Translations under genes and position numbers: made by a program
Notes under the pieces: model-generated
Seen by the model: only the letters and a program-made list of their open reading frames with translations
Database searches by the model: none
Told to the model about the DNA's origin: nothing
In this document: piece after piece, positions 1 to 64,000 of the stretch
Layout: every line of letters starts with the position of its first letter
Numbering within the stretch: position 1 is the first letter of the stretch
Source: Sphingopyxis microcysteis
GTDB taxonomy: Bacteria; Pseudomonadota; Alphaproteobacteria; Sphingomonadales; Sphingomonadaceae
Direction: 5' to 3'
Assembly (NCBI RefSeq): GCF_012274265.1
Contig: NZ_JAANYY010000002.1
Span: 248,001-312,000 of the forward strand
DNA length: 64,000 nucleotides

Positions 1-281
1 TTTCCGGCCTGGGCGCTGCTCGATTGCGACGGTGCGTCGACGGCCGCGCACCGCGTTGGCCCCGTGTTGTCGGAGCCCGGGAATCGTCGCCCGGTTGGGA
101 CGCACAGGGCGTTTTGACGCCTCATATTCGGGCGGACAAAAGCGGTCTGAATCTATGCGGTTAAATCCCTCAACTTATATGAACTAGCACATTTCCCTTC
201 CTAGTGATGCGGCGTCCCCGCTCCTAGGGTCCGCCGCGGGCGGTCTTGGTCATTTGATGGACCCCGTGGGGACGGAATATT
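1..281. other. Left-edge region without a confident gene
   Basis: All three forward frames are open at the left edge. Frame 1 closes at the TGA at 115-117 after 38 residues, so this may be the 3' tail of an upstream gene, but I recognise no family and cannot choose a frame. From about 120 to 281 the sequence is more AT-rich (about 150-195) and probably holds the promoter and leader of the autotransporter gene. A purine-rich GGGGACGG stretch lies about 10 bases before its ATG. Confidence 0.3.
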
Positions 282-3200
282 ATGAAACTGGCGGTTTTGC
301 GCGTGGCGATGGCGCGGTGGATGGCGATTGCGGTGCTTGTCGCGTTTGGCGCGCTGTTGCCCGAAACTGCCGGCGCGCAGCATACGGCCACCCTGTGTCC
401 CCCGCAAACGGCCACCGTTGCGTCCGGCGGAGCGGTGACGATTGATATCACCGCCTGTACCTCCGACATTGGCCTTGTCGGAACCGGCCCGGTCGACGGT
501 GGAAGTTCTCCCGTCGGAGGACCGTATAATCTGCCTGACCACGGCTCCGCCGTCACGCGCCGTGTCGGTAACCAGTGGTTCCTCGACTACAGCCACAATG
601 GTACGACCGGTATCGGCTCGACCGACGTGTTCGAGTTTACGGAGGCAACCTGGGCGAACGATCGTGACGTGCTGGTCACCATCACGATCACGGCGGCAGC
701 ATCGCCGTTGACCGTCTCGCCTGGCACATTGCCGACGTTAACCGCTGGTACGCCCTTTACGCAAACGCTGACGACTACCGGCGGTACGGCTCCATATACA
801 TATGCGCTGCAAGCCGGTGCGCTTCCTGCCGGGTTGTCGCTTTCTCCCAGCGGGATACTGAGCGGAACGCCGACCCAGCGTGGCGGCTATTCTTTCAGCG
901 TGCGCGCGACGGATAGCACGACGCCAACGGCGCACACCGTGGACAAAGGCTACACCGGATCGGTCCAGAACCCCAGCCTGTCGCTGGCAACGCCGACGGT
1001 CACGCTGGTGTCGGAGCAGGCGGCGTCGGCGCAGCTGGCGACCAATGGCGGGGTGGCGCCCTATATTTATGCAACCGAGCCGCCGGGGACGCCCATGCCC
1101 TTCGGGCTCAGCCTGTCATCAGGCGGCCTTATTACGGGAACGCCCAGCAGCACCGGCACGGCCAACATCCTGCTGCGCGTTACCGACGCCAGCACCGGCC
1201 CCGGACAATATTTCGAAGCGGAGACGCTGACCATCAACGTCATTGCGGCGCCTACCGTCACCATTGCGGTCGCGCCTGCGTCGGTGTCCGAAGATGGCGC
1301 GACCAATCTGGTCTATACCGTCACGCGCAGCGCCGCGAGCGCCAGCGCGCTGACCGTCAACCTGACAACATCGGGAACGGCGACGTCAGGAACGGACTAT
1401 AGCGGTAGCACGCCGTCGGTGACGATTCCGGCCAACGCCACCACCGCGACCGTCACGATCGATCCGACAGCCGATGGAACGGTGGAGGCGAACGAAACCG
1501 TCATCCTGACCGTCGCGGCAGGGGCTGGCTATGTGGTCGGCGCCCCGGCGTCGGCGACCGGCACCATCCTGAACGACGATGTTCCGACCGCTTCGATTTC
1601 GGTGGCCCCGGCCAGCGTGCTCGAAAACGGCGCCGACAATCTGATCTACACTATCGCGCTCAACGCGGCGTCGGCTTCGCCGATCACGATGAACCTGACC
1701 GTCGGTGGTACGGCGACGAACGGTGCCGACTACGCACCGGTCAATTCGCCGGTCACCATCCCCGCCGGGACCACCAGCCACGCCATCGTCGTCAATCCCA
1801 ATTCCGACGGTACGATCGAGGCTGATGAAACGGTCATCATCACTCTCGCGGCGGGAGCGGGCTATACGGTCGGCGCGCCGAACAGCGCGACCGGGACGAT
1901 CCTGAACGATGATTTCCCCAGCGTCGCCGTCAGCAGCGTCACGGCAAATGAAGGCAACAGCGGGACGACCAATATGGTCTTTACGGTCGACCTGTCGGCG
2001 CCCGCCGCGACCGGCGGCGTGACTTTCGATATCGCGACCTTCAATGGTACCGCCACGGCGGGTCAGGACTATGTCGCGAACAGTCAGACCGGCGTCGTGA
2101 TCCCCGCCGGGGCGACGTCGGCGACGTTCACCGTCGTCGTCAACGGCGATATGCTGAACGAGGCGAACGAGACCTTCTTCGTCCGCATCGCCAATGTGAC
2201 CGGCGCATTCGTCAACGGGTCGCAAGGCACCGGCACAATCACCAACGACGATGCACAGCCCACGCTGTCGATCAGCAGCCCGTCGATCGTCGAGGGTAAT
2301 ATCGGCACGCGGACGCTGAACTTCGTGATGACGCTCGACGCGCCGAGCGGGCTTGGCGTGACCGTCAATGTGGCGACCGCCAACGGCACCGCCACCGCGG
2401 GTAGCGACTATGTCGCGGCGAGCGGAGGATTCTCCTTCGCGCCCGGCGAAACCAGCAAGACGTTTCCGGTGACCGTCAACAGCGACACCACCCCGGAAGG
2501 CGACGAAAGTTTCACCGCCACCATGTCCGGCGTGACCAACGCGACGATCGGCACCAACCCCGGCACGGGCACGATCACCAACGACGATGTGCCGCTCGAC
2601 ATCCAGCCGGTCAATCTGCCTAGCGGGACCGTCGGCATCCTGTACAGCGCGATCCTGACCACCAGTGGCGGCGTCTCGCCCTACAGTTATGCCGTGACCG
2701 CGGGCACCATTCCCACCGGCCTGACCTTCGCGCCCGACGGACGTTTGTCCGGCACTCCCGTTGCCGCTGGCAATTTTAGCTTCACGATCACCGCGACCGA
2801 CAGCAGCGGCGCACCCGGACCCTATACGGCCAGCCGCGCCTATACCGTGGCGATCGCGGCGCCGACGATCGTGCTCGATCCGGTGACGCTGCCGAACGCG
2901 ACCTTTGGCGTGGCATATAGCCAGACGATTACCGCCGACGGATCGATCGCGCCGTACAGCTTTGCCGTGACGTCGGGATCGCTGCCGCCCGGCCTGACGC
3001 TGGCGCCCGGCGGAACGCTGTCGGGCACGCCGACCCTCAGCGGCAGTTGGGGCTTCACGATCACCGCCACCGACGCCACTGCGGCGCCCGGACCCTATGC
3101 CGGTGCGCGCGCCTATTCGATCACCGTTGCCCAGGTGCCGCTGGTCCTGCCGCCCACGACGCTGCCCGACGGCGCGACCGACGTCGCTTACTCGGCGCAG

Positions 3201-6200
3201 ATCGCGTCCGCCAGCGGCGGCGTTGCCCCGTACAGCTATGTCGTGACGTCGGGCGAACTGCCTTACGGCCTGACGATGTCGGCTTCGGGTGCGATCACCG
3301 GAACCCCGACGACCGCAAATTTGTTCAGCTTTGTCGTCACGGCGACCGACAGTGATGGCGGCGTGGGGCCGCAGGTCGTCCAGCAAAGCTATTCGATCAA
3401 CATCGTCAACACGCCGCCCGTCGTTGGAGCGGTCACGGCCAATGTGGCTTATGGCGCGGGGCTCACCCCGATCCCGCTCAGCATCACCGGCACCGCAAAC
3501 TCGGTCGCGGTGGTCACGCCGCCGACGGGTGGGCGGGCAATCGTCGACCGGATGACGATCAGCTATATTCCCGACACCGGCTTTGCCGGGACCGACAGCT
3601 TCACCTATCTTGCCAGCAACAATGGCGCCAATTCGGCACCGGCCACCGTGACGATCAGCGTCGCCAACCCGGCGATCACGATCACCGCGGGCGGACCGCT
3701 GACGGCGACGGTCGGGGTGCCTTACGGGGAAACCTTTACCTTCAATGGCGGAACCCAGCCCTTCACCAATTATCAGGTCACCGGCCTGCCAGCCGGGGTG
3801 CAGGTCAGGAGCAGCGGTGCGAATACGGTTGCGATCATCGGAACGCCGACCAGCGCGGGCAGCTTCCCGATCACCGTATCGGCGACCGATGCCTCGACCG
3901 GGACGGGGCCGTTCAGCACGAGCCAGGTCTTTACGCTTGTCGTCGCAGCACCGACGCTGAACATGACCCCCGGGGCAGGGACCCTGACCGCCGCCTATAA
4001 CACCCCCTTCACGCAGGCCTTTACCGCCAGCGGCGGGGTCGGGCCGTTCACTTATGCGCTCACCGGTGCGTTGCCCGCCGGGCTGACCTTCGCGGGCAAC
4101 AGCCTCAGCGGCACTGCGACCGCGCCGGGCAGCTATTCGGTAACCGTCACCGCGACCGATACCGGATCGACCGGCACCGGATCGCCGTTCTCCATCGCGC
4201 AGAATTACATCATCAACGTCCCCGCGCCGACGATCATGATTTCGCCGGAAAGCCTGCCGAACGGCACCGTCGGTGCCAGCTACAGCCAGACGGCGAGCGC
4301 GTCGGGCGGCGTCGCGGGCTATGGTTACGCGGTAAGCGCGGGCGCGTTGCCGCCCGGGCTGAGCTTGTCGGCTGGCGGCGTCATCGCGGGTACCCCGACG
4401 GCGGGTGGCAGCTTCAATTTCACGCTGACCGCAACCGACGCCAATGCCCAGACGGGCAGCCGCGCTTATACCTTGACCATCGGCGCGGCGGTGGTGTCGC
4501 TGCCCCCGACGACGCTCGCGGGCGGGCAGGTCGGTTTTGCCTATAGCGCGCCGCTCAATCCCGCGAGCGGCGGCACCGCGCCGTACAGCTATGCCGTGAC
4601 CGGCGGCGCATTGCCGGGCGGGTTGACCCTGTCGGCAGGCGGGACGCTGTCGGGTACGCCGACCGCCTTTGGCACCTTCAACTTTGCGGTGACCGCCACC
4701 GACAGCAGCACAGGCAGCGGGCCTTATGCGGCGACGCAGAATTATACGCTGCTGGTCGAACAACCGGCGCCGATTGCCAATCCGGTGTCGGCAACGGTCG
4801 CTTATGGCAGCACCGCCAACCCGATCGCGCTCAACCTGACCGGCGGCGCGGCGGCGAGCGTTGCGATCGTGACGCAGCCTGCAAACGGGACCGCGGTCGC
4901 CAGCGGCACCAGCATCACCTATACTCCGAACGCCGGTTATGCAGGCGGCGACAGCTTCACCTACACCGCGACCAACGCGGGCGGGACATCGGCACCGGCA
5001 ACGGTCACGATTGCCGTCGCCAATCCGGCGATCGCGATCACCGCGGGCGGACCGCTGACCGCGACGGTGGGGACGGCCTACAGCCAGACCTTCACCTTCA
5101 GCGGCGGTGCACAGCCCTTCTCGGGTTATCAGGTCACGAACCTGCCGAGCGGGCTGGCGATCAGCGGCAGCAGCGCGAACAGCGTGACCATCGCGGGTAC
5201 GCCGACGGCGGCGGGCAGCTTCGCGCTCGCGGTGTCGGGCACCGATGCGTCGACCGGCAGCGGGCCGTTCAGCACCAGCCAGACCTTCACCCTTGCTGTC
5301 AGCGCGCCGACGCTGGCGCTGACCCCCGCAACGGGCAGCTTCACCGCCACCTACGCGGCGGCGTACAGCCAGGCGCTCACCGCGACGGGCGGGGTCGGTC
5401 CCCATAGCTACAGCCTGACCGGCAATCTGCCGGCGGGTGTTACCCTCAATCCGTCGACCGGACTGCTTTCCGGGTCGCCGACGGCGTCGGGGAGCTTCAA
5501 CTTCGCGGTGACCGCGACCGATACCGGATCGACCGGGGCAGGGGCGCCGTTCACCGTGCAGGGCAATTACAGCCTGACCGTCGCGGCGCCGCTGGTCGCG
5601 GTGACTCCGACCACCCTCCCGGTCGCAACCGCCGGCGCCGCGTACAGCGCGACGCTGACCGCTGCGGGCGGGGTCGGGCCATATCGCTTCGTGTTGAACG
5701 GCGGCACGCTGCCCGCTGGACTGGCGCTGTCGCCAGGCGGCATCGTGTCGGGAACGCCGACGGCGGCGGGCGCCTTTGCCTTCACGGTCAACGTCACCGA
5801 CGCCAATGGCCAGACGGGCGCTGCCAGCCTGACGCTGAACGTCGCCAATTCCGCGATCACCGTCACCCCGGTCACGCTGCCGGGGGGCACGCAGGGGGTC
5901 GCCTATAGCCAGCGGATCACCGCAGCGGGCGGCATCGCGCCGTACAGCTTCGCGGTCAGCTCGGGCGCGCTGCCTGCGGGCCTTGCGATCAATGCGACCA
6001 CGGGCGTTATCGCCGGGACGCCGACCGGATCGGGCGACGCGACCTTTGCGATCACCGTCACCGACAGCACCGGCGGCACGCCATCGACCGCGACGATCAC
6101 TTACACGCTGCGCATCGTGGCACGGCCCAACCCGGCGAACGATCCCGAAGTGCGCGGACTGGTCCAGGCACAGGTCAATTCGGCCCGGCGTTTCGTCGAT

Positions 6201-7367
6201 ATCCAGATCGGCAATTTCAGTCGGCGGCTCGAAGGGATGCGCCGCGGCGGTGGCAGCGGCGGGTTCAGCAACTCGCTGCGGATCAGCGCGTCGGATCATT
6301 GCATCGACACGGTGACCGCATGGACCAATCCGATCTGCGCCAATAGCGGCGGCAACGCCATGGGCGGGGGTACCCGTCAACCGGGCGGCTTTGGCACCAA
6401 CCCGCACGGCGGTCCGGTGACCGGCGGCACGATGGGCGGCGGGCTGCTCGGCGGCGGAGCGATCGGCGCGGCGACGACTGGCGACGGCAACGACGCGGCA
6501 GCCAACGCCAATGGGTCGGGGGGCAGTGCTCCATCGCCGCTCACCATCTGGGCGGGCGGCACGATCCGCTGGGGCGACCGTGACGAAAAGACCGGGCGCC
6601 CGTCCGAACGCTTTGAATCGGAAGGCGTGACCTTCGGCGCCGACTATCGCTTCAACCCGTCCTTTGCCGCCGGTATCGGCATCGGCCTCGGGCGTGAGAC
6701 GACCGATGTCGGCCGCAACGGGTCGCAGAGCGAAGGCGAGGCGAAAACGCTGGCGATCTACGGCAGCCACCTGCTCGGCGGCGGGCTCTATCTCGACTGG
6801 CTCGCCGGTTATCAGTGGCTCGATTTCGACCTCCGTCGCTACGTCACGCTGTCGGGTGCGATGGTCAACTCGTCGCGCAGCGGTCGCCAATGGTTCGGCT
6901 CGGTTTCGGCGGGCGCCGACATCGAAAGCGGCAACTGGCGCTTTACGCCCTATGCGCGGATCGACGCGCAGCGCGGCACGCTGAACGGCTATACCGAAAA
7001 CAGCGGTTCGGTGTTCGACCTCACCTATCGCGATCAGGACGTGGCCTTCACGTCGATCGGGGCCGGCGCCAAGTTCGATTATCGCATCGCGGTCGAAAAC
7101 GGCTTCTTCCTGCCGCGGCTGCGGCTGGAATATCAGCGTGACATCGAACGCGACAGCGAGGCGTTGGTCGCCTATTTCGACCAGCTCTCGGGACCGTTCA
7201 ACGCTGTGCCGCTGACCGGCTACGCCCGCAGCCGGTTCCTGATGGGGCTGGGGGTCGAAATGATGATCGGCGATCGGACCGCGGTCGATGTCGAATATTC
7301 ACGGCGCGACAACAGCGGGGCGGGGGTCGATCAGGGCGTGTTGATCAACCTCAAGCAGGCGTTCTGA
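282..7367 (+). CDS. Giant autotransporter with Ig-like (He_PIG) and Calx-beta repeats
   Basis: A 2361-residue surface protein. A signal peptide occupies about residues 1-32, with a cleavage-like AGA-Q junction. The passenger is a mosaic. It has two putative-Ig (He_PIG) modules, then four Calx-beta modules (about residues 323-770, each ending in a TGTI-NDD-like motif). After these come about eleven more He_PIG modules with the hallmark LPxGLxL...SGTPT, interrupted by two cadherin/Big-like modules ending GTDSFTYLA and GGDSFTYTA. A Gly-rich linker (about 2000-2085) leads to a C-terminal beta-barrel (about 2087-2361) of the autotransporter type, ending in Phe. The family predicts outer-membrane insertion and display of an adhesin-like passenger. 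Ligand and role are unknown. A hairpin terminator follows directly, so the gene is probably monocistronic. It contains a roughly 270-residue internal duplication. Confidence 0.9.
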   Translation: MKLAVLRVAMARWMAIAVLVAFGALLPETAGAQHTATLCPPQTATVASGGAVTIDITACTSDIGLVGTGPVDGGSSPVGGPYNLPDHGSAVTRRVGNQWFLDYSHNGTTGIGSTDVFEFTEATWANDRDVLVTITITAAASPLTVSPGTLPTLTAGTPFTQTLTTTGGTAPYTYALQAGALPAGLSLSPSGILSGTPTQRGGYSFSVRATDSTTPTAHTVDKGYTGSVQNPSLSLATPTVTLVSEQAASAQLATNGGVAPYIYATEPPGTPMPFGLSLSSGGLITGTPSSTGTANILLRVTDASTGPGQYFEAETLTINVIAAPTVTIAVAPASVSEDGATNLVYTVTRSAASASALTVNLTTSGTATSGTDYSGSTPSVTIPANATTATVTIDPTADGTVEANETVILTVAAGAGYVVGAPASATGTILNDDVPTASISVAPASVLENGADNLIYTIALNAASASPITMNLTVGGTATNGADYAPVNSPVTIPAGTTSHAIVVNPNSDGTIEADETVIITLAAGAGYTVGAPNSATGTILNDDFPSVAVSSVTANEGNSGTTNMVFTVDLSAPAATGGVTFDIATFNGTATAGQDYVANSQTGVVIPAGATSATFTVVVNGDMLNEANETFFVRIANVTGAFVNGSQGTGTITNDDAQPTLSISSPSIVEGNIGTRTLNFVMTLDAPSGLGVTVNVATANGTATAGSDYVAASGGFSFAPGETSKTFPVTVNSDTTPEGDESFTATMSGVTNATIGTNPGTGTITNDDVPLDIQPVNLPSGTVGILYSAILTTSGGVSPYSYAVTAGTIPTGLTFAPDGRLSGTPVAAGNFSFTITATDSSGAPGPYTASRAYTVAIAAPTIVLDPVTLPNATFGVAYSQTITADGSIAPYSFAVTSGSLPPGLTLAPGGTLSGTPTLSGSWGFTITATDATAAPGPYAGARAYSITVAQVPLVLPPTTLPDGATDVAYSAQIASASGGVAPYSYVVTSGELPYGLTMSASGAITGTPTTANLFSFVVTATDSDGGVGPQVVQQSYSINIVNTPPVVGAVTANVAYGAGLTPIPLSITGTANSVAVVTPPTGGRAIVDRMTISYIPDTGFAGTDSFTYLASNNGANSAPATVTISVANPAITITAGGPLTATVGVPYGETFTFNGGTQPFTNYQVTGLPAGVQVRSSGANTVAIIGTPTSAGSFPITVSATDASTGTGPFSTSQVFTLVVAAPTLNMTPGAGTLTAAYNTPFTQAFTASGGVGPFTYALTGALPAGLTFAGNSLSGTATAPGSYSVTVTATDTGSTGTGSPFSIAQNYIINVPAPTIMISPESLPNGTVGASYSQTASASGGVAGYGYAVSAGALPPGLSLSAGGVIAGTPTAGGSFNFTLTATDANAQTGSRAYTLTIGAAVVSLPPTTLAGGQVGFAYSAPLNPASGGTAPYSYAVTGGALPGGLTLSAGGTLSGTPTAFGTFNFAVTATDSSTGSGPYAATQNYTLLVEQPAPIANPVSATVAYGSTANPIALNLTGGAAASVAIVTQPANGTAVASGTSITYTPNAGYAGGDSFTYTATNAGGTSAPATVTIAVANPAIAITAGGPLTATVGTAYSQTFTFSGGAQPFSGYQVTNLPSGLAISGSSANSVTIAGTPTAAGSFALAVSGTDASTGSGPFSTSQTFTLAVSAPTLALTPATGSFTATYAAAYSQALTATGGVGPHSYSLTGNLPAGVTLNPSTGLLSGSPTASGSFNFAVTATDTGSTGAGAPFTVQGNYSLTVAAPLVAVTPTTLPVATAGAAYSATLTAAGGVGPYRFVLNGGTLPAGLALSPGGIVSGTPTAAGAFAFTVNVTDANGQTGAASLTLNVANSAITVTPVTLPGGTQGVAYSQRITAAGGIAPYSFAVSSGALPAGLAINATTGVIAGTPTGSGDATFAITVTDSTGGTPSTATITYTLRIVARPNPANDPEVRGLVQAQVNSARRFVDIQIGNFSRRLEGMRRGGGSGGFSNSLRISASDHCIDTVTAWTNPICANSGGNAMGGGTRQPGGFGTNPHGGPVTGGTMGGGLLGGGAIGAATTGDGNDAAANANGSGGSAPSPLTIWAGGTIRWGDRDEKTGRPSERFESEGVTFGADYRFNPSFAAGIGIGLGRETTDVGRNGSQSEGEAKTLAIYGSHLLGGGLYLDWLAGYQWLDFDLRRYVTLSGAMVNSSRSGRQWFGSVSAGADIESGNWRFTPYARIDAQRGTLNGYTENSGSVFDLTYRDQDVAFTSIGAGAKFDYRIAVENGFFLPRLRLEYQRDIERDSEALVAYFDQLSGPFNAVPLTGYARSRFLMGLGVEMMIGDRTAVDVEYSRRDNSGAGVDQGVLINLKQAF

Positions 7368-7388
7368 TCCGCAGCCATGATGGCGCCA

Positions 7389-7420
7389 CGGCGCCGCGAT
7401 GATCTCGCGGCGCCGTTTCC
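7389..7420 (+). terminator. Intrinsic terminator after the autotransporter
   Basis: Perfect 11-bp GC-rich stem (7389-7399 with 7405-7415), 5-base loop, followed by a short T run. It lies 22 bases after the stop codon. The T tract is short, so efficiency is uncertain. Confidence 0.6.
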
Positions 7421-7632
7421 CCGATCGCGGCAAGCCTGAAGCTGTGCAACTGCATCGAACCCGCCTGTCAGCGCTCGCAGCCATGCAGGGCACTTCTGGG
7501 AGGACCCCACCGCGCCGTCGCGGCAACATGTCATGGTGCATCGGAACGCTTGCGCCCGCCGCTCCCCCACCGGCACATTCGTTCGCTGCGGCCGGGCATC
7601 GCTTGGCGACTAAATCCAGAGACGGGTCGTAG

Positions 7633-9318
7633 ATGCGATACGGGCAAATCGCCGCCGACATGGGTGCAGGTGTGCGGGGGCTGTTCCAGCGTGCGAACAG
7701 CACCCCGCTCGAAGACGCGCTGGAAGGTAAACAGTCGTGGATCCGCCTCGCGCTGCTGGTGCTGATTTCGACTTACGCCACCGTCGCCAGCATCATCGTG
7801 TCGCCCGATCACCGGGTCGAGCCTTGGGCGATCGCCGTGCTGGGCTATTTCGCGTGCTATACGCCGCTCGCGATCGGCCTGCTCTATGTCATCCGACGCT
7901 ACCCCGGCCATTATCCGGCGCGCCGTCTGTTTTCGATGGCCAATGACTATGCCGGATTGGGGTTCGCGATCATCGTCGGATGCCAGGTGATGCTGCCAAT
8001 CTATGCTATGATCATGTGGGTCACGGTCGGCAACGGCCTGCGTTTTGGTTCGCGCTACATGATCGTCGCGGCGGTCATGGCGCAGGTCACGCTGGCGATC
8101 ATCACGATGCTGACCCCCTATTGGCAGGCCAATCCGCCGCTGGTCGTCACATTGTCGCTGACCACGCTGATCGTCCCGCTGTACATTCGGACCCTGCAGC
8201 GCAGCACCGAACAGGCGCGCCGCGACGCCGAAGAGGCCAACGCCGCCAAGTCGCGGTTCCTGGCGCAGGCCAGCCATGATTTGCGCCAACCCGTGCATGC
8301 GATCGGGTTGTTCCTCAACAGCCTGACCCAGACCGGGCTGGCCCCCGAACAACGCGGCATTGTCGATCGCATCGACCGCTCGCTGCAAGGCGTCGCCGAA
8401 CTGTTCCGATCGCTGCTCGACATCTCGACCCTCGACAGCGGCGCGGTGACGCCGACGCTCGAGCCGGTTGCGATCCGCCAGCTGTTCCGGCTGCTCGATC
8501 AACAGAATCAGGCGAGCGCCGAATGGGCAGGCGTCGATCTGCGCTTCGTGCCGTCCGACCAGGTCGTTCTGGCTGACAAGACGCTTTTGCTGACGATGCT
8601 GCAAAATCTGGTATCGAACGCGATCAAATACGCGCCGCGCAGTCCGGTGCTGATCGGCTGCCGACGCCGCGGCGCTTCCATGTCGATCTGGGTCATCGAC
8701 CGCGGCCCCGGCGTGGCGGCGGAACATCTGCCGCGGCTGTTTGACGAATTTTACCAGATTCGCAAACTCGGCGGTGCCGACACCCAAGGGGTCGGCTTGG
8801 GACTTTCGATCGTTCGGCGGCTAGGTGCGTTGATGGGACTGGCTGCGGAAATTCATTCGCGGCCCGGCTATGGTACGGCGGTGGCGATCCACGGGCTGAC
8901 ACCAACGTCCGTGGCGGTGCGCGAGACGGGCGGCGATAGCGGCTATGCGGCGCCGCTGCACGATTTGCGCGTCCTGCTGGTCGAGGACGATGTCGACGTG
9001 CTCGATGCCACCGCGCATCTGCTCCGTTCTTGGGGCGCGGCCGTGACGGCCTGGTCGACCGTCCCGCCGCAGGCTCAGCCGTGCGACCTGATCGTCACCG
9101 ATTTCGATATCGGCGGCGGGCTGACCGGTGCCGATTGCATCGCGCTGCACCGGCACCAAATGCCGCGGCCGATGGCGATCGTGATGACCGGGCATGACGA
9201 AATGGCGATCGAGGAGATCATCGCCGACGCCGCGGTGCTGATCCTCAAAAAACCGGTGCAACCCGCCGCCTTGCGGTCGGCGATCGCAGCGTTACGCCGC
9301 CGTGCTGCGCGGGGTTAG
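7633..9318 (+). CDS. Membrane hybrid sensor histidine kinase with C-terminal receiver
   Basis: 561 residues. About six hydrophobic segments lie in residues 36-186. A short coiled linker and a dimerisation/phosphoacceptor domain follow, with the H box SHDLRQPVHAIG (His215). The ATP-binding domain (about 310-430) has an N box (NLVSNAIKYAP) and G boxes (DRGPGV, GVGLGLS). The receiver (about 445-555) has the acidic pair EDD and phosphoacceptor Asp490 in VTDFD. The family phosphorylates itself on His and passes phosphate to a receiver. The stimulus is unknown, since the membrane part carries no recognised sensor domain. The convergent NarL/LuxR-type regulator just downstream is the obvious candidate partner. 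The ATG start lacks a strong ribosome binding site; the TAG at 7629-7631 just upstream closes the frame. Confidence 0.85.
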   Translation: MRYGQIAADMGAGVRGLFQRANSTPLEDALEGKQSWIRLALLVLISTYATVASIIVSPDHRVEPWAIAVLGYFACYTPLAIGLLYVIRRYPGHYPARRLFSMANDYAGLGFAIIVGCQVMLPIYAMIMWVTVGNGLRFGSRYMIVAAVMAQVTLAIITMLTPYWQANPPLVVTLSLTTLIVPLYIRTLQRSTEQARRDAEEANAAKSRFLAQASHDLRQPVHAIGLFLNSLTQTGLAPEQRGIVDRIDRSLQGVAELFRSLLDISTLDSGAVTPTLEPVAIRQLFRLLDQQNQASAEWAGVDLRFVPSDQVVLADKTLLLTMLQNLVSNAIKYAPRSPVLIGCRRRGASMSIWVIDRGPGVAAEHLPRLFDEFYQIRKLGGADTQGVGLGLSIVRRLGALMGLAAEIHSRPGYGTAVAIHGLTPTSVAVRETGGDSGYAAPLHDLRVLLVEDDVDVLDATAHLLRSWGAAVTAWSTVPPQAQPCDLIVTDFDIGGGLTGADCIALHRHQMPRPMAIVMTGHDEMAIEEIIADAAVLILKKPVQPAALRSAIAALRRRAARG

Positions 9319-9439
9319 AGTCTGCCCTGTTCAGGCTGATCCGTAGCCCTGAGCCTGTCGAAGGGCGCTTCTCGCTGATAAGCGCCCTTCGACAGGCTCA
9401 GGGCTACGGTGATATGATTCAGCCTGAGCAGGACAGACA
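9319..9439. repeat. Palindromic repeat family A, copy 1 (between convergent genes)
   Basis: The core is a perfect 30-bp inverted repeat (9341-9370 with 9380-9409) around a 9-base loop, starting CCGTAGCCCTGAG. Outside it, flanks of about 20 bases (9319-9340 and 9410-9439) are also imperfect inverted repeats of each other. It exactly fills the gap between two convergent stop codons, so it may act as a bidirectional terminator. Related copies lie at 16331, 22400, 45891 and 55999. Confidence 0.85.
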
Positions 9440-10102
9440 CTAGTGCAGCCCCAGCGCGCTCGCCTTTGCCGCGGCCTCGCTCCGCGTTTGGGCACCCAAT
9501 ATTCGCAGCAGCGCCGACACATGGATGCGCACGGTGAACGGCGATATGTCGAGCTGGCGACCGATTTCCTTGTTGGTTTTGCCCATCGCCAGTTGCGACA
9601 ACACGTCGCGCTGGCGGGGTGTGAAATCCTGGCTGCGGCGCGGCGATGCGGGCTGCGGAACGATGGAGGCGGTCGTGGGCACGAGGACCAGCGTGTCGCC
9701 GCCGCGCACCGCTCTGATCGCCGACAGCATCGCGTCGGACGGCATCGCTTTGCCGATAAATGCGTCGGCGCCCTGCTGCATCACCCGCGCGATCGTTTCG
9801 GTGTCGTCGGTCATCGAAATGATGATCAGCGACGATGTGGGAAACTGGCCGCGCAGCGTGGCAATCGTCGTCTGTGGATCCATGCCGGGAAACAACAGGT
9901 CGAGGATGAACAGCGTTGGCGCCGCGCCGCCGCTGACCAGCGCCTGCATTTCATCGACGCTGCCCGCTTCGATGATCTCGGCTTGCGGAAAAGCACCGCC
10001 AACCAGACGGCACATCCCGTCGCGAAAAATGGGGTGGTCGTCGGCAACCAATATTCGTTCGGCGGTTGGCATCTGCATCGGGCGCTGAAACTCCGCTGCC
10101 AT
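9440..10102 (-). CDS. NarL/LuxR-family response regulator
   Basis: About 220 residues. The N-terminal receiver has the acidic pair in [11 protein letters not shown], phosphoacceptor Asp in [12 protein letters not shown], and the conserved Lys in FIGKAMPSD. The C-terminal LuxR-type helix-turn-helix carries [18 protein letters not shown] and [18 protein letters not shown]. Such proteins bind DNA as dimers after phosphorylation. It is convergent with the hybrid kinase and separated from it only by a palindromic repeat, so a partner role is likely. The frame is open further upstream to 10216, but that part is not receiver-like. I place the start at the ATG at 10102, with ATGs at 10078 and 10072 as alternatives. 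Confidence 0.85.
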
Positions 10103-10466
10103 CACGATCACGGCGGCAGTGGTGGCTTGGTCGCGCAATGCGGACGCGGATGCCAGCCCGATAAGGTACCGGTTCGCCTTTTTCGCTGGAAAAGGAAGGG
10201 GCCTGCATCGCTGCAAGCCCCTTCGCCACCAAGCGACCCTTTGGCGGACTAGAGCTTCCGGTGTCGCCGCGCCTGCAAAGGATGCCAGGAGACGATGCGC
10301 AACAGCGCAGCGACAAACCGATGCGTGAGATTGCCGCGATCGGCGACGCCCGGCAACCGACGCGATGGGCTAGCACGTCATGGCGGCACGGGGCCGGGTC
10401 GCGGGGCGGCGTACCAGTGCATCGATCGATGTTGTCTTTGGGCGGCCAAAGGCGCTTGTCGGTGGG

Positions 10467-11132
10467 ATGGCGATTTTGAACAGGATGGCCGCGAAACCGG
10501 CGCGCGCTGCGCTCGAGTGCTGCGCTTTCCTGATTGCCGCGTCGGCGACCGATCGCGCCCCCGCCGATCCGCCGACCGTCGCGATCGCCGGCGAGCAGGG
10601 TGAGCCGAGCATCGCGGCGTGGATCGCTGCGGGATCGAACCTCGAAGGATTGCGCGCGCTGCTCGATGCGGGGCGCGATCCGCTGCGCCCGGATCGCGAC
10701 GGCGATACCGCGGTTCACGCTGCCGCGATGGCCCGCAACCCCGCCTATCTGGAATTGCTTCTCGCGCGCGGACTGAGTCCCAATGTTCGCAATGCGCGCA
10801 GCCAGCGCACCCCGATCATGTCGGCCATGATGGCAGATCGCGACCGGCAGTTCGCCATGCTCATCGCCGCAGGCGCCGATCTCGCTCAGGCCGATGCCAC
10901 GGGCAACACGCCGCTGCACGTCGCGGCGCAGATCAACCAGCCGGATTATGTGTTGGCGCTGCTGCGCGCGGGCGGTCCCCCCGCAGCGCGAAATGCGCAG
11001 GAGCAGACGTTCCAGCGCTACCTGTTCATGACCCCCGGCCATCTTCTGACCGAGGAAAACTGGCGGTCGCGGCGCGCGGTCGCGGACTGGCTGCGGCGAA
11101 GCGGTATCGCGTTGGAGGTGCCGACGCCATGA
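10467..11132 (+). CDS. Ankyrin-repeat protein, probably exported
   Basis: About 221 residues from the ATG at 10467; the frame is open upstream to 10380. A basic, hydrophobic N-terminus (ALECCAFLIAASAT) looks like a signal peptide or membrane anchor. Three to four ankyrin repeats follow, with consensus pieces DGDTAVHAAAMA, RTPIMSAMMADR and GNTPLHVAAQIN. Ankyrin repeats bind other proteins and carry no enzymatic activity themselves. Its stop overlaps the start of the next gene (ATGA), so the two are probably translated together and may form a complex. The partner is likewise predicted to be exported. The exact start is uncertain. Confidence 0.75.
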   Translation: MAILNRMAAKPARAALECCAFLIAASATDRAPADPPTVAIAGEQGEPSIAAWIAAGSNLEGLRALLDAGRDPLRPDRDGDTAVHAAAMARNPAYLELLLARGLSPNVRNARSQRTPIMSAMMADRDRQFAMLIAAGADLAQADATGNTPLHVAAQINQPDYVLALLRAGGPPAARNAQEQTFQRYLFMTPGHLLTEENWRSRRAVADWLRRSGIALEVPTP

Positions 11133-12220
11133 TCGGAAAAATGGGTCTGTCGTGTCTCGCCATGCTCGGCCTGCTGTTCACCGCGCCCGCGCACGCGACG
11201 CTGCCGCCGCCGACCCCGTCCGAATATGGCGCCTATGGCCCGCGTGTCGTTTGCGAAGGCGACCTGTCGATCGCGGTGCGCGCGGACGAGGCGGTGCATC
11301 TGGTCGGCCCGATTTTTCGGATCATCGGCGATGATCATCTGATCGCCGCCACCCCGATGCTGATGCCGCCTTCGGCGCTCTCGCTGTTCAATGGGCCGGT
11401 CAGGCACGGGGTTTTCGCGACCGGCGGTCTGCCGAACAATCCTGCGATCGCCTTTCGCTATTCGGGCGACTTGCCGCCTGCCGCGGCGCCCTATGCGATT
11501 TTCGCGCGCGATGGCTTCGGCAAAGACGCGGTGCGTTATGCGATCGAGACGCGCGTCGGCGCGGCATCATCCGCCGACATGCTGCCGATGCTGATCGTCG
11601 CGTCGCCTTCGTTCGACGGGTCCGACGCCGACAAGGCGATTCTGGCGCGATTTCAGCTGGGTGCCGCTGGCGTTGCCGACTGCGTTCGGCCCTCTGACCT
11701 CGACGCAGGCAAGGCCGATTATCGCGCCGCGGGTTTTGAACGATCGTTCGACAATCCCTATTACGCCGGGCTGTACCCCGCTCAGCCCGATGTCGGGCCG
11801 GGCTATCATTGCCGGGGGGGCATCGGTTTTGCGGTTGCGGCGGGGGAGCAATTGCGTCGTCCCTGGAAGTCGCAGCGCGCCGGGCAGTCCTATCTGATCA
11901 GTGGCGGCGTGACGGTGGCATTATGGGGTCCGGTCGCGCCGATGCGGCCGATCGATCCCGACGATCGACGCGAGCACCCCGCGGGGCAATTGCACCGCAG
12001 CGCGCTCACCTTTTACCCCAGCCGCGGTGTCGGGCCGCCTTATGCGGCGCCGGGGGTGCGCGAAGACGGCAGCTGGCTGGTCGAGCTGGGTCAGGACAGG
12101 AATAGCAGGCTGCAAATCCGCTTTCCGGCGGGCGACAAGGCGGCGCTGGGGTTTTCGCTGATCGAGCGGCTGGAATTTGTCGCCGACGATGACCCGCGAT
12201 GCGGAATTTCGCCGCGCTGA
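11129..12220 (+). CDS. Unknown exported protein with two related halves
   Basis: 363 residues, family not recognised. The N-terminus (CLAMLGLLFTAPAHA) is a clear signal peptide. Two segments look like copies of one motif: VVCEGDLSIAVRADE (Cys at about residue 42) and YHCRGGIGFAVAAGE (Cys at about 227). Each is followed after about 15 residues by a hydrophobic beta-rich stretch, suggesting an internal duplication and possibly a disulfide or paired-domain fold. The ATG overlaps the stop of the ankyrin gene by four bases (ATGA), a sign of translational coupling. The frame is open far upstream, inside the ankyrin gene, but that part is shadow. Function unknown. Confidence 0.7.
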   Translation: MIGKMGLSCLAMLGLLFTAPAHATLPPPTPSEYGAYGPRVVCEGDLSIAVRADEAVHLVGPIFRIIGDDHLIAATPMLMPPSALSLFNGPVRHGVFATGGLPNNPAIAFRYSGDLPPAAAPYAIFARDGFGKDAVRYAIETRVGAASSADMLPMLIVASPSFDGSDADKAILARFQLGAAGVADCVRPSDLDAGKADYRAAGFERSFDNPYYAGLYPAQPDVGPGYHCRGGIGFAVAAGEQLRRPWKSQRAGQSYLISGGVTVALWGPVAPMRPIDPDDRREHPAGQLHRSALTFYPSRGVGPPYAAPGVREDGSWLVELGQDRNSRLQIRFPAGDKAALGFSLIERLEFVADDDPRCGISPR

Positions 12221-12463
12221 TGCGAGCAGCGCGAAGGCGCCTCATGTACCGGTTCACGCGGTCGATTGGGTTCGCGGTTGCCCTCCGCTAGGGTGTGGAC
12301 GTCGATAGATTTCCACAGGATTGCATCGATGCAGGGGCTGAAATTTCATCATCTTGCGCTCGGGCGAGCGCCGGATCCGGGCGATCATGGCCGACGTGCG
12401 GGCGCGCGCGGCCTATGCCGCCGCGCCGTCGGTGCGGTTCGTCACGGCCAAGCCCGCTGGCGG
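12221..12463. other. Intergenic region, no gene seen
   Basis: 243 bases between the unknown exported protein and the convergent small LuxR gene. Short open frames exist (for example from 12295) but none has recognisable protein character or a convincing ribosome binding site. No hairpin terminator stands out. Confidence 0.4.
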
Positions 12464-12907
12464 CTACGCGGCCAGGGTGGTGGGATATGTCAGCGCGGTA
12501 CGCTCGGGTGTCAGCGACCGCCGCATCGCCCGGCGGCAGGGATAACCCAGAATGCGCAGGATATTCGAAACATGGTTGCGCACCGTGAAATGCGACAGCC
12601 CGAGCTTGCGGCCGATTTCCTTGTTCGACAGGCCGCGGAGCAGATAGTCCAGAATTTCGCGCTGGCGATCGGTGAGCGGGGAGGGCGGTGCCACGGGCCC
12701 GGGCGTCGTCGCCCCCGCGTTGCGATCGACGTAGAGCTGCGACAGGTTGATGATGTCCGAGTCGGGAAGCGCGGACTTTATCCTCGAAATGACGTCGTCG
12801 CCGCAGTGCCGCGATATGGTGACCAGCACGATGGTACGGTCTTCGGGGGCGAAGCTATCCGTCGCCGACAGCGGCGCGGGATAGACTGACGGATCGATAG
12901 GTTTCAT
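12464..12907 (-). CDS. Small orphan LuxR-type HTH protein
   Basis: 147 residues. The C-terminal part (about 78-135) is a LuxR/NarL helix-turn-helix: LTDRQREILDYLLRG, then NKEIGRKLGLSHFTVRNH. The first 70 residues (for example IVLVTISRHCGDDVISRI) are far too short for a receiver and lack the acidic pocket and the phosphoacceptor Asp-plus-Lys pattern, so the input half looks degenerate or replaced. The helix-turn-helix resembles that of the NarL-type regulator at 9440, and both end the recognition region with LRILG, suggesting a paralogue. It is divergent from the LytS-type kinase gene at 13016. Probable DNA-binding regulator without phosphorylation control. Confidence 0.75.
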   Translation of the reverse strand: MKPIDPSVYPAPLSATDSFAPEDRTIVLVTISRHCGDDVISRIKSALPDSDIINLSQLYVDRNAGATTPGPVAPPSPLTDRQREILDYLLRGLSNKEIGRKLGLSHFTVRNHVSNILRILGYPCRRAMRRSLTPERTALTYPTTLAA

Positions 12908-13015
12908 GGCGCAGCGATGCTATCGCAGTGTCGGCGAACGATGAGGGGGGAAACCGGCGATTGGCTTATTGGGGGCAATGAACGGGTGGGGTTTTCTACC
13001 AATGGCTTGTCGGCG

Positions 13016-14149
13016 ATGACCAGCGCTAAGGAGCGTCAGGCGGAATCGACGATTTTTCCGCAGAATGGCGCGCGCCCGCTCGCGTCATTGCCCTCCGCCG
13101 TGGTGCAGGAGCGCAAGGCGATTACGGTGACCACGGTCAAGCTGGCGGCGCTGTTCTGGTTCTGCGTTTTCATTACCGACAGTTTTCTATGGGGTCTGGC
13201 CGGCGTCGATCCCGTCAAATCGGCATTGGGCAAGTTCATCACGAACAGCTTTGGCGTCGGGTTGACGCTGATCGTCACCGCGCTGCTGTTCCTGCTGCGT
13301 CAGGCGTCGATCTTTGTCAAAGTGACCGTCATTTTCGTATTTTCGGTCATAGCGGCCGCCATCCTCAGCGGCATCGATATTCTGGTCTATATCTGGTTTG
13401 TGCGGCCCGCGAACTGGACGTTTGACCAGGTGGTGTTCGGGCATACGATGATTTCGAGCACCGGCATGTTTTTCGGCTGGTCGTGCCTGTACGTCGCATT
13501 GCTTTACAGCTTCGACGTGCGCGACCGCGAACGGAGCCTTGCCCTGGCGCGCGAAGAAGCGCTGTCGGCGCAAATGCGCGCGCTGCGGTACCAGATCAAC
13601 CCGCATTTCCTGTTCAACACGCTCAATTCGGCCATGGGTCTGGTCGAGGAGGGGGCGACGGCGCGCGCGCAGCGCATGATGTTGTCGCTGTCGACCTTTC
13701 TGCGCCAGACGCTCGAACTCGATCCGCTGAAGGATGTGACGCTCGCCGCCGAACTCGAATTGCAGGAGGATTATCTCGAGATCGAACGCGAACGCTTTCC
13801 CGACCGCATGCGCTTCACGATCGACGTGGAGGCTGCGGCGTTGAAGGCGCTGGTCCCGAACCTGTTGCTCCAGCCGCTGGTCGAAAATGCGGTAAAGCAC
13901 GGGATCGAACCATGCACGGGCGAAGTCGGCATCCGTATCACCGCGTGGCGCGATGGCGACCAGCTGTGCATCCGGGTCGAAAACGACCTTTGCTCGATCG
14001 ATGAGGGCTCGCCGCGACCGGGGAGCCGGATCGGGCTGCGCAACGTCGCCGAACGGCTCGCGGCGCGTTTCGGAACGCGCAGTTCGTTCGAAACCAGATT
14101 GACCCCGGCGCTGTTTCGCGCCGAGATCAAGCTACCATGGTCGGTCTGA
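13016..14149 (+). CDS. LytS/YehU-type sensor histidine kinase
   Basis: 377 residues from the ATG at 13016; an upstream in-frame start at 12917 adds a non-conserved tail. Four hydrophobic segments (about residues 38-165) form the membrane part. The His_kinase domain follows with the motif YQINPHFLFNTLNS (His197), then an ATP-binding domain with LLLQPLVENAVKHGIEP and GSRIGLRNVAERL. This family phosphorylates LytTR-type regulators. The next gene encodes exactly such a regulator and its start overlaps this stop (TGATG), so the two form a two-component operon. The signal sensed is unknown. Confidence 0.88.
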   Translation: MTSAKERQAESTIFPQNGARPLASLPSAVVQERKAITVTTVKLAALFWFCVFITDSFLWGLAGVDPVKSALGKFITNSFGVGLTLIVTALLFLLRQASIFVKVTVIFVFSVIAAAILSGIDILVYIWFVRPANWTFDQVVFGHTMISSTGMFFGWSCLYVALLYSFDVRDRERSLALAREEALSAQMRALRYQINPHFLFNTLNSAMGLVEEGATARAQRMMLSLSTFLRQTLELDPLKDVTLAAELELQEDYLEIERERFPDRMRFTIDVEAAALKALVPNLLLQPLVENAVKHGIEPCTGEVGIRITAWRDGDQLCIRVENDLCSIDEGSPRPGSRIGLRNVAERLAARFGTRSSFETRLTPALFRAEIKLPWSV

Positions 14150-14928
14150 TGCGGGAATTTGCGATCCTGGTCGTCGACGACGAACCCTTGGCGCGCCGCC
14201 GCGTGGTGCGGCTGGCGCAGCAACTGCCGTGGGTCGGCGACGTCGCGCAGGCGGGCAATGTCGCGCAGGCGGCCGAGTGGTTGGCCAGTGCCCCGTGTCA
14301 CATCATCCTGCTCGATATCCGGATGCCCGGGGGCAGCGGCTTCGACCTGCTCCGCCATTTGCCCGACCCGGCTCCGGCGGTGATCTTTGTGACCGCGTTC
14401 AGCGATCAGGCACTGCGTGCCTTCGATGCGCAGGCGGTCGACTATGTCACCAAGCCGATCGAGGCGGGACGGTTCCAGACCGCGATGGAGCGCGCCCGCA
14501 TGGCGGTCGAGCAAAAACACAGCGCCGACCGCATCCGCGAACTGGAAGAGGTCGTCGCGACGCTGCGCGCGGCAGAGCCTGAAACGCGCAATCACCTGGG
14601 CGAATTATGGGTTCGCGCGGGCGGCGAATATGTCCGGATCAAGCCCGAGAGCATCTCGCACATCAGCGCCGAGCGTGACTATGTCCGCGTGCATGTCGAC
14701 GGGAACAGCTATTTATACAATGAAAATCTGGCAACGCTTGAACGACTGTTGCCGGCGTTCCAGTTTCAGCGCATCCACCGCAGCACGATGGTGCGTATCG
14801 ATGCGGTCGATCGCGTCAAGGCCGGGCAGTTTCACTCGCTGATCGCGGTGCTGAACGATGGCACCGAATTGCGCGTCGGCCGCACCTATACCGCGGCGAT
14901 CCGGGCCCGGCTCGCGCGCCGCGGCTGA
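14149..14928 (+). CDS. LytTR-family response regulator
   Basis: 259 residues. Receiver at 1-120 with VVDDEPLARRR, phosphoacceptor Asp56 in LLDIRMPGG, and the conserved VTKPI. A short coiled linker (about 122-147) leads to the LytTR DNA-binding domain (about 155-255), with the typical ISAERDYVRVH and FQRIHRSTMVRID. LytTR regulators bind promoter direct repeats. The ATG at 14149 overlaps the kinase stop by one base and is preferred over the in-frame ATG at 14137. The target genes cannot be told from this window. Confidence 0.9.
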   Translation: MREFAILVVDDEPLARRRVVRLAQQLPWVGDVAQAGNVAQAAEWLASAPCHIILLDIRMPGGSGFDLLRHLPDPAPAVIFVTAFSDQALRAFDAQAVDYVTKPIEAGRFQTAMERARMAVEQKHSADRIRELEEVVATLRAAEPETRNHLGELWVRAGGEYVRIKPESISHISAERDYVRVHVDGNSYLYNENLATLERLLPAFQFQRIHRSTMVRIDAVDRVKAGQFHSLIAVLNDGTELRVGRTYTAAIRARLARRG

Positions 14929-15052
14929 CGCCGCCATCGGTTCTGAGCCTCCGCAGCGCGAAGTTTTTCTTGCCCGCGTCGCAGGGCGAACCGCCTTGTT
15001 TCCGTTACGTCGCCGTGCAAGGGGACGCGCTTGAAAAGCGGGAGAGCGAGCG

Positions 15053-16282
15053 ATGCATTTTGACGTGGTGATTGTCGGCGCTGGCCATGGCGGGGCGCAG
15101 GTCGCGATCATGCTGCGCACGCAGAAATTCACCGGCAGCATCGCGATTATCGGCGACGAGCCCGAGCTTCCCTATGAACGCCCGCCGCTCTCGAAGGAAT
15201 ATTTCGCGGGCGAGAAGGAATTCGAACGGATCCAGCTGCGCCCCGCCAAATATTGGGACGAGCGCGAGGTGACGATGCTGCTCGGCAAGCGCGTCGTCGC
15301 TGTCGATCCGGCAGCGCATGCGGTCACCACCGATGGCGGCGAGACGATCGGCTATGGCAAGCTCGTCTGGGCGACCGGCGGATCGCCCCGGATGCTCCCC
15401 ATCCCGGGCGGTGACCTGCCCGGCGTACAGGGCGTACGGACCAAGGCCGATGCCGATGCGATGAAGGCTGCGTCGGAAACTGCAAATCAGATCGTCGTGA
15501 TCGGCGGCGGTTATATCGGGCTGGAAGCCGCGGCGGTGCTGCGCAAGGCAGGCAAGAAGGTCGTCCTGCTCGAAGCGCTCGATCGGGTGTTGGCGCGCGT
15601 TGCCGGGACCGAACTGTCGCGCTTCTACGAACGCGAACATCGCGATCATGGCGTCGACCTCCGGCTCGGGGTCGCGGTCGAGGCGATCGAAGGCAGCGAT
15701 CATGTGACCGGGGTGCGGCTGGCGGATGGCGAGGCCATCGCCGCCGACCTGGTCATTGTCGGCATCGGCATCATTCCCGCCGTCGAGCCGCTGATCGCCG
15801 CGGGAGCCAATGGCGGCAACGGTGTGCTGGTCGATCGCCTGTGCAAGACCAGCCTGCCCGATATCTATGCCATCGGCGACTGCGCCGCGCATGAAAATGA
15901 CTATGCCGAAGGCGTCGTGATCCGCCTGGAATCGGTTCAGAACGCCAATGACCAGGCGAATGTCGTCGCGAAGGGTATCGTCGGCGACGAAGCGCCCTAT
16001 CACGCGATTCCGTGGTTCTGGTCGAACCAATATGACCTCAAGCTTCAGACCGCAGGGCTGTCGACCGGCCACGACCGCGCCGTGATGCGCGGCGACCCGG
16101 CGACGCGCAGCTTTTCGGTGATCTATCTGAAGGCGGGCAAGGTGATCGCGATCGACTGCGTCAACGCCACCAAGGATTATGTCCAGGGCCGGATGATCGT
16201 CACCGCGGGAGTGGTGGCGACCGCCGAGCAGCTCGCCGACACCGAAACGCCGCTGAAGCAGTTGTTGCCGGGCGCCGCCTAG
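15053..16282 (+). CDS. FAD/NAD(P)-dependent ferredoxin reductase
   Basis: 409 residues, the usual length for the rhodocoxin/putidaredoxin reductase family, which passes electrons from NAD(P)H through FAD to a [2Fe-2S] ferredoxin. FAD-binding motif [14 protein letters not shown] is at the N-terminus, NAD(P)-binding motif [16 protein letters not shown] is near residue 150, and the second FAD motif [10 protein letters not shown] is near 275. A reductase C-terminal domain follows. No ferredoxin or P450 gene lies next to it here, so its partner is elsewhere. A purine-rich GGGAGAGCGAGCG precedes the ATG. It is followed by a family A palindromic repeat. Confidence 0.88.
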
Positions 16283-16330
16283 GGTTTGGCTCAGAGGTTT
16301 GTCCCGAATAGACGGCATCATTCGTCGCCA

Positions 16331-16391
16331 TAGCCCTAAGCTTGTCGAAGGGCGCTTCTCGGATAAGCGCCCTTCGACGAGTTCTGGGCTA
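16331..16391. repeat. Palindromic repeat family A, copy 2
   Basis: Imperfect inverted repeat: 16331-16357 (TAGCCCTAAGCTTGTC...) pairs with 16365-16391, with a 7-base loop and a few mismatches in the right arm. It lies between the convergent ferredoxin reductase and DUF4126 genes, again in terminator position. Confidence 0.75.
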
Positions 16392-16416
16392 TGATTCAGT
16401 TTGGCCGGAGTTGTCC

Positions 16417-17052
16417 CTAGGAGGGCGGTCCCCCGTCGGTTCGCGGAGCCTCATCGCCCAGCGCGCGCTTCAGCGTCGCCTTGATGTTGAGGAGCAGGCG
16501 GCGCAGCGCGATGATGACGACGACCGCGGCGACGGCCATCACGGCCGCGATCAGGATTGCGAGCGGAGGGAAGGCGATCGCCAGTGCGAGCAGGCCGCCG
16601 GTCGCGACATCCTCGCCGGTCGAGACCACCGCATTGCTGAAAGGTTCGGGGCTGGCATTGACGACGGCGCGCGTCGTCGCCTTGGCGCCGTGGCTCAGCA
16701 GGGCGCCGCCGCCGCCGAGCAGAAAGGCGATCACCTGCCAGGTCGGATCGGACGCGTCGACGAGCGCAAGCGCAAGCAAGGCGCCGCCGAGCGGGCGGAT
16801 CACGCTGTGAACCATGTCCCACACCGAATCCACCCACGCGATCTTGTCGGCCAGGAATTCGGCGAGCGTCCCGATCGCCGCGACCCCCAGCACCCACGGG
16901 TTCGCCAGTACCTGCAACGCCGCGAGATGTTCGGGCAGCGGCAGCCAACCGAAATGCATCGCGGTGCCGGTGGCCAATATGGTCAGATAGAGCCGCCAAC
17001 CGGCGAGCAGGCTCAGGCTACCGGCGACGCCCAAAATCTCGACGATTCCCAA
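16417..17052 (-). CDS. DUF4126-family membrane protein
   Basis: About 211 residues with five to six hydrophobic segments: VAGSLSLLAGWRLYLTILAT at the start, central LGGALLALALV and a long C-terminal ILIAAVMAVAAVVVIIALRR. The pattern and the Gly/Ala-rich core fit the DUF4126 family, whose function is unknown. I use the TTG at 17052 as start because AGGGGAG lies eight bases before it. An ATG upstream at 17097 adds 15 basic residues without family character. The C-terminus is a charged cytosolic tail. Confidence 0.75.
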   Translation of the reverse strand: MGIVEILGVAGSLSLLAGWRLYLTILATGTAMHFGWLPLPEHLAALQVLANPWVLGVAAIGTLAEFLADKIAWVDSVWDMVHSVIRPLGGALLALALVDASDPTWQVIAFLLGGGGALLSHGAKATTRAVVNASPEPFSNAVVSTGEDVATGGLLALAIAFPPLAILIAAVMAVAAVVVIIALRRLLLNIKATLKRALGDEAPRTDGGPPS

Positions 17053-17154
17053 TGTCCTGCTCCCCTTTATCGGTCGGCGGACATCTTGCACCCGCATCGC
17101 GGCGGCCGCAATGCCGGGATGACAAGCGGCGATGGCCCGGTTATCGCTCGGTCG

Positions 17155-17952
17155 ATGAGCAGCCCCGTCCCATCATCACCGACCTCCGAAAATTTGCCCG
17201 ACGGCGCGATCCCTGCGGCCACGCTGGTCATCATGCGGCCGTCGGACGACGGCGGTCCCGACGAAATCCTGATGGTCAAGCGCTCGACGAACATGGCCTT
17301 TGCTGCCGGCGCGGTCGTTTTCCCCGGCGGGCGCGTCGATCCCGACGACTATCTCGTGGCGCGCCAGCACGCGCCCGATCTTGCCGAAGCCGACGGCGCG
17401 GCGCGGGTGGCGGCGCTGCGCGAAACGCTCGAGGAAACCGGGCTCGCGGTCGGCTGGCCGGGGCTGGCGGACCGTGACGTTCCCGACGTGCGCCGCGCCT
17501 TGCTCGCCGGCACGCTGCTGTCGGACATGCTGGCGGCGCGCGGCGATCGAATCGCCTTGGATTCATTGGTTCCCTTCGCGCGCTGGTGCCCGAACTTCAA
17601 GGAAGCGCGGACATTTGACACGCGATTCTATGCCGTTAACGCGCCGCCGCACAGCCACGAACTGACGGTCGAGGAGGCTGAGCACAGCCATATTTTCTGG
17701 GCCACCGCGACGAACACACTGGCGATGGCCGACAGCGGCGAGGTCTCGGTCATTTTTCCGACCCGCCGAAATCTCGAAAAATTGGCGCAGGCACCTGATT
17801 TTGCGAGATTTTCGGATCATGCGAGGCAGTTTCCGATCGATCTCGTGACACCATGGATCGAGGATCGCGAAGGGCAGGCGTTTTTGTGCATTCCGGGGCA
17901 TTTGGGATACCCGGTGACAAGCGAATCTTTTGAGCGTGTTCGCCGGGGCTAG
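17155..17952 (+). CDS. Nudix hydrolase (NUDT19/CoA-diphosphatase-like)
   Basis: 265 residues from the ATG at 17155; the frame is open upstream but that part overlaps the DUF4126 gene. The Nudix box is visible as AALRETLEETGLAVG, preceded by GAVVFPGGRVD. The REx2EE core binds metal for cleaving nucleoside diphosphate-linked substrates. The downstream piece with FARWCPN and FDTRFYAV resembles NUDT19-type acyl-CoA/CoA diphosphatases, so CoA derivatives are a plausible substrate. That is a family-based guess. Its start region lies about 100 bases from the divergent DUF4126 gene. Confidence 0.82.
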   Translation: MSSPVPSSPTSENLPDGAIPAATLVIMRPSDDGGPDEILMVKRSTNMAFAAGAVVFPGGRVDPDDYLVARQHAPDLAEADGAARVAALRETLEETGLAVGWPGLADRDVPDVRRALLAGTLLSDMLAARGDRIALDSLVPFARWCPNFKEARTFDTRFYAVNAPPHSHELTVEEAEHSHIFWATATNTLAMADSGEVSVIFPTRRNLEKLAQAPDFARFSDHARQFPIDLVTPWIEDREGQAFLCIPGHLGYPVTSESFERVRRG

Positions 17953-18124
17953 TGACCTTTTTGCAACAAGTTTCTCTCTATTTAGCAATTTGGTAAGAAT
18001 TGCCGGACTAGGGCAAATCGTCGTTGCATTTGCTGAACGCTGTGCCTAAGACGGCCTCGCAGATGAGTGTTGGGGATTTCCCTGGTGCGATTCGACAAGA
18101 CTAATCCAGTGGACGGAGAATATA

Positions 18125-18352
18125 ATGAACCTGCTCAAAAAGGCTGCGATCTCTCTCGCAGCGACCTCGATGATTGCAGCCCCGGTTGCCGCGTCGGCCG
18201 CTCCCGCAGCCCGTGCAGCTTCGGCCGTTGACGGCCAGAGCGAGCTCGAAGGCGGCACCAGCTGGATCATCGCTATCGTCGCGCTGGCTGCCATCATCGG
18301 CGGCATCATCATCGCGTCGGACAACAACGACGACTCGCCGACCAGCCCGTAA
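18125..18352 (+). CDS. Small exported/membrane protein (75 aa), function unknown
   Basis: 75 residues. The N-terminal signal-like segment (LLKKAAISLAATSMIAAP...ASA) is followed by a Gly/Glu linker, one strongly hydrophobic segment (WIIAIVALAAIIGGIIIA) and an acidic tail (DNNDDSPTSP). Ribosome binding site GGACGGAG lies six bases before the ATG. It has its own 172-base upstream region and its own terminator, so it is an independent unit. Short proteins of this layout occur in sphingomonads, but I know no function. Confidence 0.75.
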   Translation: MNLLKKAAISLAATSMIAAPVAASAAPAARAASAVDGQSELEGGTSWIIAIVALAAIIGGIIIASDNNDDSPTSP

Positions 18353-18377
18353 TTTTCGGCTGATCGCTAAAGATACC

Positions 18378-18411
18378 AAAAGGCTCCGAGCTGCGCTCGG
18401 GGCCTTTTGTG
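18378..18411 (+). terminator. Intrinsic terminator after the 75-aa gene
   Basis: Stem AAAAGGCTCCGAG pairs with CTCGGGGCCTTTT (13 bp, one mismatch) around a 5-base loop. The symmetrical A and T flanks mean it could also end transcription from the opposite strand, where the amidohydrolase gene ends at 18497. Confidence 0.8.
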
Positions 18412-18496
18412 CGTCCGTAGTGGCTGTATCAGCGGCGCCGATGGATGTTTGCCGACCCTGACCACAATGGGTTCCGCAAGCGCGATTGCGCATCGC

Positions 18497-19354
18497 CTAT
18501 AATGTGATGCCGCGCATCTCCCGGGAACGGTCCAGGGGAATCGCTTGCCGGGCGCGGTCCGTCGCAGCGCTGTCGATCGGCGCCGACACGATGCGATACC
18601 CGGCTTCACCCTCGACCGTGCCGCCATCCGCCAGCACCGCCCCCCACGGATCGACGATCAGGCTGTGGCCATAGGTCGCGCGGCCATCGTCATGAAGCCC
18701 GCTTTGTGCCGCTGCCAGGATATGGCACCCGGTTTCGATCGCCCGCGCGCGCATCAGCACATGCCAGTGTGCTTCGCCCGTCGACACCGTGAAAGCGGCG
18801 GGGATTGCGACCAGCGTCGCGCCCTGACCGACGAGCGCCCGGTAAAGTTCCGGAAACCGCAAATCATAACAGATGCTCAGGCCTAACCGGCCCAGCGGGG
18901 TATCGACGACCGTCAGTGTATCGCCCCCGGCATAGGCCGCCGATTCGGTCCAATTCTCACCCGATGGCAAGGTCACGTCGAACATGTGGATCTTGTCATA
19001 GCGCGCTCGGATGCTGCCATCGGCGGCGATCACATGGCTGCGGTTGACGCGCCGCTTTCCGTCGTCGGCAAGCAGGGGCATCGACCCCGAATGGAGCCAC
19101 AGCCCATGCTTCTGCGCCATGTCCTGTAGTGCGGTGGGCCAGGGGCTATCGGCCTCGCGGACGATATGCGCGCCCGATCGCGCCCGATCGCGGTCGAGCA
19201 GCAGCGACATTTCGGGCAGGAAAGCCATCGCCGCGCCGCGCGCCGCCGCATCGGCCATCGCGCGATCGATCGTCGCCAGGTTGCGCTGTGGGTCGGTACC
19301 GCTCGTCATCTGGATGAGCGCGGCGATCGGCGGGGAGGGCGGTGAAGCGGTCAT
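18497..19354 (-). CDS. Carbon-nitrogen hydrolase (nitrilase superfamily amidase)
   Basis: About 285 residues, normal for the family, which hydrolyses amide or nitrile C-N bonds through a Glu-Lys-Cys triad. All three are visible: Glu in FLPEMSLL, Lys in RYDKIHMFD, and nucleophile Cys in SICYDLRFPELYR. The layout (deaminated-glutathione amidase/NIT-like, with GSMPL and YGHSLIVDPWG) suggests a Nit1/omega-amidase relative, but the substrate cannot be read from the sequence. Start: a GTG at 19360 or the ATG at 19354; I use the ATG. It is convergent with the small membrane protein gene. Confidence 0.87.
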   Translation of the reverse strand: MTASPPSPPIAALIQMTSGTDPQRNLATIDRAMADAAARGAAMAFLPEMSLLLDRDRARSGAHIVREADSPWPTALQDMAQKHGLWLHSGSMPLLADDGKRRVNRSHVIAADGSIRARYDKIHMFDVTLPSGENWTESAAYAGGDTLTVVDTPLGRLGLSICYDLRFPELYRALVGQGATLVAIPAAFTVSTGEAHWHVLMRARAIETGCHILAAAQSGLHDDGRATYGHSLIVDPWGAVLADGGTVEGEAGYRIVSAPIDSAATDRARQAIPLDRSREMRGITL

Positions 19355-19441
19355 GATCACTGGCTAGGCCGCCGCCGCCGACAGGACAAGCACCGCGACA
19401 GTTCAGTGGCCAGCAAGGTTGGAACCGGTTAAGATGGCGCA

Positions 19442-22378
19442 ATGTCCTATGCCCCCGCGCGCGCGTCGCTTCGTTTTTCTCGATCCTTTTTGTTCGTCGG
19501 CGTCGCTGCGCTGCTGCTGGCCCCGCTCGCGGCGGCCGCACAGGGCAGCGCGGCGCCGGCCACGGCGACCAGCCAGACGGCAAACAGCGACTGGCTCTAT
19601 GCGGGCAGCGACATCCCGCGCGACACCGCTTGGCAGTTCGGCGTTCTCCCCAATGGCGTGCGCTACGCGGTGCGCAACAATGGCGTACCGCCCGGGCAGG
19701 TGTCGATCCGGGTGCGGATGGATGTCGGATCGATGTTCGAAACCGAACAGGAGCGCGGCTATGCGCATTTGCTCGAACATCTGACCTTTCGCGGTTCCGA
19801 ACATATTCCCGACGGCGAAGCCAAACGTATCTGGCAGCGGTTCGGGGTGACCTTTGGCAGCGATTCCAACGCGCAAACCACTCCGACGCAGACCGTGTAC
19901 CAACTCGACCTGCCCAGCGTGACACCCGCCAATCTCGACGAAAGCATGAAATTGCTGTCGGGGATGATCCGCGAACCGCGAATTTCGGAACTCGCGGTCG
20001 CCGCCGAGCGCGGCGTGGTGATGTCCGAACTGCGCGAATCGGACGGCCCGCAAAAACGGATTGCCGACGCGACCAACGCGCATCTGTTTGCGGGCCAGCT
20101 GCTTGGCGACCGCTCGCCGATCGGCACCACCGCATCGCTCGGCAAGGCGAGCGCGACGTCGGTCGCGGCGTTTCACAACCGCTGGTACCGCCCCGAACGT
20201 GCGGTGGTGGTCATCGTCGGCGATGCCGAACCCGCCGAACTGGCGCGGCTCGTCGCCAAATATTATGGTGACTGGCGCGCCGAGGGTCCGAACCCGGTCG
20301 ATCCCGATTTCGGCAAGCCCGACCCGGCGGCGCCCGCCGCGCGCGAGATTGTCGAGCCGAACCAGCCGCTCGCGCTGACACTGGCGATGGTGCGGCCGTG
20401 GCAACGGCGCATCGATACGGTGGAAAATACCCGGCGGCTGTATCTGGAATTCATCGCCCAGGCGCTGGTTAACCGGCGGCTGGAAAACCGCGCGCGCAGC
20501 GGCGGCAGCTACCTGGTAGCCACCGTCGAACAGCAATATGTCAGCCGCAGCGCCGACGTCACCATGGCATCGATCGTCCCCTTGAGCGACTGGAAAGCCG
20601 CGCTGGCCGATGTGCGCGGGGTGATCGCCGATGCCGTCACCAACCCGCCATCGCAGGCCGACATCGACCGCGAAGCCAACGAAATCGAAGCGTTCCTGCA
20701 AAAGGAACTGGAAAATGCGCGCAACGAACCCGGCGCGCGGCTGGCCGATGACATGGTCCGCGCGGTCGACATTGCCGAAACGGTAACCAGCCCGCAGGGG
20801 CAGGTCGACATGTTCAAGGCGATCCGCGCCTCGGCGACGCCGCAGGTGATGCTCGACATCAGCAAGGCGATCTTTGCCGCGCCGGTCACCCGCGCGGTGC
20901 TGACCACCCCGACTGCGGCGGGGGGTGATGCTGCGGTGCTCGCGGCGCTGAAGGCGCCGGTGACCGCGCGCGACGACCGGCTGGCGGCGGTTCAGGCCGA
21001 TTTTGAACAACTGCCCGCGTTCGGGACGCCGGGCACGATCACCTCGACCAACAGCCTGCTCGGGCTGCGCGCCGAACGGATCGAATTCGCCAATGGCGTC
21101 ACCGCGCTGGTGTCGAACAACAAGGTCGAACCCGGCAAGGTGCGCGTCAACGTCCGCTTTGGCACCGGCAACCGCAGCGTCGCCGCCGACGCGCCGAACC
21201 TGCTGTGGACCGGCGATTATGCGCTGGTCGCCAGCGGCATCGGGCCGTGGGGCCAGAATGAGATCGACCAGCTGACCAATGGCCGCCAGATCCAGCTGAA
21301 TTTCGCGATCGATGACGATGCGTTCGAATTGTCGGCGGAAAGCAAGCCCGCCGATCTCGCCGACCAGATGCGGCTGATCGCGGGCAAGCTGGCGTTACCG
21401 CGCTGGGATGCGGCGCCGGTCGAGCGTCTGCGCATCGGTTACCTCACCGGCTATGATCTCAACGACGCGACCCCCAATGCGGTGCTGGACCGCAATCTGC
21501 GCGGCTGGCTGACCGGCAATGACGCGCGCTGGGCGGCGCCCGACAAGGCTGCGATCGCGGCGCTGACCCCCGCCGCTTTCCGCGCCTTCTGGGAACCGCG
21601 GCTCGCCAGCGGCCCGATCGAGGTGCAGATTTTCGGCGATCTGGAAGCGGTCGATTATCGTCAGATTCTGGCGAATACGCTCGGTGCCTTGCCGCCGCGA
21701 AAGATACTGGCACCCACCGGCGGCCAGCGCGTCGATTTTGCCAAGCCCGCCAAAACGCCCGAGATCGCCTATCATCGCGGCGAGCAGGGGCAGGCGGCGG
21801 CAATGACCGCGTGGCAGACCGGCGGCGGCCTCGCCAATCCGCGCGACGCGCGCGGGCTGGAGGTGCTCGCCGCGGTGTTCAACGATCGGCTGTTCGACCG
21901 GCTGCGCGCCGAACAGGGCGCGAGCTACGGCCCCGTGGTGGACAGCCATTGGCCGACGGGGTTCGACAGCGGCGGCTACCTGCTCGTCGGCAGCCTGCTC
22001 GCGCCCAAGGACCTCGACCGTTTCTATGGCATCGCGCGCGACATTGCCGCCGATCTGGTTGCGACGCCGGTCAGCGCCGACGAGCTGACGCGTAACGCCG
22101 TCCCGATCCGCGAACAGGTCGCGCGCGCGTCGACCGGCAATGTCTACTGGATGTTCCTGCTCGAGGGCGCGACGCGCGATCCGCGTGTGACCGCCGCCGC
22201 ACTGTCGATGCAGGACGATATTGCCGCGGTCACCGCCGCCGACGTCCAGCGGCTGGCGCGCCAATATCTGACCCCGCAGCGGCAATGGTCGCTGGCAATC
22301 CTGCCCAAGGGGATGACGCTGGCCGACGCATCGGCACTGGGCGCGGCGACCGCATCGCCATCGGCGGGCGGGCGTTAA
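19442..22378 (+). CDS. M16-family zinc metalloprotease, exported
   Basis: 978 residues with a signal peptide (about 1-34, ending AAAAQ). It is a fused two-half M16 peptidase. The first half has the inverted zinc motif HLLEH (His109, Glu112, His113) followed by LTFRGSEHIPDG. The second half (from about 520) has the same fold without the zinc ligands, as usual for fused pitrilysin-type proteases. The family degrades peptides in a closed chamber, here in the periplasm. The gene stands alone, and a family A palindrome separates it from the convergent antiporter. Confidence 0.88.
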   Translation: MSYAPARASLRFSRSFLFVGVAALLLAPLAAAAQGSAAPATATSQTANSDWLYAGSDIPRDTAWQFGVLPNGVRYAVRNNGVPPGQVSIRVRMDVGSMFETEQERGYAHLLEHLTFRGSEHIPDGEAKRIWQRFGVTFGSDSNAQTTPTQTVYQLDLPSVTPANLDESMKLLSGMIREPRISELAVAAERGVVMSELRESDGPQKRIADATNAHLFAGQLLGDRSPIGTTASLGKASATSVAAFHNRWYRPERAVVVIVGDAEPAELARLVAKYYGDWRAEGPNPVDPDFGKPDPAAPAAREIVEPNQPLALTLAMVRPWQRRIDTVENTRRLYLEFIAQALVNRRLENRARSGGSYLVATVEQQYVSRSADVTMASIVPLSDWKAALADVRGVIADAVTNPPSQADIDREANEIEAFLQKELENARNEPGARLADDMVRAVDIAETVTSPQGQVDMFKAIRASATPQVMLDISKAIFAAPVTRAVLTTPTAAGGDAAVLAALKAPVTARDDRLAAVQADFEQLPAFGTPGTITSTNSLLGLRAERIEFANGVTALVSNNKVEPGKVRVNVRFGTGNRSVAADAPNLLWTGDYALVASGIGPWGQNEIDQLTNGRQIQLNFAIDDDAFELSAESKPADLADQMRLIAGKLALPRWDAAPVERLRIGYLTGYDLNDATPNAVLDRNLRGWLTGNDARWAAPDKAAIAALTPAAFRAFWEPRLASGPIEVQIFGDLEAVDYRQILANTLGALPPRKILAPTGGQRVDFAKPAKTPEIAYHRGEQGQAAAMTAWQTGGGLANPRDARGLEVLAAVFNDRLFDRLRAEQGASYGPVVDSHWPTGFDSGGYLLVGSLLAPKDLDRFYGIARDIAADLVATPVSADELTRNAVPIREQVARASTGNVYWMFLLEGATRDPRVTAAALSMQDDIAAVTAADVQRLARQYLTPQRQWSLAILPKGMTLADASALGAATASPSAGGR

Positions 22379-22399
22379 CATCGGACCCGTTCAAACGAT

Positions 22400-22466
22400 C
22401 CGTAGCCCTGAGCTTGTCGAAGGGCGCCTATCCGAGAAGCGCCCTTCGACAAGCTCAGGGCTACGG
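22400..22466. repeat. Palindromic repeat family A, copy 3 (between convergent genes)
   Basis: Arms 22400-22427 and 22439-22466 are near-perfect inverted repeats (CCGTAGCCCTGAGCTTGTCG... type) around a loop of about 11 bases. It lies between the stop codons of the M16 protease and the KefB-type antiporter, in bidirectional terminator position. Confidence 0.85.
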
Positions 22467-22486
22467 ATATGGGGAGGCGAAGTGCG

Positions 22487-24268
22487 TTAAGCCGCTTCCT
22501 CGCCCGTCGCCGGGCGGCGTACCTTGCGAATGCGCGGTTCGCGGTCCAGCTCGCCCTTGGTCATGATGTCGCGCCGCATCTTGGCGCGCACGTCGTGGAT
22601 CGACGCGATCACCGGTCCCATCGCGACGCCGAGGTCGATCAGCACCGCTTCGGCGAGTTGCAACGAGCTTTCGAGCGTTTCGGGCACCGCGTCGCTTGCC
22701 CCCGCCTGATACAGCGCCGCGGCATGGTCGGCGTCGCGCGCGCGGCTGATGATCGGCAGCCCGGGAAATTTCTGCCGCAACTGCTTGGTCATCCGCAACT
22801 GCTGCACCGGATCGTCCATCGTCAGCACGATCGCGTCGGCGCTTTCGATCCCCAGCTTGTCGAGGCTGCCGGGCCGGGCGACGTCGGCAAAGCGCACCGA
22901 AAATCCTTCGCGCCGTGCCGCCGCCACCGTGTCGATGTCGGCGTCGACCGCGACATAGGGACGCCCATGTTCGCGCAGCAGTTCAGCGACGGTCCGGCCG
23001 ACGCGCCCGAACCCGATGATCATCGTGCGCGCCGCGACCGTTTCTTCTTCGGGAAGTTCGCCGCTCCGCATCTCGATCCGCCGCGCGATGTCGTGGCCGA
23101 TGCGCGCCAGCAACGGCGTGATCGTCAGGCCGATCGCCGTCACCAGTTGCCAGAAGCTGGCGGTTTCGGGGTCGATCAATCCGGCGGTCAGCGCCGCGGT
23201 CAGCACGATCAGCGTCGTTTCGGACGGGCTCGCCATCAACAGACCGACCTCGGCTGCCGTTCCGCGGCGCGCACCCGAAAAGCGCAGCAGCAGCGCGGTC
23301 ACGGTCGCCTTGATGGCGACGACGCCGACCACGGCGGCGACCAGCATCGGCCATTGCTCGGCGATCGTCTTGAGGTTCAGCCCCATGCCGACGCTGATCA
23401 GAAACACCCCCAGCGCCAGTCCCTTGAACGGCGCGGTGATCGCCTCGACCTCGCCATGATATTCGGTTTCGGCGATCATCAGCCCGGCGAGCAGCGCCCC
23501 GACGATCGGCGACAGGCCGACGGCGGCGGTCGCCAGCGCGGCGACGATGACCACCAGCAGGCTGGCGGCAAGGAACAGCTCGGGATCCTTGGCGCGCGCC
23601 GCCTGCGCGAAAATGCGCGGGAGCAGGAACCAGCCAGCGACCGCGAGAACGGCAACGACCAGCGCTCCCTGCCACAGGGTGGTCAGCAGCAATTCGGTGC
23701 TGTCACCCGCCGGATTGGGGGCAAAGGCGCCGAGGATGAAGATGATCGGAACGATCGCCAGATCCTCGAACAGCAACATGGAAAATGACGCGCGGCCGAC
23801 CGCCGATTTGGTGCCGACCATCGGCAGCACCAGCGCGGTCGACGACAGCGCCAGCGCGATGCCGAGGCCGAAAGCCGCGGGGGTCGAAAGCCCGCCGAGC
23901 AGCCACAGGCCGCCGCCCAATATCGCCCCACCGATCAGCAACTCCGCGGCGCCGACCCCGAACACGAGCTTGCGCAGCGACCACAGCCGCCGGAATGACA
24001 GTTCGAGCCCGATCGAGAACAACAGCAGGATGATGCCGAATTCGGCGAACAGCGCGATGTCGTCGGGCGAGCCGATCGTGACATGCTCCAGCCACGGGTA
24101 ATCGCCCGCGAGCGCGCCCAGGCCCGACGGCCCGACAAGCAGTCCGACCAGGATAAAGCCGATGACGGGGGGCAGACGAAAGCGCGCGAACGCCGGGATG
24201 ACGATGCCCGCGGCGCCGAGCACCACCAGCGCGTTGCCGATGGCTGAAGTTTCGGTTTCCGATACCAT
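22487..24268 (-). CDS. CPA2 monovalent cation:proton antiporter, KefB/YbaL type
   Basis: 593 residues. The N-terminal Na_H_exchanger domain (about 10-390) has twelve or so membrane segments, including GFILVGLLVGPSGLG, the helix FAEFGIILLLFSIGLEL and the family motif LLFEDLAIVPII. The C-terminal TrkA-N domain (about 415-540) has the nucleotide-binding motif MIIGFGRVGRTVAELL. The family exchanges K+ or Na+ for H+ across the inner membrane and is gated by nucleotide or glutathione ligands. No KefF/KefG-type ancillary gene is adjacent, so glutathione gating is uncertain. Confidence 0.88.
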   Translation of the reverse strand: MVSETETSAIGNALVVLGAAGIVIPAFARFRLPPVIGFILVGLLVGPSGLGALAGDYPWLEHVTIGSPDDIALFAEFGIILLLFSIGLELSFRRLWSLRKLVFGVGAAELLIGGAILGGGLWLLGGLSTPAAFGLGIALALSSTALVLPMVGTKSAVGRASFSMLLFEDLAIVPIIFILGAFAPNPAGDSTELLLTTLWQGALVVAVLAVAGWFLLPRIFAQAARAKDPELFLAASLLVVIVAALATAAVGLSPIVGALLAGLMIAETEYHGEVEAITAPFKGLALGVFLISVGMGLNLKTIAEQWPMLVAAVVGVVAIKATVTALLLRFSGARRGTAAEVGLLMASPSETTLIVLTAALTAGLIDPETASFWQLVTAIGLTITPLLARIGHDIARRIEMRSGELPEEETVAARTMIIGFGRVGRTVAELLREHGRPYVAVDADIDTVAAARREGFSVRFADVARPGSLDKLGIESADAIVLTMDDPVQQLRMTKQLRQKFPGLPIISRARDADHAAALYQAGASDAVPETLESSLQLAEAVLIDLGVAMGPVIASIHDVRAKMRRDIMTKGELDREPRIRKVRRPATGEEAA

Positions 24269-24329
24269 AGGGGCCGACCTTATGCAGGCCGGCCCCGGTT
24301 GGCTAGGTGGTTATAAGCCACATCTAAGC

Positions 24330-24407
24330 CGTCATCCCGGCGAAGGCCGGGGTCTCACCCTCGCGTGTTTACGCACCGGCGAGATCCCGGCCTTCGCCGG
24401 GATGACG
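24330..24407. repeat. Palindromic repeat family B, copy 1
   Basis: Arms start CGTCATCCCGGCGAAGG and end with its reverse complement, about 30 bases each with a central spacer. Each arm also contains the self-complementary CCCGGCnnnGGCCGGG-like core. It lies between the KefB-type gene and icd, both on the minus strand. Related copies: 39215, 57522, 62651. Confidence 0.85.
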
Positions 24408-24415
24408 AAATTAGG

Positions 24416-25630
24416 TCAGCTCCCCATCTTGGCGTCAAGATTCTCCACGATCGCCTCGAAGAAGCCCTCGGTGGTCAGCCAATTCTGGTCGGGGCCGATC
24501 AGCAGCGCCAGATCCTTGGTCATCTTGCCGCTTTCGACCGTCGCGACGCAGACCTTTTCCAGATCGTCGGCGAATTTGATCAGCGCGTCATTGCCATCGA
24601 GCTTGCCGCGGTGCTTCAGCCCGCCGGTCCAGGCAAAGATCGACGCGATCGGGTTGGTCGAGGTCGCCTTGCCCTGCTGGTGCATGCGGTAGTGGCGGGT
24701 GACGGTGCCGTGCGCGGCCTCGGATTCGACGGTCTGGCCGTCGGGGGTCATCAGCACGCTGGTCATCAGCCCGAGCGAGCCAAAGCCCTGCGCCACGGTG
24801 TCCGACTGGACGTCGCCGTCGTAATTCTTGCAGGCCCAGACGAACTTGCCCGACCATTTCAGCGCTGAGGCGACCATGTCGTCGATCAGGCGATGTTCGT
24901 AAACGATGCCGAGCGCGTCGAACTTCGCCTTGAATTCGGCGTTGAACACTTCCTCGAACAGGTCCTTGAACCGCCCGTCATAGGCTTTCAGGATCGTGTT
25001 CTTGGTCGACAGATACACCGGCCATTCGCGGGCGAGGCCATAGTTCAGGCTGGCGCGTGCGAAGTCGCGGATCGAATCGTCGAGGTTGTACATCCCCATC
25101 GCGACGCCCGAGGTCGGGAACTGGAACACTTCCTCGTCGATCACGGTGCCGTCCTCGCCCTCGAACACCAGGCGCAGCTTGCCGGGGCCGGGGACGCGGA
25201 AATCGGTCGCCTTATATTGGTCGCCGAACGCATGACGCCCGACGACGATCGGGTCGGTCCAGCCGGGGACGAGCCGCGGGACGTTGCGCATCACGATCGG
25301 TTCGCGGAACACCACGCCGCCCAGGATGTTGCGGATCGTGCCGTTCGGCGACTTCCACATTTTCTTCAGGCCAAATTCCTCGACGCGGGCTTCGTCGGGG
25401 GTGATCGTCGCGCATTTGACGCCGACGCCATATTTCTTGATCGCGTTCGCGGCTTCGACGGTGATCTTGTCGTCGGTGCGGTCGCGTTCCTCGATGCCGA
25501 GGTCGTAATAATGCAGGTCGATGTCGAGATAGGGCAGGATCAACCGCTCGCGGATCCATTGCCAGATGATCCGGGTCATTTCGTCGCCGTCGAGTTCGAC
25601 GACCGGGTTGGCTACCTTGATCTTGCCCAT
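24416..25630 (-). CDS. icd: NADP-dependent isocitrate dehydrogenase
   Basis: 404 residues, the size of the eukaryotic-like (subfamily II) NADP enzyme rather than the 416-residue E. coli type. It oxidises isocitrate to 2-oxoglutarate with NADPH formation in the TCA cycle, in the cytosol. Seen: MTRIIWQ near the N-terminus, the substrate loop [12 protein letters not shown], the metal-binding [10 protein letters not shown] and [10 protein letters not shown], and the NADP-binding [12 protein letters not shown]. The frame is open to 25699, but the ATG at 25630 matches the conserved N-terminus (MGKIKVANP). It is divergent from psd across 150 bases. Confidence 0.96.
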
Positions 25631-25780
25631 GCGTTCAGCCTTTATCCTTGGGGAGTCGGAGTTGCAGCGGGCCTTAGGCAAAGCGGCGCCATTGATCAAT
25701 GGGCGTGGTGGCGGCGGTCCGGAACCCGGGACGTGCCTTATCCATTGTCAGTATCAGGTGCGCCCCCTAGAAGAACGGCC

Positions 25781-26515
25781 ATGTCCAATATCATCTCTTC
25801 CAACCGCCCCGGTGGCGGCATCAAGTGGCAATGGCCGTCGATCCATCCCGAAGGCCGCAAGTTCCTGCTCATCGCCGGTATCGTCACGCTGTGCTTCTGG
25901 CTGCTCGGCTGGGAAATTGTCGGCTGGCTGATGTTCGGGGTGACCTTGTGGGTCGGCGCCTTCTTCCGCGATCCGGTTCGCGTTACGCCGACCGGCAGCG
26001 ACGTCGTCATCGCACCTGCCGACGGGTTGATCACCCAGATCGCCGAAGTCGCGCCGCCGCCCGAGATCGCGGGCGCCGACGGGATCGGCGACGCACCGAT
26101 GCTGCGCGTGTCGATTTTCATGAGCGTGTTCGATGTCCACATCAACCGCACGCCGGTGGCAGGAACGCTGCGCAAGCTGGTGTATATTCCCGGAAAATTC
26201 CTCAACGCCGATCTCGACAAGGCGAGCGAGGAGAATGAACGCCAGCATTTCGTCGTCGAACGCGCCGACGGGGTGCGGATCGGCTTCACCCAGATTGCGG
26301 GACTGGTTGCGCGGCGGATCATGCCGTTCGTCACCATGGGCAACGATCTCGCCACCGGCCAGCGCGTCGGCCTCATTCGTTTCGGCAGCCGCGTCGACGT
26401 CTATCTGCCCGCCGGTACGACGCCGCAGGTGCTGCTCGGACAGCGGACGCTGGCGGGCGAAACCGTGATCGCGCGGATCGGCCAGGCGGTCATGATCGAC
26501 GGCATCGGGCAATAG
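25781..26515 (+). CDS. psd: Phosphatidylserine decarboxylase proenzyme
   Basis: 244 residues, the short form found in many alphaproteobacteria. It makes phosphatidylethanolamine from phosphatidylserine at the inner membrane. One or two membrane segments lie at about 30-66. Conserved pieces: [24 protein letters not shown], and the self-cleavage site RFGSR, where Ser203 would become the pyruvoyl cofactor of the small alpha chain. The frame is open upstream into icd antisense; the ATG at 25781 gives the conserved start. The next gene, pssA, begins two bases after its stop, so substrate-making and substrate-using enzymes share an operon. Confidence 0.93.
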
Positions 26516-26516
26516 G

Positions 26517-27290
26517 GTGAGCGAAGACCAGCAGATCGCCCCCGACGCTGCCGGGCGCCGCATCGGCGGCATCAGCCTCCGCGCCTTCGCGCCCAATGCG
26601 ATCACCGTGCTGGCGCTCTGTTTCGGCCTGACCGGGGTGCGCTTCGCGATTGGCGGGCAGTTCGAGCTGGCGATCGCCGCGGTGATCTTTGCCGGGGTGC
26701 TCGACGGGATGGACGGGCGCATCGCCCGGCTGCTGCGCGCGCAGAGCAAATTCGGCGCCGAGCTTGATTCGCTGTCGGACGTCATCGCCTTCGGCGTGGC
26801 GCCCGCGATGATCCTGTTCCTGTGGTCGCTTCAGGACGCGCCGAAATTCGGCTGGACCGCGGCGCTCGCGCTCGCGGTCTGTTGCGCGCTCCGCCTCGCG
26901 CGCTTCAACTCGCGCATGGATGCCGATTTTCAGCCACACAAGTCGGCGGGCTTCAACACCGGTATCCCCGCCCCGGCAGGCGCCGGCCTGTCCTTCGTCC
27001 CCGTCTATCTGTGGCTGACCACGGGCAATGAACTGTTCCGCGAATGGTATGTGGTGATGCCGTGGGCACTGGCCGTCGCGATGCTGATGATCTCGGCAAT
27101 CCCGACTTACAGCTGGGCCTCGATCCGCCTGCGCCGGTCGTGGCGGCTGTTCGCGCTGGCGGGGGTCGGGTTGCTCGGTGCCGCGCTGGTGACGGCGCCT
27201 TGGCTGACCCTGCTGGCGGTCTGCGCAATCTATGCGGCGACGCTGCCGTTCGGGCTGGCCAGCTATGCGCGGGTCAGGCGGCGCGGCTGA
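26517..27290 (+). CDS. pssA: CDP-diacylglycerol-serine O-phosphatidyltransferase
   Basis: 257 residues with a GTG start at 26517, one base after the psd stop. It transfers phosphatidyl from CDP-diacylglycerol to serine in the inner membrane. The CDP-alcohol phosphotransferase signature DG-x2-AR-x8-G-x3-D-x3-D is complete, from Asp66 to Asp88 (DGRIAR...GAELDSLSD). About seven to eight hydrophobic segments follow or flank it. Together with psd it forms the phosphatidylethanolamine branch, fed by CdsA encoded 5 kb downstream. Its 3' end overlaps the convergent small gene by 17 bases. Confidence 0.94.
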   Translation: MSEDQQIAPDAAGRRIGGISLRAFAPNAITVLALCFGLTGVRFAIGGQFELAIAAVIFAGVLDGMDGRIARLLRAQSKFGAELDSLSDVIAFGVAPAMILFLWSLQDAPKFGWTAALALAVCCALRLARFNSRMDADFQPHKSAGFNTGIPAPAGAGLSFVPVYLWLTTGNELFREWYVVMPWALAVAMLMISAIPTYSWASIRLRRSWRLFALAGVGLLGAALVTAPWLTLLAVCAIYAATLPFGLASYARVRRRG

Positions 27291-27534
27291 ACTGCGGACG
27301 AGCCGTCATGGCGACGGGCACCCGGCGCGGGACAGCGCGGCGCGCATTTGTCCGGTGGATCGGCAGCGCGGTGACCGCGGGGTCCGATTCGGGTGACGTG
27401 GCGACCGGGAAAGCGCCTTCGCCAAGCAGCGCCGACAGGATCGCGGCCTCATTCGATTTCAGCATCGCCAGGATCACCGTGATGCCGAGTCCGGCGGCGA
27501 GGGCAAAGAGGAGTGCGGCTGCGACCTGAACCAT
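27274..27534 (-). CDS. Small single-pass membrane protein under a LexA box
   Basis: About 86 residues, family not recognised. One N-terminal membrane helix (AAALLFALAAGLGITVILAML, about residues 4-24) is followed by a soluble tail rich in Arg and Pro. The start at 27534 is supported by GGAAGGA seven bases upstream. The frame is open to 27609, but that part is basic and unlike a protein N-terminus. A perfect alphaproteobacterial LexA operator lies 76-90 bases upstream, so it is probably DNA-damage induced. Small SOS-induced inner-membrane proteins that block cell division (SidA-like) are known in Caulobacter. This one has the right size and topology, but any such role is inference, since no sequence similarity was tested. 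Confidence 0.65.
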   Translation of the reverse strand: MVQVAAALLFALAAGLGITVILAMLKSNEAAILSALLGEGAFPVATSPESDPAVTALPIHRTNARRAVPRRVPVAMTARPQFSRAA

Positions 27535-27551
27535 GATCTGTCCTTCCGGGT

Positions 27552-27565
27552 TTTCGTTAACGAAA
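27552..27565. promoter_or_regulatory. Perfect 14-bp palindrome in the leader of the LexA-box gene
   Basis: TTTCGTTAACGAAA, positioned 18-31 bases upstream of the ATG at 27534 and downstream of the LexA box. It could be a second operator or a small hairpin near the ribosome binding site. No binding protein is recognised. Confidence 0.4.
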
Positions 27566-27609
27566 CCTTTCCGACCGGAATGACGGTTTCGCTTGGCTTT
27601 TAGTTGCAT

Positions 27610-27624
27610 GTTCTTGATTTGTTC
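27610..27624 (-). promoter_or_regulatory. LexA (SOS) box, alphaproteobacterial type
   Basis: GTTC TTGATTT GTTC on the plus strand (GAAC-N7-GAAC on the minus strand) is an exact match to the direct-repeat LexA operator known in alphaproteobacteria. On the minus strand it is embedded in TTGAGAACAAATCAAGAAC, where TTGAGA could also be a -35 box. It faces the small membrane protein gene at 27274-27534. rpsB lies 222 bases away on the other side and is a much less likely target. Confidence 0.75.
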
Positions 27625-27845
27625 TCAACTGTTTTGCGACGAACCGAGTCAAATTGTCGCCGGATCGATCGGCGGGGTGCGCCCGCGGCTCGTCGCAAAG
27701 CCGCGCTCGACGCTTGCTTTTGACCGCCAAGGCCGCTAACGGGCCGCCCATTCCACATGGAAGGCGCACATAAACCGGTGCCGGGATCGTCGCTTGCGAC
27801 CCCTGGTTCTTGCTTTCCAGAGGACCAACCGGAAGGAGAAAGACC

Positions 27846-28670
27846 ATGGCGGCACCTGTCGTCACGATGCAGAATCTTATCGAGGCTGGCGCCCACTTCG
27901 GCCACCAGACCCACCGCTGGAACCCGCGCATGAAGCCGTATATCTTCGGCGCGCGCAACGGCATCCACATCCTCGACCTGTCGCAGACCGTGCCGCTTTT
28001 TGCGCGCGCGCTCGAATTCGTCGCCTCCTCGGCGGCGTCGGGCGGCAAGGTGCTGTTCGTCGGCACCAAGCGCCAGGCGCAGGGTCCGATCGCCGACGCC
28101 GCACGCGCTTCGGGTCAGCACTTCGTCAACCACCGCTGGCTGGGCGGCATGCTCACCAACTGGAAGACGATCTCGAACTCGATCAAGCGTCTCAAGACCC
28201 TCGAGGAACAGCTTTCGGGCGACACCTCGGGCCTGACCAAGAAGGAAGTGCTCAACAAGACGCGCGAACGCGACAAGCTCGAAATGAGCCTTGGCGGCAT
28301 CCGCGACATGGGCGGCATTCCCGACGTGATGTTCGTGATCGACGCGAACAAGGAAGAGCTGGCGATCAAGGAAGCCAACGTCCTTGGCATTCCGGTCGTC
28401 GCGATCCTCGATTCGAACGTCTCGCCCGACGGCATCGCCTTCCCGGTTCCGGCGAACGATGACGCCGCCCGCGCGATCCGTCTCTACTGCGACGCGATCG
28501 CTCAGGCCGCGACGCGTGGCGGCCAGCAGGCGCGCGCCGATCGCGGCGAAGATCTGGGTGCGGCGGTCGAACCCGTTGCCGAACCCGTGCTCGTCGAAGC
28601 GGCTGTGACCGAAGATGAACAGGTTCCGGCCGAAGCGGCCGCCGAAACCGAACGCCAGAGCGACGCTTAA
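27846..28670 (+). CDS. rpsB: 30S ribosomal protein S2
   Basis: 274 residues. S2 binds the 30S body and is needed for S1 recruitment. The N-terminus [22 protein letters not shown] and the core [11 protein letters not shown] and [13 protein letters not shown] are typical. A C-terminal Ala/Glu-rich extension (about 235-274) is seen in alphaproteobacterial S2. The start ATG at 27846 follows GGAAGGAG. The frame is open a little upstream (27810) without conservation. A terminator-like hairpin follows before tsf, so S2 and EF-Ts levels may be uncoupled in part. Confidence 0.97.
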
Positions 28671-28682
28671 TCCGCTTTGCGC

Positions 28683-28730
28683 ATGACGGGACGGCGCGGC
28701 TCTGCCCGACGCTGTCCCGTCATCGTTTTT
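28683..28730 (+). terminator. Terminator or attenuator between rpsB and tsf
   Basis: ATGACGGGAC (28683-28692) pairs perfectly with GTCCCGTCAT (28714-28723), with an inner GC extension, followed by CG and five T. It lies 12 bases after the rpsB stop. Partial readthrough to tsf is likely because EF-Ts is essential, but tsf may also have its own promoter. Confidence 0.75.
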
Positions 28731-28803
28731 ACTTGTCGTCCCGCCATGCGCGCGGACGTCCCGCGGGCCGAAACGGGCCCGCCCTTTTGGAAAGGAATAT
28801 CCC

Positions 28804-29730
28804 ATGGCTGAAATTACGGCCGCTCTCGTCAAGGAACTGCGCGACCGCACCGGCGCCGGCATGATGGACTGCAAAAAGGCGCTCGCCGAAAATGGCGGCG
28901 ACATCGAAGCGTCGATCGACTGGCTGCGCACCAAGGGTCTCGCCGCCGCCGCCAAGAAGGCTGGCCGCGTCGCCGCCGAAGGTCTCGTCGGCGTTGCCAC
29001 CGACGGCACGCGCGGTGCGATGGTCGAAGTGAACAGCGAAACCGACTTCGTCGCCAAGAACGAACAGTTCCAGGGCTTCGTCCGCGACGTCACCAATGTC
29101 GCGCTCGCCGGCAGCATCACCGACATCGAAGCGCTTGGCGCTGCCGCTTATCCGACCGGCGGTACCGTCGCCGAGGCGCTGACGCAGAATATCGCCACGA
29201 TCGGTGAGAACCAGTCGCTCCGCCGCACTGCGATCGTGTCGGTCGGCTCGGGCGTCGTGACCGGCTATGTCCACAACGCTGCCGCGCCCGGCATGGGCAA
29301 GATCGGCGTGCTCGTCGCGCTCGAATCGACCGCGGGCGCCGACGTCCTCGAACCGCTCGGCAAGCAGCTCGCGATGCACGTCGCCGCCGCCAACCCGCTG
29401 GCGCTGAACGGCGACGACCTCGACGCCGACCTCGTCGCGCGCGAACGCGCGATCGCCGAGGAAAAGGCCGCGCAGTCGGGCAAGCCCGCCGACATCGTGT
29501 CGAAGATGGTCGATGGCGCGATCGCGAAATTCCGCAAGGAAAACGCGCTGCTGTCGCAGCTGTTCGTGATGGACGGCAAGACCCCGGTCGCCGAAGTCGT
29601 CGCCGCTGCCGGCAAGGACGTTGGCGCGACGATCACGCTCAAGGGCTTCACCCGCTTCCAGCTCGGCGAAGGCATCGAGAAGGAAGAAAGCGATTTCGCG
29701 GCGGAAGTCGCGGCGGTCGCCGGCGTTTAA
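28804..29730 (+). CDS. tsf: Elongation factor Ts
   Basis: 308 residues. It exchanges GDP for GTP on EF-Tu in the cytosol. The N-terminal UBA-like domain has [19 protein letters not shown], and the core has the contact motif [13 protein letters not shown]. Ribosome binding site GGAAAGGA precedes the ATG. It follows rpsB as in most bacteria and is followed by a family F palindrome, then pyrH. Confidence 0.97.
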
Positions 29731-29777
29731 CAGAAGAATTGGGCTGCGGGCTTCGGTCAGCATTTTTTCCCAGCGTT

Positions 29778-29850
29778 CGTCATGCCGGACTTGATCCGGC
29801 ATCCACTCCGGCCTCGCCGCATGGACCCCGGATCAAGTCCGGGGTGACGA
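29778..29850. repeat. Palindromic repeat family F
   Basis: Arms of about 28 bases (29778-29805 and about 29823-29850). The left arm contains the hairpin TGCCGGA/TCCGGCA and the right arm CCCCGGA/TCCGGGG. The two arms are also complementary to each other except for a few changes. It lies between tsf and pyrH inside the essential cluster. Confidence 0.75.
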
Positions 29851-29959
29851 CTTGGGAAATGCTGTCCGCACAACGCCGCAGTCCGCTTGGCAATGGCGCG
29901 CGCCTTCACTAGGGTGCGCGCCATTCGCGTATCTAATTCCCAAAGAGGTTCCCCCCGAC

Positions 29960-30691
29960 ATGGCTCTACCCGGCATGAAACGCGTTTTGCTCAAGCTGTC
30001 GGGCGAGGCGTTAATGGGTTCGACCCCGTTCGGCATCGACCCCGAAACCGTCGCGAGCATGGCCGCCGAGGTCAAGGAAGCCAAGGATCGCGGGCTCGAA
30101 ATCTGCCTCGTCATCGGCGGCGGCAACATCTTCCGCGGCATGGCGGGCGCTGCCAAGGGCATGGACCGGGCGCAGGCCGATTATATGGGCATGCTTGCGA
30201 CCGTGATGAACGCGCTGGCGATGCAAAATGCGCTCGAACAGCTGGGCGTCCAGACGCGCGTCCAGTCGGCGATCGAGATGGACAAGGTATGCGAACCCGT
30301 CATCCGCCGCCGCGCCGAACGCCATCTGGAGAAGGGCCGCGTGGTGATCTTCGCCGCGGGCGTCGGCGCGCCTTATTTTACCACCGACAGCGGCGCCGCG
30401 CTCCGCGCCGCCGAAATGAAGTGCGACGCGCTCTTGAAGGGTACCAGTGTCGATGGTGTCTATAATGCCGACCCCAAAAAGGATAAGTCGGCGGTCCGTT
30501 ACGACACGCTGAGCTACGACCGGGTGCTCGCCGACAATCTGAAGGTGATGGACGCGAGCGCGGTGGCGCTGTGCCGCGACAATCAGATCCCGATCGTCGT
30601 ATTCAACATTCGCGAAGCCGGCAATCTGGCGCGCGTGCTGGCGGGCGAGGGGGTTTCGACCGTCGTCACCGATGCCGCCGCGACCGCCTGA
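29960..30691 (+). CDS. pyrH: Uridylate (UMP) kinase
   Basis: 243 residues. It phosphorylates UMP to UDP in pyrimidine synthesis. It is a bacterial hexameric type of the amino acid kinase fold: [27 protein letters not shown], and the ATP/UMP site [17 protein letters not shown]. The start ATG at 29960 is chosen because it gives the conserved N-terminus; AAAGAGGTT lies about 10 bases upstream. It is followed after 26 bases by frr, so the two are probably cotranscribed. Confidence 0.97.
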
Positions 30692-30717
30692 GCCAAAGCA
30701 TAAGAGAGGACAAGACG

Positions 30718-31272
30718 ATGGCGAAATATGACAAGGCCGACCTCGAACGCCGCATGCACGGTGCGGTCGAATCGCTCAAAAGCGACCTTTCGGGCCTGCG
30801 CACCGGGCGCGCGCACACCGCGCTGCTCGATCCGGTGACGGTCGAGGTTTATGGCAGCCACATGCCGCTCAACCAGGTCGCGTCGGTCAGCGCGCCCGAA
30901 CCGCGCATGCTGTCGGTGCAGGTGTGGGACAAGTCGAACGTCGGCCCGGTCGACAAGGCGATCCGCTCGGCCGGGCTCGGGCTCAACCCGATCGTCGACG
31001 GCCAGATGCTGCGCCTGCCGATCCCCGAAATGACGCAGGAGCGCCGCAAGGAGCTGTCGAAGCTCGCCGGCCAATATGCCGAAAAGGCGCGCGTTGCAGT
31101 GCGCAACGTCCGCCGCGACGGCATGGACAATCTGAAGGCCGACGAGAACAAGAAGGAAATCAGCGAGGACGAGCGCAAGCGCCACGAGACCGAGGTGCAA
31201 AAGCTGACCGACGCGACGATCGCCGAAATCGATGCCGCCGCGGCTGCCAAGGAAAAGGAAATCCTGGGCTAA
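30718..31272 (+). CDS. frr: Ribosome recycling factor
   Basis: 184 residues, standard length (185). It splits post-termination ribosomes together with EF-G. Seen: the N-terminal [23 protein letters not shown], the hinge, and the C-terminal helix [30 protein letters not shown] precedes the ATG at 30718. A family E palindrome fills the gap to uppS. Confidence 0.97.
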
Positions 31273-31299
31273 GCCGATGCGCGACGGTGCCGCCATCGC

Positions 31300-31430
31300 G
31301 ATCCTCCCCGGAACGGGGAGGGGGACCATGCGAAGCATGGTGGAGGGGCACCCTCTATCATACGCCGCGCGTGGCCTCGCGTGCCCCTCCACCACCTTCG
31401 GTGGTCCCGCTCCCCGTTCCGGGGAGGATC
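31300..31430. repeat. Palindromic repeat family E overlapping the uppS ribosome binding site
   Basis: Two arms of about 50 bases (31300-31351 and 31381-31430) are inverted repeats with only a handful of mismatches, starting GATCCTCCCCGGAACGGGGA. Each arm holds its own small hairpin (CCATGCGAAGCATGG and CCACCTTCGGTGG). The right arm ends in GGGGAGGATC two bases before the uppS ATG. Confidence 0.88.
31421..31427 (+). promoter_or_regulatory. uppS ribosome binding site supplied by repeat E
   Basis: GGGGAGG at 31421-31427, four bases before the ATG at 31432, is the outer end of the right arm of palindrome E. If the full palindrome folded in the mRNA, this site would be paired with the left arm (CCTCCCC at about 31303-31309). 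Confidence 0.6.
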
Positions 31431-31431
31431 T

Positions 31432-32109
<678 letters not shown>

Positions 32110-32137
32110 TGGTCTCGCGTGTCGGTTCGTCCCCGTT

Positions 32138-32272
32138 CCAACCCCTCTCCTTCAGGGGAGGGGCAGCGAGACTTGCGAACTTGTTCGCTAGTCGCAGCGG
32201 GGTGGGGCCCAACGGCCATGCGCAAGGTCGCGAGCCCCCACCCCCAACCCCTCCCCTGAAGGGGAGGGGCTT
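32138..32272. repeat. MITE-like palindromic repeat family D, copy 1
   Basis: Ends ACCCCTCTCCTTCAGGGGAG and its complement at about 32246-32272. It shares a 50-base inner block (GAGACTTGCGAACTTGTTCG... to GGTGGGGCC) with copy 2 at 49913, but lacks most of the matching inner part of the right arm. It lies between uppS and cdsA inside the essential operon. Confidence 0.8.
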
Positions 32273-32290
32273 GAGAAAAGAGTTCGTGCA

Positions 32291-32968
32291 ATGACAACCG
32301 CGACAAAATCGGACCTGTGGACCCGGATTGGGTCGGCGATCATCCTGTTCGCGATCGCGGGTGCCGCGCTGTGGTTCGGCGGGCTGGCGTTCGGCTTGCT
32401 CCTGCTCGTCGGCGGCGCCCTCGTGCTGGTCGAGTGGTTTCAGCTGGTCAAGCGGATGACGCTTGGCGGCGGCGCGAAGGCCGCGCTGAACGCGCTCGGC
32501 CCGATCCTCGTGCTCGGCGCGATGGCGGGGCTGTGGTTCATCCGCGACCGGCTCGGCATGACCGCGGCGCTGTGGGTATTCGGCATGGTGTGGGCGACCG
32601 ACATCGGCGCTTATTTCGCTGGTCGCGCCTTCGGCGGCGCGCGCCTCGCGCCCAAAATCAGCCCGTCGAAGACCTGGTCGGGACTGATCGGCGGCATGGT
32701 CGCGGCGCTGATCGCCAGCGCCACCATCGGCGACCGCGCGGGCATCATCGGCGTGCCGCTGTGGATCGGCCTGTTCATGGGACTGCTCGCGCAAATGGGC
32801 GACCTCGCGCAAAGCTGGATGAAGCGCCGCGCGGGCGTCAAGGATTCGGGCAAGCTCATCCCCGGCCACGGCGGTCTGTTCGATCGCGTCGATGGCGTGC
32901 TGCCGGTGGCGTTGCTGCTCGGCGCGCTGGCGTATCTCGGGCAACTCAGCGTCGGGACGGCGGGCTGA
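32291..32968 (+). CDS. cdsA: Phosphatidate cytidylyltransferase
   Basis: 225 residues, at the short end for the family. It makes CDP-diacylglycerol, the precursor for PssA and cardiolipin branches. Five to six hydrophobic segments run from about residue 15. The C-terminal signature GVKDSGKLIPGHGGLFDRVD (about 182-200) is complete apart from the usual leading S-x3-KR: here WMKRR precedes it. The ribosome binding site is weak (AAAGAG, nine bases from the ATG). The dxr start lies one base after its stop. Confidence 0.93.
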   Translation: MTTATKSDLWTRIGSAIILFAIAGAALWFGGLAFGLLLLVGGALVLVEWFQLVKRMTLGGGAKAALNALGPILVLGAMAGLWFIRDRLGMTAALWVFGMVWATDIGAYFAGRAFGGARLAPKISPSKTWSGLIGGMVAALIASATIGDRAGIIGVPLWIGLFMGLLAQMGDLAQSWMKRRAGVKDSGKLIPGHGGLFDRVDGVLPVALLLGALAYLGQLSVGTAG

Positions 32969-32969
32969 C

Positions 32970-34136
32970 ATGACGCAGCGCCGCCTTTCGCTGTTCGGCG
33001 CCACCGGGTCGGTGGGGCAATCGACCCTCGACCTGGTGCGGCGCGACGGCGCGGCGTGGCGGGTCACCGTGCTCACCGCGAACAGCGACGTCGCCGAACT
33101 GGCAAGGCTCGCGCGGGAATTTCGTCCCGATGTCGCGGTGATCGCCGATGCGGCGCGGTTTGGCGAGCTTCGCGATGCGCTGGCCGACACCGACATCGAC
33201 GTCGCGGCCGGAGCCGATGCCTTGGTCGAGGCCGCGCAGCGCCCGACCGATCTGGTCATGGCGGCGATCGTCGGCACCGCAGGCCTCGCCCCGACGATGG
33301 CGGCGCTGGCCGCCGGATATGATGTCGCGCTCGCCAACAAGGAGGCGCTGGTGTCGGCGGGCGAATTGATGACCGCCGTTGCGCGGACGTCGGGGGCCAC
33401 CATCCTGCCGGTCGACAGCGAGCATAATGCGATCTTCCAATGTCTCGCTGGCGGCAAAATCGAACAGGTGCGCCGCATCATCCTGACCGCGAGCGGTGGC
33501 CCGTTCCGCACGATGAGCGCCGCCGACATGGCGGCGGTGACCCCCGCGCAGGCGGTCGCCCACCCCAACTGGTCGATGGGGGCCAAGATCAGCGTCGATT
33601 CGGCCACGATGATGAACAAGGGCCTCGAACTCATTGAGGCGCACCATCTGTTCCCCGTCGGCCTCGACCGGATCGAAATCCTCGTCCACCCGCAATCGGT
33701 GATCCACAGCCTAGTCGAATATATCGACTGCTCGACGCTCGCGCAGCTCGGCTCGCCCGACATGCGCATCCCGATTGCCAGCGCGCTCGCCTGGCCGCAA
33801 CGGATGGCGACGCCGTGCGCGCCGCTCGACCTCGCGGCGATCGCGCGGCTCGATTTCGAGGCACCCGACGAAGTGCGTTTTCCCGCGACCGCGCTCTGCC
33901 GCGCCGCGATCGCCGCAGGCGGCGCGCGCCCGGCGCAGCTCAACGCCGCGAACGAGGTGGCGGTGGCCGCCTTCCTAGCGGGGCGCATCGCCTTTCCGGC
34001 GATCGTCGATACGGTGCGCCGCGTGATCGACGCCGATGCACCCGCCGCGCCGTCATCGCTTCAAGATATATTCAGCGTCGATGCCGCATCGCGTGCGGCT
34101 GCCCAACGCTTTGTGGACCAATATGAACATGCTTGA
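32970..34136 (+). CDS. dxr: 1-deoxy-D-xylulose 5-phosphate reductoisomerase
   Basis: 388 residues, normal length. It is the second step of the MEP isoprenoid pathway, NADPH-dependent. NADPH-binding GATGSVGQSTLDL is at the N-terminus. Metal and substrate residues lie in ANKEALVSAGE, LPVDSEHNAIFQ, ILTASGGPFR and MMNKGLELIEAHHLF. The ATG at 32970 follows the cdsA TGA by one base. Its stop region overlaps the rseP start by 14 bases, so the chain cdsA-dxr-rseP is tightly coupled. It supplies isoprene units used by UppS. Confidence 0.96.
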   Translation: MTQRRLSLFGATGSVGQSTLDLVRRDGAAWRVTVLTANSDVAELARLAREFRPDVAVIADAARFGELRDALADTDIDVAAGADALVEAAQRPTDLVMAAIVGTAGLAPTMAALAAGYDVALANKEALVSAGELMTAVARTSGATILPVDSEHNAIFQCLAGGKIEQVRRIILTASGGPFRTMSAADMAAVTPAQAVAHPNWSMGAKISVDSATMMNKGLELIEAHHLFPVGLDRIEILVHPQSVIHSLVEYIDCSTLAQLGSPDMRIPIASALAWPQRMATPCAPLDLAAIARLDFEAPDEVRFPATALCRAAIAAGGARPAQLNAANEVAVAAFLAGRIAFPAIVDTVRRVIDADAPAAPSSLQDIFSVDAASRAAAQRFVDQYEHA

Positions 34137-35259
34137 CGTTCCGCTTTGGCTTTATCCGATCGCATTTCTGGCGGTGCTCGGCCCGCTCGTGTTCGTGCAC
34201 GAATATGGCCATTACATCGTCGGACGCTGGTGCGGGGTGAAGGCTGATACCTTCTCGATCGGCTTCGGGCGTAAGATCGTCAGCTGGACCGACAAGCGCG
34301 GCACCGAATGGAAGATCGGTTGGCTGCCGCTCGGCGGCTACGTCCAGTTCGCCGGCGACCGCGATGCCGTCAGCCAGCCCGACGCCGAATGGCAGCATCT
34401 GCCCGCCGAACAGAAATCGCATACTTTTCCCGCGCAGCCGGTGTGGAAACGCGCGCTGATCGTCGCGGCGGGGCCCGTGACCAATTTCCTGTTCGCCATA
34501 TTGATCCTCGCGGGCTTTGCCTGGGTGGGCGGAACGCTAGTGACGCCGCCCGTTGCGGGCGGGATCGAGGCGGGGTCGGCGGCGGACGCCGCTGGCCTGC
34601 GTCCGGGCGACCGGATCGTCGCGATCGATGGGCGCAGCATCGACGTATTCAGCGACATTCCGATGGCGGTCGCCCACCGTCCGGGCGAAACGATGCAGGT
34701 CCGCGTCGCCAGCGGTGGCAGCGAACGGACAATCGCGCTGACCCCTCGGCTGGTCAAAGACAAGGATCCCTTCGGCAAGGAATATGAACGGGCGATCATC
34801 GGGCTGGCGCCGCCGCCGGTTCAGATCCAGTCGGTCAGCTTGCTCGAGGCGCCTGCTGTAGGCCTGCGCCAGACCTGGCAGATCGTCCGCCAGACCGGCG
34901 AGGTGCTCGGCCAGTTCCTGACCGGGCGCCGGTCGATCAAGGACATGAACGGCCCCGTGAAGATTGCCGAAGTTTCGGGCCAGGCGGCCACGCTGGGGCT
35001 GGCGTCGCTAATATTCTTCATCGCGCTGATTTCCATCAATCTGGGGTTCATCAACCTCTTGCCATTGCCCATGCTTGATGGAGGCCATTTGCTTTTCTAC
35101 GCCTATGAAGCTGTGCGGCGCCGCCCGGCGCCTGCGCAGGCACAGGAATGGGCGTTTCGATTCGGCTTTGCGGCGATCGTCACGCTGATGCTGGTCGTGA
35201 CTTTCAACGATTTGGGCTCATTGGGCCTGTGGGACGGGATCGCGCGCTTGATTGGCTAG
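34123..35259 (+). CDS. rseP: RIP metalloprotease (site-2 protease)
   Basis: 378 residues. It is an inner-membrane zinc protease that cuts transmembrane segments such as anti-sigma factors and signal peptide remnants. HExxH motif HEYGH (His26, Glu27, His30) lies in the first membrane helix. One PDZ domain (about 145-215) has AADAAGLRPGDRIVAIDG, and the last helices carry the third ligand motif NLLPLPMLDGGHL. The PDZ count is one by eye, as in many alphaproteobacteria. The start overlaps dxr by 14 bases; an ATG six bases later is possible. Confidence 0.94.
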   Translation: MNMLDVPLWLYPIAFLAVLGPLVFVHEYGHYIVGRWCGVKADTFSIGFGRKIVSWTDKRGTEWKIGWLPLGGYVQFAGDRDAVSQPDAEWQHLPAEQKSHTFPAQPVWKRALIVAAGPVTNFLFAILILAGFAWVGGTLVTPPVAGGIEAGSAADAAGLRPGDRIVAIDGRSIDVFSDIPMAVAHRPGETMQVRVASGGSERTIALTPRLVKDKDPFGKEYERAIIGLAPPPVQIQSVSLLEAPAVGLRQTWQIVRQTGEVLGQFLTGRRSIKDMNGPVKIAEVSGQAATLGLASLIFFIALISINLGFINLLPLPMLDGGHLLFYAYEAVRRRPAPAQAQEWAFRFGFAAIVTLMLVVTFNDLGSLGLWDGIARLIG

Positions 35260-35332
35260 CGAGTCTGGGGCAGGGAGTTGCGCGCGAACCCGCGGTCAGG
35301 CGGGCTTGGCGCTTTTGAGTTATTTTTTCGGG

Positions 35333-38023
35333 ATGAACAGCGTGGCTTCACACAAATTCTCGGCGCGGACACAGCTGTCGGCCCTCCTTTTGGCAGGAAC
35401 GATGCTCGGAGCGCCGGTGATGGCGCAGGAGGTCGCGCCGCCAACCGTCCCAGCGCCCGCTCCCGAAGCGGCGCCCGCCGCGACCACGGTCCAGTCGATC
35501 ACCATCGTCGGCAACCAGCGGCTCGAGGCGCAGACAATCCTGTCGTACCTTCGCCTGCGCGTCGGCCAGCGCTATGACCGATCGATCCTCGACCAGGCCT
35601 TGAAAGACCTTGCCGCGACCGAGCTGTTCAAGGATTTCCAGATCACCGACAACAATGGTGCGCTGACGATCGAGGTCACTGAAAACCCGGTGATCAACCG
35701 CGTCATCCTGGAAGGCAACAAGCGCCTGAAGGAAGACAAGATCCGCCCCGAGATCAAACTCGCGCCGCGTCAGATCTTCACCCGCTCAAAGGTCCGCGCC
35801 GACGTCGCGCGCATCATCGAACTCTACAAGCGGCAGGGCCGTTTTGCCGCGACCGTCGAGCCCAAGATGGTGTCGCTCGACCAGAACCGCGTCGACGTCG
35901 TTTTCGAAATCAACGAGGGGCCGAAGTCGAAGGTTCGCCAGATCAGCATCATCGGCAACGAAAAGTTCAGCGACGGTGACCTGAAGGACGAGATGGCGAC
36001 CAAGGAATCGGGGCTGCTGACGATCCTGTCGTCGAACACCAGCTACGACCCCGATCGCCTCGCCTATGACCAGCAGAAGCTGCGTCTGTTCTACCTGCAG
36101 AACGGCTATGCCGATTTCCGCGTCATTTCGGCGGTCGCCGAGCTGACCAGCAACAAGCAGGACTTCATCATCACCTATGTGGTCGAGGAAGGCGAACGCT
36201 ACAAATTCGGCGACGTCGATGTGAAGAGCGAATTGCGCGATTTCCAGCCCGAGATGCTGAAGACGCTGCTGCCGATGAAAACGGGCGACTGGTATGATGC
36301 CAAGCTGGTCGAGGACACGGTCGAAAGCCTGAGCGAAACCGCCGGCCTGTTCGGCTATGCCTTTGCTGACATCAACCCTGAATTCCGCCGCGACGCCGAA
36401 ACGCGGACGATGCAGATCACCTTCAACGTCGCCGAAAGCCCGCGTACATACGTGGAGCGCATCGACGTCAACGGCAACACGCTGACCCACGACAAGGTCG
36501 TGCGCCGCGAATTCCGTCTGAACGAAGGCGACGCCTTCAACAGCTTCGGCATCAAGCGTACCGAAAACCGCATCAACAGTCTGGGTTATTTCCAGGAAAA
36601 TCTCGAGATCGAGCGCAAGGAGGGCAGCGCCCCCGACCGCATCATCCTGGAAACCAATGTCGAGGAAAAACCGACCGGCGAATTGTCGCTGTCGGCGGGT
36701 TTCTCGTCGATCGAGAATTTCCTGCTCCAGGCGTCGATCCGCCAGCGCAACTTCCGCGGCCTCGGCCAGCAGTTGCAGGCGTCGGTCAACTATTCGAGCT
36801 ATTCGAAGTCGGTCGAGCTCGGCTTTACCGAACCCTATCTGTTCGACCGCAATATCTCGGTCGGCGGCAGCATCTATCGCCGCGATCTGAACTCGTTCAA
36901 CTTCATCAACAATGATCGCCAGACGACGTTCCAGCAGGTGACCACCGGGTTCCAGCTCAACGCCGGCGTGCCGCTCACCGAATTCATGTCCTTCTTCGGA
37001 CGTTACAGCCTGAATTATGACGATGTGACGCTCGACCGCGGCATCTATTTCTTCGGCAACCAGTGCGACCCGCTCGTCGCCGGGCGCTATCTGTGCGATG
37101 CGATCGGCAAGCGCACGACGTCGCTGATCGGCTACACGCTGGCCTATGACGACCGCGACAATCGCCTGCGCCCGACGCGCGGCCAGTCGCTGTCCTTGAG
37201 CCAGGATTTCGCGGGTCTCGGCGGCAGCGTCAAATATGTCCGCACCCGCGCCAATGCGTCGAAGCACTTCAACCTGGGTAGCCGTTTCGTCCTCAACGTG
37301 TCGGCCGAGGGCGGCTATATCTATCCCTTCGGCAGCGCCCCGACCCCGGGCAGCGACAAGGTGCGCCTGACCGACCGCTTCTTCCTCGGCGAACCGCAGA
37401 TGCGCGGTTTCGACATTCGCGGCGTCGGCCCGCGCGTGATCCGCTATTCGGTCGACAATACCGACCCCGCCAATCCGATCGTGATCACCGAGGGCGACCG
37501 CGACCGGGGTCAGATCGACGACGCGCTCGGCGGCCGCGCTTATTATCAGGGCCGCCTGGAACTCGACATCCCGCTCGGCACCGGGGCCAAGGAACTGGGG
37601 CTGCGGCCGTCGATCTTCCTCGACGTCGGTTCGGTGTTCAGCGTCAAGCGGCCGACGCTGACCACGCTCGCCAATTTCCGCGAAACCAATCCCGCCGCGC
37701 CGGGCTTTGGCCTGATCAAGTCGCTGTGCCGCAACGCGACGACGGGAACCAGCCAGTTCGCCGACGAAACGACGACGACGCCGCCGGGCGGCGTGCCGAC
37801 GGGTACCGGCCAATATACCAGCTGTCCGACCGGCTTCTCGCGCCTCGATCCGTTCGAGGAACGCTTCTTTGGCGACAGCTGGATGCCGCGCGTTGCAGTC
37901 GGCGCCGGGGTCAACTGGAACTCCCCCTTCGGTCCCTTCCGGATCGACTTCGCTTACGCCCTTCGCAAAGAAGAGGGCGATGATACCAAACGCTTCTCAT
38001 TCAACGTAGGAACCCAATTCTAA
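35333..38023 (+). CDS. bamA: Outer membrane protein assembly factor BamA
   Basis: 896 residues. A signal peptide (about 1-33, ending APVMAQ) precedes a Pro/Ala spacer and five POTRA domains (about 55-470; first one begins QSITIVGNQRLE). A C-terminal Omp85 barrel follows, ending in Phe (FNVGTQF). The barrel holds the signature-like FFLGEPQMRGFDIRGVGPR, close to the VRGF motif of the family. It inserts beta-barrel proteins into the outer membrane, including the giant autotransporter at the window start. The frame is open to 35252; the ATG at 35333 gives a proper signal peptide. The next gene starts on the last base of its stop (TAATG). Confidence 0.96.
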   Translation: MNSVASHKFSARTQLSALLLAGTMLGAPVMAQEVAPPTVPAPAPEAAPAATTVQSITIVGNQRLEAQTILSYLRLRVGQRYDRSILDQALKDLAATELFKDFQITDNNGALTIEVTENPVINRVILEGNKRLKEDKIRPEIKLAPRQIFTRSKVRADVARIIELYKRQGRFAATVEPKMVSLDQNRVDVVFEINEGPKSKVRQISIIGNEKFSDGDLKDEMATKESGLLTILSSNTSYDPDRLAYDQQKLRLFYLQNGYADFRVISAVAELTSNKQDFIITYVVEEGERYKFGDVDVKSELRDFQPEMLKTLLPMKTGDWYDAKLVEDTVESLSETAGLFGYAFADINPEFRRDAETRTMQITFNVAESPRTYVERIDVNGNTLTHDKVVRREFRLNEGDAFNSFGIKRTENRINSLGYFQENLEIERKEGSAPDRIILETNVEEKPTGELSLSAGFSSIENFLLQASIRQRNFRGLGQQLQASVNYSSYSKSVELGFTEPYLFDRNISVGGSIYRRDLNSFNFINNDRQTTFQQVTTGFQLNAGVPLTEFMSFFGRYSLNYDDVTLDRGIYFFGNQCDPLVAGRYLCDAIGKRTTSLIGYTLAYDDRDNRLRPTRGQSLSLSQDFAGLGGSVKYVRTRANASKHFNLGSRFVLNVSAEGGYIYPFGSAPTPGSDKVRLTDRFFLGEPQMRGFDIRGVGPRVIRYSVDNTDPANPIVITEGDRDRGQIDDALGGRAYYQGRLELDIPLGTGAKELGLRPSIFLDVGSVFSVKRPTLTTLANFRETNPAAPGFGLIKSLCRNATTGTSQFADETTTTPPGGVPTGTGQYTSCPTGFSRLDPFEERFFGDSWMPRVAVGAGVNWNSPFGPFRIDFAYALRKEEGDDTKRFSFNVGTQF

Positions 38024-38715
38024 TGAAGAAAATTCTTGTCGCCTCGGCGCTGGCCATCGCCACGCTGTCGGTTTCGCCGATCGTTTCCGCACCTGCGATC
38101 GCGCAGGCAAAGGGCGTCGGCGTCGCTGACGTTCGCGTTGCGGCCGCGCGCTCGAACGCCTTTACGGTCGCCTCGCAGCAGATCGAAACCACCTACAAGG
38201 CCCAGATCGATCAGCAGCAGTCGCGCGGCCAGACCCTGCAGGCCGAAATCAACGTCCTGATCGCCAAATATAATGAAGAGGCGAAAAAGACCCCGCAGAA
38301 CCAGGCCGCGCTGCAAGCCGCCGGCAAGGCCGTTCAGGACAAGCGCCAGGCGGCGCAGGCGGAACTCGGGCAGATCGGCGCGCCGATCGAACTCGCGATC
38401 GCCTATGTCGAAGACCAGATCAGCGTTCGCATGAACGAAGCGATCCGCGCCGCAATGGTCGCGAAAAAGATCGACCTGCTGCTCAACCCCGATGCGGTGC
38501 TGGCGCGCGAAAACAATGTCGACATCACCGACGCCGTCGTGACCGAACTCAACCGCATCCTGCCGACCGTATCGACCGCGGTTCCCGCCGGTTACCAGCC
38601 GGGCCAGCTGGTCCAGCAGCGCAACCAGCAGCTGATGGACGCCGCTCGTGCGGCGCAGCCGGGCGCCACGCCCGCCGCACCGGCGCCGACCGGCACCGCG
38701 CCGACGACGCGTTAA
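38023..38715 (+). CDS. skp: OmpH/Skp-family periplasmic chaperone
   Basis: 230 residues, longer than E. coli Skp (161) because of a C-terminal Ala/Pro/Gln-rich tail. Signal peptide about 1-28 (ends APAIAQA). The OmpH domain (about 30-185) starts with [17 protein letters not shown] and continues into a long coiled helix rich in Gln and Lys, which forms the tentacles that hold unfolded outer-membrane proteins. Its start overlaps the bamA stop by one base, so client chaperone and insertase are made together. Confidence 0.9.
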
Positions 38716-38719
38716 TATC

Positions 38720-39199
38720 GTGTCCGACGGGGATAAAGCAGCAGGGGCGATGGGAGCGGCGGACGTCCGCCGGATCCTGACGTTGCTGCCGCATCGTTAT
38801 CCGATGCTGCTCGTCGACCGGGTGGTTTCGATCGTGCCCGACACGTCGATCCACGCGGTCAAGGCGGTGACGATGAACGAGCCCTTTTTCCAGGGCCATT
38901 TCCCCGGTCGGCCGATCATGCCCGGCGTCTTGATCGTCGAGGCGCTGGCGCAGGCCGCCGGTGTCCTCGCTATCGAATCGATGGGGCTCGCCGGGACCGG
39001 CAAGCTCGTCTATTTCATGGCGATCGACGGGGCGAAGTTCCGGAAGCCGGTCGAACCCGGCTGCCTGCTCGACCTGCACGCCACGATCATCCAGGCCAAG
39101 CGCAGCGTCTGCCGTTTCGAGGGCAAGGCGATGCTCGACGGCGTCCTGGCGGCGGAATGCCAGTTCACTGCGATGATTGCCGATCCGCCGAGCGACTAA
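38720..39199 (+). CDS. fabZ: 3-hydroxyacyl-ACP dehydratase FabZ
   Basis: 159 residues from a GTG at 38720 (alternative ATG at 38750; neither has a good ribosome binding site). It dehydrates 3-hydroxyacyl-ACP in fatty acid synthesis. Hotdog-fold motif [14 protein letters not shown], catalytic His60 in [15 protein letters not shown] and Glu74 in [10 protein letters not shown]. It follows skp closely. In most Gram-negatives lpxD would lie between skp and fabZ and lpxA after it; both are absent here. Confidence 0.95.
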
Positions 39200-39214
39200 G
39201 CCAACACGCCTTCT

Positions 39215-39292
39215 CGTCATCCTGGCGAAGGCCGGGATATCACCCGTGCATCCTTACGCCCCGGCGGGATCCCGGCCTTCGCCGGGATGACG
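39215..39292. repeat. Palindromic repeat family B, copy 2
   Basis: CGTCATCCTGGCGAAGGCC at the left and its near-complement ending GCCGGGATGACG at the right. It lies between fabZ and rpmE, where it could end the long envelope operon. Confidence 0.85.
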
Positions 39293-39415
39293 GAAGGGCG
39301 ACCCGCAAGCCCACTTGCGGAATCGGGATTTCGCCACTAAAGGCCGCACCTTCGCGTTTCCGGACGCACAGACTCACGCTGCTGGTCGGTAACCAGCGGC
39401 ACAGGAGCTTAAGAC

Positions 39416-39643
39416 ATGAAAAAAGACATTCACCCCGACTATCACATGATCACGGTCAAGATGACCGATGGCACCGAATATCAGACGCGCTCGACCTGGG
39501 GCAAAGAGGGCGACACCATGACGCTCGAAATCGATCCCACCGCGCATCCGGCCTGGACCGGCGGCACCGGACGTCTGCTCGACGCGGGCGGCCAGGTTGC
39601 GAAGTTCAACAAGCGTTTCGGCGGTCTGTCGCTCAAGCGTTGA
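39416..39643 (+). CDS. rpmE: 50S ribosomal protein L31
   Basis: 75 residues. [19 protein letters not shown] and the C-terminal [12 protein letters not shown] are typical L31. It lacks the CxxC zinc ligands, so it is the zinc-free (C-) form common in alphaproteobacteria. The other, zinc-containing paralogue is not in this window. Ribosome binding site AGGAG lies eight bases before the ATG. It is convergent with glpK, with a family C palindrome in between. Confidence 0.95.
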
Positions 39644-39649
39644 TGGCCG

Positions 39650-39723
39650 TCGCCCCCGCGAAGGCGGGGGCCGCTATCGACATAGCGCAAGGCCGACTGC
39701 GGTCCCCGCCTTCGCGGGGACGC
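39650..39723. repeat. Palindromic repeat family C, copy 1 (between convergent genes)
   Basis: Left arm 39651-39672 contains CCCCCGCGAAGGCGGGGG, right arm 39701-39722 contains TCCCCGCCTTCGCGGGGA. The arms pair with each other, and each is itself a hairpin. It fills the 83 bases between the stop codons of rpmE and glpK. Confidence 0.82.
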
Positions 39724-39726
39724 CGA

Positions 39727-41199
39727 TCAGCCCAAAATCTTTGCAAGCGCGCTTTGCCACCCGGCAAGGCGCGTTTTGCGTTTTTCGGCATCCAGCGCGG
39801 GGGTGAAGCGCGTGGTGGTGCCGCGCATCGCTTTCGCCGCGCTCGCCAGATCGGGGTAGAGCCCCGCGCCCGTCGCCGCCAGCATCGCCGCGCCAAGCGC
39901 GGTGCTTTCGACAAAATCGGGGCGTTCGACGGTCAGGTCCAGCATGTCGGCCAGATCCTGCGCCATCCAGTCGTTTGCCGCCATGCCGCCGTCGATGCGC
40001 AGGTCCGCCCAGTCGACCCCGTCGGCGGCGAAGGCGGTTTTCAGGTCGTGCGCCTGATACGCCTGCGCCTCCAGCGCGGCGCGCGCGACATGCGCCTTGG
40101 TGCTGGCAAAGCTGAGGCCAGAGATCGCCGCGAGCGCATCGGGCCGCCAATGCGGCGCACCAAGCCCGGTGAGGGCAGGGACCAGATAGACCCCGCCATT
40201 ATCGGCGACCGATCGCGCCAGCCCCTCGCTCTCACCCGCGCTCGCGAGCAGTCCCAGCCCGTCGCGCAGCCATTTGATCAGGCTGCCGGCGACGAACACC
40301 GATCCCTCCAATGCATAGGAGCGTACGTCGCCTTCCTGCACCAGCACCGTCGCGAGCAGGCGATTGGCCGAATGCGGGCGCGTCGTGCCGCTTGCCGACA
40401 GGATGAAGGCGCCGGTGCCAAAGGTCGCCTTGGTCTGCCCCGGCGACAGGCACGCCTGGCCGATCGTCGCCGCCTGCTGGTCGCCAGCCATGCCGCAGAT
40501 CGGGATTGCGCCGCCGAACAGCGCGGGATCGGTCGTGCCGACGCTGGTCGTGCAGCCGGTGATTTCGGGCAGTAGCGACATCGGGACGTCAAGCAGGTCG
40601 CAAAGCCCCGCGTCCCAACCGCCCGCGCCATTGATGTTCATGAGCAAGGTGCGCGACGCGTTGCTCGCATCGCTCACATGCACCCCGCCGGTCAGGCGAT
40701 AGACGAGATAGGATTCGATCGTACCGACCGCCAGCCGGTCGCCCGCCTCGCGCAGCTGTGGCCAATGCTTCAGCGCCCAGCCGATCTTGCTCCCCGAAAA
40801 ATAGGGATCGAGCAGCAGCCCGGTCGCCTCCTGCACCGCGGCCTCATGCCCCGCACCCTTCAGTGCCGCGCAATCGTCGGCGGTGCGGCGGTCCTGCCAC
40901 ACGATCGCGGGCGCTAGCGGCTCGCCAGTGGCGCGGTCCCAGAACACCACCGTTTCGCGCTGATTGGTAATCCCGATTGCGGCGACCCGGTCGCCCCCCC
41001 CGGCCTTCTTGATCATCGCGCGGGTGCAGGCGAGCGTCGCCTCCCAGATTTCGGCGGCATCATGTTCGACCAGCCCGGGGCCGGGATAATGCTGCCGAAA
41101 CTCGCGCTGCGCGCTGCCCAGGGGGGTGCCGTCGGCGGCGAACAACATCGTCCGGGTCGAGGTCGTCCCCTCGTCGATTACGATGATCTTGTCCGCCAT
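39727..41199 (-). CDS. glpK: Glycerol kinase
   Basis: 490 residues, standard FGGY-family length. It phosphorylates glycerol to glycerol 3-phosphate. The phosphate-binding IDEGTTSTRTMLF is at the N-terminus, then ITNQRETVVFWDR, the substrate loop GAPHWRPDA and the ATP-binding IDGGMAANDWMAQ. No glpF, glpD or regulator is adjacent, so it is a solo gene. It may be cotranscribed with nothing upstream, since the dioxygenase gene ends 66 bases before it on the same strand. Confidence 0.95.
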   Translation of the reverse strand: MADKIIVIDEGTTSTRTMLFAADGTPLGSAQREFRQHYPGPGLVEHDAAEIWEATLACTRAMIKKAGGGDRVAAIGITNQRETVVFWDRATGEPLAPAIVWQDRRTADDCAALKGAGHEAAVQEATGLLLDPYFSGSKIGWALKHWPQLREAGDRLAVGTIESYLVYRLTGGVHVSDASNASRTLLMNINGAGGWDAGLCDLLDVPMSLLPEITGCTTSVGTTDPALFGGAIPICGMAGDQQAATIGQACLSPGQTKATFGTGAFILSASGTTRPHSANRLLATVLVQEGDVRSYALEGSVFVAGSLIKWLRDGLGLLASAGESEGLARSVADNGGVYLVPALTGLGAPHWRPDALAAISGLSFASTKAHVARAALEAQAYQAHDLKTAFAADGVDWADLRIDGGMAANDWMAQDLADMLDLTVERPDFVESTALGAAMLAATGAGLYPDLASAAKAMRGTTTRFTPALDAEKRKTRLAGWQSALAKILG

Positions 41200-41265
41200 G
41201 ATGCTCTCCCGCTTTGGCCGTAACCTTGCCGCAGCGCCGCAGGCGACTCAAGAGCGGGGCGCGGG

Positions 41266-42132
41266 TCAGATCGTGTCGAGCGGGATGCGCAGATAGCGTC
41301 GCCCGTCGGGGTCGGGCGGCGGCAGTTCGCCGGCGCGGATGTTGACCTGCAACGATGGCAGGATCAGCTGCGGTGCGGCCAGCCCCTTGTCGCGCGCGCT
41401 GCGCATCGCGACGAAATCGGCTTCGCTGACCCCGTCATGGACATGGATGTTCGCCGCGCGCTGCTCGGCGACGGTCGATTCCCATTCGGGTTCGCTGCGG
41501 TCCCCGGTCGGATAGTCGTGGCAGGTGAAAATGCGCGTTTCGGCGGGCAGCGCGAAAATCTTGCGGATCGACCGATAGAGCGTCGCCGCGTCGCCGCCCG
41601 GAAAATCGGCGCGCGCCGTACCATAGTCGGGCTGGAACAGCGTATCGCCGACGAAGGCTGCGTCGCCGATTCTATAGGTCACGCACGCCGGCGTATGCCC
41701 CGGCGTGTGGATCACTCCGATCGTCAGTTCGCCGAGCGGCAAGCTGTCGCCTTCGTCGACCAGCCGCGAAAAGGCGCTGCCGTCGGGAACGACGTCGCTG
41801 GCGGCGAACAGCGGCGCGAAGATGCGCTGGACGTCGCCGATATGGCGGCCGATGACGATCGGGGCGCCGGTGCGTTCGTGAATATGATGCGCCGCGGTCA
41901 GATGGTCGGCATGGGCGTGCGTTTCGAGGATCCATGCCAGGTGCAGCCCGCGCGCTTCGATCTCGGCCAGCAGGCGGTCGGCGGCGGCGGTCGAGGTGCG
42001 CCCGTCGCGCTGGCTGAAACCCAGCACCGGGTCGATGATCGCCGCAGTGCCGCTCTGCGGATCGGCGACGATATAGCTGATCGTATTCGTGTCCTCGTCG
42101 AAAAAGCCGGTGACGTCGGGGGCGGGGGTCAT
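41266..42132 (-). CDS. MBL-fold persulfide dioxygenase-like hydrolase (Blh/ETHE1 family)
   Basis: 288 residues. Metallo-beta-lactamase fold with the metal motif ETHAHADHLTAAHHI, then GHTPACVTYRIGD, GDTLFQPDYGTARADFPGG and TCHDY. These match the ETHE1/Blh group, which oxidises glutathione persulfide to sulfite. The gene is divergent from bigR across a 64-base operator region. Its promoter is predicted from TTGATT and TAATAT boxes with 16-base spacing. It has a good ribosome binding site (AGGAGA). In Xylella and Agrobacterium, BigR represses a gene of this family, which supports the assignment. Confidence 0.88.
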   Translation of the reverse strand: MTPAPDVTGFFDEDTNTISYIVADPQSGTAAIIDPVLGFSQRDGRTSTAAADRLLAEIEARGLHLAWILETHAHADHLTAAHHIHERTGAPIVIGRHIGDVQRIFAPLFAASDVVPDGSAFSRLVDEGDSLPLGELTIGVIHTPGHTPACVTYRIGDAAFVGDTLFQPDYGTARADFPGGDAATLYRSIRKIFALPAETRIFTCHDYPTGDRSEPEWESTVAEQRAANIHVHDGVSEADFVAMRSARDKGLAAPQLILPSLQVNIRAGELPPPDPDGRRYLRIPLDTI

Positions 42133-42146
42133 GGTGAGTCTCCTTT

Positions 42147-42193
42147 GCCAATATATTAGTGCTTGCTAAATTAGAATCAACTAATATATTGGC
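42147..42193. promoter_or_regulatory. Two-armed AT-rich operator for BigR with embedded divergent promoters
   Basis: A perfect 13-bp inverted repeat: GCCAATATATTAG (42147-42159) and CTAATATATTGGC (42181-42193), separated by 21 bases. Each arm has its own palindromic core AATATATT, and the two cores are 33 bases apart, close to three helical turns. A predicted bigR promoter (GTGCTT at 42159-42164, TAATAT at 42182-42187, 17-base spacing) has its -10 in the right arm. A predicted promoter for the dioxygenase (TTGATT at 42180-42175, TAATAT at 42158-42153) has its -10 in the left arm. Binding by BigR is inferred from position. Confidence 0.75.
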
Positions 42194-42196
42194 GCC

Positions 42197-42526
42197 ATGT
42201 TCGACCTGACCCGTTTCGACCTCAGCCTCTTCGAAGCCAGCGCTGGCCGCGCCGCGACATTGCTGCGTCTGCTCGCCAACGAAAAAAGGCTGATGATCCT
42301 TTGCCAGCTCGCCGATGGCGAATTGGCCGTCGGCGATATCCAGTCGCGCGTCGGCCTGTCGCAATCGGCGCTGTCGCAGCACCTCGCGCTCCTTCGCGCC
42401 GAGGGCATCGTCGCAACGCGCCGCGAAGGGCAGGCGATTTTTTACCGGCTCGACGACCCCGCCGCGATGCGGGTGATCGAGACGCTCGCCGAACTTTTCT
42501 GCCCCCCTGAAATGAGGAAGTCCTAA
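42197..42526 (+). CDS. bigR: BigR/SqrR-type ArsR-family persulfide-sensing repressor
   Basis: 109 residues. Winged helix-turn-helix of the ArsR family: LANEKRLMILCQLADGE, then recognition region VGLSQSALSQHLALLR and wing RREGQAIFYRL. Two cysteines, Cys36 (MILCQ) and Cys102 (LFCPP), lie 66 residues apart, the same spacing as the redox pair in SqrR and BigR, which form a tetrasulfide with persulfide and release DNA. The ATG lies only about ten bases after the predicted -10 box and has no ribosome binding site, so the transcript may be leaderless. The next gene starts on the last base of its stop. Confidence 0.9.
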   Translation: MFDLTRFDLSLFEASAGRAATLLRLLANEKRLMILCQLADGELAVGDIQSRVGLSQSALSQHLALLRAEGIVATRREGQAIFYRLDDPAAMRVIETLAELFCPPEMRKS

Positions 42527-43059
42527 TGACCACCAAACTCACCGGCCTCACCCCGGCAGAGGTGCATGCGCGCATGGCGGGCGGGCGCGCCATTCTGGTC
42601 GATATCCGCGAGGCCGACGAATATGCGCGATCGCATATCGCAGGCGCGGTGTCGCAGCCGCTCTCCGGCTGGGAACAGGCGCATCTCGCGATCGAACCCG
42701 CCGCCGACGTCATCTTTACCTGCCGCTCGGGAATGCGGACCGCGGGCGCGTGCGACCGGCTCGCCGCGCGCGTCACCGGCGAGGCGTTCGTGCTTGCGGG
42801 CGGGATCGACGGCTGGCGGCGCGCAGGCCTTCCGGTGGCGACCGATCGCTCGGCGCCGCTCGAAATCATGCGCCAGGTCCAGATCGCCGCGGGCGCTTTG
42901 ATCCTGATCGGTGCGTTGCTCGGCACCCTGGTCGCCCCCGTCTGGTTCGGCCTGTCGGCTTTTGTCGGTGCCGGGTTGCTGTTTGCCGGGCTCAGCGGCT
43001 TTTGCGGGATGGCCCAGCTGCTGATGCTCGCGCCGTGGAACCGGCACCGGGCGACCTGA
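42526..43059 (+). CDS. Rhodanese-domain membrane protein
   Basis: 177 residues. An N-terminal rhodanese domain (about 5-110) has the active Cys66 in the loop TCRSGMRT and the flanking DIREADEYARSHI. A C-terminal region with two hydrophobic helices (DUF2892-like, LILIGALLGTLVAPVWFGLS and GAGLLFAGLSGFCGMAQLL) anchors it in the inner membrane. Rhodaneses move sulfane sulfur from persulfides to acceptors. Start overlaps the bigR stop (TAATG). The operon context points to sulfide or persulfide handling. The GFCGMA motif includes a second cysteine in the membrane part. Confidence 0.9.
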   Translation: MTTKLTGLTPAEVHARMAGGRAILVDIREADEYARSHIAGAVSQPLSGWEQAHLAIEPAADVIFTCRSGMRTAGACDRLAARVTGEAFVLAGGIDGWRRAGLPVATDRSAPLEIMRQVQIAAGALILIGALLGTLVAPVWFGLSAFVGAGLLFAGLSGFCGMAQLLMLAPWNRHRAT

Positions 43060-43060
43060 C

Positions 43061-43492
43061 ATGCGCGCCGCCCGGACTTTCCTGACCGCGTTGGACCGCC
43101 GCCTGTGGCGCCCGCGCTGGCTGGCGCGCCGTGCCGAGGCCATTTTTCGCGGCGCGGTCAGCTTGATCTTCATCGTTGGCGGCCTCGGCCATTTTGTCGA
43201 GCTGGACCAGATGGTGCAGCGGATCGAGGAATCGCCCTGGCGTGATCAAGTCGCAATGATCGGCGATCCCGCGATACTGCTGTGGCTGAGCGGCGGTGTG
43301 TTCGTTCTGTTCGGACTGTTGCTGGCATTGGGGTTGCTTCAGCGTCTGTCGGCGCTGCTATTATTCGTGACGCTGGTTCCGATCACCCTTTCGATTCACC
43401 TCGCGCCGGGGCATGTCGGCCCCTTGCTCAAGAACGTCACCATTCTGGGCGCGCTGGTGCTCCTCTACGCGCAGCCGCGCCCGCAAAGCTGA
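43061..43492 (+). CDS. DoxX-like inner-membrane protein
   Basis: 143 residues with four hydrophobic segments, including GAVSLIFIVGGLGHFVELDQ, LLWLSGGVFVLFGLLLALG, LSALLLFVTLVPITLSIH and LLKNVTILGALVLLYA. Pattern and length fit the DoxX/DUF6041-like group of small four-helix proteins. DoxX relatives occur as subunits of thiosulfate:quinone oxidoreductase or near sulfur genes. It starts one base after the rhodanese stop, and the exporter gene starts on its stop, so it belongs to the BigR operon. The exact function is open. Confidence 0.75.
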   Translation: MRAARTFLTALDRRLWRPRWLARRAEAIFRGAVSLIFIVGGLGHFVELDQMVQRIEESPWRDQVAMIGDPAILLWLSGGVFVLFGLLLALGLLQRLSALLLFVTLVPITLSIHLAPGHVGPLLKNVTILGALVLLYAQPRPQS

Positions 43493-44247
43493 TGGAAGCG
43501 CTGCTGCTTGCGCTGCTCGGCGGCTTGCTCGTCGGGTTGCTGCTGACGCTGTTCGGCGGCGGCGGGTCGGTGCTGGCGACGCCGTGGCTGATCTATGTCG
43601 TCGGGGTTGCCGACACCCATGCCGCGATCGCGACGTCGGCGGCAGCCGTCGCCGTCAACGCCGCGACGGGGTTGTTGGCGCAAGCAAAGGCAGGCCGCGT
43701 CAAATGGCCCTGCGCGTCGGTGTTCGCCGTTGCCGGGCTGCTCGGATCGGTGCTGGGCGCGCGGCTCGCGATGACGATCGACGGCGATCAACTGATCCGC
43801 GCCTTTGGCGCCGCGATGATCGCGATCGCCCTGTCCATGCTGATCCCCCGCAAGAACGAAGGCAATCCGGGGGTGCGCCTGACGCCGGTCATGGTGTGGA
43901 AACTGGCGCCCGTGGGCCTGGTCGCGGGCCTCGCGGCGGGATTTTTCGGGATCGGCGGCGGCTTTCTGATCGCACCCGGGCTGATGGCCGCGACGGGCAT
44001 GACGCTGGCCAACGCGTCGGCTTCATCGCTGGTGTCGGTGACCTTGTTCGGCAGCGCGACCAGTGCGACCTATGCCGTGCATGGCCAGCTCATATGGTCG
44101 CTGTTCGCCGCGCTCGTCGCCGGTGGCGCGCTTGGCACACTCGCCGCGATGCCGATCCTGCGCCGCATCGAAGCGCACGCGCGCATCCTTCGCCTTGCCT
44201 TCGCGCTGCTGGTGATCGCCGTCGGTCTGTTTATCATTTTTGGCTAG
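43492..44247 (+). CDS. TauE/SafE (TSUP) family sulfite/anion exporter
   Basis: 251 residues with seven to eight membrane segments in two related halves: LVGLLLTLFGGGGSVLATP in the first and VAGLAAGFFGIGGGFLIAPGL in the second, the internal repeat typical of TSUP permeases. In this operon it would export sulfite or a related sulfur anion formed by the dioxygenase. Start ATG at 43492 overlaps the stop of the DoxX-like gene (TGATG). The frame is open upstream but that part is shadow. It ends the five-gene sulfur divergon. Confidence 0.88.
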   Translation: MEALLLALLGGLLVGLLLTLFGGGGSVLATPWLIYVVGVADTHAAIATSAAAVAVNAATGLLAQAKAGRVKWPCASVFAVAGLLGSVLGARLAMTIDGDQLIRAFGAAMIAIALSMLIPRKNEGNPGVRLTPVMVWKLAPVGLVAGLAAGFFGIGGGFLIAPGLMAATGMTLANASASSLVSVTLFGSATSATYAVHGQLIWSLFAALVAGGALGTLAAMPILRRIEAHARILRLAFALLVIAVGLFIIFG

Positions 44248-44396
44248 CATCTTGCCAATCGGGCTTTTTCATGCCATATATTGTGCAGCGCAGCATGGCG
44301 GACCTATCCGCCGCAACCACCGGCAGCGTGATTTCCCGCCCATTTTCAGGCGCGGGCGAGCCGGACCAGCGCTTTGTCCCCAGAGGCACCCTTTCA

Positions 44397-44454
44397 CGCG
44401 GGTCGTTTCGAACCCGCGGCCCGTGCGCCGTCCGTTCGATGCGAACGGATGCGC
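44397..44454 (+). promoter_or_regulatory. Structured leader of the DEAD-box helicase gene
   Basis: Two consecutive hairpins lie 28-85 bases before the ATG: CGCGGGT/ACCCGCG (44397-44418) and GCGCCGTCCGTTCG paired with CGAACGGATGCGC (44425-44454, loop of about two to three bases). They could form an untranslated, temperature- or helicase-responsive leader, as known for some cold-shock helicases. This is inference from structure only. Confidence 0.45.
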
Positions 44455-44481
44455 CTGCGCGTCGCCCTATGTGAGTATTTT

Positions 44482-45873
44482 ATGACGACTTTTAACGACT
44501 TTGGCCTGCACGCCGACATCAATCGCGCGCTTGCCGCCAAGGATTACAGCCAGCCGACCCCGATCCAGATGCAGGCGATCCCGCCGCTGATGAAGGGCCG
44601 CGACCTGTGTGGTATCGCGCAGACCGGCACCGGCAAGACCGCCGGCTTCTCGCTGCCCTCGATCCACCACCTGATCACCTATCCGCACAAGACCAACCCG
44701 CGCAGCTGCCGGATGCTTGTGCTCGCGCCGACGCGCGAACTCGCGGCGCAGATCGCGCAGAGCTGCCGGGACTATGGCCGCTTTACCAAGCTGCGCGTCT
44801 CGACCGTGTTCGGCGGCGTGCCCGTTGGCAAGCAGATCCGCGACCTTGCGCAGGGCGTCGAAATCCTCGTCGCTACGCCGGGCCGCCTGCTGGACCTCAT
44901 CGACCAGCGCGCGCTGCGCCTCGATGATGTTGAAATCTTCGTTTTGGACGAAGCCGACCAGATGATGGACATGGGCTTCATCCATTCGCTGCGCCGCATC
45001 GCCAAGCTGCTGCCCTCGCGCCGCCAGAACCTCTTCTTCTCGGCGACGATGCCGAAGGAAATCGCGCATCTCGCCGAACAATTCCTCGAAGATCCCGTGA
45101 CCGTGTCGGTGACCCCGCAGGCGACCACCGCCGAAAAGATCCGCCAGTTCTCGACCTTCGTCGAGCAGAAGGAAAAGCAGGCGCTGCTGCACCATGTCAT
45201 CAAGACGTCGGACATCGACCGCGCGCTGATCTTCACGCGCACCAAGCATGGCGCCGACCGCGTCGTCCGCCACCTGAAGGGCGCGGGCATCGAAGCCTAT
45301 GCGATCCACGGCAACAAGAGCCAGGCGCAGCGCACCACCGCGCTGCAGGCCTTCCGTTCGGGTCAGGTGCGCCTGCTCGTCGCGACCGACATCGCGGCGC
45401 GCGGCATCGACGTGTCGGGCGTGTCGCATGTCATCAACTTCGAGATTCCGAACGTCCCCGAACAATATGTTCACCGCATCGGCCGCACCGCGCGTGCCGG
45501 GGCAGAGGGCATCGCGATCAGCTTCGTCGCCCCCGATGAGCGCACCTATATGCGCGACATCGAGCGCGTGACGCGAACCAAGTCCGAACCGATGGCGCTG
45601 CCCGAAGGCTTCAACGAGCTCGTGCGCAACCTGCCCAAGCCCGCGGCGCCGCCGCGCGATACCGGCAGCAAGGGCCGCAATCCGCAGCGCCAACGCGACG
45701 AAGCGCTCGCCGGGCGCGGCGAGGGCGGTCGCGGCGGCAACCAGCCGCGCGGCGACCGCGGCCCGCGCCGCGACGGCGCCGCCGCCGATGGCCAGCCGCA
45801 GCGCAAGCGCCGCTTCCGCCCGCGCAACAAGAGCGTCGGCGCGCACAAGGGCGCGGTCAAGCGCGTCGGTTGA
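44482..45873 (+). CDS. rhlE: DEAD-box RNA helicase, RhlE-like
   Basis: 463 residues. All helicase motifs are visible: Q motif with PTPIQMQAIPPLM, Walker A AQTGTGKT, PTRELAAQ, DEAD in VLDEADQMMDMGF, SAT, and HRIGRTARAG. The N-terminus (FNDFGLHADINRAL) and first domain resemble RhlE. The C-terminal tail (about 395-463) is Arg/Gly/Gln-rich and basic, typical of RNA-binding extensions. It unwinds RNA in ribosome assembly or decay. The ATG at 44482 follows a short AT-rich stretch (GAGTATTTT). The long leader before it holds two hairpins. Confidence 0.92.
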   Translation: MTTFNDFGLHADINRALAAKDYSQPTPIQMQAIPPLMKGRDLCGIAQTGTGKTAGFSLPSIHHLITYPHKTNPRSCRMLVLAPTRELAAQIAQSCRDYGRFTKLRVSTVFGGVPVGKQIRDLAQGVEILVATPGRLLDLIDQRALRLDDVEIFVLDEADQMMDMGFIHSLRRIAKLLPSRRQNLFFSATMPKEIAHLAEQFLEDPVTVSVTPQATTAEKIRQFSTFVEQKEKQALLHHVIKTSDIDRALIFTRTKHGADRVVRHLKGAGIEAYAIHGNKSQAQRTTALQAFRSGQVRLLVATDIAARGIDVSGVSHVINFEIPNVPEQYVHRIGRTARAGAEGIAISFVAPDERTYMRDIERVTRTKSEPMALPEGFNELVRNLPKPAAPPRDTGSKGRNPQRQRDEALAGRGEGGRGGNQPRGDRGPRRDGAAADGQPQRKRRFRPRNKSVGAHKGAVKRVG

Positions 45874-45890
45874 GGCGGTAAATTATTCTC

Positions 45891-45990
45891 TTTCTCCGTT
45901 TGTGCTGAGCTTGTCGAAGCACCGTTCTTTCCTTTAGCGTGGCTGAAAGAAGAACGGCCCTTCGACAGGCTCAGGGCGAACGGGGAAGAG
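45891..45990. repeat. Palindromic repeat family A, diverged copy 4
   Basis: CTGAGCTTGTCGAAGCACCG near the left end and CCTTCGACAGGCTCAGGGCG near the right, with inner arms CCGTTCTTT/AGAACGG and a spacer. The core matches the other A copies, but the outer ends differ (GTTTGTG/CGAACGG). It lies between the helicase and transporter genes. Confidence 0.75.
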
Positions 45991-45991
45991 A

Positions 45992-47656
45992 ATGACCGAG
46001 CAAGTCGCTACGCCCATCGACACCCGCCAGAGCGAACGCAAGGTCATCCTCGCCTCTTCGCTCGGCACGGTGTTCGAATGGTATGATTTCTACCTCTACG
46101 GCCTGCTGGCGACGGTCATTTCGGCGCAATTCTTCTCGGGCGTCAACGAAACCACCGGCTTCATCTTCGCGCTCGGCGCCTTCGCGGCGGGCTTTGCTGT
46201 AAGACCCTTTGGGGCGATCGTATTGGGGCGGATCGGCGACCTCGTCGGGCGCAAGAACACCTTTCTCGTCACCATGGGCCTGATGGGCGTGTCGACCTTC
46301 CTCGTCGGCGTGCTGCCCAGCTACGCGTCGATCGGCGTCGCCGCGCCGATCCTGCTCGTGCTGCTCCGCCTCGTCCAGGGGCTTGCGCTTGGCGGCGAAT
46401 ATGGCGGCGCCGCGACCTATGTCGCCGAACATGCGCCCGAGGGCAAACGCGGCCTGTTCACCAGCTTCATTCAGACGACAGCGACGCTTGGCCTGTTCGC
46501 GGCGCTCGGCGTCGTCATCGTCATCCGCTCGGTGATGGGCGAAGCGGCGTTTGCCGACTGGGGCTGGCGAATACCTTTCCTGATCTCGGTGATCCTGCTC
46601 GGCGTGTCGCTGTGGATCCGCCTCCAGCTCGAGGAAAGCCCGGTCTTCAGGCAGATGAAGGAGGAAGGGACGACGTCAAAGGCGCCGCTCACCGAGGCGT
46701 TCGGGCGCTGGGCGAACCTCAAATGGGTGCTCGTCGCGCTGTTCGGCGCTGTCGCGGGGCAGGCGGTCGTCTGGTACTCGGGCCAATTCTACGCGCTCTT
46801 CTTCCTCGAAAAGACGCTGAAGGTTGATGGCGCAACCGCGAACATCCTGATCGCCATCGCGCTCGCGCTCGGCACCCCCTTCTTCATCTTCTTCGGCTGG
46901 CTCAGCGACAAGGTCGGGCGCAAGCCGATCATCCTCGCGGGCTGCGCGCTCGCGGCGCTCACTTACTTTCCGGCGTTCCAGATGCTGACCAGCGCCGCCA
47001 ACCCCGCGATGGCGAAGGCGCAGCAAAATGCGGCGGTCATCATGGCGGCTGACCCCGGCGCCTGCTCGTTCCAATTCGACCCGATCGGGCGCAACAAGTT
47101 CGAGGGCAGCGGCTGCGACATCATCAAGTCGACGCTGGCGAAGGCGGGCGCGACCTACACGGCGTTCACGCGCGAGCGCATGACGGGCGATCCCGCGCGC
47201 GTCCGCATCGGATCGCGCGTCCTCGCCGCGCCCGACCCGTGGCGCCTTGCCGAAGAGGATCGCGCCGGAGCGATCGCGGCCTTCCGCTCGGACCTCGAAC
47301 GCGCGCTGGCTGACGCCGGCTACCCTGCCAAGGCCGACCCGGCGGCCATCAACAAGCCGCTCGTGGTCGCGATCCTCTTCTACCTCGTGCTGCTGGTGAC
47401 GATGGTTTACGGCCCGATCGCCGCGCTGCTGGTCGAGCTCTTCCCCAGCCGCATTCGCTACACCGCGATGTCGCTGCCCTATCATATCGGCAACGGCTGG
47501 TTCGGCGGCTTCCTGCCGACAACGGCGTTCGCGATGGTCGCCGCGACGGGCAATATCTATTACGGCCTGTGGTATCCGGTCGTCGTTGCCGCGCTGACCG
47601 TCGTCATCGGGCTGTTGTTCCTGCCCGAAACCTTTCGCCGTCCGATCCACGAATAG
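45992..47656 (+). CDS. MHS-family MFS transporter with a large extra loop
   Basis: 554 residues, about 120 longer than usual for metabolite:H+ symporters (ShiA/ProP type, about 430). The N-terminal half is typical: GTVFEWYDFYLYG, then the MFS signature GRIGDLVGRKNTF and LVQGLALGGEYGGA. A second signature-like loop GWLSDKVGRKP follows. Between about residues 333 and 458 a soluble, charged insert with two Cys (DPGACSFQF, GSGCDIIK) interrupts the C-terminal half. The last segments (YGPIAALLVELFPSRIRYT) resume the family pattern. It moves organic acids or zwitterions with protons; the substrate is unknown. GGGAAGAG lies just before the ATG. Confidence 0.88.
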   Translation: MTEQVATPIDTRQSERKVILASSLGTVFEWYDFYLYGLLATVISAQFFSGVNETTGFIFALGAFAAGFAVRPFGAIVLGRIGDLVGRKNTFLVTMGLMGVSTFLVGVLPSYASIGVAAPILLVLLRLVQGLALGGEYGGAATYVAEHAPEGKRGLFTSFIQTTATLGLFAALGVVIVIRSVMGEAAFADWGWRIPFLISVILLGVSLWIRLQLEESPVFRQMKEEGTTSKAPLTEAFGRWANLKWVLVALFGAVAGQAVVWYSGQFYALFFLEKTLKVDGATANILIAIALALGTPFFIFFGWLSDKVGRKPIILAGCALAALTYFPAFQMLTSAANPAMAKAQQNAAVIMAADPGACSFQFDPIGRNKFEGSGCDIIKSTLAKAGATYTAFTRERMTGDPARVRIGSRVLAAPDPWRLAEEDRAGAIAAFRSDLERALADAGYPAKADPAAINKPLVVAILFYLVLLVTMVYGPIAALLVELFPSRIRYTAMSLPYHIGNGWFGGFLPTTAFAMVAATGNIYYGLWYPVVVAALTVVIGLLFLPETFRRPIHE

Positions 47657-47715
47657 CGTGCATTGACGCGGCGCGTCGGCGCGCTAGGTTCGCCCCGCCT
47701 TGAGGGGGGCGTGAC

Positions 47716-48756
47716 ATGATGATCGACGACGACGAATTTGACCCGCCGCCGCCGCGGCGCCCGTTGTTCCGGCGCAAGCGGGTGCTCATCCCGCTCGGCC
47801 TGCTCGTCGCGATTCTCGCGCTTTTCTTCGCGCTGCGCACCTCCGATACCGACCGCGACGCGATGATCGCCAAATATGGCGGGCCGAACGCGACCTTTGC
47901 CGCGGGGCCCGCCGGCCAGCGCATCCATTACCGCGACCAGGGCAAACGCGACGGACCCGCGATCATCCTGCTCCACGGCTCGAACAGCAGCCTGCACACA
48001 TGGGAACCGCTGGTGCAGCGGCTGGGCGGGGACTATCGCATCGTCACGCTCGACCTGCCCGGGCATGGGTTGACCGGCGGGACGCCTGACAAGGACTATG
48101 GCGCCGACGGCATGGCGGCGGCGGTCGATGTCGTCGCGGCCAAGCTGGGACTCGATCGCTTCATTCTCGGCGGCAATTCGATGGGCGGCTGGGTGTCGTG
48201 GCGTTATGCGCTGGCGCAACCGGAGCGGGTCGATGCGTTGCTGCTGCTCGACGCTGCGGGGATGCCGCTGCGCAAGGGCGAAAAGGCGCCCGAATCCAAT
48301 ATCGGCTTCCGCATCCTTAAATATCCCGCCGGACGCTGGCTCGCGACGCAGATCACGCCGCGCACGCTGGTCGAACAATCGCTGCGCGGTTCGGTCGCGA
48401 AGCAGGCGATCGTCGATGAAGCGATGATCGACCGCTATTGGGAACTGCTGCGCTTTCCGGGCAATCGCGAGGCGACGGTGCTGCGCGCGAGGCTGGACCG
48501 CGAGCCCGCGATGGCGGCGCAGGTCGGGCAGATCAAGGCGCCGACATTGATCCTGTTCGGTGACAAGGACCGCTTGATCAACCCCAGCGCCGCGCAGACC
48601 TTTCATGAGCGGATTGCGGGGTCGGAAGTCGTCCTGCTCAAGGACATCGGTCATTTGCCGATGGATGAAGACCCCGATGCGACCGCGGCGGCGATCGCCG
48701 ATTTCCTTACGCGGCGGCTTGCCGCGCCGCCGCCGGCTGGTCCAGAAACGCGCTGA
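47716..48756 (+). CDS. Membrane-anchored alpha/beta hydrolase
   Basis: 346 residues. A cytosolic acidic N-terminus and one membrane helix (RVLIPLGLLVAILALFFAL, about 23-41) precede an alpha/beta hydrolase domain. It has the oxyanion region ILLHGSNSSLHTW, nucleophile Ser in LGGNSMGGWVSW, acid in GDKDRLIN and His in DIGHLPMDEDP. An esterase or lipase-like activity is likely, substrate unknown. The start has GAGGGGGGCG upstream. Its 3' end overlaps the convergent hydrolase gene by 50 bases. Confidence 0.87.
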   Translation: MMIDDDEFDPPPPRRPLFRRKRVLIPLGLLVAILALFFALRTSDTDRDAMIAKYGGPNATFAAGPAGQRIHYRDQGKRDGPAIILLHGSNSSLHTWEPLVQRLGGDYRIVTLDLPGHGLTGGTPDKDYGADGMAAAVDVVAAKLGLDRFILGGNSMGGWVSWRYALAQPERVDALLLLDAAGMPLRKGEKAPESNIGFRILKYPAGRWLATQITPRTLVEQSLRGSVAKQAIVDEAMIDRYWELLRFPGNREATVLRARLDREPAMAAQVGQIKAPTLILFGDKDRLINPSAAQTFHERIAGSEVVLLKDIGHLPMDEDPDATAAAIADFLTRRLAAPPPAGPETR

Positions 48757-49462
48757 TCCGCGCCGCGATGGCGGCGGCGTGGGTAAAGGGGAACAGGTGC
48801 GATCCCGGCACCACCTCCAGCACCGCGCCGTCGATCAGGCTGGCGAGCATCTGACCATAGCAGGCGGGCACGACGCTGTCGCGCTCGCCGGTCAGGACCA
48901 GCGTTGGCACCGTCTTCAGCCCCGGCAGAAACGCCGCGCTACTCCACCCCGCCATGGCGGCGGTCTGATACGCGATGCCGAGCGGCGTCGCTGTCTGGAT
49001 TTTCAGCCCGCTCGCCAGCATGTCGTCGTCGAACAGTGCGGTCCAGCCGATACCCGGGGCGCCCATCACGGGCGTCGTCGCCATCAGCACCAGGCGGCGA
49101 ACGCGCCCCGGAAACTGGATCGCAATCTGCTGCGCCAGCGCGCCGCCCCAGCTGAACCCGGCGATATCGAGCATTTTGTGACCCAGCCGCTCGGCGATTT
49201 CCATCACCACCGCGGCGATCGTCGATGCGCCATAGGGCAACAGCGCGTCGGGCGAGCCGCCGACGCCGGGCATGTCGAGCGTCCACACCTCGCGCCCGTG
49301 CATCTGCGCCAGCAGCGGCGCAGCGGCGGCGATGTCCGCGCCGATACCGTTCAGGAACAACAGCGGCGTGCCGCCGACATCGGCCCGCCAGCGCGCCACG
49401 CGCAGCGTCAGGCCATAGACATGTTCGGTGCTGATGGCCGGGCGGCCGCTGATCCTGCTCAT
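48707..49462 (-). CDS. Alpha/beta hydrolase resembling intracellular PHA depolymerase
   Basis: 251 residues from the ATG at 49462 (an in-frame ATG at 49492 adds ten residues). Motifs: LLFLNGIGADIAAAAPL, DMPGVGGSP, nucleophile Ser in GFSWGGALAQQ, acid in GERDSVVP and His in GSHLFPF. The FNGIG, DxPGVGGS and SWGGALAQQ pieces closely match medium-chain-length polyhydroxyalkanoate depolymerase PhaZ, which degrades stored polyester. No phaC or phasin lies in this window. A general esterase role is the alternative. It is followed upstream by a small membrane protein gene on the same strand. Confidence 0.82.
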   Translation of the reverse strand: MSRISGRPAISTEHVYGLTLRVARWRADVGGTPLLFLNGIGADIAAAAPLLAQMHGREVWTLDMPGVGGSPDALLPYGASTIAAVVMEIAERLGHKMLDIAGFSWGGALAQQIAIQFPGRVRRLVLMATTPVMGAPGIGWTALFDDDMLASGLKIQTATPLGIAYQTAAMAGWSSAAFLPGLKTVPTLVLTGERDSVVPACYGQMLASLIDGAVLEVVPGSHLFPFTHAAAIAARISAFLDQPAAARQAAA

Positions 49463-49510
49463 GGCATCGGGCTTGGCATATCCCGATGACATCCGAAAGG
49501 CCGGAGGCGC

Positions 49511-49750
49511 TTATTCGGCCTGTTTTGCCTTTGCCGCCGCCTGTTCATAGCGCAGGCAGTCGAAAATCTTTGCGCCCGCCAGGAACACCGCGCCGCTGCA
49601 CGCGACCAGCAACAGCTGGCCGCCGATCCCGGGATATTCATGGAGATAGGCGCTGCCGCGCGCCATGGCGCCCACTGCCAGCGCATAGATGATCAGGCAC
49701 GCTTCAAAGCGGGTCTTGATGACGAACAGGCGTCCGATTTTTTTCAGCAT
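49511..49750 (-). CDS. Small membrane protein (79 aa), function unknown
   Basis: 79 residues with two hydrophobic segments (RFEACLIIYALAVGAMARG and QLLLVACSGAVFLAGAKIF) and a charged C-terminal tail (AAAKAKQAE). It lies 48 bases upstream of the PHA depolymerase-like gene on the same strand, so the two may be cotranscribed. Family not recognised. Its coding character is good (Ala/Gly-rich helices in one frame), but the evidence is modest. Confidence 0.6.
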   Translation of the reverse strand: MLKKIGRLFVIKTRFEACLIIYALAVGAMARGSAYLHEYPGIGGQLLLVACSGAVFLAGAKIFDCLRYEQAAAKAKQAE

Positions 49751-50126
49751 CGCAGTTTACCGAGCAAGAGCCATGCCACTGGCGCAAAAGCGGGATTCGT
49801 CGCTCCGGGCTTATGGTAAACTGTAAGTTAATCCGACAGCGGAGGGAAGAGCGGACGTGGCGACGGGCGTCGACGATGGTGGGGGTGGGGGCGAGCGGAG
49901 CGGCAAAGACAAGCCCTCCCCTTCAGGGGAGGGCAGCGAGACTTGCGAACTTGTTCGTTAGTCGCAGCGGGTAGGGGCCAGCGGCCTTGCGCAAGGCCGA
50001 CGGCCCCCACCCCACTACGACTAGGCAGCAAGCTGCCAAGTCTCCGTTGCCCCTCCCCTGAAGGGGAGGGGCTGCTTTTTGCTTACGTCCGCAACCGGTC
50101 GCTAACTGCCGTTCAAAGCGCAGCGT
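49751..50126. other. Intergenic region filled by repeat D2
   Basis: 376 bases between the 79-residue membrane protein gene and the lipoprotein gene. The part from 49913 to 50074 is a family D palindrome. The bases 49751-49912 probably hold the promoter of the small membrane protein and the AT-richer start GTAAACTGTAAGTTAATC (about 49812-49830). No gene is seen. Confidence 0.5.
49913..50074. repeat. MITE-like palindromic repeat family D, copy 2 (full length)
   Basis: Ends AGCCCTCCCCTTCAGGGGA at the left and the complement CCCCTCCCCTGAAGGGGAGG at the right. Inner parts of the two arms also pair imperfectly: GAGACTTGCGAACTTG matches the complement of GCAAGCTGCCAAGTCTC-like bases at about 50028-50044. 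The centre is the perfect palindrome GGCCTTGCGCAAGGCC (49983-49998). So the whole is one imperfect palindrome with arms of about 75 bases, like a small non-autonomous mobile element, though no target-site duplication was found by eye. Confidence 0.82.
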
Positions 50127-50726
50127 TTACCCTCCAAGCCACCCAGTAACCTCACCCGCCACCTTGTTCGCCGCGCGGGTCAGCGCTTCGCCGACCGGCT
50201 TCGCCTCGATCTCGCCGCCGATCGCCTCGCGCGCTTCGAAGCGGCGTTGGCTGACCGTCTTGCCGCCCGCCGACACCAGCATCGCCTGATAGACGACGAC
50301 CGCTTCGCCGGTTCGCGCGTCGACGCCAAATTCCATAAGCTGCCCGGCGAGCTGCTCGCCCGGTGCGGTCAGATATTGCCCTTCGTCGAGTACGACGCGC
50401 GCGGTACCCGCGGCGACGGTTTCGGACACCAGCCGCTGGAACAGCCGCTGCGGCGCTTCGACCCATTGCGCGTCCTTGACGTACGTCACGCTGCTATTGT
50501 CCTGCTGTACCGGGATACGCGTCGTGCGCAGTTTCTGCGGCGCGGTCGGGATCAGGATGGTCAGCGTCGACGCGTCGGCGGCGGTGCGCGCCGCGCCTGC
50601 TGCGGGCGCCGCTGCGGCATCGAGTGTCAACAGAAAGGGCGGCGTCTTGCCGCTGAGGCCGATGCACGCCGACAGCGATACGGCGAGCGTGGCGGCGAGG
50701 AGCGGGGTGCGGAGGTGGCGGATCAT
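50127..50726 (-). CDS. ABC-type transport auxiliary lipoprotein (PqiC/LptL-like)
   Basis: 199 residues from the ATG at 50726, which has GAGGA six bases upstream. An in-frame ATG at 50738 overlaps the preceding stop (ATGA) and is an alternative. A lipoprotein signal peptide ends in the lipobox LSACIG. The body has the PqiC-like pieces ILIPTAPQKLRTTRIPV, WVEAPQRLFQRLVSE and a C-terminal ALTRAANKVAGEVTGWL. Such lipoproteins are the outer-membrane-facing partner of MCE transport systems. It is the last gene of the mlaE-mlaF-mlaD operon. Confidence 0.85.
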   Translation of the reverse strand: MIRHLRTPLLAATLAVSLSACIGLSGKTPPFLLTLDAAAAPAAGAARTAADASTLTILIPTAPQKLRTTRIPVQQDNSSVTYVKDAQWVEAPQRLFQRLVSETVAAGTARVVLDEGQYLTAPGEQLAGQLMEFGVDARTGEAVVVYQAMLVSAGGKTVSQRRFEAREAIGGEIEAKPVGEALTRAANKVAGEVTGWLGG

Positions 50727-50734
50727 GATCGTCC

Positions 50735-51676
50735 TCATTTCTTGTAATCGGGCAGCTTGCTGCCGCCCAGCACGGCGCCGGCGCCTTGCTGGTCCAGCTT
50801 GTCGGTCAGGCTGGACAGCGAGGCGGAAGTGCGGCGCAGGTCGCGGATCAGCGCATTGGCTTCGGGGATCGTCGTCTGGCTGAAGGTTTGCAGGCCGGGC
50901 CGCGCGTCGGCGATCGCGCCCTCCAGCGTCTTCATCGATTCATTCGCTGATGCCAGCGTATCGCGCAGGTTCCGCATCGCCGGGTCGACATTGCGGTCGA
51001 TCGTTCCCTGGGTCGCGGCGGCCAAATTGCCGATCTGTTCGGCGGCGACCCCGGTCTGCTGGATCGCGATGCGCGTGTCGGCGAGCGCGCGTTCGATCGC
51101 GGGGCCATTGCGCGCGAGGATCGCGGTCGATGCTTCGACATTGTTCAGGATGCCGCGCATGCTCGCCTGATTTTCGTCGTCAGCCAGTTCGGCGAGGCGC
51201 TCGGTCAGCGTCGACAGCCGCTGCAGCAATTGCGGCGCGGTGTTGAGCAATTCGCCGAGGCCGCCGACGCGGGTCGGGATGACGGGCTTGCCCGCCGGCC
51301 CCTTGTCGGTGATCGCGGGCGCGCCCTTGACCGCGCCGTCGAGCGAAATTTGCGAGACGCCGGTGAAGCCGACCCCCTCGATCGCGGCGGTCGTGCCTTG
51401 CAGAACGGGGACGCCCTCGTCGACCTCGATCCGCACGCGGACAAATTGCGGATCCTCGGGCCACAGGGCGATTTCGCGGACCTGCCCCGATGGCACGCCC
51501 GAAAATTGCACCGCGGCTCCCTTGTTCAGCCCGTCGACCGACTGTTTGAAAAATATGTCATATTCGCGCTTCTCGCCGCCGGTGTCATTGGCCAGCCAAA
51601 CGACGAAAAAGGCGAGGGCCGCCGTAAAGAACAGGACAAAGGCGCCGACCAGGACGTTGTTCGAGCGAGTTTCCAT
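50735..51676 (-). CDS. mlaD: MlaD/MCE-family lipid-binding protein
   Basis: 313 residues. One N-terminal membrane helix (NVLVGAFVLFFTAALAFFVV) anchors it in the inner membrane. The MCE domain (about 40-120) has FFKQSVDGLNKGAAVQFSGV and GVPVLQGTTAAIEGVGFTG. The rest is a helical, Ala/Gln-rich region that may form the channel of an MCE ring. In Mla systems this protein binds phospholipids between the two membranes. Its start overlaps the mlaF-type stop by three bases (ATGA-type junction) and its stop touches the lipoprotein gene. Confidence 0.9.
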   Translation of the reverse strand: METRSNNVLVGAFVLFFTAALAFFVVWLANDTGGEKREYDIFFKQSVDGLNKGAAVQFSGVPSGQVREIALWPEDPQFVRVRIEVDEGVPVLQGTTAAIEGVGFTGVSQISLDGAVKGAPAITDKGPAGKPVIPTRVGGLGELLNTAPQLLQRLSTLTERLAELADDENQASMRGILNNVEASTAILARNGPAIERALADTRIAIQQTGVAAEQIGNLAAATQGTIDRNVDPAMRNLRDTLASANESMKTLEGAIADARPGLQTFSQTTIPEANALIRDLRRTSASLSSLTDKLDQQGAGAVLGGSKLPDYKK

Positions 51677-52542
51677 CAGCTTTTCCTATCGTGCCGTTCG
51701 GCGGCAATGTTGCAGCCGGCGGCTGCGCGGCCGCGGGGGCCGTTGAAATAATCCTGTATCCACGGATGCTCGGTGGCAAGCAGTTCGGTTATGGTGCCGA
51801 CCGCGATCACCTTCTTTTCGGCAAGCACCGCGACGCGGTCGCACGTGGCATAGAGCGAGTCGAGATCGTGGGTGATCAGGAACACGGTCAGCCCCATCGT
51901 GTCGGCAAGCTCGCGGATCAGCTCGTCGAATTTGGCGGCCCCGATCGGGTCGAGCCCGGCAGTCGGTTCGTCGAGGAACAGCAGCGCGGGATCGAGCGCC
52001 AGGCTGCGCGCGAGGCCAGCGCGCTTGACCATCCCGCCCGACAGCTCGGCGGGATATTTCGGCCCGGCGTCCGGGGGCAGGCCAACCATCGCGACCTTGT
52101 AGGCCGCAATTTCGTCGAGCAGTTTCTGGTCGGTGCGCGGATAATATTCGCGCAGCGGCACCTGGATATTTTCGGCCACGCTGAGTGTAGAGAACAAAGC
52201 CCCGCCTTGGAACATCACGCCCCAGCGGCGGCGGAGGTCGCGCGATTCCTCTTCGTTGGCGATCGCGTCCAATGTCTTGCCATAAACCTCGATCTCGCCC
52301 GCCGCGGGGGCTTGCAGGCCGATGATCGAGCGCATCAGCACCGATTTGCCCGTGCCCGATCCGCCGACGACGCCCAAAATCTCGCCCGACCGCACGTCGA
52401 GGTCGAGCCCGTCATGGATCACCGCGTCGCCGAACTGGTTGACCAGGCCGCGGATACGGATCGCATAATCGAACGCATCGGGGCGCACCGCGTCGGCGGC
52501 GGCAAGCTCCTCAGCGACCTGTTCGTCGATTTCGTCGCTCAT
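51676..52542 (-). CDS. mlaF: MlaF-type ABC transporter ATPase
   Basis: 288 residues. Walker A GGSGTGKSVLMRSI, signature LSGGMVKRAGLARSL, Walker B LLFLDEPTAGLDP and the H-loop ITHDLDSLY are all present. An N-terminal acidic stretch of about 25 residues is extra. The signature with MVKR is typical of MlaF/TtgA2 ATPases that power lipid transport to or from the outer membrane. Start ATG overlaps the mlaE stop by one base, and the frame upstream is shadow. Confidence 0.93.
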   Translation of the reverse strand: MSDEIDEQVAEELAAADAVRPDAFDYAIRIRGLVNQFGDAVIHDGLDLDVRSGEILGVVGGSGTGKSVLMRSIIGLQAPAAGEIEVYGKTLDAIANEEESRDLRRRWGVMFQGGALFSTLSVAENIQVPLREYYPRTDQKLLDEIAAYKVAMVGLPPDAGPKYPAELSGGMVKRAGLARSLALDPALLFLDEPTAGLDPIGAAKFDELIRELADTMGLTVFLITHDLDSLYATCDRVAVLAEKKVIAVGTITELLATEHPWIQDYFNGPRGRAAAGCNIAAERHDRKS

Positions 52543-53648
52543 CAGTTCCACCCGATCGACGAAAAGAAGACCGCGAACATCGCGTCGAGGACGATGACGA
52601 GAAAGATTGCCGCAACCACGGCCGAGGTTGTGCGCTGCCCGACTTCCTCGGCATTCTGGCGCACCTGCATCCCTTCGTAGCAGCCGGTAACCCCGATCAG
52701 GATGCCGAACACCGGCGCCTTGATCAGCATCGCCCAGAAATCGGTCATCGGGATGATGTCGCGCAGCAGCTGGATATAAGTGAGCGGCGCGATGTCGAGC
52801 CCGATCCAGCAAAACACGCCGCCACCGATGATCGCGCAAATGCTGGCGTAGAAGCCGAGCAGCGGCATCAATATCGTCGCGGCGGCGACCCGCGGCAGCA
52901 CGATCGCCTCCATCGGCGAGACGCCGATGGTGCGCATCGCGTCAATTTCTTCGGTGAGCTTCATCGTGCCGATTTGCGCCGCAAAGGCCGATCCCGACCG
53001 GCCCGCGACCATGATCGCGGTCATCAGCAGGCCGAGCTCGCGGATCGATGCGCGACCGACCAGGTTGATCGTGAACACCTCTAGCCCGAACTGGCGAAGC
53101 TGCACCGCGCCCTGCTGCGCGACGACGATCCCGATCAGGAACGTCATCAGGCCGATGATGGGCAGGGCATCGACGCCAACCGTCTGGAAGCGGGTGACGA
53201 TGGCGTTCCACCGCAGCCGTCGCCGCGCGCGCAACTGGGTGCCGAGCGCCATGATCATCGCCCCGAAGAAACCGATGATCCCAATCAGCTCGTGCCACAC
53301 CGACCGGCTGGCGATCCCGACCTGTTCCAGCATCCGGATCAGCGCGGGTCGGCGGTCGCGGTGGACGCGATATTCGCTCTTGTCACTCGCCAGCGCATCG
53401 AGCAGCCGCTGCGCCGCCGGGCTGGCGCCGGTGACCTTTGCGCCATGTTCCTTGACCGTACGGGTGACGATCCATGCGCCGACGGTGTCGATCCGTTCCA
53501 GCGCCGACAAATCGAGCGAAGCGATCGGTCCCAGCGCATCGAGTCGCGCCGGCAGATCGCCGAGCCGCGCCAGCGTCAGCCGACCGGTGAAGCGGATGTC
53601 GGCGCCGTCCGCGCCCTCGCTCTGTTCGAAATCCGCTTTGGCCACCAT
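52542..53648 (-). CDS. mlaE: MlaE-type permease with N-terminal STAS domain
   Basis: 368 residues, about 110 longer than E. coli MlaE (260). The extra N-terminal part (about 1-100) has the STAS-like LSALERIDTVGAWIVTR and the Arg/Asp surface of MlaB. The permease part (about 130-368) carries GLMTFLIGIVVAQQGA, GRASIRELGLLMTAIMVAGRSGSAFAAQIG and the EIDAMRTIG coupling motif. So the MlaB function seems fused to MlaE. It heads the operon mlaE-mlaF-mlaD-lipoprotein, which maintains lipid asymmetry of the outer membrane. It is divergent from the HAD phosphatase gene. Confidence 0.9.
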   Translation of the reverse strand: MVAKADFEQSEGADGADIRFTGRLTLARLGDLPARLDALGPIASLDLSALERIDTVGAWIVTRTVKEHGAKVTGASPAAQRLLDALASDKSEYRVHRDRRPALIRMLEQVGIASRSVWHELIGIIGFFGAMIMALGTQLRARRRLRWNAIVTRFQTVGVDALPIIGLMTFLIGIVVAQQGAVQLRQFGLEVFTINLVGRASIRELGLLMTAIMVAGRSGSAFAAQIGTMKLTEEIDAMRTIGVSPMEAIVLPRVAAATILMPLLGFYASICAIIGGGVFCWIGLDIAPLTYIQLLRDIIPMTDFWAMLIKAPVFGILIGVTGCYEGMQVRQNAEEVGQRTTSAVVAAIFLVIVLDAMFAVFFSSIGWN

Positions 53649-53737
53649 CGTGCGGAGGACATTGTATTATTTGCCCCATGACGGCAAGCGAATCCCGCCC
53701 CCTTGGCCGCCGCGCGGGGGCACACTATGCTGGTCCT

Positions 53738-54457
53738 ATGGAAACCCCGCCGCTCGCTCCGCCACCCGACTACCCGCACCGCGTGGCGATGTACGACATG
53801 GACAGGACGATAACGCGTTCAGGGACTTACAGCGGGTTTCTGATGCATGTTGCACGGCGGCGGCAGCAATGGCGGCTATTGTTGCTACCGCTGGTCGGCC
53901 TGGCCGGGGCTGCCTATGCGCTGCGCCTGATCGACCGGTCGCGGCTGAAGGCGATCAACCTGCGCCTGCTGGTGGGACGGCGCTTTGCGCGCGCCGAAAT
54001 TGCGCCGCTCGCCGCAAGCTATGCCGACAAGGTGGTGGCGCGCGGGCTGCATCCCGCGGCGCTCGAACAGATCGCCGCCGACCGCGCGGCGGGTTACCGG
54101 CTGCTGCTCGCGACCGCGTCTTTCCATCTTTACGTCGATGAAATCGCCAAGCGACTGGGCATTGAAGATGTGCTGGCGACGCGGCTCGATGAACCCGACG
54201 GCGCCGATCATATTCACGCCCGGCTATCGGGCGACAATTGCTATGGCGACGCCAAATTCGCGCGGATCGACGGCTGGATGGCGGCCAATGCGATCACGCG
54301 CGATGCCGTGCATATCCGCGCTTATTCGGACCATGTGTCTGACCACCCGATGCTGCGTTTTGCCGATGAAGCGGTCGCAACGACGCCATCGCGCGGGCTG
54401 AAGAAACTGGCGCCGCAAATGGGGTGGTCAGTGGTCGACTGGCGGGGGAAGCGCTGA
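53738..54457 (+). CDS. HAD-IB family phosphatase
   Basis: 239 residues from the ATG at 53738; an in-frame ATG at 53678 adds a Pro/Arg-rich tail and cannot be ruled out. Haloacid dehalogenase fold: the catalytic DxD in MYDMDRTITRSG, motif II in LLLATASFH, and motif III/IV with GDAKFARID and AYSDHVSDHPML. A hydrophobic stretch (LLLLPLVGLAGAAYAL, about 45-60) suggests membrane association. HAD-IB members act as phosphoserine, phosphoethanolamine or lysolipid-type phosphatases, so a lipid role next to the Mla operon is possible but unproven. Confidence 0.82.
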   Translation: METPPLAPPPDYPHRVAMYDMDRTITRSGTYSGFLMHVARRRQQWRLLLLPLVGLAGAAYALRLIDRSRLKAINLRLLVGRRFARAEIAPLAASYADKVVARGLHPAALEQIAADRAAGYRLLLATASFHLYVDEIAKRLGIEDVLATRLDEPDGADHIHARLSGDNCYGDAKFARIDGWMAANAITRDAVHIRAYSDHVSDHPMLRFADEAVATTPSRGLKKLAPQMGWSVVDWRGKR

Positions 54458-54475
54458 CTCTTAATCAGTTGCCGT

Positions 54476-54556
54476 TTCCCCGCGAAGGCGGGGATCCATC
54501 ACCAGCCGGTCCAACCTTGCACCGATCGGCGATGGGCCCCTGCCTTCGCAGGGGCG
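54476..54556. repeat. Palindromic repeat family C, copy 2 (between convergent genes)
   Basis: Left arm contains CCCCGCGAAGGCGGGG and right arm GCCCCTGCCTTCGCAGGGGC, with a 40-base spacer. It lies between the convergent HAD and cystathionine gamma-synthase genes, as copy 1 lies between rpmE and glpK. Confidence 0.8.
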
Positions 54557-54580
54557 CAATCCAAAACCGACCAAATATAG

Positions 54581-55906
54581 TCAAACCGCGTCCAGTGCCT
54601 GCGCGAAGTCGGCGATCAGATCGTCGGCGTCCTCGATCCCGATCGAGATGCGGACCAGATTGTCGGTGATCCCCAGCGCTGCCTTGCGCGCGTCGGGGAC
54701 CGACAGGTGCGTCATTGCGGCGGGGTGGCTGGCCAGTGTTTCGGTGCCGCCCAGGCTCACCGCGAGCTTGGCGATCTTGAGCGCGTCGAGGAAGCGGAAG
54801 CTTTCTGCCTCGCCGCCCTTGATGAACAGCGAAAAGGTCGAGCCGGCGCCGGTGCAATGGCGCTCGAAAATATCCTTCTGCGACCCGTCGGGCAGGAAGC
54901 CGAGATAGCCCAGCCCCTCGACCTTGGGGTGATCGCGGAGGAAGGCGCAGACCTTTTCGGCATTTTCGCCCGCGCGGCTCATACGCAGTTCCACCGTTTC
55001 CAGACTGCGCAGCAGCATCCACGCGGTGTTGGGGTCGCAGATCGTGCCGATCGTGTTGCGCATCATCCGGATCGGACCGAGCCAATGCTTCGATCCCAGC
55101 ACCCCGCCTGCGACCAGATCGCTGTGCCCGCCGGCATATTTGGTCAGGCTGTAAAGGACGATGTCGGCGCCATGCGCCAGCGGCTTCGACCACAAGGGGC
55201 CGAGGAAAGTATTGTCGATCGCGATCGGCGGCCGCGCATCGGCGGCAAAGGCGGCGTCGGTCGCGGCGCGCATCGCTTCGACGTCGACCAGCGCGTTGGT
55301 CGGATTGGCGGGGCTTTCCAGATAGACCATCGCGACCTTGCCGCCCTGATCGGCGGCCATCTGCTTGGCGCGGACGAGGATCGCGTCCATGTCCTCGCGC
55401 GACGCTTCGGCGGGGAAATCGACATAGGTGGCGCCGAAGCGCGACAGGATGCGCGCGATCAGCGTCTCGGTCGCGGCATAGAGCGGTCCCGAATGGACGA
55501 TGACGTCGTTCATGCTGACATGCGCGAGCAGCAGCGTGGCGATCGCCGACATGCCGCTGGAGAACACCAGCGCATCCTCCGCCTTTTCCCAGACGCCGAG
55601 GCGGGCTTCCAGGATTTCCTGATTCGGCCCGTTGAAGCGCGAATAGACCAGGCCGTCGGCGCCGCCGGGACGCTTGCCGGTGATCCCCTCGAAATGGCGC
55701 TTCCCAGCCGCCGCGCTTTCAAAGGCGAAGGTTGATGTCAGGAACACCGGTGGCTTCAGCGATCCTTCGGACAGCATCGGGTCATAGCCATAACCCATCA
55801 TCAACGTCGCCGGGGACAGCGGACGCCCGCCAATCTCGGTGACGTCCTGCTTGGGCTTGCGGCGCGGCGAGGTACCGGTGAGGTCGCTATTGTCGATCGG
55901 GGGCAT
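54581..55906 (-). CDS. Cystathionine gamma-synthase family PLP enzyme
   Basis: 441 residues, with an N-terminal extension of about 40 residues. Cys/Met metabolism PLP fold: FSSGMSAIATLLL, the PLP-stacking SGPLYAATETLI, DNTFLGPLWSKPL and the PLP Lys256 in YSLTKYAGGHSDLVAGG. The C-terminal substrate-binding SLGGTETLASHPA and HLSVP are present. The family acts in transsulfuration or methionine gamma-lyase/gamma-synthase reactions, and the substrate cannot be assigned by eye. No metA/metX is adjacent. It is upstream of nothing on the same strand within 100 bases of the SLC13 gene. Confidence 0.86.
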   Translation of the reverse strand: MPPIDNSDLTGTSPRRKPKQDVTEIGGRPLSPATLMMGYGYDPMLSEGSLKPPVFLTSTFAFESAAAGKRHFEGITGKRPGGADGLVYSRFNGPNQEILEARLGVWEKAEDALVFSSGMSAIATLLLAHVSMNDVIVHSGPLYAATETLIARILSRFGATYVDFPAEASREDMDAILVRAKQMAADQGGKVAMVYLESPANPTNALVDVEAMRAATDAAFAADARPPIAIDNTFLGPLWSKPLAHGADIVLYSLTKYAGGHSDLVAGGVLGSKHWLGPIRMMRNTIGTICDPNTAWMLLRSLETVELRMSRAGENAEKVCAFLRDHPKVEGLGYLGFLPDGSQKDIFERHCTGAGSTFSLFIKGGEAESFRFLDALKIAKLAVSLGGTETLASHPAAMTHLSVPDARKAALGITDNLVRISIGIEDADDLIADFAQALDAV

Positions 55907-55998
55907 GAAGATTTCCTTGGGGCCAGATTAGTTTCGCTTGCAACTAGCGCCCTTTGCCCCGCGCGTCACCCCGCGATCGCAAGTGCCGGTAGGAAGGG

Positions 55999-56067
55999 AC
56001 CGTAGCCCTGAGCTTATCGAAGGGCGGCTATTCACGAGAAGCGCCCTTCGGCAAGCTCAGGGCTACG
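55999..56067. repeat. Palindromic repeat family A, copy 5
   Basis: Arms CCGTAGCCCTGAGCTTATCG... (55999-56028) and the complement ending GGGCTACGG (56038-56067). Two changes relative to copy 1 are present. It lies downstream of the SLC13 gene and upstream of the cystathionine gamma-synthase-family gene (both on the minus strand). Confidence 0.85.
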
Positions 56068-56087
56068 GTGATGCCCGCGACTGCGAG

Positions 56088-57494
56088 CTATGCGATCATA
56101 GCCATCGCCCAGATCACCCCGATGAGCAGCGGCACGCCGATGATGTCGAGCGTCAGTCCCGACTGTAACATGCGGGGCAAGGCGATATGGCCCGTCGCCC
56201 ACGCCAGCGCGTTGGGTCCGGTCCCCGACGGCAGCATGAAGCCCCAGCTTGCCGCCATGGCGACGGGCAGGGCGAGCAGGACCGGATCGACCCCGGTCGC
56301 CGCAATCAGCGCCGCGAGCACCGGCATGATGCCGCTGGCGGTTGCGACATTGCTCGCAAATTCGGTGATCAAGATGGTCAGCGCGACGATGATCGCGGCG
56401 AGTGCGATCGTCGGGATGCTGCCGAGCGGCGCCAGCACGGCGCCGAGCCACGCCGCCAGTCCGCTGGCGGTGATGGCCGCGGCGAGCGCCAGCCCGCCGC
56501 CGAACATCATGATCACGCCCCACGGCGCGCGATCGGCCTCTTTCCAGACGAGCAGCGGCCGCCCGGTACCGTCGGGCAGGACGAACAGCAGCAGGCTGCC
56601 CGCGATGGCGATCGTGCCGTCGGTCAGTGCCCCCTTGGGCAGCAGGGGTTCGAGCCACGGCTGCGCCACCCAGGCGAGGAACACGAGCAGAAAGACGGGG
56701 ACGACCCGGCGCTCGGCGATCGACCAGATCGCCTGCTTGCCGAGCGCGGCGGCGGCGCCCGGACCATCGAACGCATGCGCCGAAAGCCGCTGCACCCGCG
56801 CGATGATGAAAAGCGCCGCCGGGGTCGCGAGCAGCACGACGGGGACGCCGTAGAGCATCCAGTCGAGGAACGAGATGCGCAGCCCAAGTGTCTTTTCGAT
56901 CAGCCCCGCCGCGATCGCATTGGTGGGGCTGCCGACCAGCGTGCCGAGCCCGCCGATCGACGCGGCAAAAGCGATCCCCATCATCACCGCCCCGGCAAAA
57001 CCCTCGGTCTCGCCCTCGCGAATGCCACCGGCGCGGACGACGGCCAGCGCGATCGGAACCATGATCAGCGCGGTCGAGGTGTTCGAAATGAACATGCTGA
57101 GCAGCGCGGTTGCCGCCATGAAGGCGAACAGCAGCCCGGTCGCGGTCGGCGCGGCGCGCTTGAGCAACGCGAGCGCGAGGCGGCGATGCAGCCCGACGCG
57201 CTCGATCGCCAGCGCCAGAAAGGCGCCGCCGAGGATCAGGAACAGAATGGGCGAATAATATTCCTTGGCGATCGCATTGGCGTCCATCACCCCGAAGGCG
57301 GGCACGAGCAGGAAGGGCAGCAGCGCGGTGACGGTCAGCGGCATCGCCTCGGTCATCCACCAGATCGCCATCAGCACCGTCATCGCCGCGACGTGCCAGG
57401 CGGTCGTTTCCATGCCTGCGGGGGCGGGCAGGGCGAGCATGACGATGAAGCTCAGCAGGCCGCCGATCAGTCCAAACAGGCGCGTCCGTGTCAT
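56088..57494 (-). CDS. SLC13/DASS-family anion:sodium symporter
   Basis: 468 residues with eleven or so membrane segments. Features of the divalent anion:Na+ symporter family: MTVLMAIWWMTEAMPLTVTALLP at the start, the first SNT motif in MFISNTSTALIMVP, GLGTLVGSPTNAI, and the second half motif FASNVATASGIMPVL. The family imports dicarboxylates such as succinate or sulfate with sodium. Pro-Leu/Ser-Asn-Thr positions fit dicarboxylate transport, but the substrate is not certain. The start codon ATG is at 57494. A family B repeat lies just upstream. Confidence 0.9.
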   Translation of the reverse strand: MTRTRLFGLIGGLLSFIVMLALPAPAGMETTAWHVAAMTVLMAIWWMTEAMPLTVTALLPFLLVPAFGVMDANAIAKEYYSPILFLILGGAFLALAIERVGLHRRLALALLKRAAPTATGLLFAFMAATALLSMFISNTSTALIMVPIALAVVRAGGIREGETEGFAGAVMMGIAFAASIGGLGTLVGSPTNAIAAGLIEKTLGLRISFLDWMLYGVPVVLLATPAALFIIARVQRLSAHAFDGPGAAAALGKQAIWSIAERRVVPVFLLVFLAWVAQPWLEPLLPKGALTDGTIAIAGSLLLFVLPDGTGRPLLVWKEADRAPWGVIMMFGGGLALAAAITASGLAAWLGAVLAPLGSIPTIALAAIIVALTILITEFASNVATASGIMPVLAALIAATGVDPVLLALPVAMAASWGFMLPSGTGPNALAWATGHIALPRMLQSGLTLDIIGVPLLIGVIWAMAMIA

Positions 57495-57521
57495 CCGTCC
57501 CCCATCGATCTACCACTTACC

Positions 57522-57599
57522 TGTCATCCCGGCGAAGGCCGATATCTCGTCGTCGCAACATGACGAACCGGTGAGATCCCGGCCTTCGCCGGGATGACG
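57522..57599. repeat. Palindromic repeat family B, copy 3
   Basis: Left CTGTCATCCCGGCGAAGGCC and right complement ending GGGATGACG with a 35-base spacer. It sits between the SLC13 gene and the pgeF stop, 15 bases from the latter, so it could end the lgt operon. Confidence 0.85.
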
Positions 57600-57613
57600 G
57601 GATAAGTGTGTCG

Positions 57614-58375
57614 CTACCTCAATCCGATCACCGACAACTGACGGCCATAGGAATTTTCCCCTTTGTGGCACGCGCGGCGATAGCTGAAATAATCGTGCTG
57701 CAAGGCATAGGTGTCCTGTCCGCCGATGGCAATTCGGGTGACCCCGGCGGCGGCAAGGCGCGCGGCGACATAGGCGGCGATGTCGAACATCGCATGACCG
57801 GGCTTGCCCGCGGCGAAGAAGCGCTCGTTCGCCGGATCGTCGGCGGTGAAGCGCTCCACAAATGCGTCATCGACTTCATAGGAGGTGCGTCCGATGCACG
57901 GGCCGATCGCGGCGGCCATGTTCGCGCGGTCCGCGCCAAGGCTTTCCATCGCGGCGAGCGTTGCGTCGGTGACCCCGGCCAGCGCGCCTTTCCAGCCCGC
58001 ATGCGCGGCGCCGATGACACCGGCTTCGCGGTCGGCGAACAGCACCGGGACGCAATCGGCGGTCAGGATGCCCAGCACGATGCCCGGGTTGCGCGTCGCG
58101 AGCGCGTCGGCCTCGGGACGTGCGGAAAGGTCGCTCGTGGCATCGACGACGACGCAGCGATTGCCATGGACCTGATAAACGCCGGTCAGCGCCGCGCCGG
58201 GCAGCACAGCATCGGCGACGCGCCGCCGGTTTTCGGCGATCAGCGCCGGATCGTCGCCCGAGCCAAGGCCGCAATTGAGCGATGCGAGCTCGCCCGTTGA
58301 AATCCCGCCGCGGCGGCCGAAAAAGCCGTGTGCGATGCCGTCCAGCGGCGGCGCGGTGACAAATGGGGCGCTCAC
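57614..58375 (-). CDS. pgeF: Peptidoglycan editing factor PgeF (laccase domain)
   Basis: 253 residues with a GTG start at 58375 that overlaps the GNAT stop (GTGA). The metal ligands of the laccase-domain (YfiH/COG1496) family are visible: His in VYQVHGNRC, Cys in LTADCVPVLFAD and His in AAHAGWKGALAG. In E. coli the enzyme removes wrong amino acids from UDP-muramic acid precursors; homologues act on purine nucleosides. It is the last gene of lgt-midA-GNAT-pgeF, a set tied to envelope and respiratory protein maturation. Confidence 0.92.
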   Translation of the reverse strand: MSAPFVTAPPLDGIAHGFFGRRGGISTGELASLNCGLGSGDDPALIAENRRRVADAVLPGAALTGVYQVHGNRCVVVDATSDLSARPEADALATRNPGIVLGILTADCVPVLFADREAGVIGAAHAGWKGALAGVTDATLAAMESLGADRANMAAAIGPCIGRTSYEVDDAFVERFTADDPANERFFAAGKPGHAMFDIAAYVAARLAAAGVTRIAIGGQDTYALQHDYFSYRRACHKGENSYGRQLSVIGLR

Positions 58376-58890
58376 AGGTCGAGCCTGAAAAAACGGTCTT
58401 CGTCGATATGGTTGCCGACGCGGAACGCGTTGCGACCGACGTCGTAAAAACCATAGCGGCGGTAGAAGGCCTGCGCGCGAGCATTTTCGGTAAAGACCGA
58501 GAGGTAGAGCACCGACGCTCGTGCGCGCGCCCAGCCAATCCCCCAGTCGGTCAACCGCGCGGCCACCCCAGTGCCCTGCGCGGCTTTGCCGACATAGAGC
58601 TGATGGAGCTCGACGGCATCGTCGATGGGCTGATCGGCGGGCAGGTCGAAATCGAGCGGACCCATTTTGATATACCCCGCGATCGCGCCTGCCGCATCCT
58701 CTTCCACCGCAATGGCAAATTGCGGATCGGCAATCTGGGCGCGGACGCGCGGCACCGGATTCCACTCGGCCAGAAACGCGGTCAGGTCGGCGGGATCATA
58801 GATATGGCCAAAGGTTTCGATGAAGGTCGCCTCGGCAAAGGCGCTGATCGCGGCGGCGTCGTCTGCCGTGGCGCGTCGGGGGGCGGTCAT
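58372..58890 (-). CDS. GNAT-family N-acetyltransferase
   Basis: 172 residues. GNAT fold with LHQLYVGKAAQGTGVAARL (acetyl-CoA binding, Q/RxxGxG/A) and SVFTENARAQAFYRRYGF near the C-terminus. Substrate unknown. Start overlaps the upstream methyltransferase stop (ATGA), and its stop overlaps the pgeF start, so translation is coupled. Confidence 0.88.
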   Translation of the reverse strand: MTAPRRATADDAAAISAFAEATFIETFGHIYDPADLTAFLAEWNPVPRVRAQIADPQFAIAVEEDAAGAIAGYIKMGPLDFDLPADQPIDDAVELHQLYVGKAAQGTGVAARLTDWGIGWARARASVLYLSVFTENARAQAFYRRYGFYDVGRNAFRVGNHIDEDRFFRLDL

Positions 58891-59951
58891 GCCATATCTC
58901 CTGAAAATCCGGCGGGTGGCGGCCAGCCCGCCGCGCTAATCGCCATCACCTTGAACAAATCGCCCATCGCCTGCGGGTCAACCAGCCGGTCGCGCTGCCC
59001 CTGCAATTCGGCGGCGCGGGTCGGGGCCGCGGCGGCGAGCGATGCCAGCCGCGCGTCGATCCCCAGCCGCCGCAGCCAGTCGCCCTGCGTCGCCACCGCC
59101 CCGATCCGGACGCCCGGCACCGCCGCGGCGCCAGCGAGGGCGGCGAAGTCGACATGTGCGGTCAGGTCGGCCTCGCCCGGATCGGTGAAGGCGTCGGCGA
59201 AGCAATGCGCCTTGACCGCTTGCAACGTGTCGCCCGCAGCCGGGCCGACATAGCCATAATCGATCGCCAGCATTGCGCCGCCCTGCCGCGCGATGCGAAA
59301 GGCGCAGCGCTGCATGATCGCCGCGGCAACCGGGGCGGTTTCGACGATCGTGCCGACATTTTTGCTGCGCAGCATTTCGGGGATCGCGGCCGCCGCGTTG
59401 GCGTCGCCCGGCACCGCGGCAAACACGTCGCCGCGACGTTCGACCATCCGCTCGCGCCAGCCGCCTGCGGTGCGGACATATTGATGTATCGGCAGCGCGT
59501 CGAAAAATTCATTGGCGACGATCAGCAGCGGCAGATCGTCGGGCAGCGCGTCGACCTCGTCATGATGGGTCGCGGCGGGCAGGCGCGCCGTTTGCGCCGC
59601 GCGCAGCGTCGGGCTGGTTTCAACGAGATCGATCCCCGCGGGGATACAGCCGAAGCGCGCCATCGCACGAAGCGCATCGGCGGCCAGCGTCCCGCGCCCC
59701 GGGCCCAGCTCGACATAGCGAAACGCGGGGTTGCCCGCGCGCGCCCACAGGTCGGCGATCCACACGCCGACCATCTCGCCAAACATCTGGCTGATTTCGG
59801 GCGCGGTGGTGAAATCGCCCGCGGCGCCAAGCGGGTCGCGCGTTGCATAATAATGGCTGTTCGCGGCGGCCATATAGTCGGCGACGGTCGTCGCCCGCGC
59901 CGCCGCGAGGTCGCCGATCAGCTGTTCGGGGGTCGGCGGTCCGTCACGCAA
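58887..59951 (-). CDS. SAM-dependent methyltransferase, MidA/NDUFAF7 family
   Basis: 354 residues from a TTG at 59951 that overlaps the lgt stop by eight bases. An ATG at 60008, inside lgt, is an alternative, giving 373 residues. SAM-binding motif [18 protein letters not shown] and the family pieces [26 protein letters not shown] and [15 protein letters not shown] match MidA/NDUFAF7, which methylates an arginine of complex I subunit NDUFS2 during assembly. It lies between lgt and a GNAT gene in one coupled operon. Confidence 0.9.
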
Positions 59952-60819
59952 CGCTGTCGGGTCCGGCGACCGGCTCGACCCGCTGGCGGCGCTCCTTCGC
60001 GGTGGCAACGAGCCAGAAACCGATAACCAGCATCGGGATGGTCAGCGTCTGCCCCATCGTCAGTCCCCACGACAGGGTGCCGAGCTGGACATCGGGTTCG
60101 CGCACGAACTCGACCGCAAAGCGGCTGAGGCCATAGATGATCGCCGCCATGCCGAACAGGAATCCCGGCTTGTAGCGCGCATCGGTGCGCCAGAAGAGGA
60201 AGGTCAGGATCGCCATCATCAGCAGCCCTTCCAGGCCTGCTTCGTACAGCTGGCTGGGGTGGCGCGGGTCCATCGTGCCGCTGTCCGGAAAGATGATCGC
60301 CCAAGGCACGTCGGTGGCGCGGCCCCACAGCTCGCCGTTGACGAAATTGGCCATGCGGCCAAAGAACAGGCCGAACGGAATGACGCAGGCGACATAGTCG
60401 CAGAAGCGCAGAAAATTGAGCTTCTCTTTGTGCGTCACATACCAGATCGCGATCAGCACGCCGATGACGCCGCCATGGAGCGACATGCCGCCGTCCCACA
60501 GGCGGAACACGCCGAGCGGCTCCTCGATATATTCGCCGAGGTTATAGAAGAGTACATAGCCCAGCCGCCCGCCGATGATGATGCCGAGCATCGCGTAGAA
60601 GATCATGTCGTCGGCATGACGCCGTGCCATCGGGGCGCCGGGCTGTGCGATCAGCTTGAGCAGATACCAATAGCCGACGAAAATCCCGGCGAGATAGGCG
60701 AGCGCGTACCAGCGGATCGGCAGGCCGAAGATGCTGAAGGCAACTTCGCTATTCTCTCCCATTAGGTCATGGAAGTTCACATATTGCGTTGCTTCGGCTA
60801 GGGTTGCAAAAAGAAACAT
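59944..60819 (-). CDS. lgt: Prolipoprotein diacylglyceryl transferase
   Basis: 291 residues from the ATG at 60819; the frame is open to 60903, but the extra part overlaps the divergent acyl-CoA ligase start. It attaches diacylglycerol to the cysteine of lipoprotein precursors at the inner membrane. Seven membrane segments. Signature [14 protein letters not shown] and the essential His in [12 protein letters not shown], plus [14 protein letters not shown], are complete. Its clients here include the PqiC-like lipoprotein and perhaps the molybdopterin oxidoreductase. It heads the lgt-midA-GNAT-pgeF operon. Confidence 0.95.
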
Positions 60820-60896
60820 AAAGTCGCGCGGTCCTTCCCCAGGAGAGGCCTCCCCATAAGGGGTTAGGCCAGCGAGACCAAGAGGAGAGATACAAG

Positions 60897-62600
60897 ATGC
60901 CATCTGCGCTCGATTTGCGCCTGGAAGCCGCCTATAATCTGATCACCGGTCCGGGCGGACCGATCCAGGTCGGGTCCGTCGAACGCTTCGGCCGACAGCT
61001 TCCCTTCATCACCAACGCGCCGACGAATCTGGCCGACTATGTCGCCTATTTCGCGATGCAGCACGGTGACGCGACCTTTCTGGTCGAAGGCGACGAACGC
61101 CTGTCGTTCAAACAGGTCTATATGGCGGCGCGGCAGGTAGCGGCGGGGCTGATCGAGGGCTATGGCGTCCAGCGCGGCGACCGCGTCGGGCTGGCGATGC
61201 GCAACGCCAACACCTGGTGCGTTTCGTACATCGGGATTTTGCTCGCGGGCGGCTGTGCGACGCTGCTCAATGGCTGGTGGCAGGGCGGCGAGCTGGCGGC
61301 GGCGATCGCGGACAGCGAAACCAAACTGGTCATCGCCGACGTCCAGCGCGCGGCGCGGCTCGAAGAGGTCGACCATGGCGCCAAGGTCGTCACGCTCGAC
61401 ATCGCGCAGCCGATCGATCAGGCGATTGCCCCGATCACCGGCGCGGGCGGCAATGCCGCAACCGCGCTGCCGAAGCTGACCGGGCAGGATCTGGCGACGA
61501 TCCTGTTCACCTCGGGCTCGACCGGCCAGTCGAAAGGCGCATACTCGCGCCACGAAGCGGTGGTGCAGGCGATCTTCAACTATGTGACGCAAACCGCCAG
61601 CATCGTACATCTGCTGACCGAAGACGGGCTGATGTCTGACATCCAGCCCGCGACGCTGATCTGCACCCCGCTGTTCCACGTCACCGCCGAAATCCCGGTG
61701 TTCCTGCAAAGCTTCGCGCTCGGGCGTAAACTGGTGCTGATGCCGAAATGGAACGCCGAGGAAGCCATGCGGCTCATCCAGGACGAACAATGCAATTATT
61801 TCGTCGGCGTCCCGCTGATGAGCTATGAAATCCTGATCCACCCCAACCGTAAGAATTACGACCTGTCGACGTGCAAAAGCTACGCCGGCGGCGGCGCGCC
61901 GCGGCCGCCCGAGCATGTCAAACGCCTCGCGACCGAAATGGGCGAGGGCAAGCCGCTTCTCGGTTACGGGCTCACCGAAACCAATGCGGTCGGCTGCGGC
62001 ATCATCAACGAAAACTACCTCGCCAAGCCGCTGTCGACCGGCCCCGCGTCGAAACCGCTGGTCGACCTCGCGATCCTCGACGACGATGGCAACGAGCTGG
62101 CGCAGGGGAAGGTCGGCGAGGTCTGCATCCGCTCGGTGTGCAATTTCGAAGGCTATTGGAACAACGAGGCGGCGTCGAAGGCGGCCTTTTTCGACAATGG
62201 CTATTTCCGCTCGGGCGACCTCGGCTATCTCGACGAAGACGGCTATTTGTTCATCGTCGACCGCAAGAAGGACATCATCATCCGCGGCGGTGAAAATATC
62301 AGCTGCCAAGAGGTCGAGGCGGCGATCTACGAACATGGCGACACCAACGAATGCGCGGTGTTCGGCCTGCCCGACGAGCGGCTGGGCGAGGTTGTCGGCG
62401 CGGTGATCTGGACCAAGCCGGGGAGCAGCGTCACCGCCGAGGATATGTGCTCGTTCCTCAGCCAGCGGCTGGCGCCGTACAAGGTGCCGTACAAGATCTG
62501 GATGGTCGCCGACGCGCTGCCGAAGCTCGGCAGCGAAAAGATCGACAAGGTCAGCTTGCGCAACAAATATCGCGACGAATATGCGGCGGAGGTCGCGTAA
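60897..62600 (+). CDS. Class I adenylate-forming acyl-CoA ligase (FadD-like)
   Basis: 567 residues. AMP-binding motifs in order: P-loop [13 protein letters not shown], aromatic [23 protein letters not shown], the linker [12 protein letters not shown] and the C-terminal Lys motif [10 protein letters not shown]. It activates a carboxylic acid, probably a fatty or related acid, to the CoA ester. The exact substrate is unknown. GAGGAGAG lies eight bases before the ATG. It is divergent from lgt across 77 bases, and a short T run follows its stop. Confidence 0.9.
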
Positions 62601-62650
62601 CCTTTTTTTGGTGGCGAGCGAACTCAGATCATGGCCGATGTTGAAATTTC

Positions 62651-62728
62651 CGTCATCCCGGCGAAGGCCGGGATCTCGACCTGGCGGACGAGAGCACCGG
62701 CGGGATCCCGGCCTTCGCCGGGATGACG
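62651..62728. repeat. Palindromic repeat family B, copy 4
   Basis: CGTCATCCCGGCGAAGGCCG at the left and its complement ending GCCGGGATGACG at the right. It lies between the acyl-CoA ligase and cytochrome b genes, both on the plus strand. Confidence 0.85.
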
Positions 62729-62751
62729 GTCGGATGGGAGTTGGAGAGCAT

Positions 62752-63585
62752 ATGAATGAAGCCACTCCAGCCCCCGTCCCACCACCGCCGCGCGTCTATC
62801 GCCACCGGCTGCCGACGCGCATCTGGCACTGGCTGAACGCTGGCACCCTGCTCATCATGCTGATGAGCGGGCTGATGATTTTCAATGCCCATCCACGGCT
62901 CTATTGGGGCGAATATGGCGCCAATTTCGACCGCGCCTGGCTGGTGATCGGCTCGACCGCGGACGAAGGCTATTTGCGGATCGGTGACTGGCGGGTCGAA
63001 ACGACCGGGGTGCTCGGCCGCTGGACCAATGCCGAGGGGGTAGAAAAGACCTGGGCCTTTCCCGGCTGGGCGACGATCCCGACCAGCTACAGCCTTGCCG
63101 ACGGGCGGCGCTGGCACCTGTTCTTTGCCTGGGTAATGGCGATCGGGCTGACGCTCTACATGCTGTGGACCGCGATCGGCGGGCATTTGAAAAAAGACCT
63201 GCACGTCCGCCGCGACGAATGGTCGCCGCGCCATATCTGGCATGACATCAAAGACCACGCGCGGCTGCGCTTTCCGCGCGGCGAAGCGGAGGCGCGGTAC
63301 GGCATCCTCCAGAAGCTCAGCTACATCGGGGTCATCTTCATCCTGCTGCCGCTGATGATCGCGACCGGGCTCACCATGTCGCCGGGACTGAACGCCAGCG
63401 CGCCGTGGCTGCTCGACCTGTTCGGTGGTCGCCAATCGGCGCGGTCGATCCACTTCATCGCCGCCTGGGCACTGGTGGCGTTTTTCCTCGTCCATATCCT
63501 GATGGTGCTGCTCGCCGGGCCGGTGAACGAGGTGCGGTCGATGGTGACCGGCTGGTTCCGCCTGCCGCCGGAGAAGGATGCATGA
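62752..63585 (+). CDS. Cytochrome b561-type membrane protein (b/b6 domain)
   Basis: 277 residues with four membrane segments and His pairs of the Ni-Fe hydrogenase/cytochrome b561 type: TRIWHWLNAGTLLIMLMSG, RRWHLFFAWVMAIGL, then SIHFIAAWALVAFFLVHIL. These would hold two b hemes and pass electrons between quinone and a periplasmic partner. The next gene, which starts on its stop (ATGA), encodes a molybdopterin oxidoreductase, so the two form an electron-transfer pair. TTGGAGAG precedes the ATG at 62752. The extended segment between the first two helices (about 60-110) is unusually long. Confidence 0.87.
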   Translation: MNEATPAPVPPPPRVYRHRLPTRIWHWLNAGTLLIMLMSGLMIFNAHPRLYWGEYGANFDRAWLVIGSTADEGYLRIGDWRVETTGVLGRWTNAEGVEKTWAFPGWATIPTSYSLADGRRWHLFFAWVMAIGLTLYMLWTAIGGHLKKDLHVRRDEWSPRHIWHDIKDHARLRFPRGEAEARYGILQKLSYIGVIFILLPLMIATGLTMSPGLNASAPWLLDLFGGRQSARSIHFIAAWALVAFFLVHILMVLLAGPVNEVRSMVTGWFRLPPEKDA

Positions 63586-64000
63586 GCGAGATCATTCTGC
63601 CGCGCCGCCAGCTGATCGCCCGCGCAGGGGGGCTTGCTGCAACATTGCCGCTGCTGTCGGCTTGCGACGCGATCAACGACGCGCCTGCGGTGCGCAAGAT
63701 ATTGTCGATGGGCGAGGAGATGAACCGCGCGAGCCAGCGCGCGCTCATCGATCGCAACGCCCTGGCGCGCGAATATAGCCGCGCCGACCTGTCGCCTTAC
63801 TTCCGGCCCAATGGCACGCGGCTGCCCGCGGGCGCCGCCTATGCCGCGCATGCCGCGAGCGGCTTCGCCGACTGGCGCGTGGCGGTCACCGGACTGGTCG
63901 CGCGGCCGCTGTCGCTTTCGATGGCCGACATCCGCACGATGCCGCAGCGCACCCAGATCACCCGCCACGACTGCGTCGAAGGTTGGAGCGCAATCGGCCA
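63582..64000 (+). CDS. Molybdopterin-dependent oxidoreductase (sulfite oxidase-like), partial
   Basis: The gene begins with the ATG at 63582 and runs off the window after 139 codons. The N-terminus has a twin-Arg-like PRRQLIARAGG followed by a lipobox-like LPLLSACD, so it may be a Tat-exported lipoprotein. Residues about 95-139 (WRVAVTGLVARPLSLSMAD, RTQITRHDCVEGWSA) match the molybdopterin domain of sulfite oxidase/YedY-type enzymes, with the Mo-ligand Cys in HDCVEGW. It overlaps the cytochrome b gene by four bases. The substrate cannot be judged from this part. Confidence 0.85.
   Translation, partial: MSEIILPRRQLIARAGGLAATLPLLSACDAINDAPAVRKILSMGEEMNRASQRALIDRNALAREYSRADLSPYFRPNGTRLPAGAAYAAHAASGFADWRVAVTGLVARPLSLSMADIRTMPQRTQITRHDCVEGWSAIG

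Follow-up and report, generated by a model that had tools for sequence, protein, structure and literature searches.

A small membrane protein gene behind a LexA box in Sphingopyxis and related genera: a candidate SOS-induced inhibitor of cell division

Introduction

SidA of Caulobacter is described as a 29-amino-acid, SOS-induced protein of the inner membrane that binds FtsW (PMC4211646). The same source describes DidA, also from Caulobacter, a division inhibitor of 71 amino acids that, like the protein considered here, is small and has a single helix; DidA is SOS-independent and is induced via DriD, and we liken it to our protein by description only (PMC4211646). YneA (Bacillus), SosA (Staphylococcus) and ChiZ (Mycobacterium) are reported to be SOS-induced, single-helix inhibitors of late division; proteases remove YneA and, it is proposed, SosA as well (PMC13396833, PMC6851548). 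SosA that lacks its last 10 residues accumulates to a greater extent (PMC6851548). A 2026 study places the YneA helix on TM7 of FtsW and predicts, with low confidence, that SidA, SosA and ChiZ do likewise (PMC13396833). LexA also controls the single-helix membrane peptides DinQ and TisB of E. coli, as we propose for the gene in this study. DinQ has 27 amino acids and an antisense RNA (PMC3567139).

In our judgment, the sequences of such inhibitors change too quickly to be caught by ordinary homology searches, which leaves SOS control of division unmapped in many bacteria. Here we examine a 64,000-nucleotide stretch of Sphingopyxis microcysteis DNA (hereafter, the window), in which a small membrane protein gene lies behind a LexA box next to rpsB. 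Among the matches listed in the open-licence literature on LexA, SOS and SidA in sphingomonads and on rpsB, no published description of this gene appears. A transcriptome study of Sphingopyxis granuli reports that lexA, recA and imuAB-dnaE2 are induced without oxygen, and the portion of that article available to us does not name the gene (PMC6472365). We propose, with moderate confidence, that the gene is the Sphingopyxis member of a set of fast-evolving, SOS-induced inner-membrane division inhibitors that would be short-lived and would act as an analogue of SidA.

Results and discussion

Architecture of the locus

The first-pass annotation of this DNA had described a gene for an 86-residue, single-helix membrane protein, equipped with a good ribosome binding site and nothing else, behind a perfect LexA operator. 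The features of the locus are as follows.

27274 to 27534, minus strand: coding sequence for 86 amino acids, MVQVAAALLF...QFSRAA, stop codon included; called from the reading frame and from homologues in relatives.
27610 to 27624, minus strand: putative LexA operator GAAC-N7-GAAC (GTTC-N7-GTTC on the plus strand); called from sequence and kept in 47 of 47 loci.
27623 to 27628, minus strand: possible −35 element TTGAGA, which the box overlaps; picked out by eye, at least 90% conserved, promoter function putative.
27541 to 27547, minus strand: GGAAGGA ribosome binding site; called from sequence.
27454 to 27531, minus strand: predicted transmembrane helix, codons 2 to 27; called from an AlphaFold2 helix and an uncharged core across the family.
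27277 to 27288, minus strand: C-terminal SRAA, codons 83 to 86, a candidate ssrA-like degron; called from the frequency of -AA ends and the genome's own tmRNA tag.
27846 to 28670, plus strand: rpsB, the divergent neighbor; TIGR01011 match above the cut-off.
26517 to 27290, plus strand: pssA-like gene, the convergent neighbor; TIGR00473 match with an E-value of 2.3e-28 and a score of 99.2 bits, short of the cut-off of 107.

The reading frame, its ribosome binding site and the modeled helix all bear out this description, but the gene does not stand entirely by itself, as its 3′ end overlaps that of the pssA-like gene tail to tail by 17 bp. The box reads GTTCTTGATTTGTTC on the plus strand and GAACAAATCAAGAAC on the strand of the gene, and a gap of 75 nucleotides separates it from the ATG. 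If translation began at the upstream-most ATG (27609), the frame would encode 111 amino acids. This start was rejected since its frame is not kept in relatives, where the distance between box and ATG ranges from 80 to 91; the start of the 86-residue protein at 27534 is the one preceded by GGAAGGA. Between the box and rpsB, the block TGCGACGAA at positions 27635 to 27643 of the plus strand (minus-strand reading TTCGTCGCA) shows conservation of at least 90% across 47 sequences and is possibly part of the rpsB promoter.

A search of Rfam around the gene (positions 26500 to 30000) gave no match at an E-value of 0.1. A conserved hairpin in the 5′ leader, GAAACC...GGTTTC, had been noticed by eye and was dropped because 27 sequences yield 0 consensus pairs and four show no extra stability (single-strand z-scores of −0.53 to 1.01). 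With regard to a mobile origin, a tblastn search of the window protein against plasmids and phages likewise gave no match at an E-value of 0.1.

Conservation of the LexA operator

The bare 15-mer occurs in the 64-kb window at the level expected by chance (2 matches versus 1.91 expected), and the significance of the box derives instead from its conservation across loci. Homologues of the gene are present in 33 of 36 genomes of the same genus, its own included, with no homologue in G015, G017 and G021, and the box accompanies the gene in all 30 loci fetched from these genomes. A second collection supplied 47 homologous loci, most under the name Sphingopyxis, and every one carries a perfect box, at −80 to −91. 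In an alignment of 47 upstream regions (46 loci and the window), all eight half-site bases are 100% identical, versus an average of 0.69 over the rest of the 200 upstream nucleotides, and the TTGA immediately preceding the box reaches at least 90% conservation. LexA bound at this site would, we infer, cover the −35-like element.

The operator also matches the published consensus GTTCN7GTTC (PMC12700426) and agrees with the box before the genome's own lexA. That gene is the single lexA match in the genome, scores above the curated cut-off and has GAAC-N7-GAAC just upstream. Boxes also precede uvrA (Pfam), a ribonucleotide reductase gene and an ImuA-like gene, the last called from an NCBIfam match with an E-value of 5.5e-9 that falls below the family cut-off. 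Genome-wide, there are 83 box matches versus 45 for a reversed control pattern. This excess is weak evidence for boxes, since the same control in two Caulobacter genomes gives little or no excess (96 versus 75, and 97 versus 100). Given the conserved operator, control of the gene by LexA is well supported, as the first-pass annotation had held from the letters of the box, and it is very probable that this control takes the form of repression.

Two other boxes deserve mention as observations in their own right. A second perfect GTTC-N7-GTTC lies in the window at 45575 to 45589 on the minus strand, at chance level by count. Elsewhere in the genome (L031, position 1535), a perfect box begins 43 nucleotides before an open reading frame (ORF) for a highly basic protein of 58 amino acids, which has no Pfam hit.

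The box and the gene recur across the family

Of the 147 genomes sampled from the order, 142 yielded an rpsB match; 64 of these belong to the same family as the window and 78 to other families. Loci were then called by a rule that is blind to the C-terminus, requiring a perfect box, a start codon 25 to 200 nucleotides later and an ORF of 40 to 130 amino acids that has an N-terminal hydrophobic segment and is read away from rpsB. Such a gene lies within 1.1 kb of rpsB in 46 of the 64 family genomes (the 64 still including G015), and the same rule applied to the opposite strand finds none in these 64. On the whole window, either strand, its sole find is the gene at 27274 to 27534. The search was extended to about 4 kb where the first pass had no find, and 51 of 63 genomes then pass the rule with a ribosome binding site; G015 was dropped from the 63, its rpsB being at a contig end. 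The helix score was set at 1.7 without a demand for a ribosome binding site for the count of 46, and at 1.5 with that demand for the count of 51. These thresholds were chosen after inspection of the data, and one search that favored ORFs ending in -AA was left out of all counts.

Among the 63 assessable genomes, a perfect box is present in 55 (the 51 strict cases plus G157, G149, G106 and G177), a box with one mismatch in three (G155, G097 and G091), and none was found in five, for a total of 58 members. The proteins behind perfect boxes have 29 to 108 amino acids and an N-terminal helix, are encoded within about 5 kb of rpsB, and span 21 of the 26 sampled genera. In G091 the gene is located away from rpsB, its 3′ end facing that of a pssA-like gene, behind one-mismatch boxes including GAACAAATCAGGATC at −43. 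The five genomes without the gene (G085, G135, G175, G151 and G163) were searched over the 4 kb before rpsB (3.3 kb in G175, to the contig end) and with the profile of the family alignment A2 to an E-value of 1; none of the weak A2 matches in these genomes corresponds to a boxed small helix ORF. All five possess lexA. In 26 genomes from other families of the order, rpsB is present with no box within 0.7 to 1.5 kb. The gene is thus not restricted to one genus and occurs in most of the family's sampled genera.

One alternative is that the box serves rpsB (S2), whose start lies 221 nucleotides downstream of it in the window, with the small ORF being incidental. We judge this to be very improbable. 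The ORF is 0.7 to 3.1 kb from rpsB in seven genomes and about 4 to 5 kb away in G106 and G177, and each of these distant ORFs keeps a perfect box of its own, which argues that the box is tied to the small gene and not to rpsB. Moreover, the first 1.1 kb before rpsB is free of boxes in G070 and G082, the 26 genomes of other families have an rpsB that is unboxed over 0.7 to 1.5 kb, and the ORF, its ribosome binding site and its C-terminus are conserved. The coincidence of a chance box with a chance ORF, which the frequency of the 15-mer in the window would allow, is the least credible explanation of all given the box in 47 of 47 loci, its recurrence across the family and the empty opposite-strand control (0 of 64).

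The first-pass annotation had expected that box and gene would be conserved together and that an ORF kept without the box would count against its claim. The box does follow the gene in the relatives surveyed, with 58 of 63 genomes carrying a boxed member, but box-less second ORFs exist in at least two. G103 has, beside its boxed gene, a second small helix ORF 344 nucleotides upstream of the start of the rpsB match (L086), which points away from rpsB, ends in SEAA and has a best box with two mismatches; it is possibly a duplicated copy under different control. G097 has a second profile hit without a box (L246, E-value of 1.8e-6). These two second ORFs speak against a strict pairing of box and gene. 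In G176, a further box-less second ORF at position 400 ends in PAI, and its best box has three mismatches. The weak profile hits L239, L244 and L256, which end in ...LEAIAAGVDL, were not counted because they look like some other small membrane protein, presumably one that is PspB-like.

Sequence divergence among members

In alignment A2, members outside Sphingopyxis are 16 to 39% identical to the window protein, while RpsB of other genera in the family retains 74 to 91% identity. This alignment holds 36 of the 53 proteins behind strict or one-mismatch boxes plus one more Sphingopyxis sequence. The 17 proteins omitted include all that do not end in AA, such that the invariant last two columns of A2 are the result of selection. 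In leave-one-genus-out profile (HMM) searches, 46 of 53 members outrank all 200 composition-matched decoys, in which helix and tail were shuffled separately; the members that do not are G146, G094, G174, G124, G171, G166 and G144. The sequences thus appear to form one family despite their fast divergence.

The first-pass annotation did not recognize the protein, and the databases are in agreement, as among 37 members no two match the same family in Pfam, NCBIfam or PHROGs. The window protein itself has no Pfam hit. The best single match, of one of the 37 members to a PHROG tail tape measure protein (E-value of 5.7e-4), is taken as chance. It is the combination of synteny, operator and C-terminus that reveals one protein set across 21 of 26 genera.

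A single helix followed by a basic tail

AlphaFold2, run with 40 Sphingopyxis-type sequences, predicts a helix from residue 2 to 27 (block pLDDT of 94 to 98), a short helix from 29 to 36 and a low-confidence tail (block pLDDT of 44 to 55 from residue 41), with a pTM of 0.39. The tail is therefore probably disordered. Among 53 members, whose median length is 79 amino acids, a 17-residue hydrophobic core carries no charged residue in 52, and no Lys or Arg precedes the hydrophobic segment in any. The net charge after the helix averages +6.3 (range −1 to 11), and Pro and Arg make up 23% of tail residues. According to the positive-inside rule, the positively charged side of a helix is cytoplasmic. 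Since basic residues are absent before the helix and abundant after it, the tail is predicted to be cytoplasmic.

These properties can be weighed against the possibility that the gene encodes a TisB- or DinQ-like toxin, an SOS-induced membrane peptide that would depolarize the membrane and slow growth. DinQ is LexA-controlled, single-helix, toxic and of the same size class (PMC3567139), and a sequence that changes fast while keeping its hydrophobicity fits a membrane effect of low specificity. However, DinQ and TisB reside in type I toxin-antitoxin loci, and here there is no conserved leader structure (0 consensus pairs in 27 sequences). The uncharged helix core in 52 of 53 members and the long basic tail in most also run counter to a toxin of this type, which we regard as unlikely.

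Slightly less likely still is an SOS-induced membrane protein that acts elsewhere, by anchoring the nucleoid through its Arg- and Pro-rich tail, in envelope stress or as a protease adaptor. A tail of this charge and composition could make contact with nucleic acid or with lipid head groups, but it is poorly conserved in A2 apart from its end, and it may be dispensable altogether. This last point is raised by the 2.3-Mb genome G146, from the same genus, which keeps a perfect box and a helix-only ORF of 29 amino acids (L144, 0-based position 302), the length of SidA. The G146 ORF has no tail and no AA end, and it falls below the decoy cut in the family profile. If this ORF is real, activity would reside in the helix, and the tail would serve for control. 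The members as a whole form a natural series with which to ask what a division-blocking helix needs, and whether recovery resides in the last two residues.

The C-terminus resembles an ssrA degron

A feature absent from the first-pass annotation is the C-terminal -AA. It is present in 54 of 58 members, with AAA in 29 of 53, and in 43 of the 46 genes found by the C-terminus-blind rule, versus 4 of 111 approximate ORFs from the background of the window's own genome. Within the collection of 47 loci, 44 end in -AA, and the exceptions end in MRA (L193), RVA (L210) and GFS (L211, a locus close to a contig end). The four members without -AA are G002 (RVA), G063 (LTA), G157 (LAS) and G146. Because this ending is enriched over background and because the genome's own tmRNA tag, ANDNEALALAA, ends in LAA, the -AA is likely an encoded ssrA-like degron, and proteolysis through it seems fairly probable. 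CtrA of Caulobacter provides a precedent as a ClpX substrate with the listed degron DPNEQVNAA, which ends in NAA (PMC8138137); that row is labeled N-terminus in the source, and its letters are those of the C-terminus of the CtrA used here. CtrA differs in being a soluble regulator whose degradation is adaptor-dependent. With a reversed topology of the window protein, the reader of this end would instead be a tail-specific protease of the periplasm, for example Tsp/CtpA, along the lines proposed for SosA.

A proposed role in stopping division

Comparison among relatives establishes the operator, its linkage to the gene, the hydrophobic helix, the tail and the -AA end, and from these we propose the following sequence of events for a SidA-like division inhibitor. 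LexA on the box that overlaps the promoter would keep the gene off, and DNA damage would lead to LexA cleavage and production of the protein. Its N-terminal helix would insert into the membrane and leave the basic, disordered tail in the cytoplasm, as predicted from charge. The helix would then dock on a component of the late divisome, most likely FtsW, FtsI or FtsN, and septation would stop. Finally, ClpXP or another ssrA-reading protease would recognize the exposed -AA, such that the block ends when transcription stops. A block of division via the late divisome, as argued from architecture and analogy, is in our view more likely than not. Given the reported placement of the YneA helix on TM7 of FtsW and the low-confidence prediction that SidA, SosA and ChiZ bind alike, FtsW is the first candidate target.

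The mode of binding may nonetheless differ from that of SidA, SosA and YneA, since the predicted topology is reversed. SidA has arginines before its helix, the C-terminus of SosA is outside and is cut there by CtpA as proposed, and the LysM domain of YneA is outside, whereas the tail in the present family is predicted to be inside. YneA and ChiZ both carry LysM, which is present neither in the window protein nor among the hits of 37 members. Points against the proposal are the five of 63 genomes without the gene, the tail-less ORF of G146 and the non-AA ends of G002, G063 and G157. More tentatively, and with slightly less than even confidence, we suggest a self-limiting SOS checkpoint across the family, in which a hypervariable helix would be tuned to the divisome of each genus and the ssrA mimic would end the block once LexA returns.

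Comparison with SidA

All six Caulobacter genomes, recognized by 97 to 100% CtrA identity, contain a 29-amino-acid helix ORF behind the box GAACATCTTGTGAAC. We have taken this ORF as SidA because its length, hydrophobicity and LexA box fit the published description; in one genome its frame also reads 40 amino acids from an earlier ATG. The first-pass annotation likened the layout of the window gene to that of SidA, and the likeness holds for the LexA box and the tiny single-helix membrane protein. It does not extend to detectable homology, as hhalign of A2 against the SidA alignment (A3) gives a probability of 0.1% with one aligned column, a comparison of low power in that A3 has only 29 columns. 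Identity with SidA was accordingly rejected for lack of profile similarity. SidA also has no tail, and its Arg before the helix contrasts with the absence of Lys and Arg there in the family, for which the opposite topology is predicted. The neighborhoods differ as well: the SidA-type ORF lies directly before dnaE (DNA polymerase III alpha), 4.6 to 6.5 kb upstream of rpsB and on its strand, whereas the window gene points away from rpsB and meets the pssA-like gene at its 3′ end. At most, then, the window protein would work like SidA, by virtue of its architecture and control.

The SidA-type ORFs end in LVA in all six genomes, and LVA is a known variant of the ssrA tag (PMC9382460). If the self-limiting checkpoint is true, this ending would suggest degron-ended membrane inhibitors as a general alphaproteobacterial solution. 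A LexA box with further GAAC half-sites is another trait common to SidA and the family. Two or three tandem boxes precede the gene in several genera (g24, g25 and g33; L096, L100, L102, L105, L106, L108 to L110, L117, L120 and others), an arrangement that suggests tighter repression.
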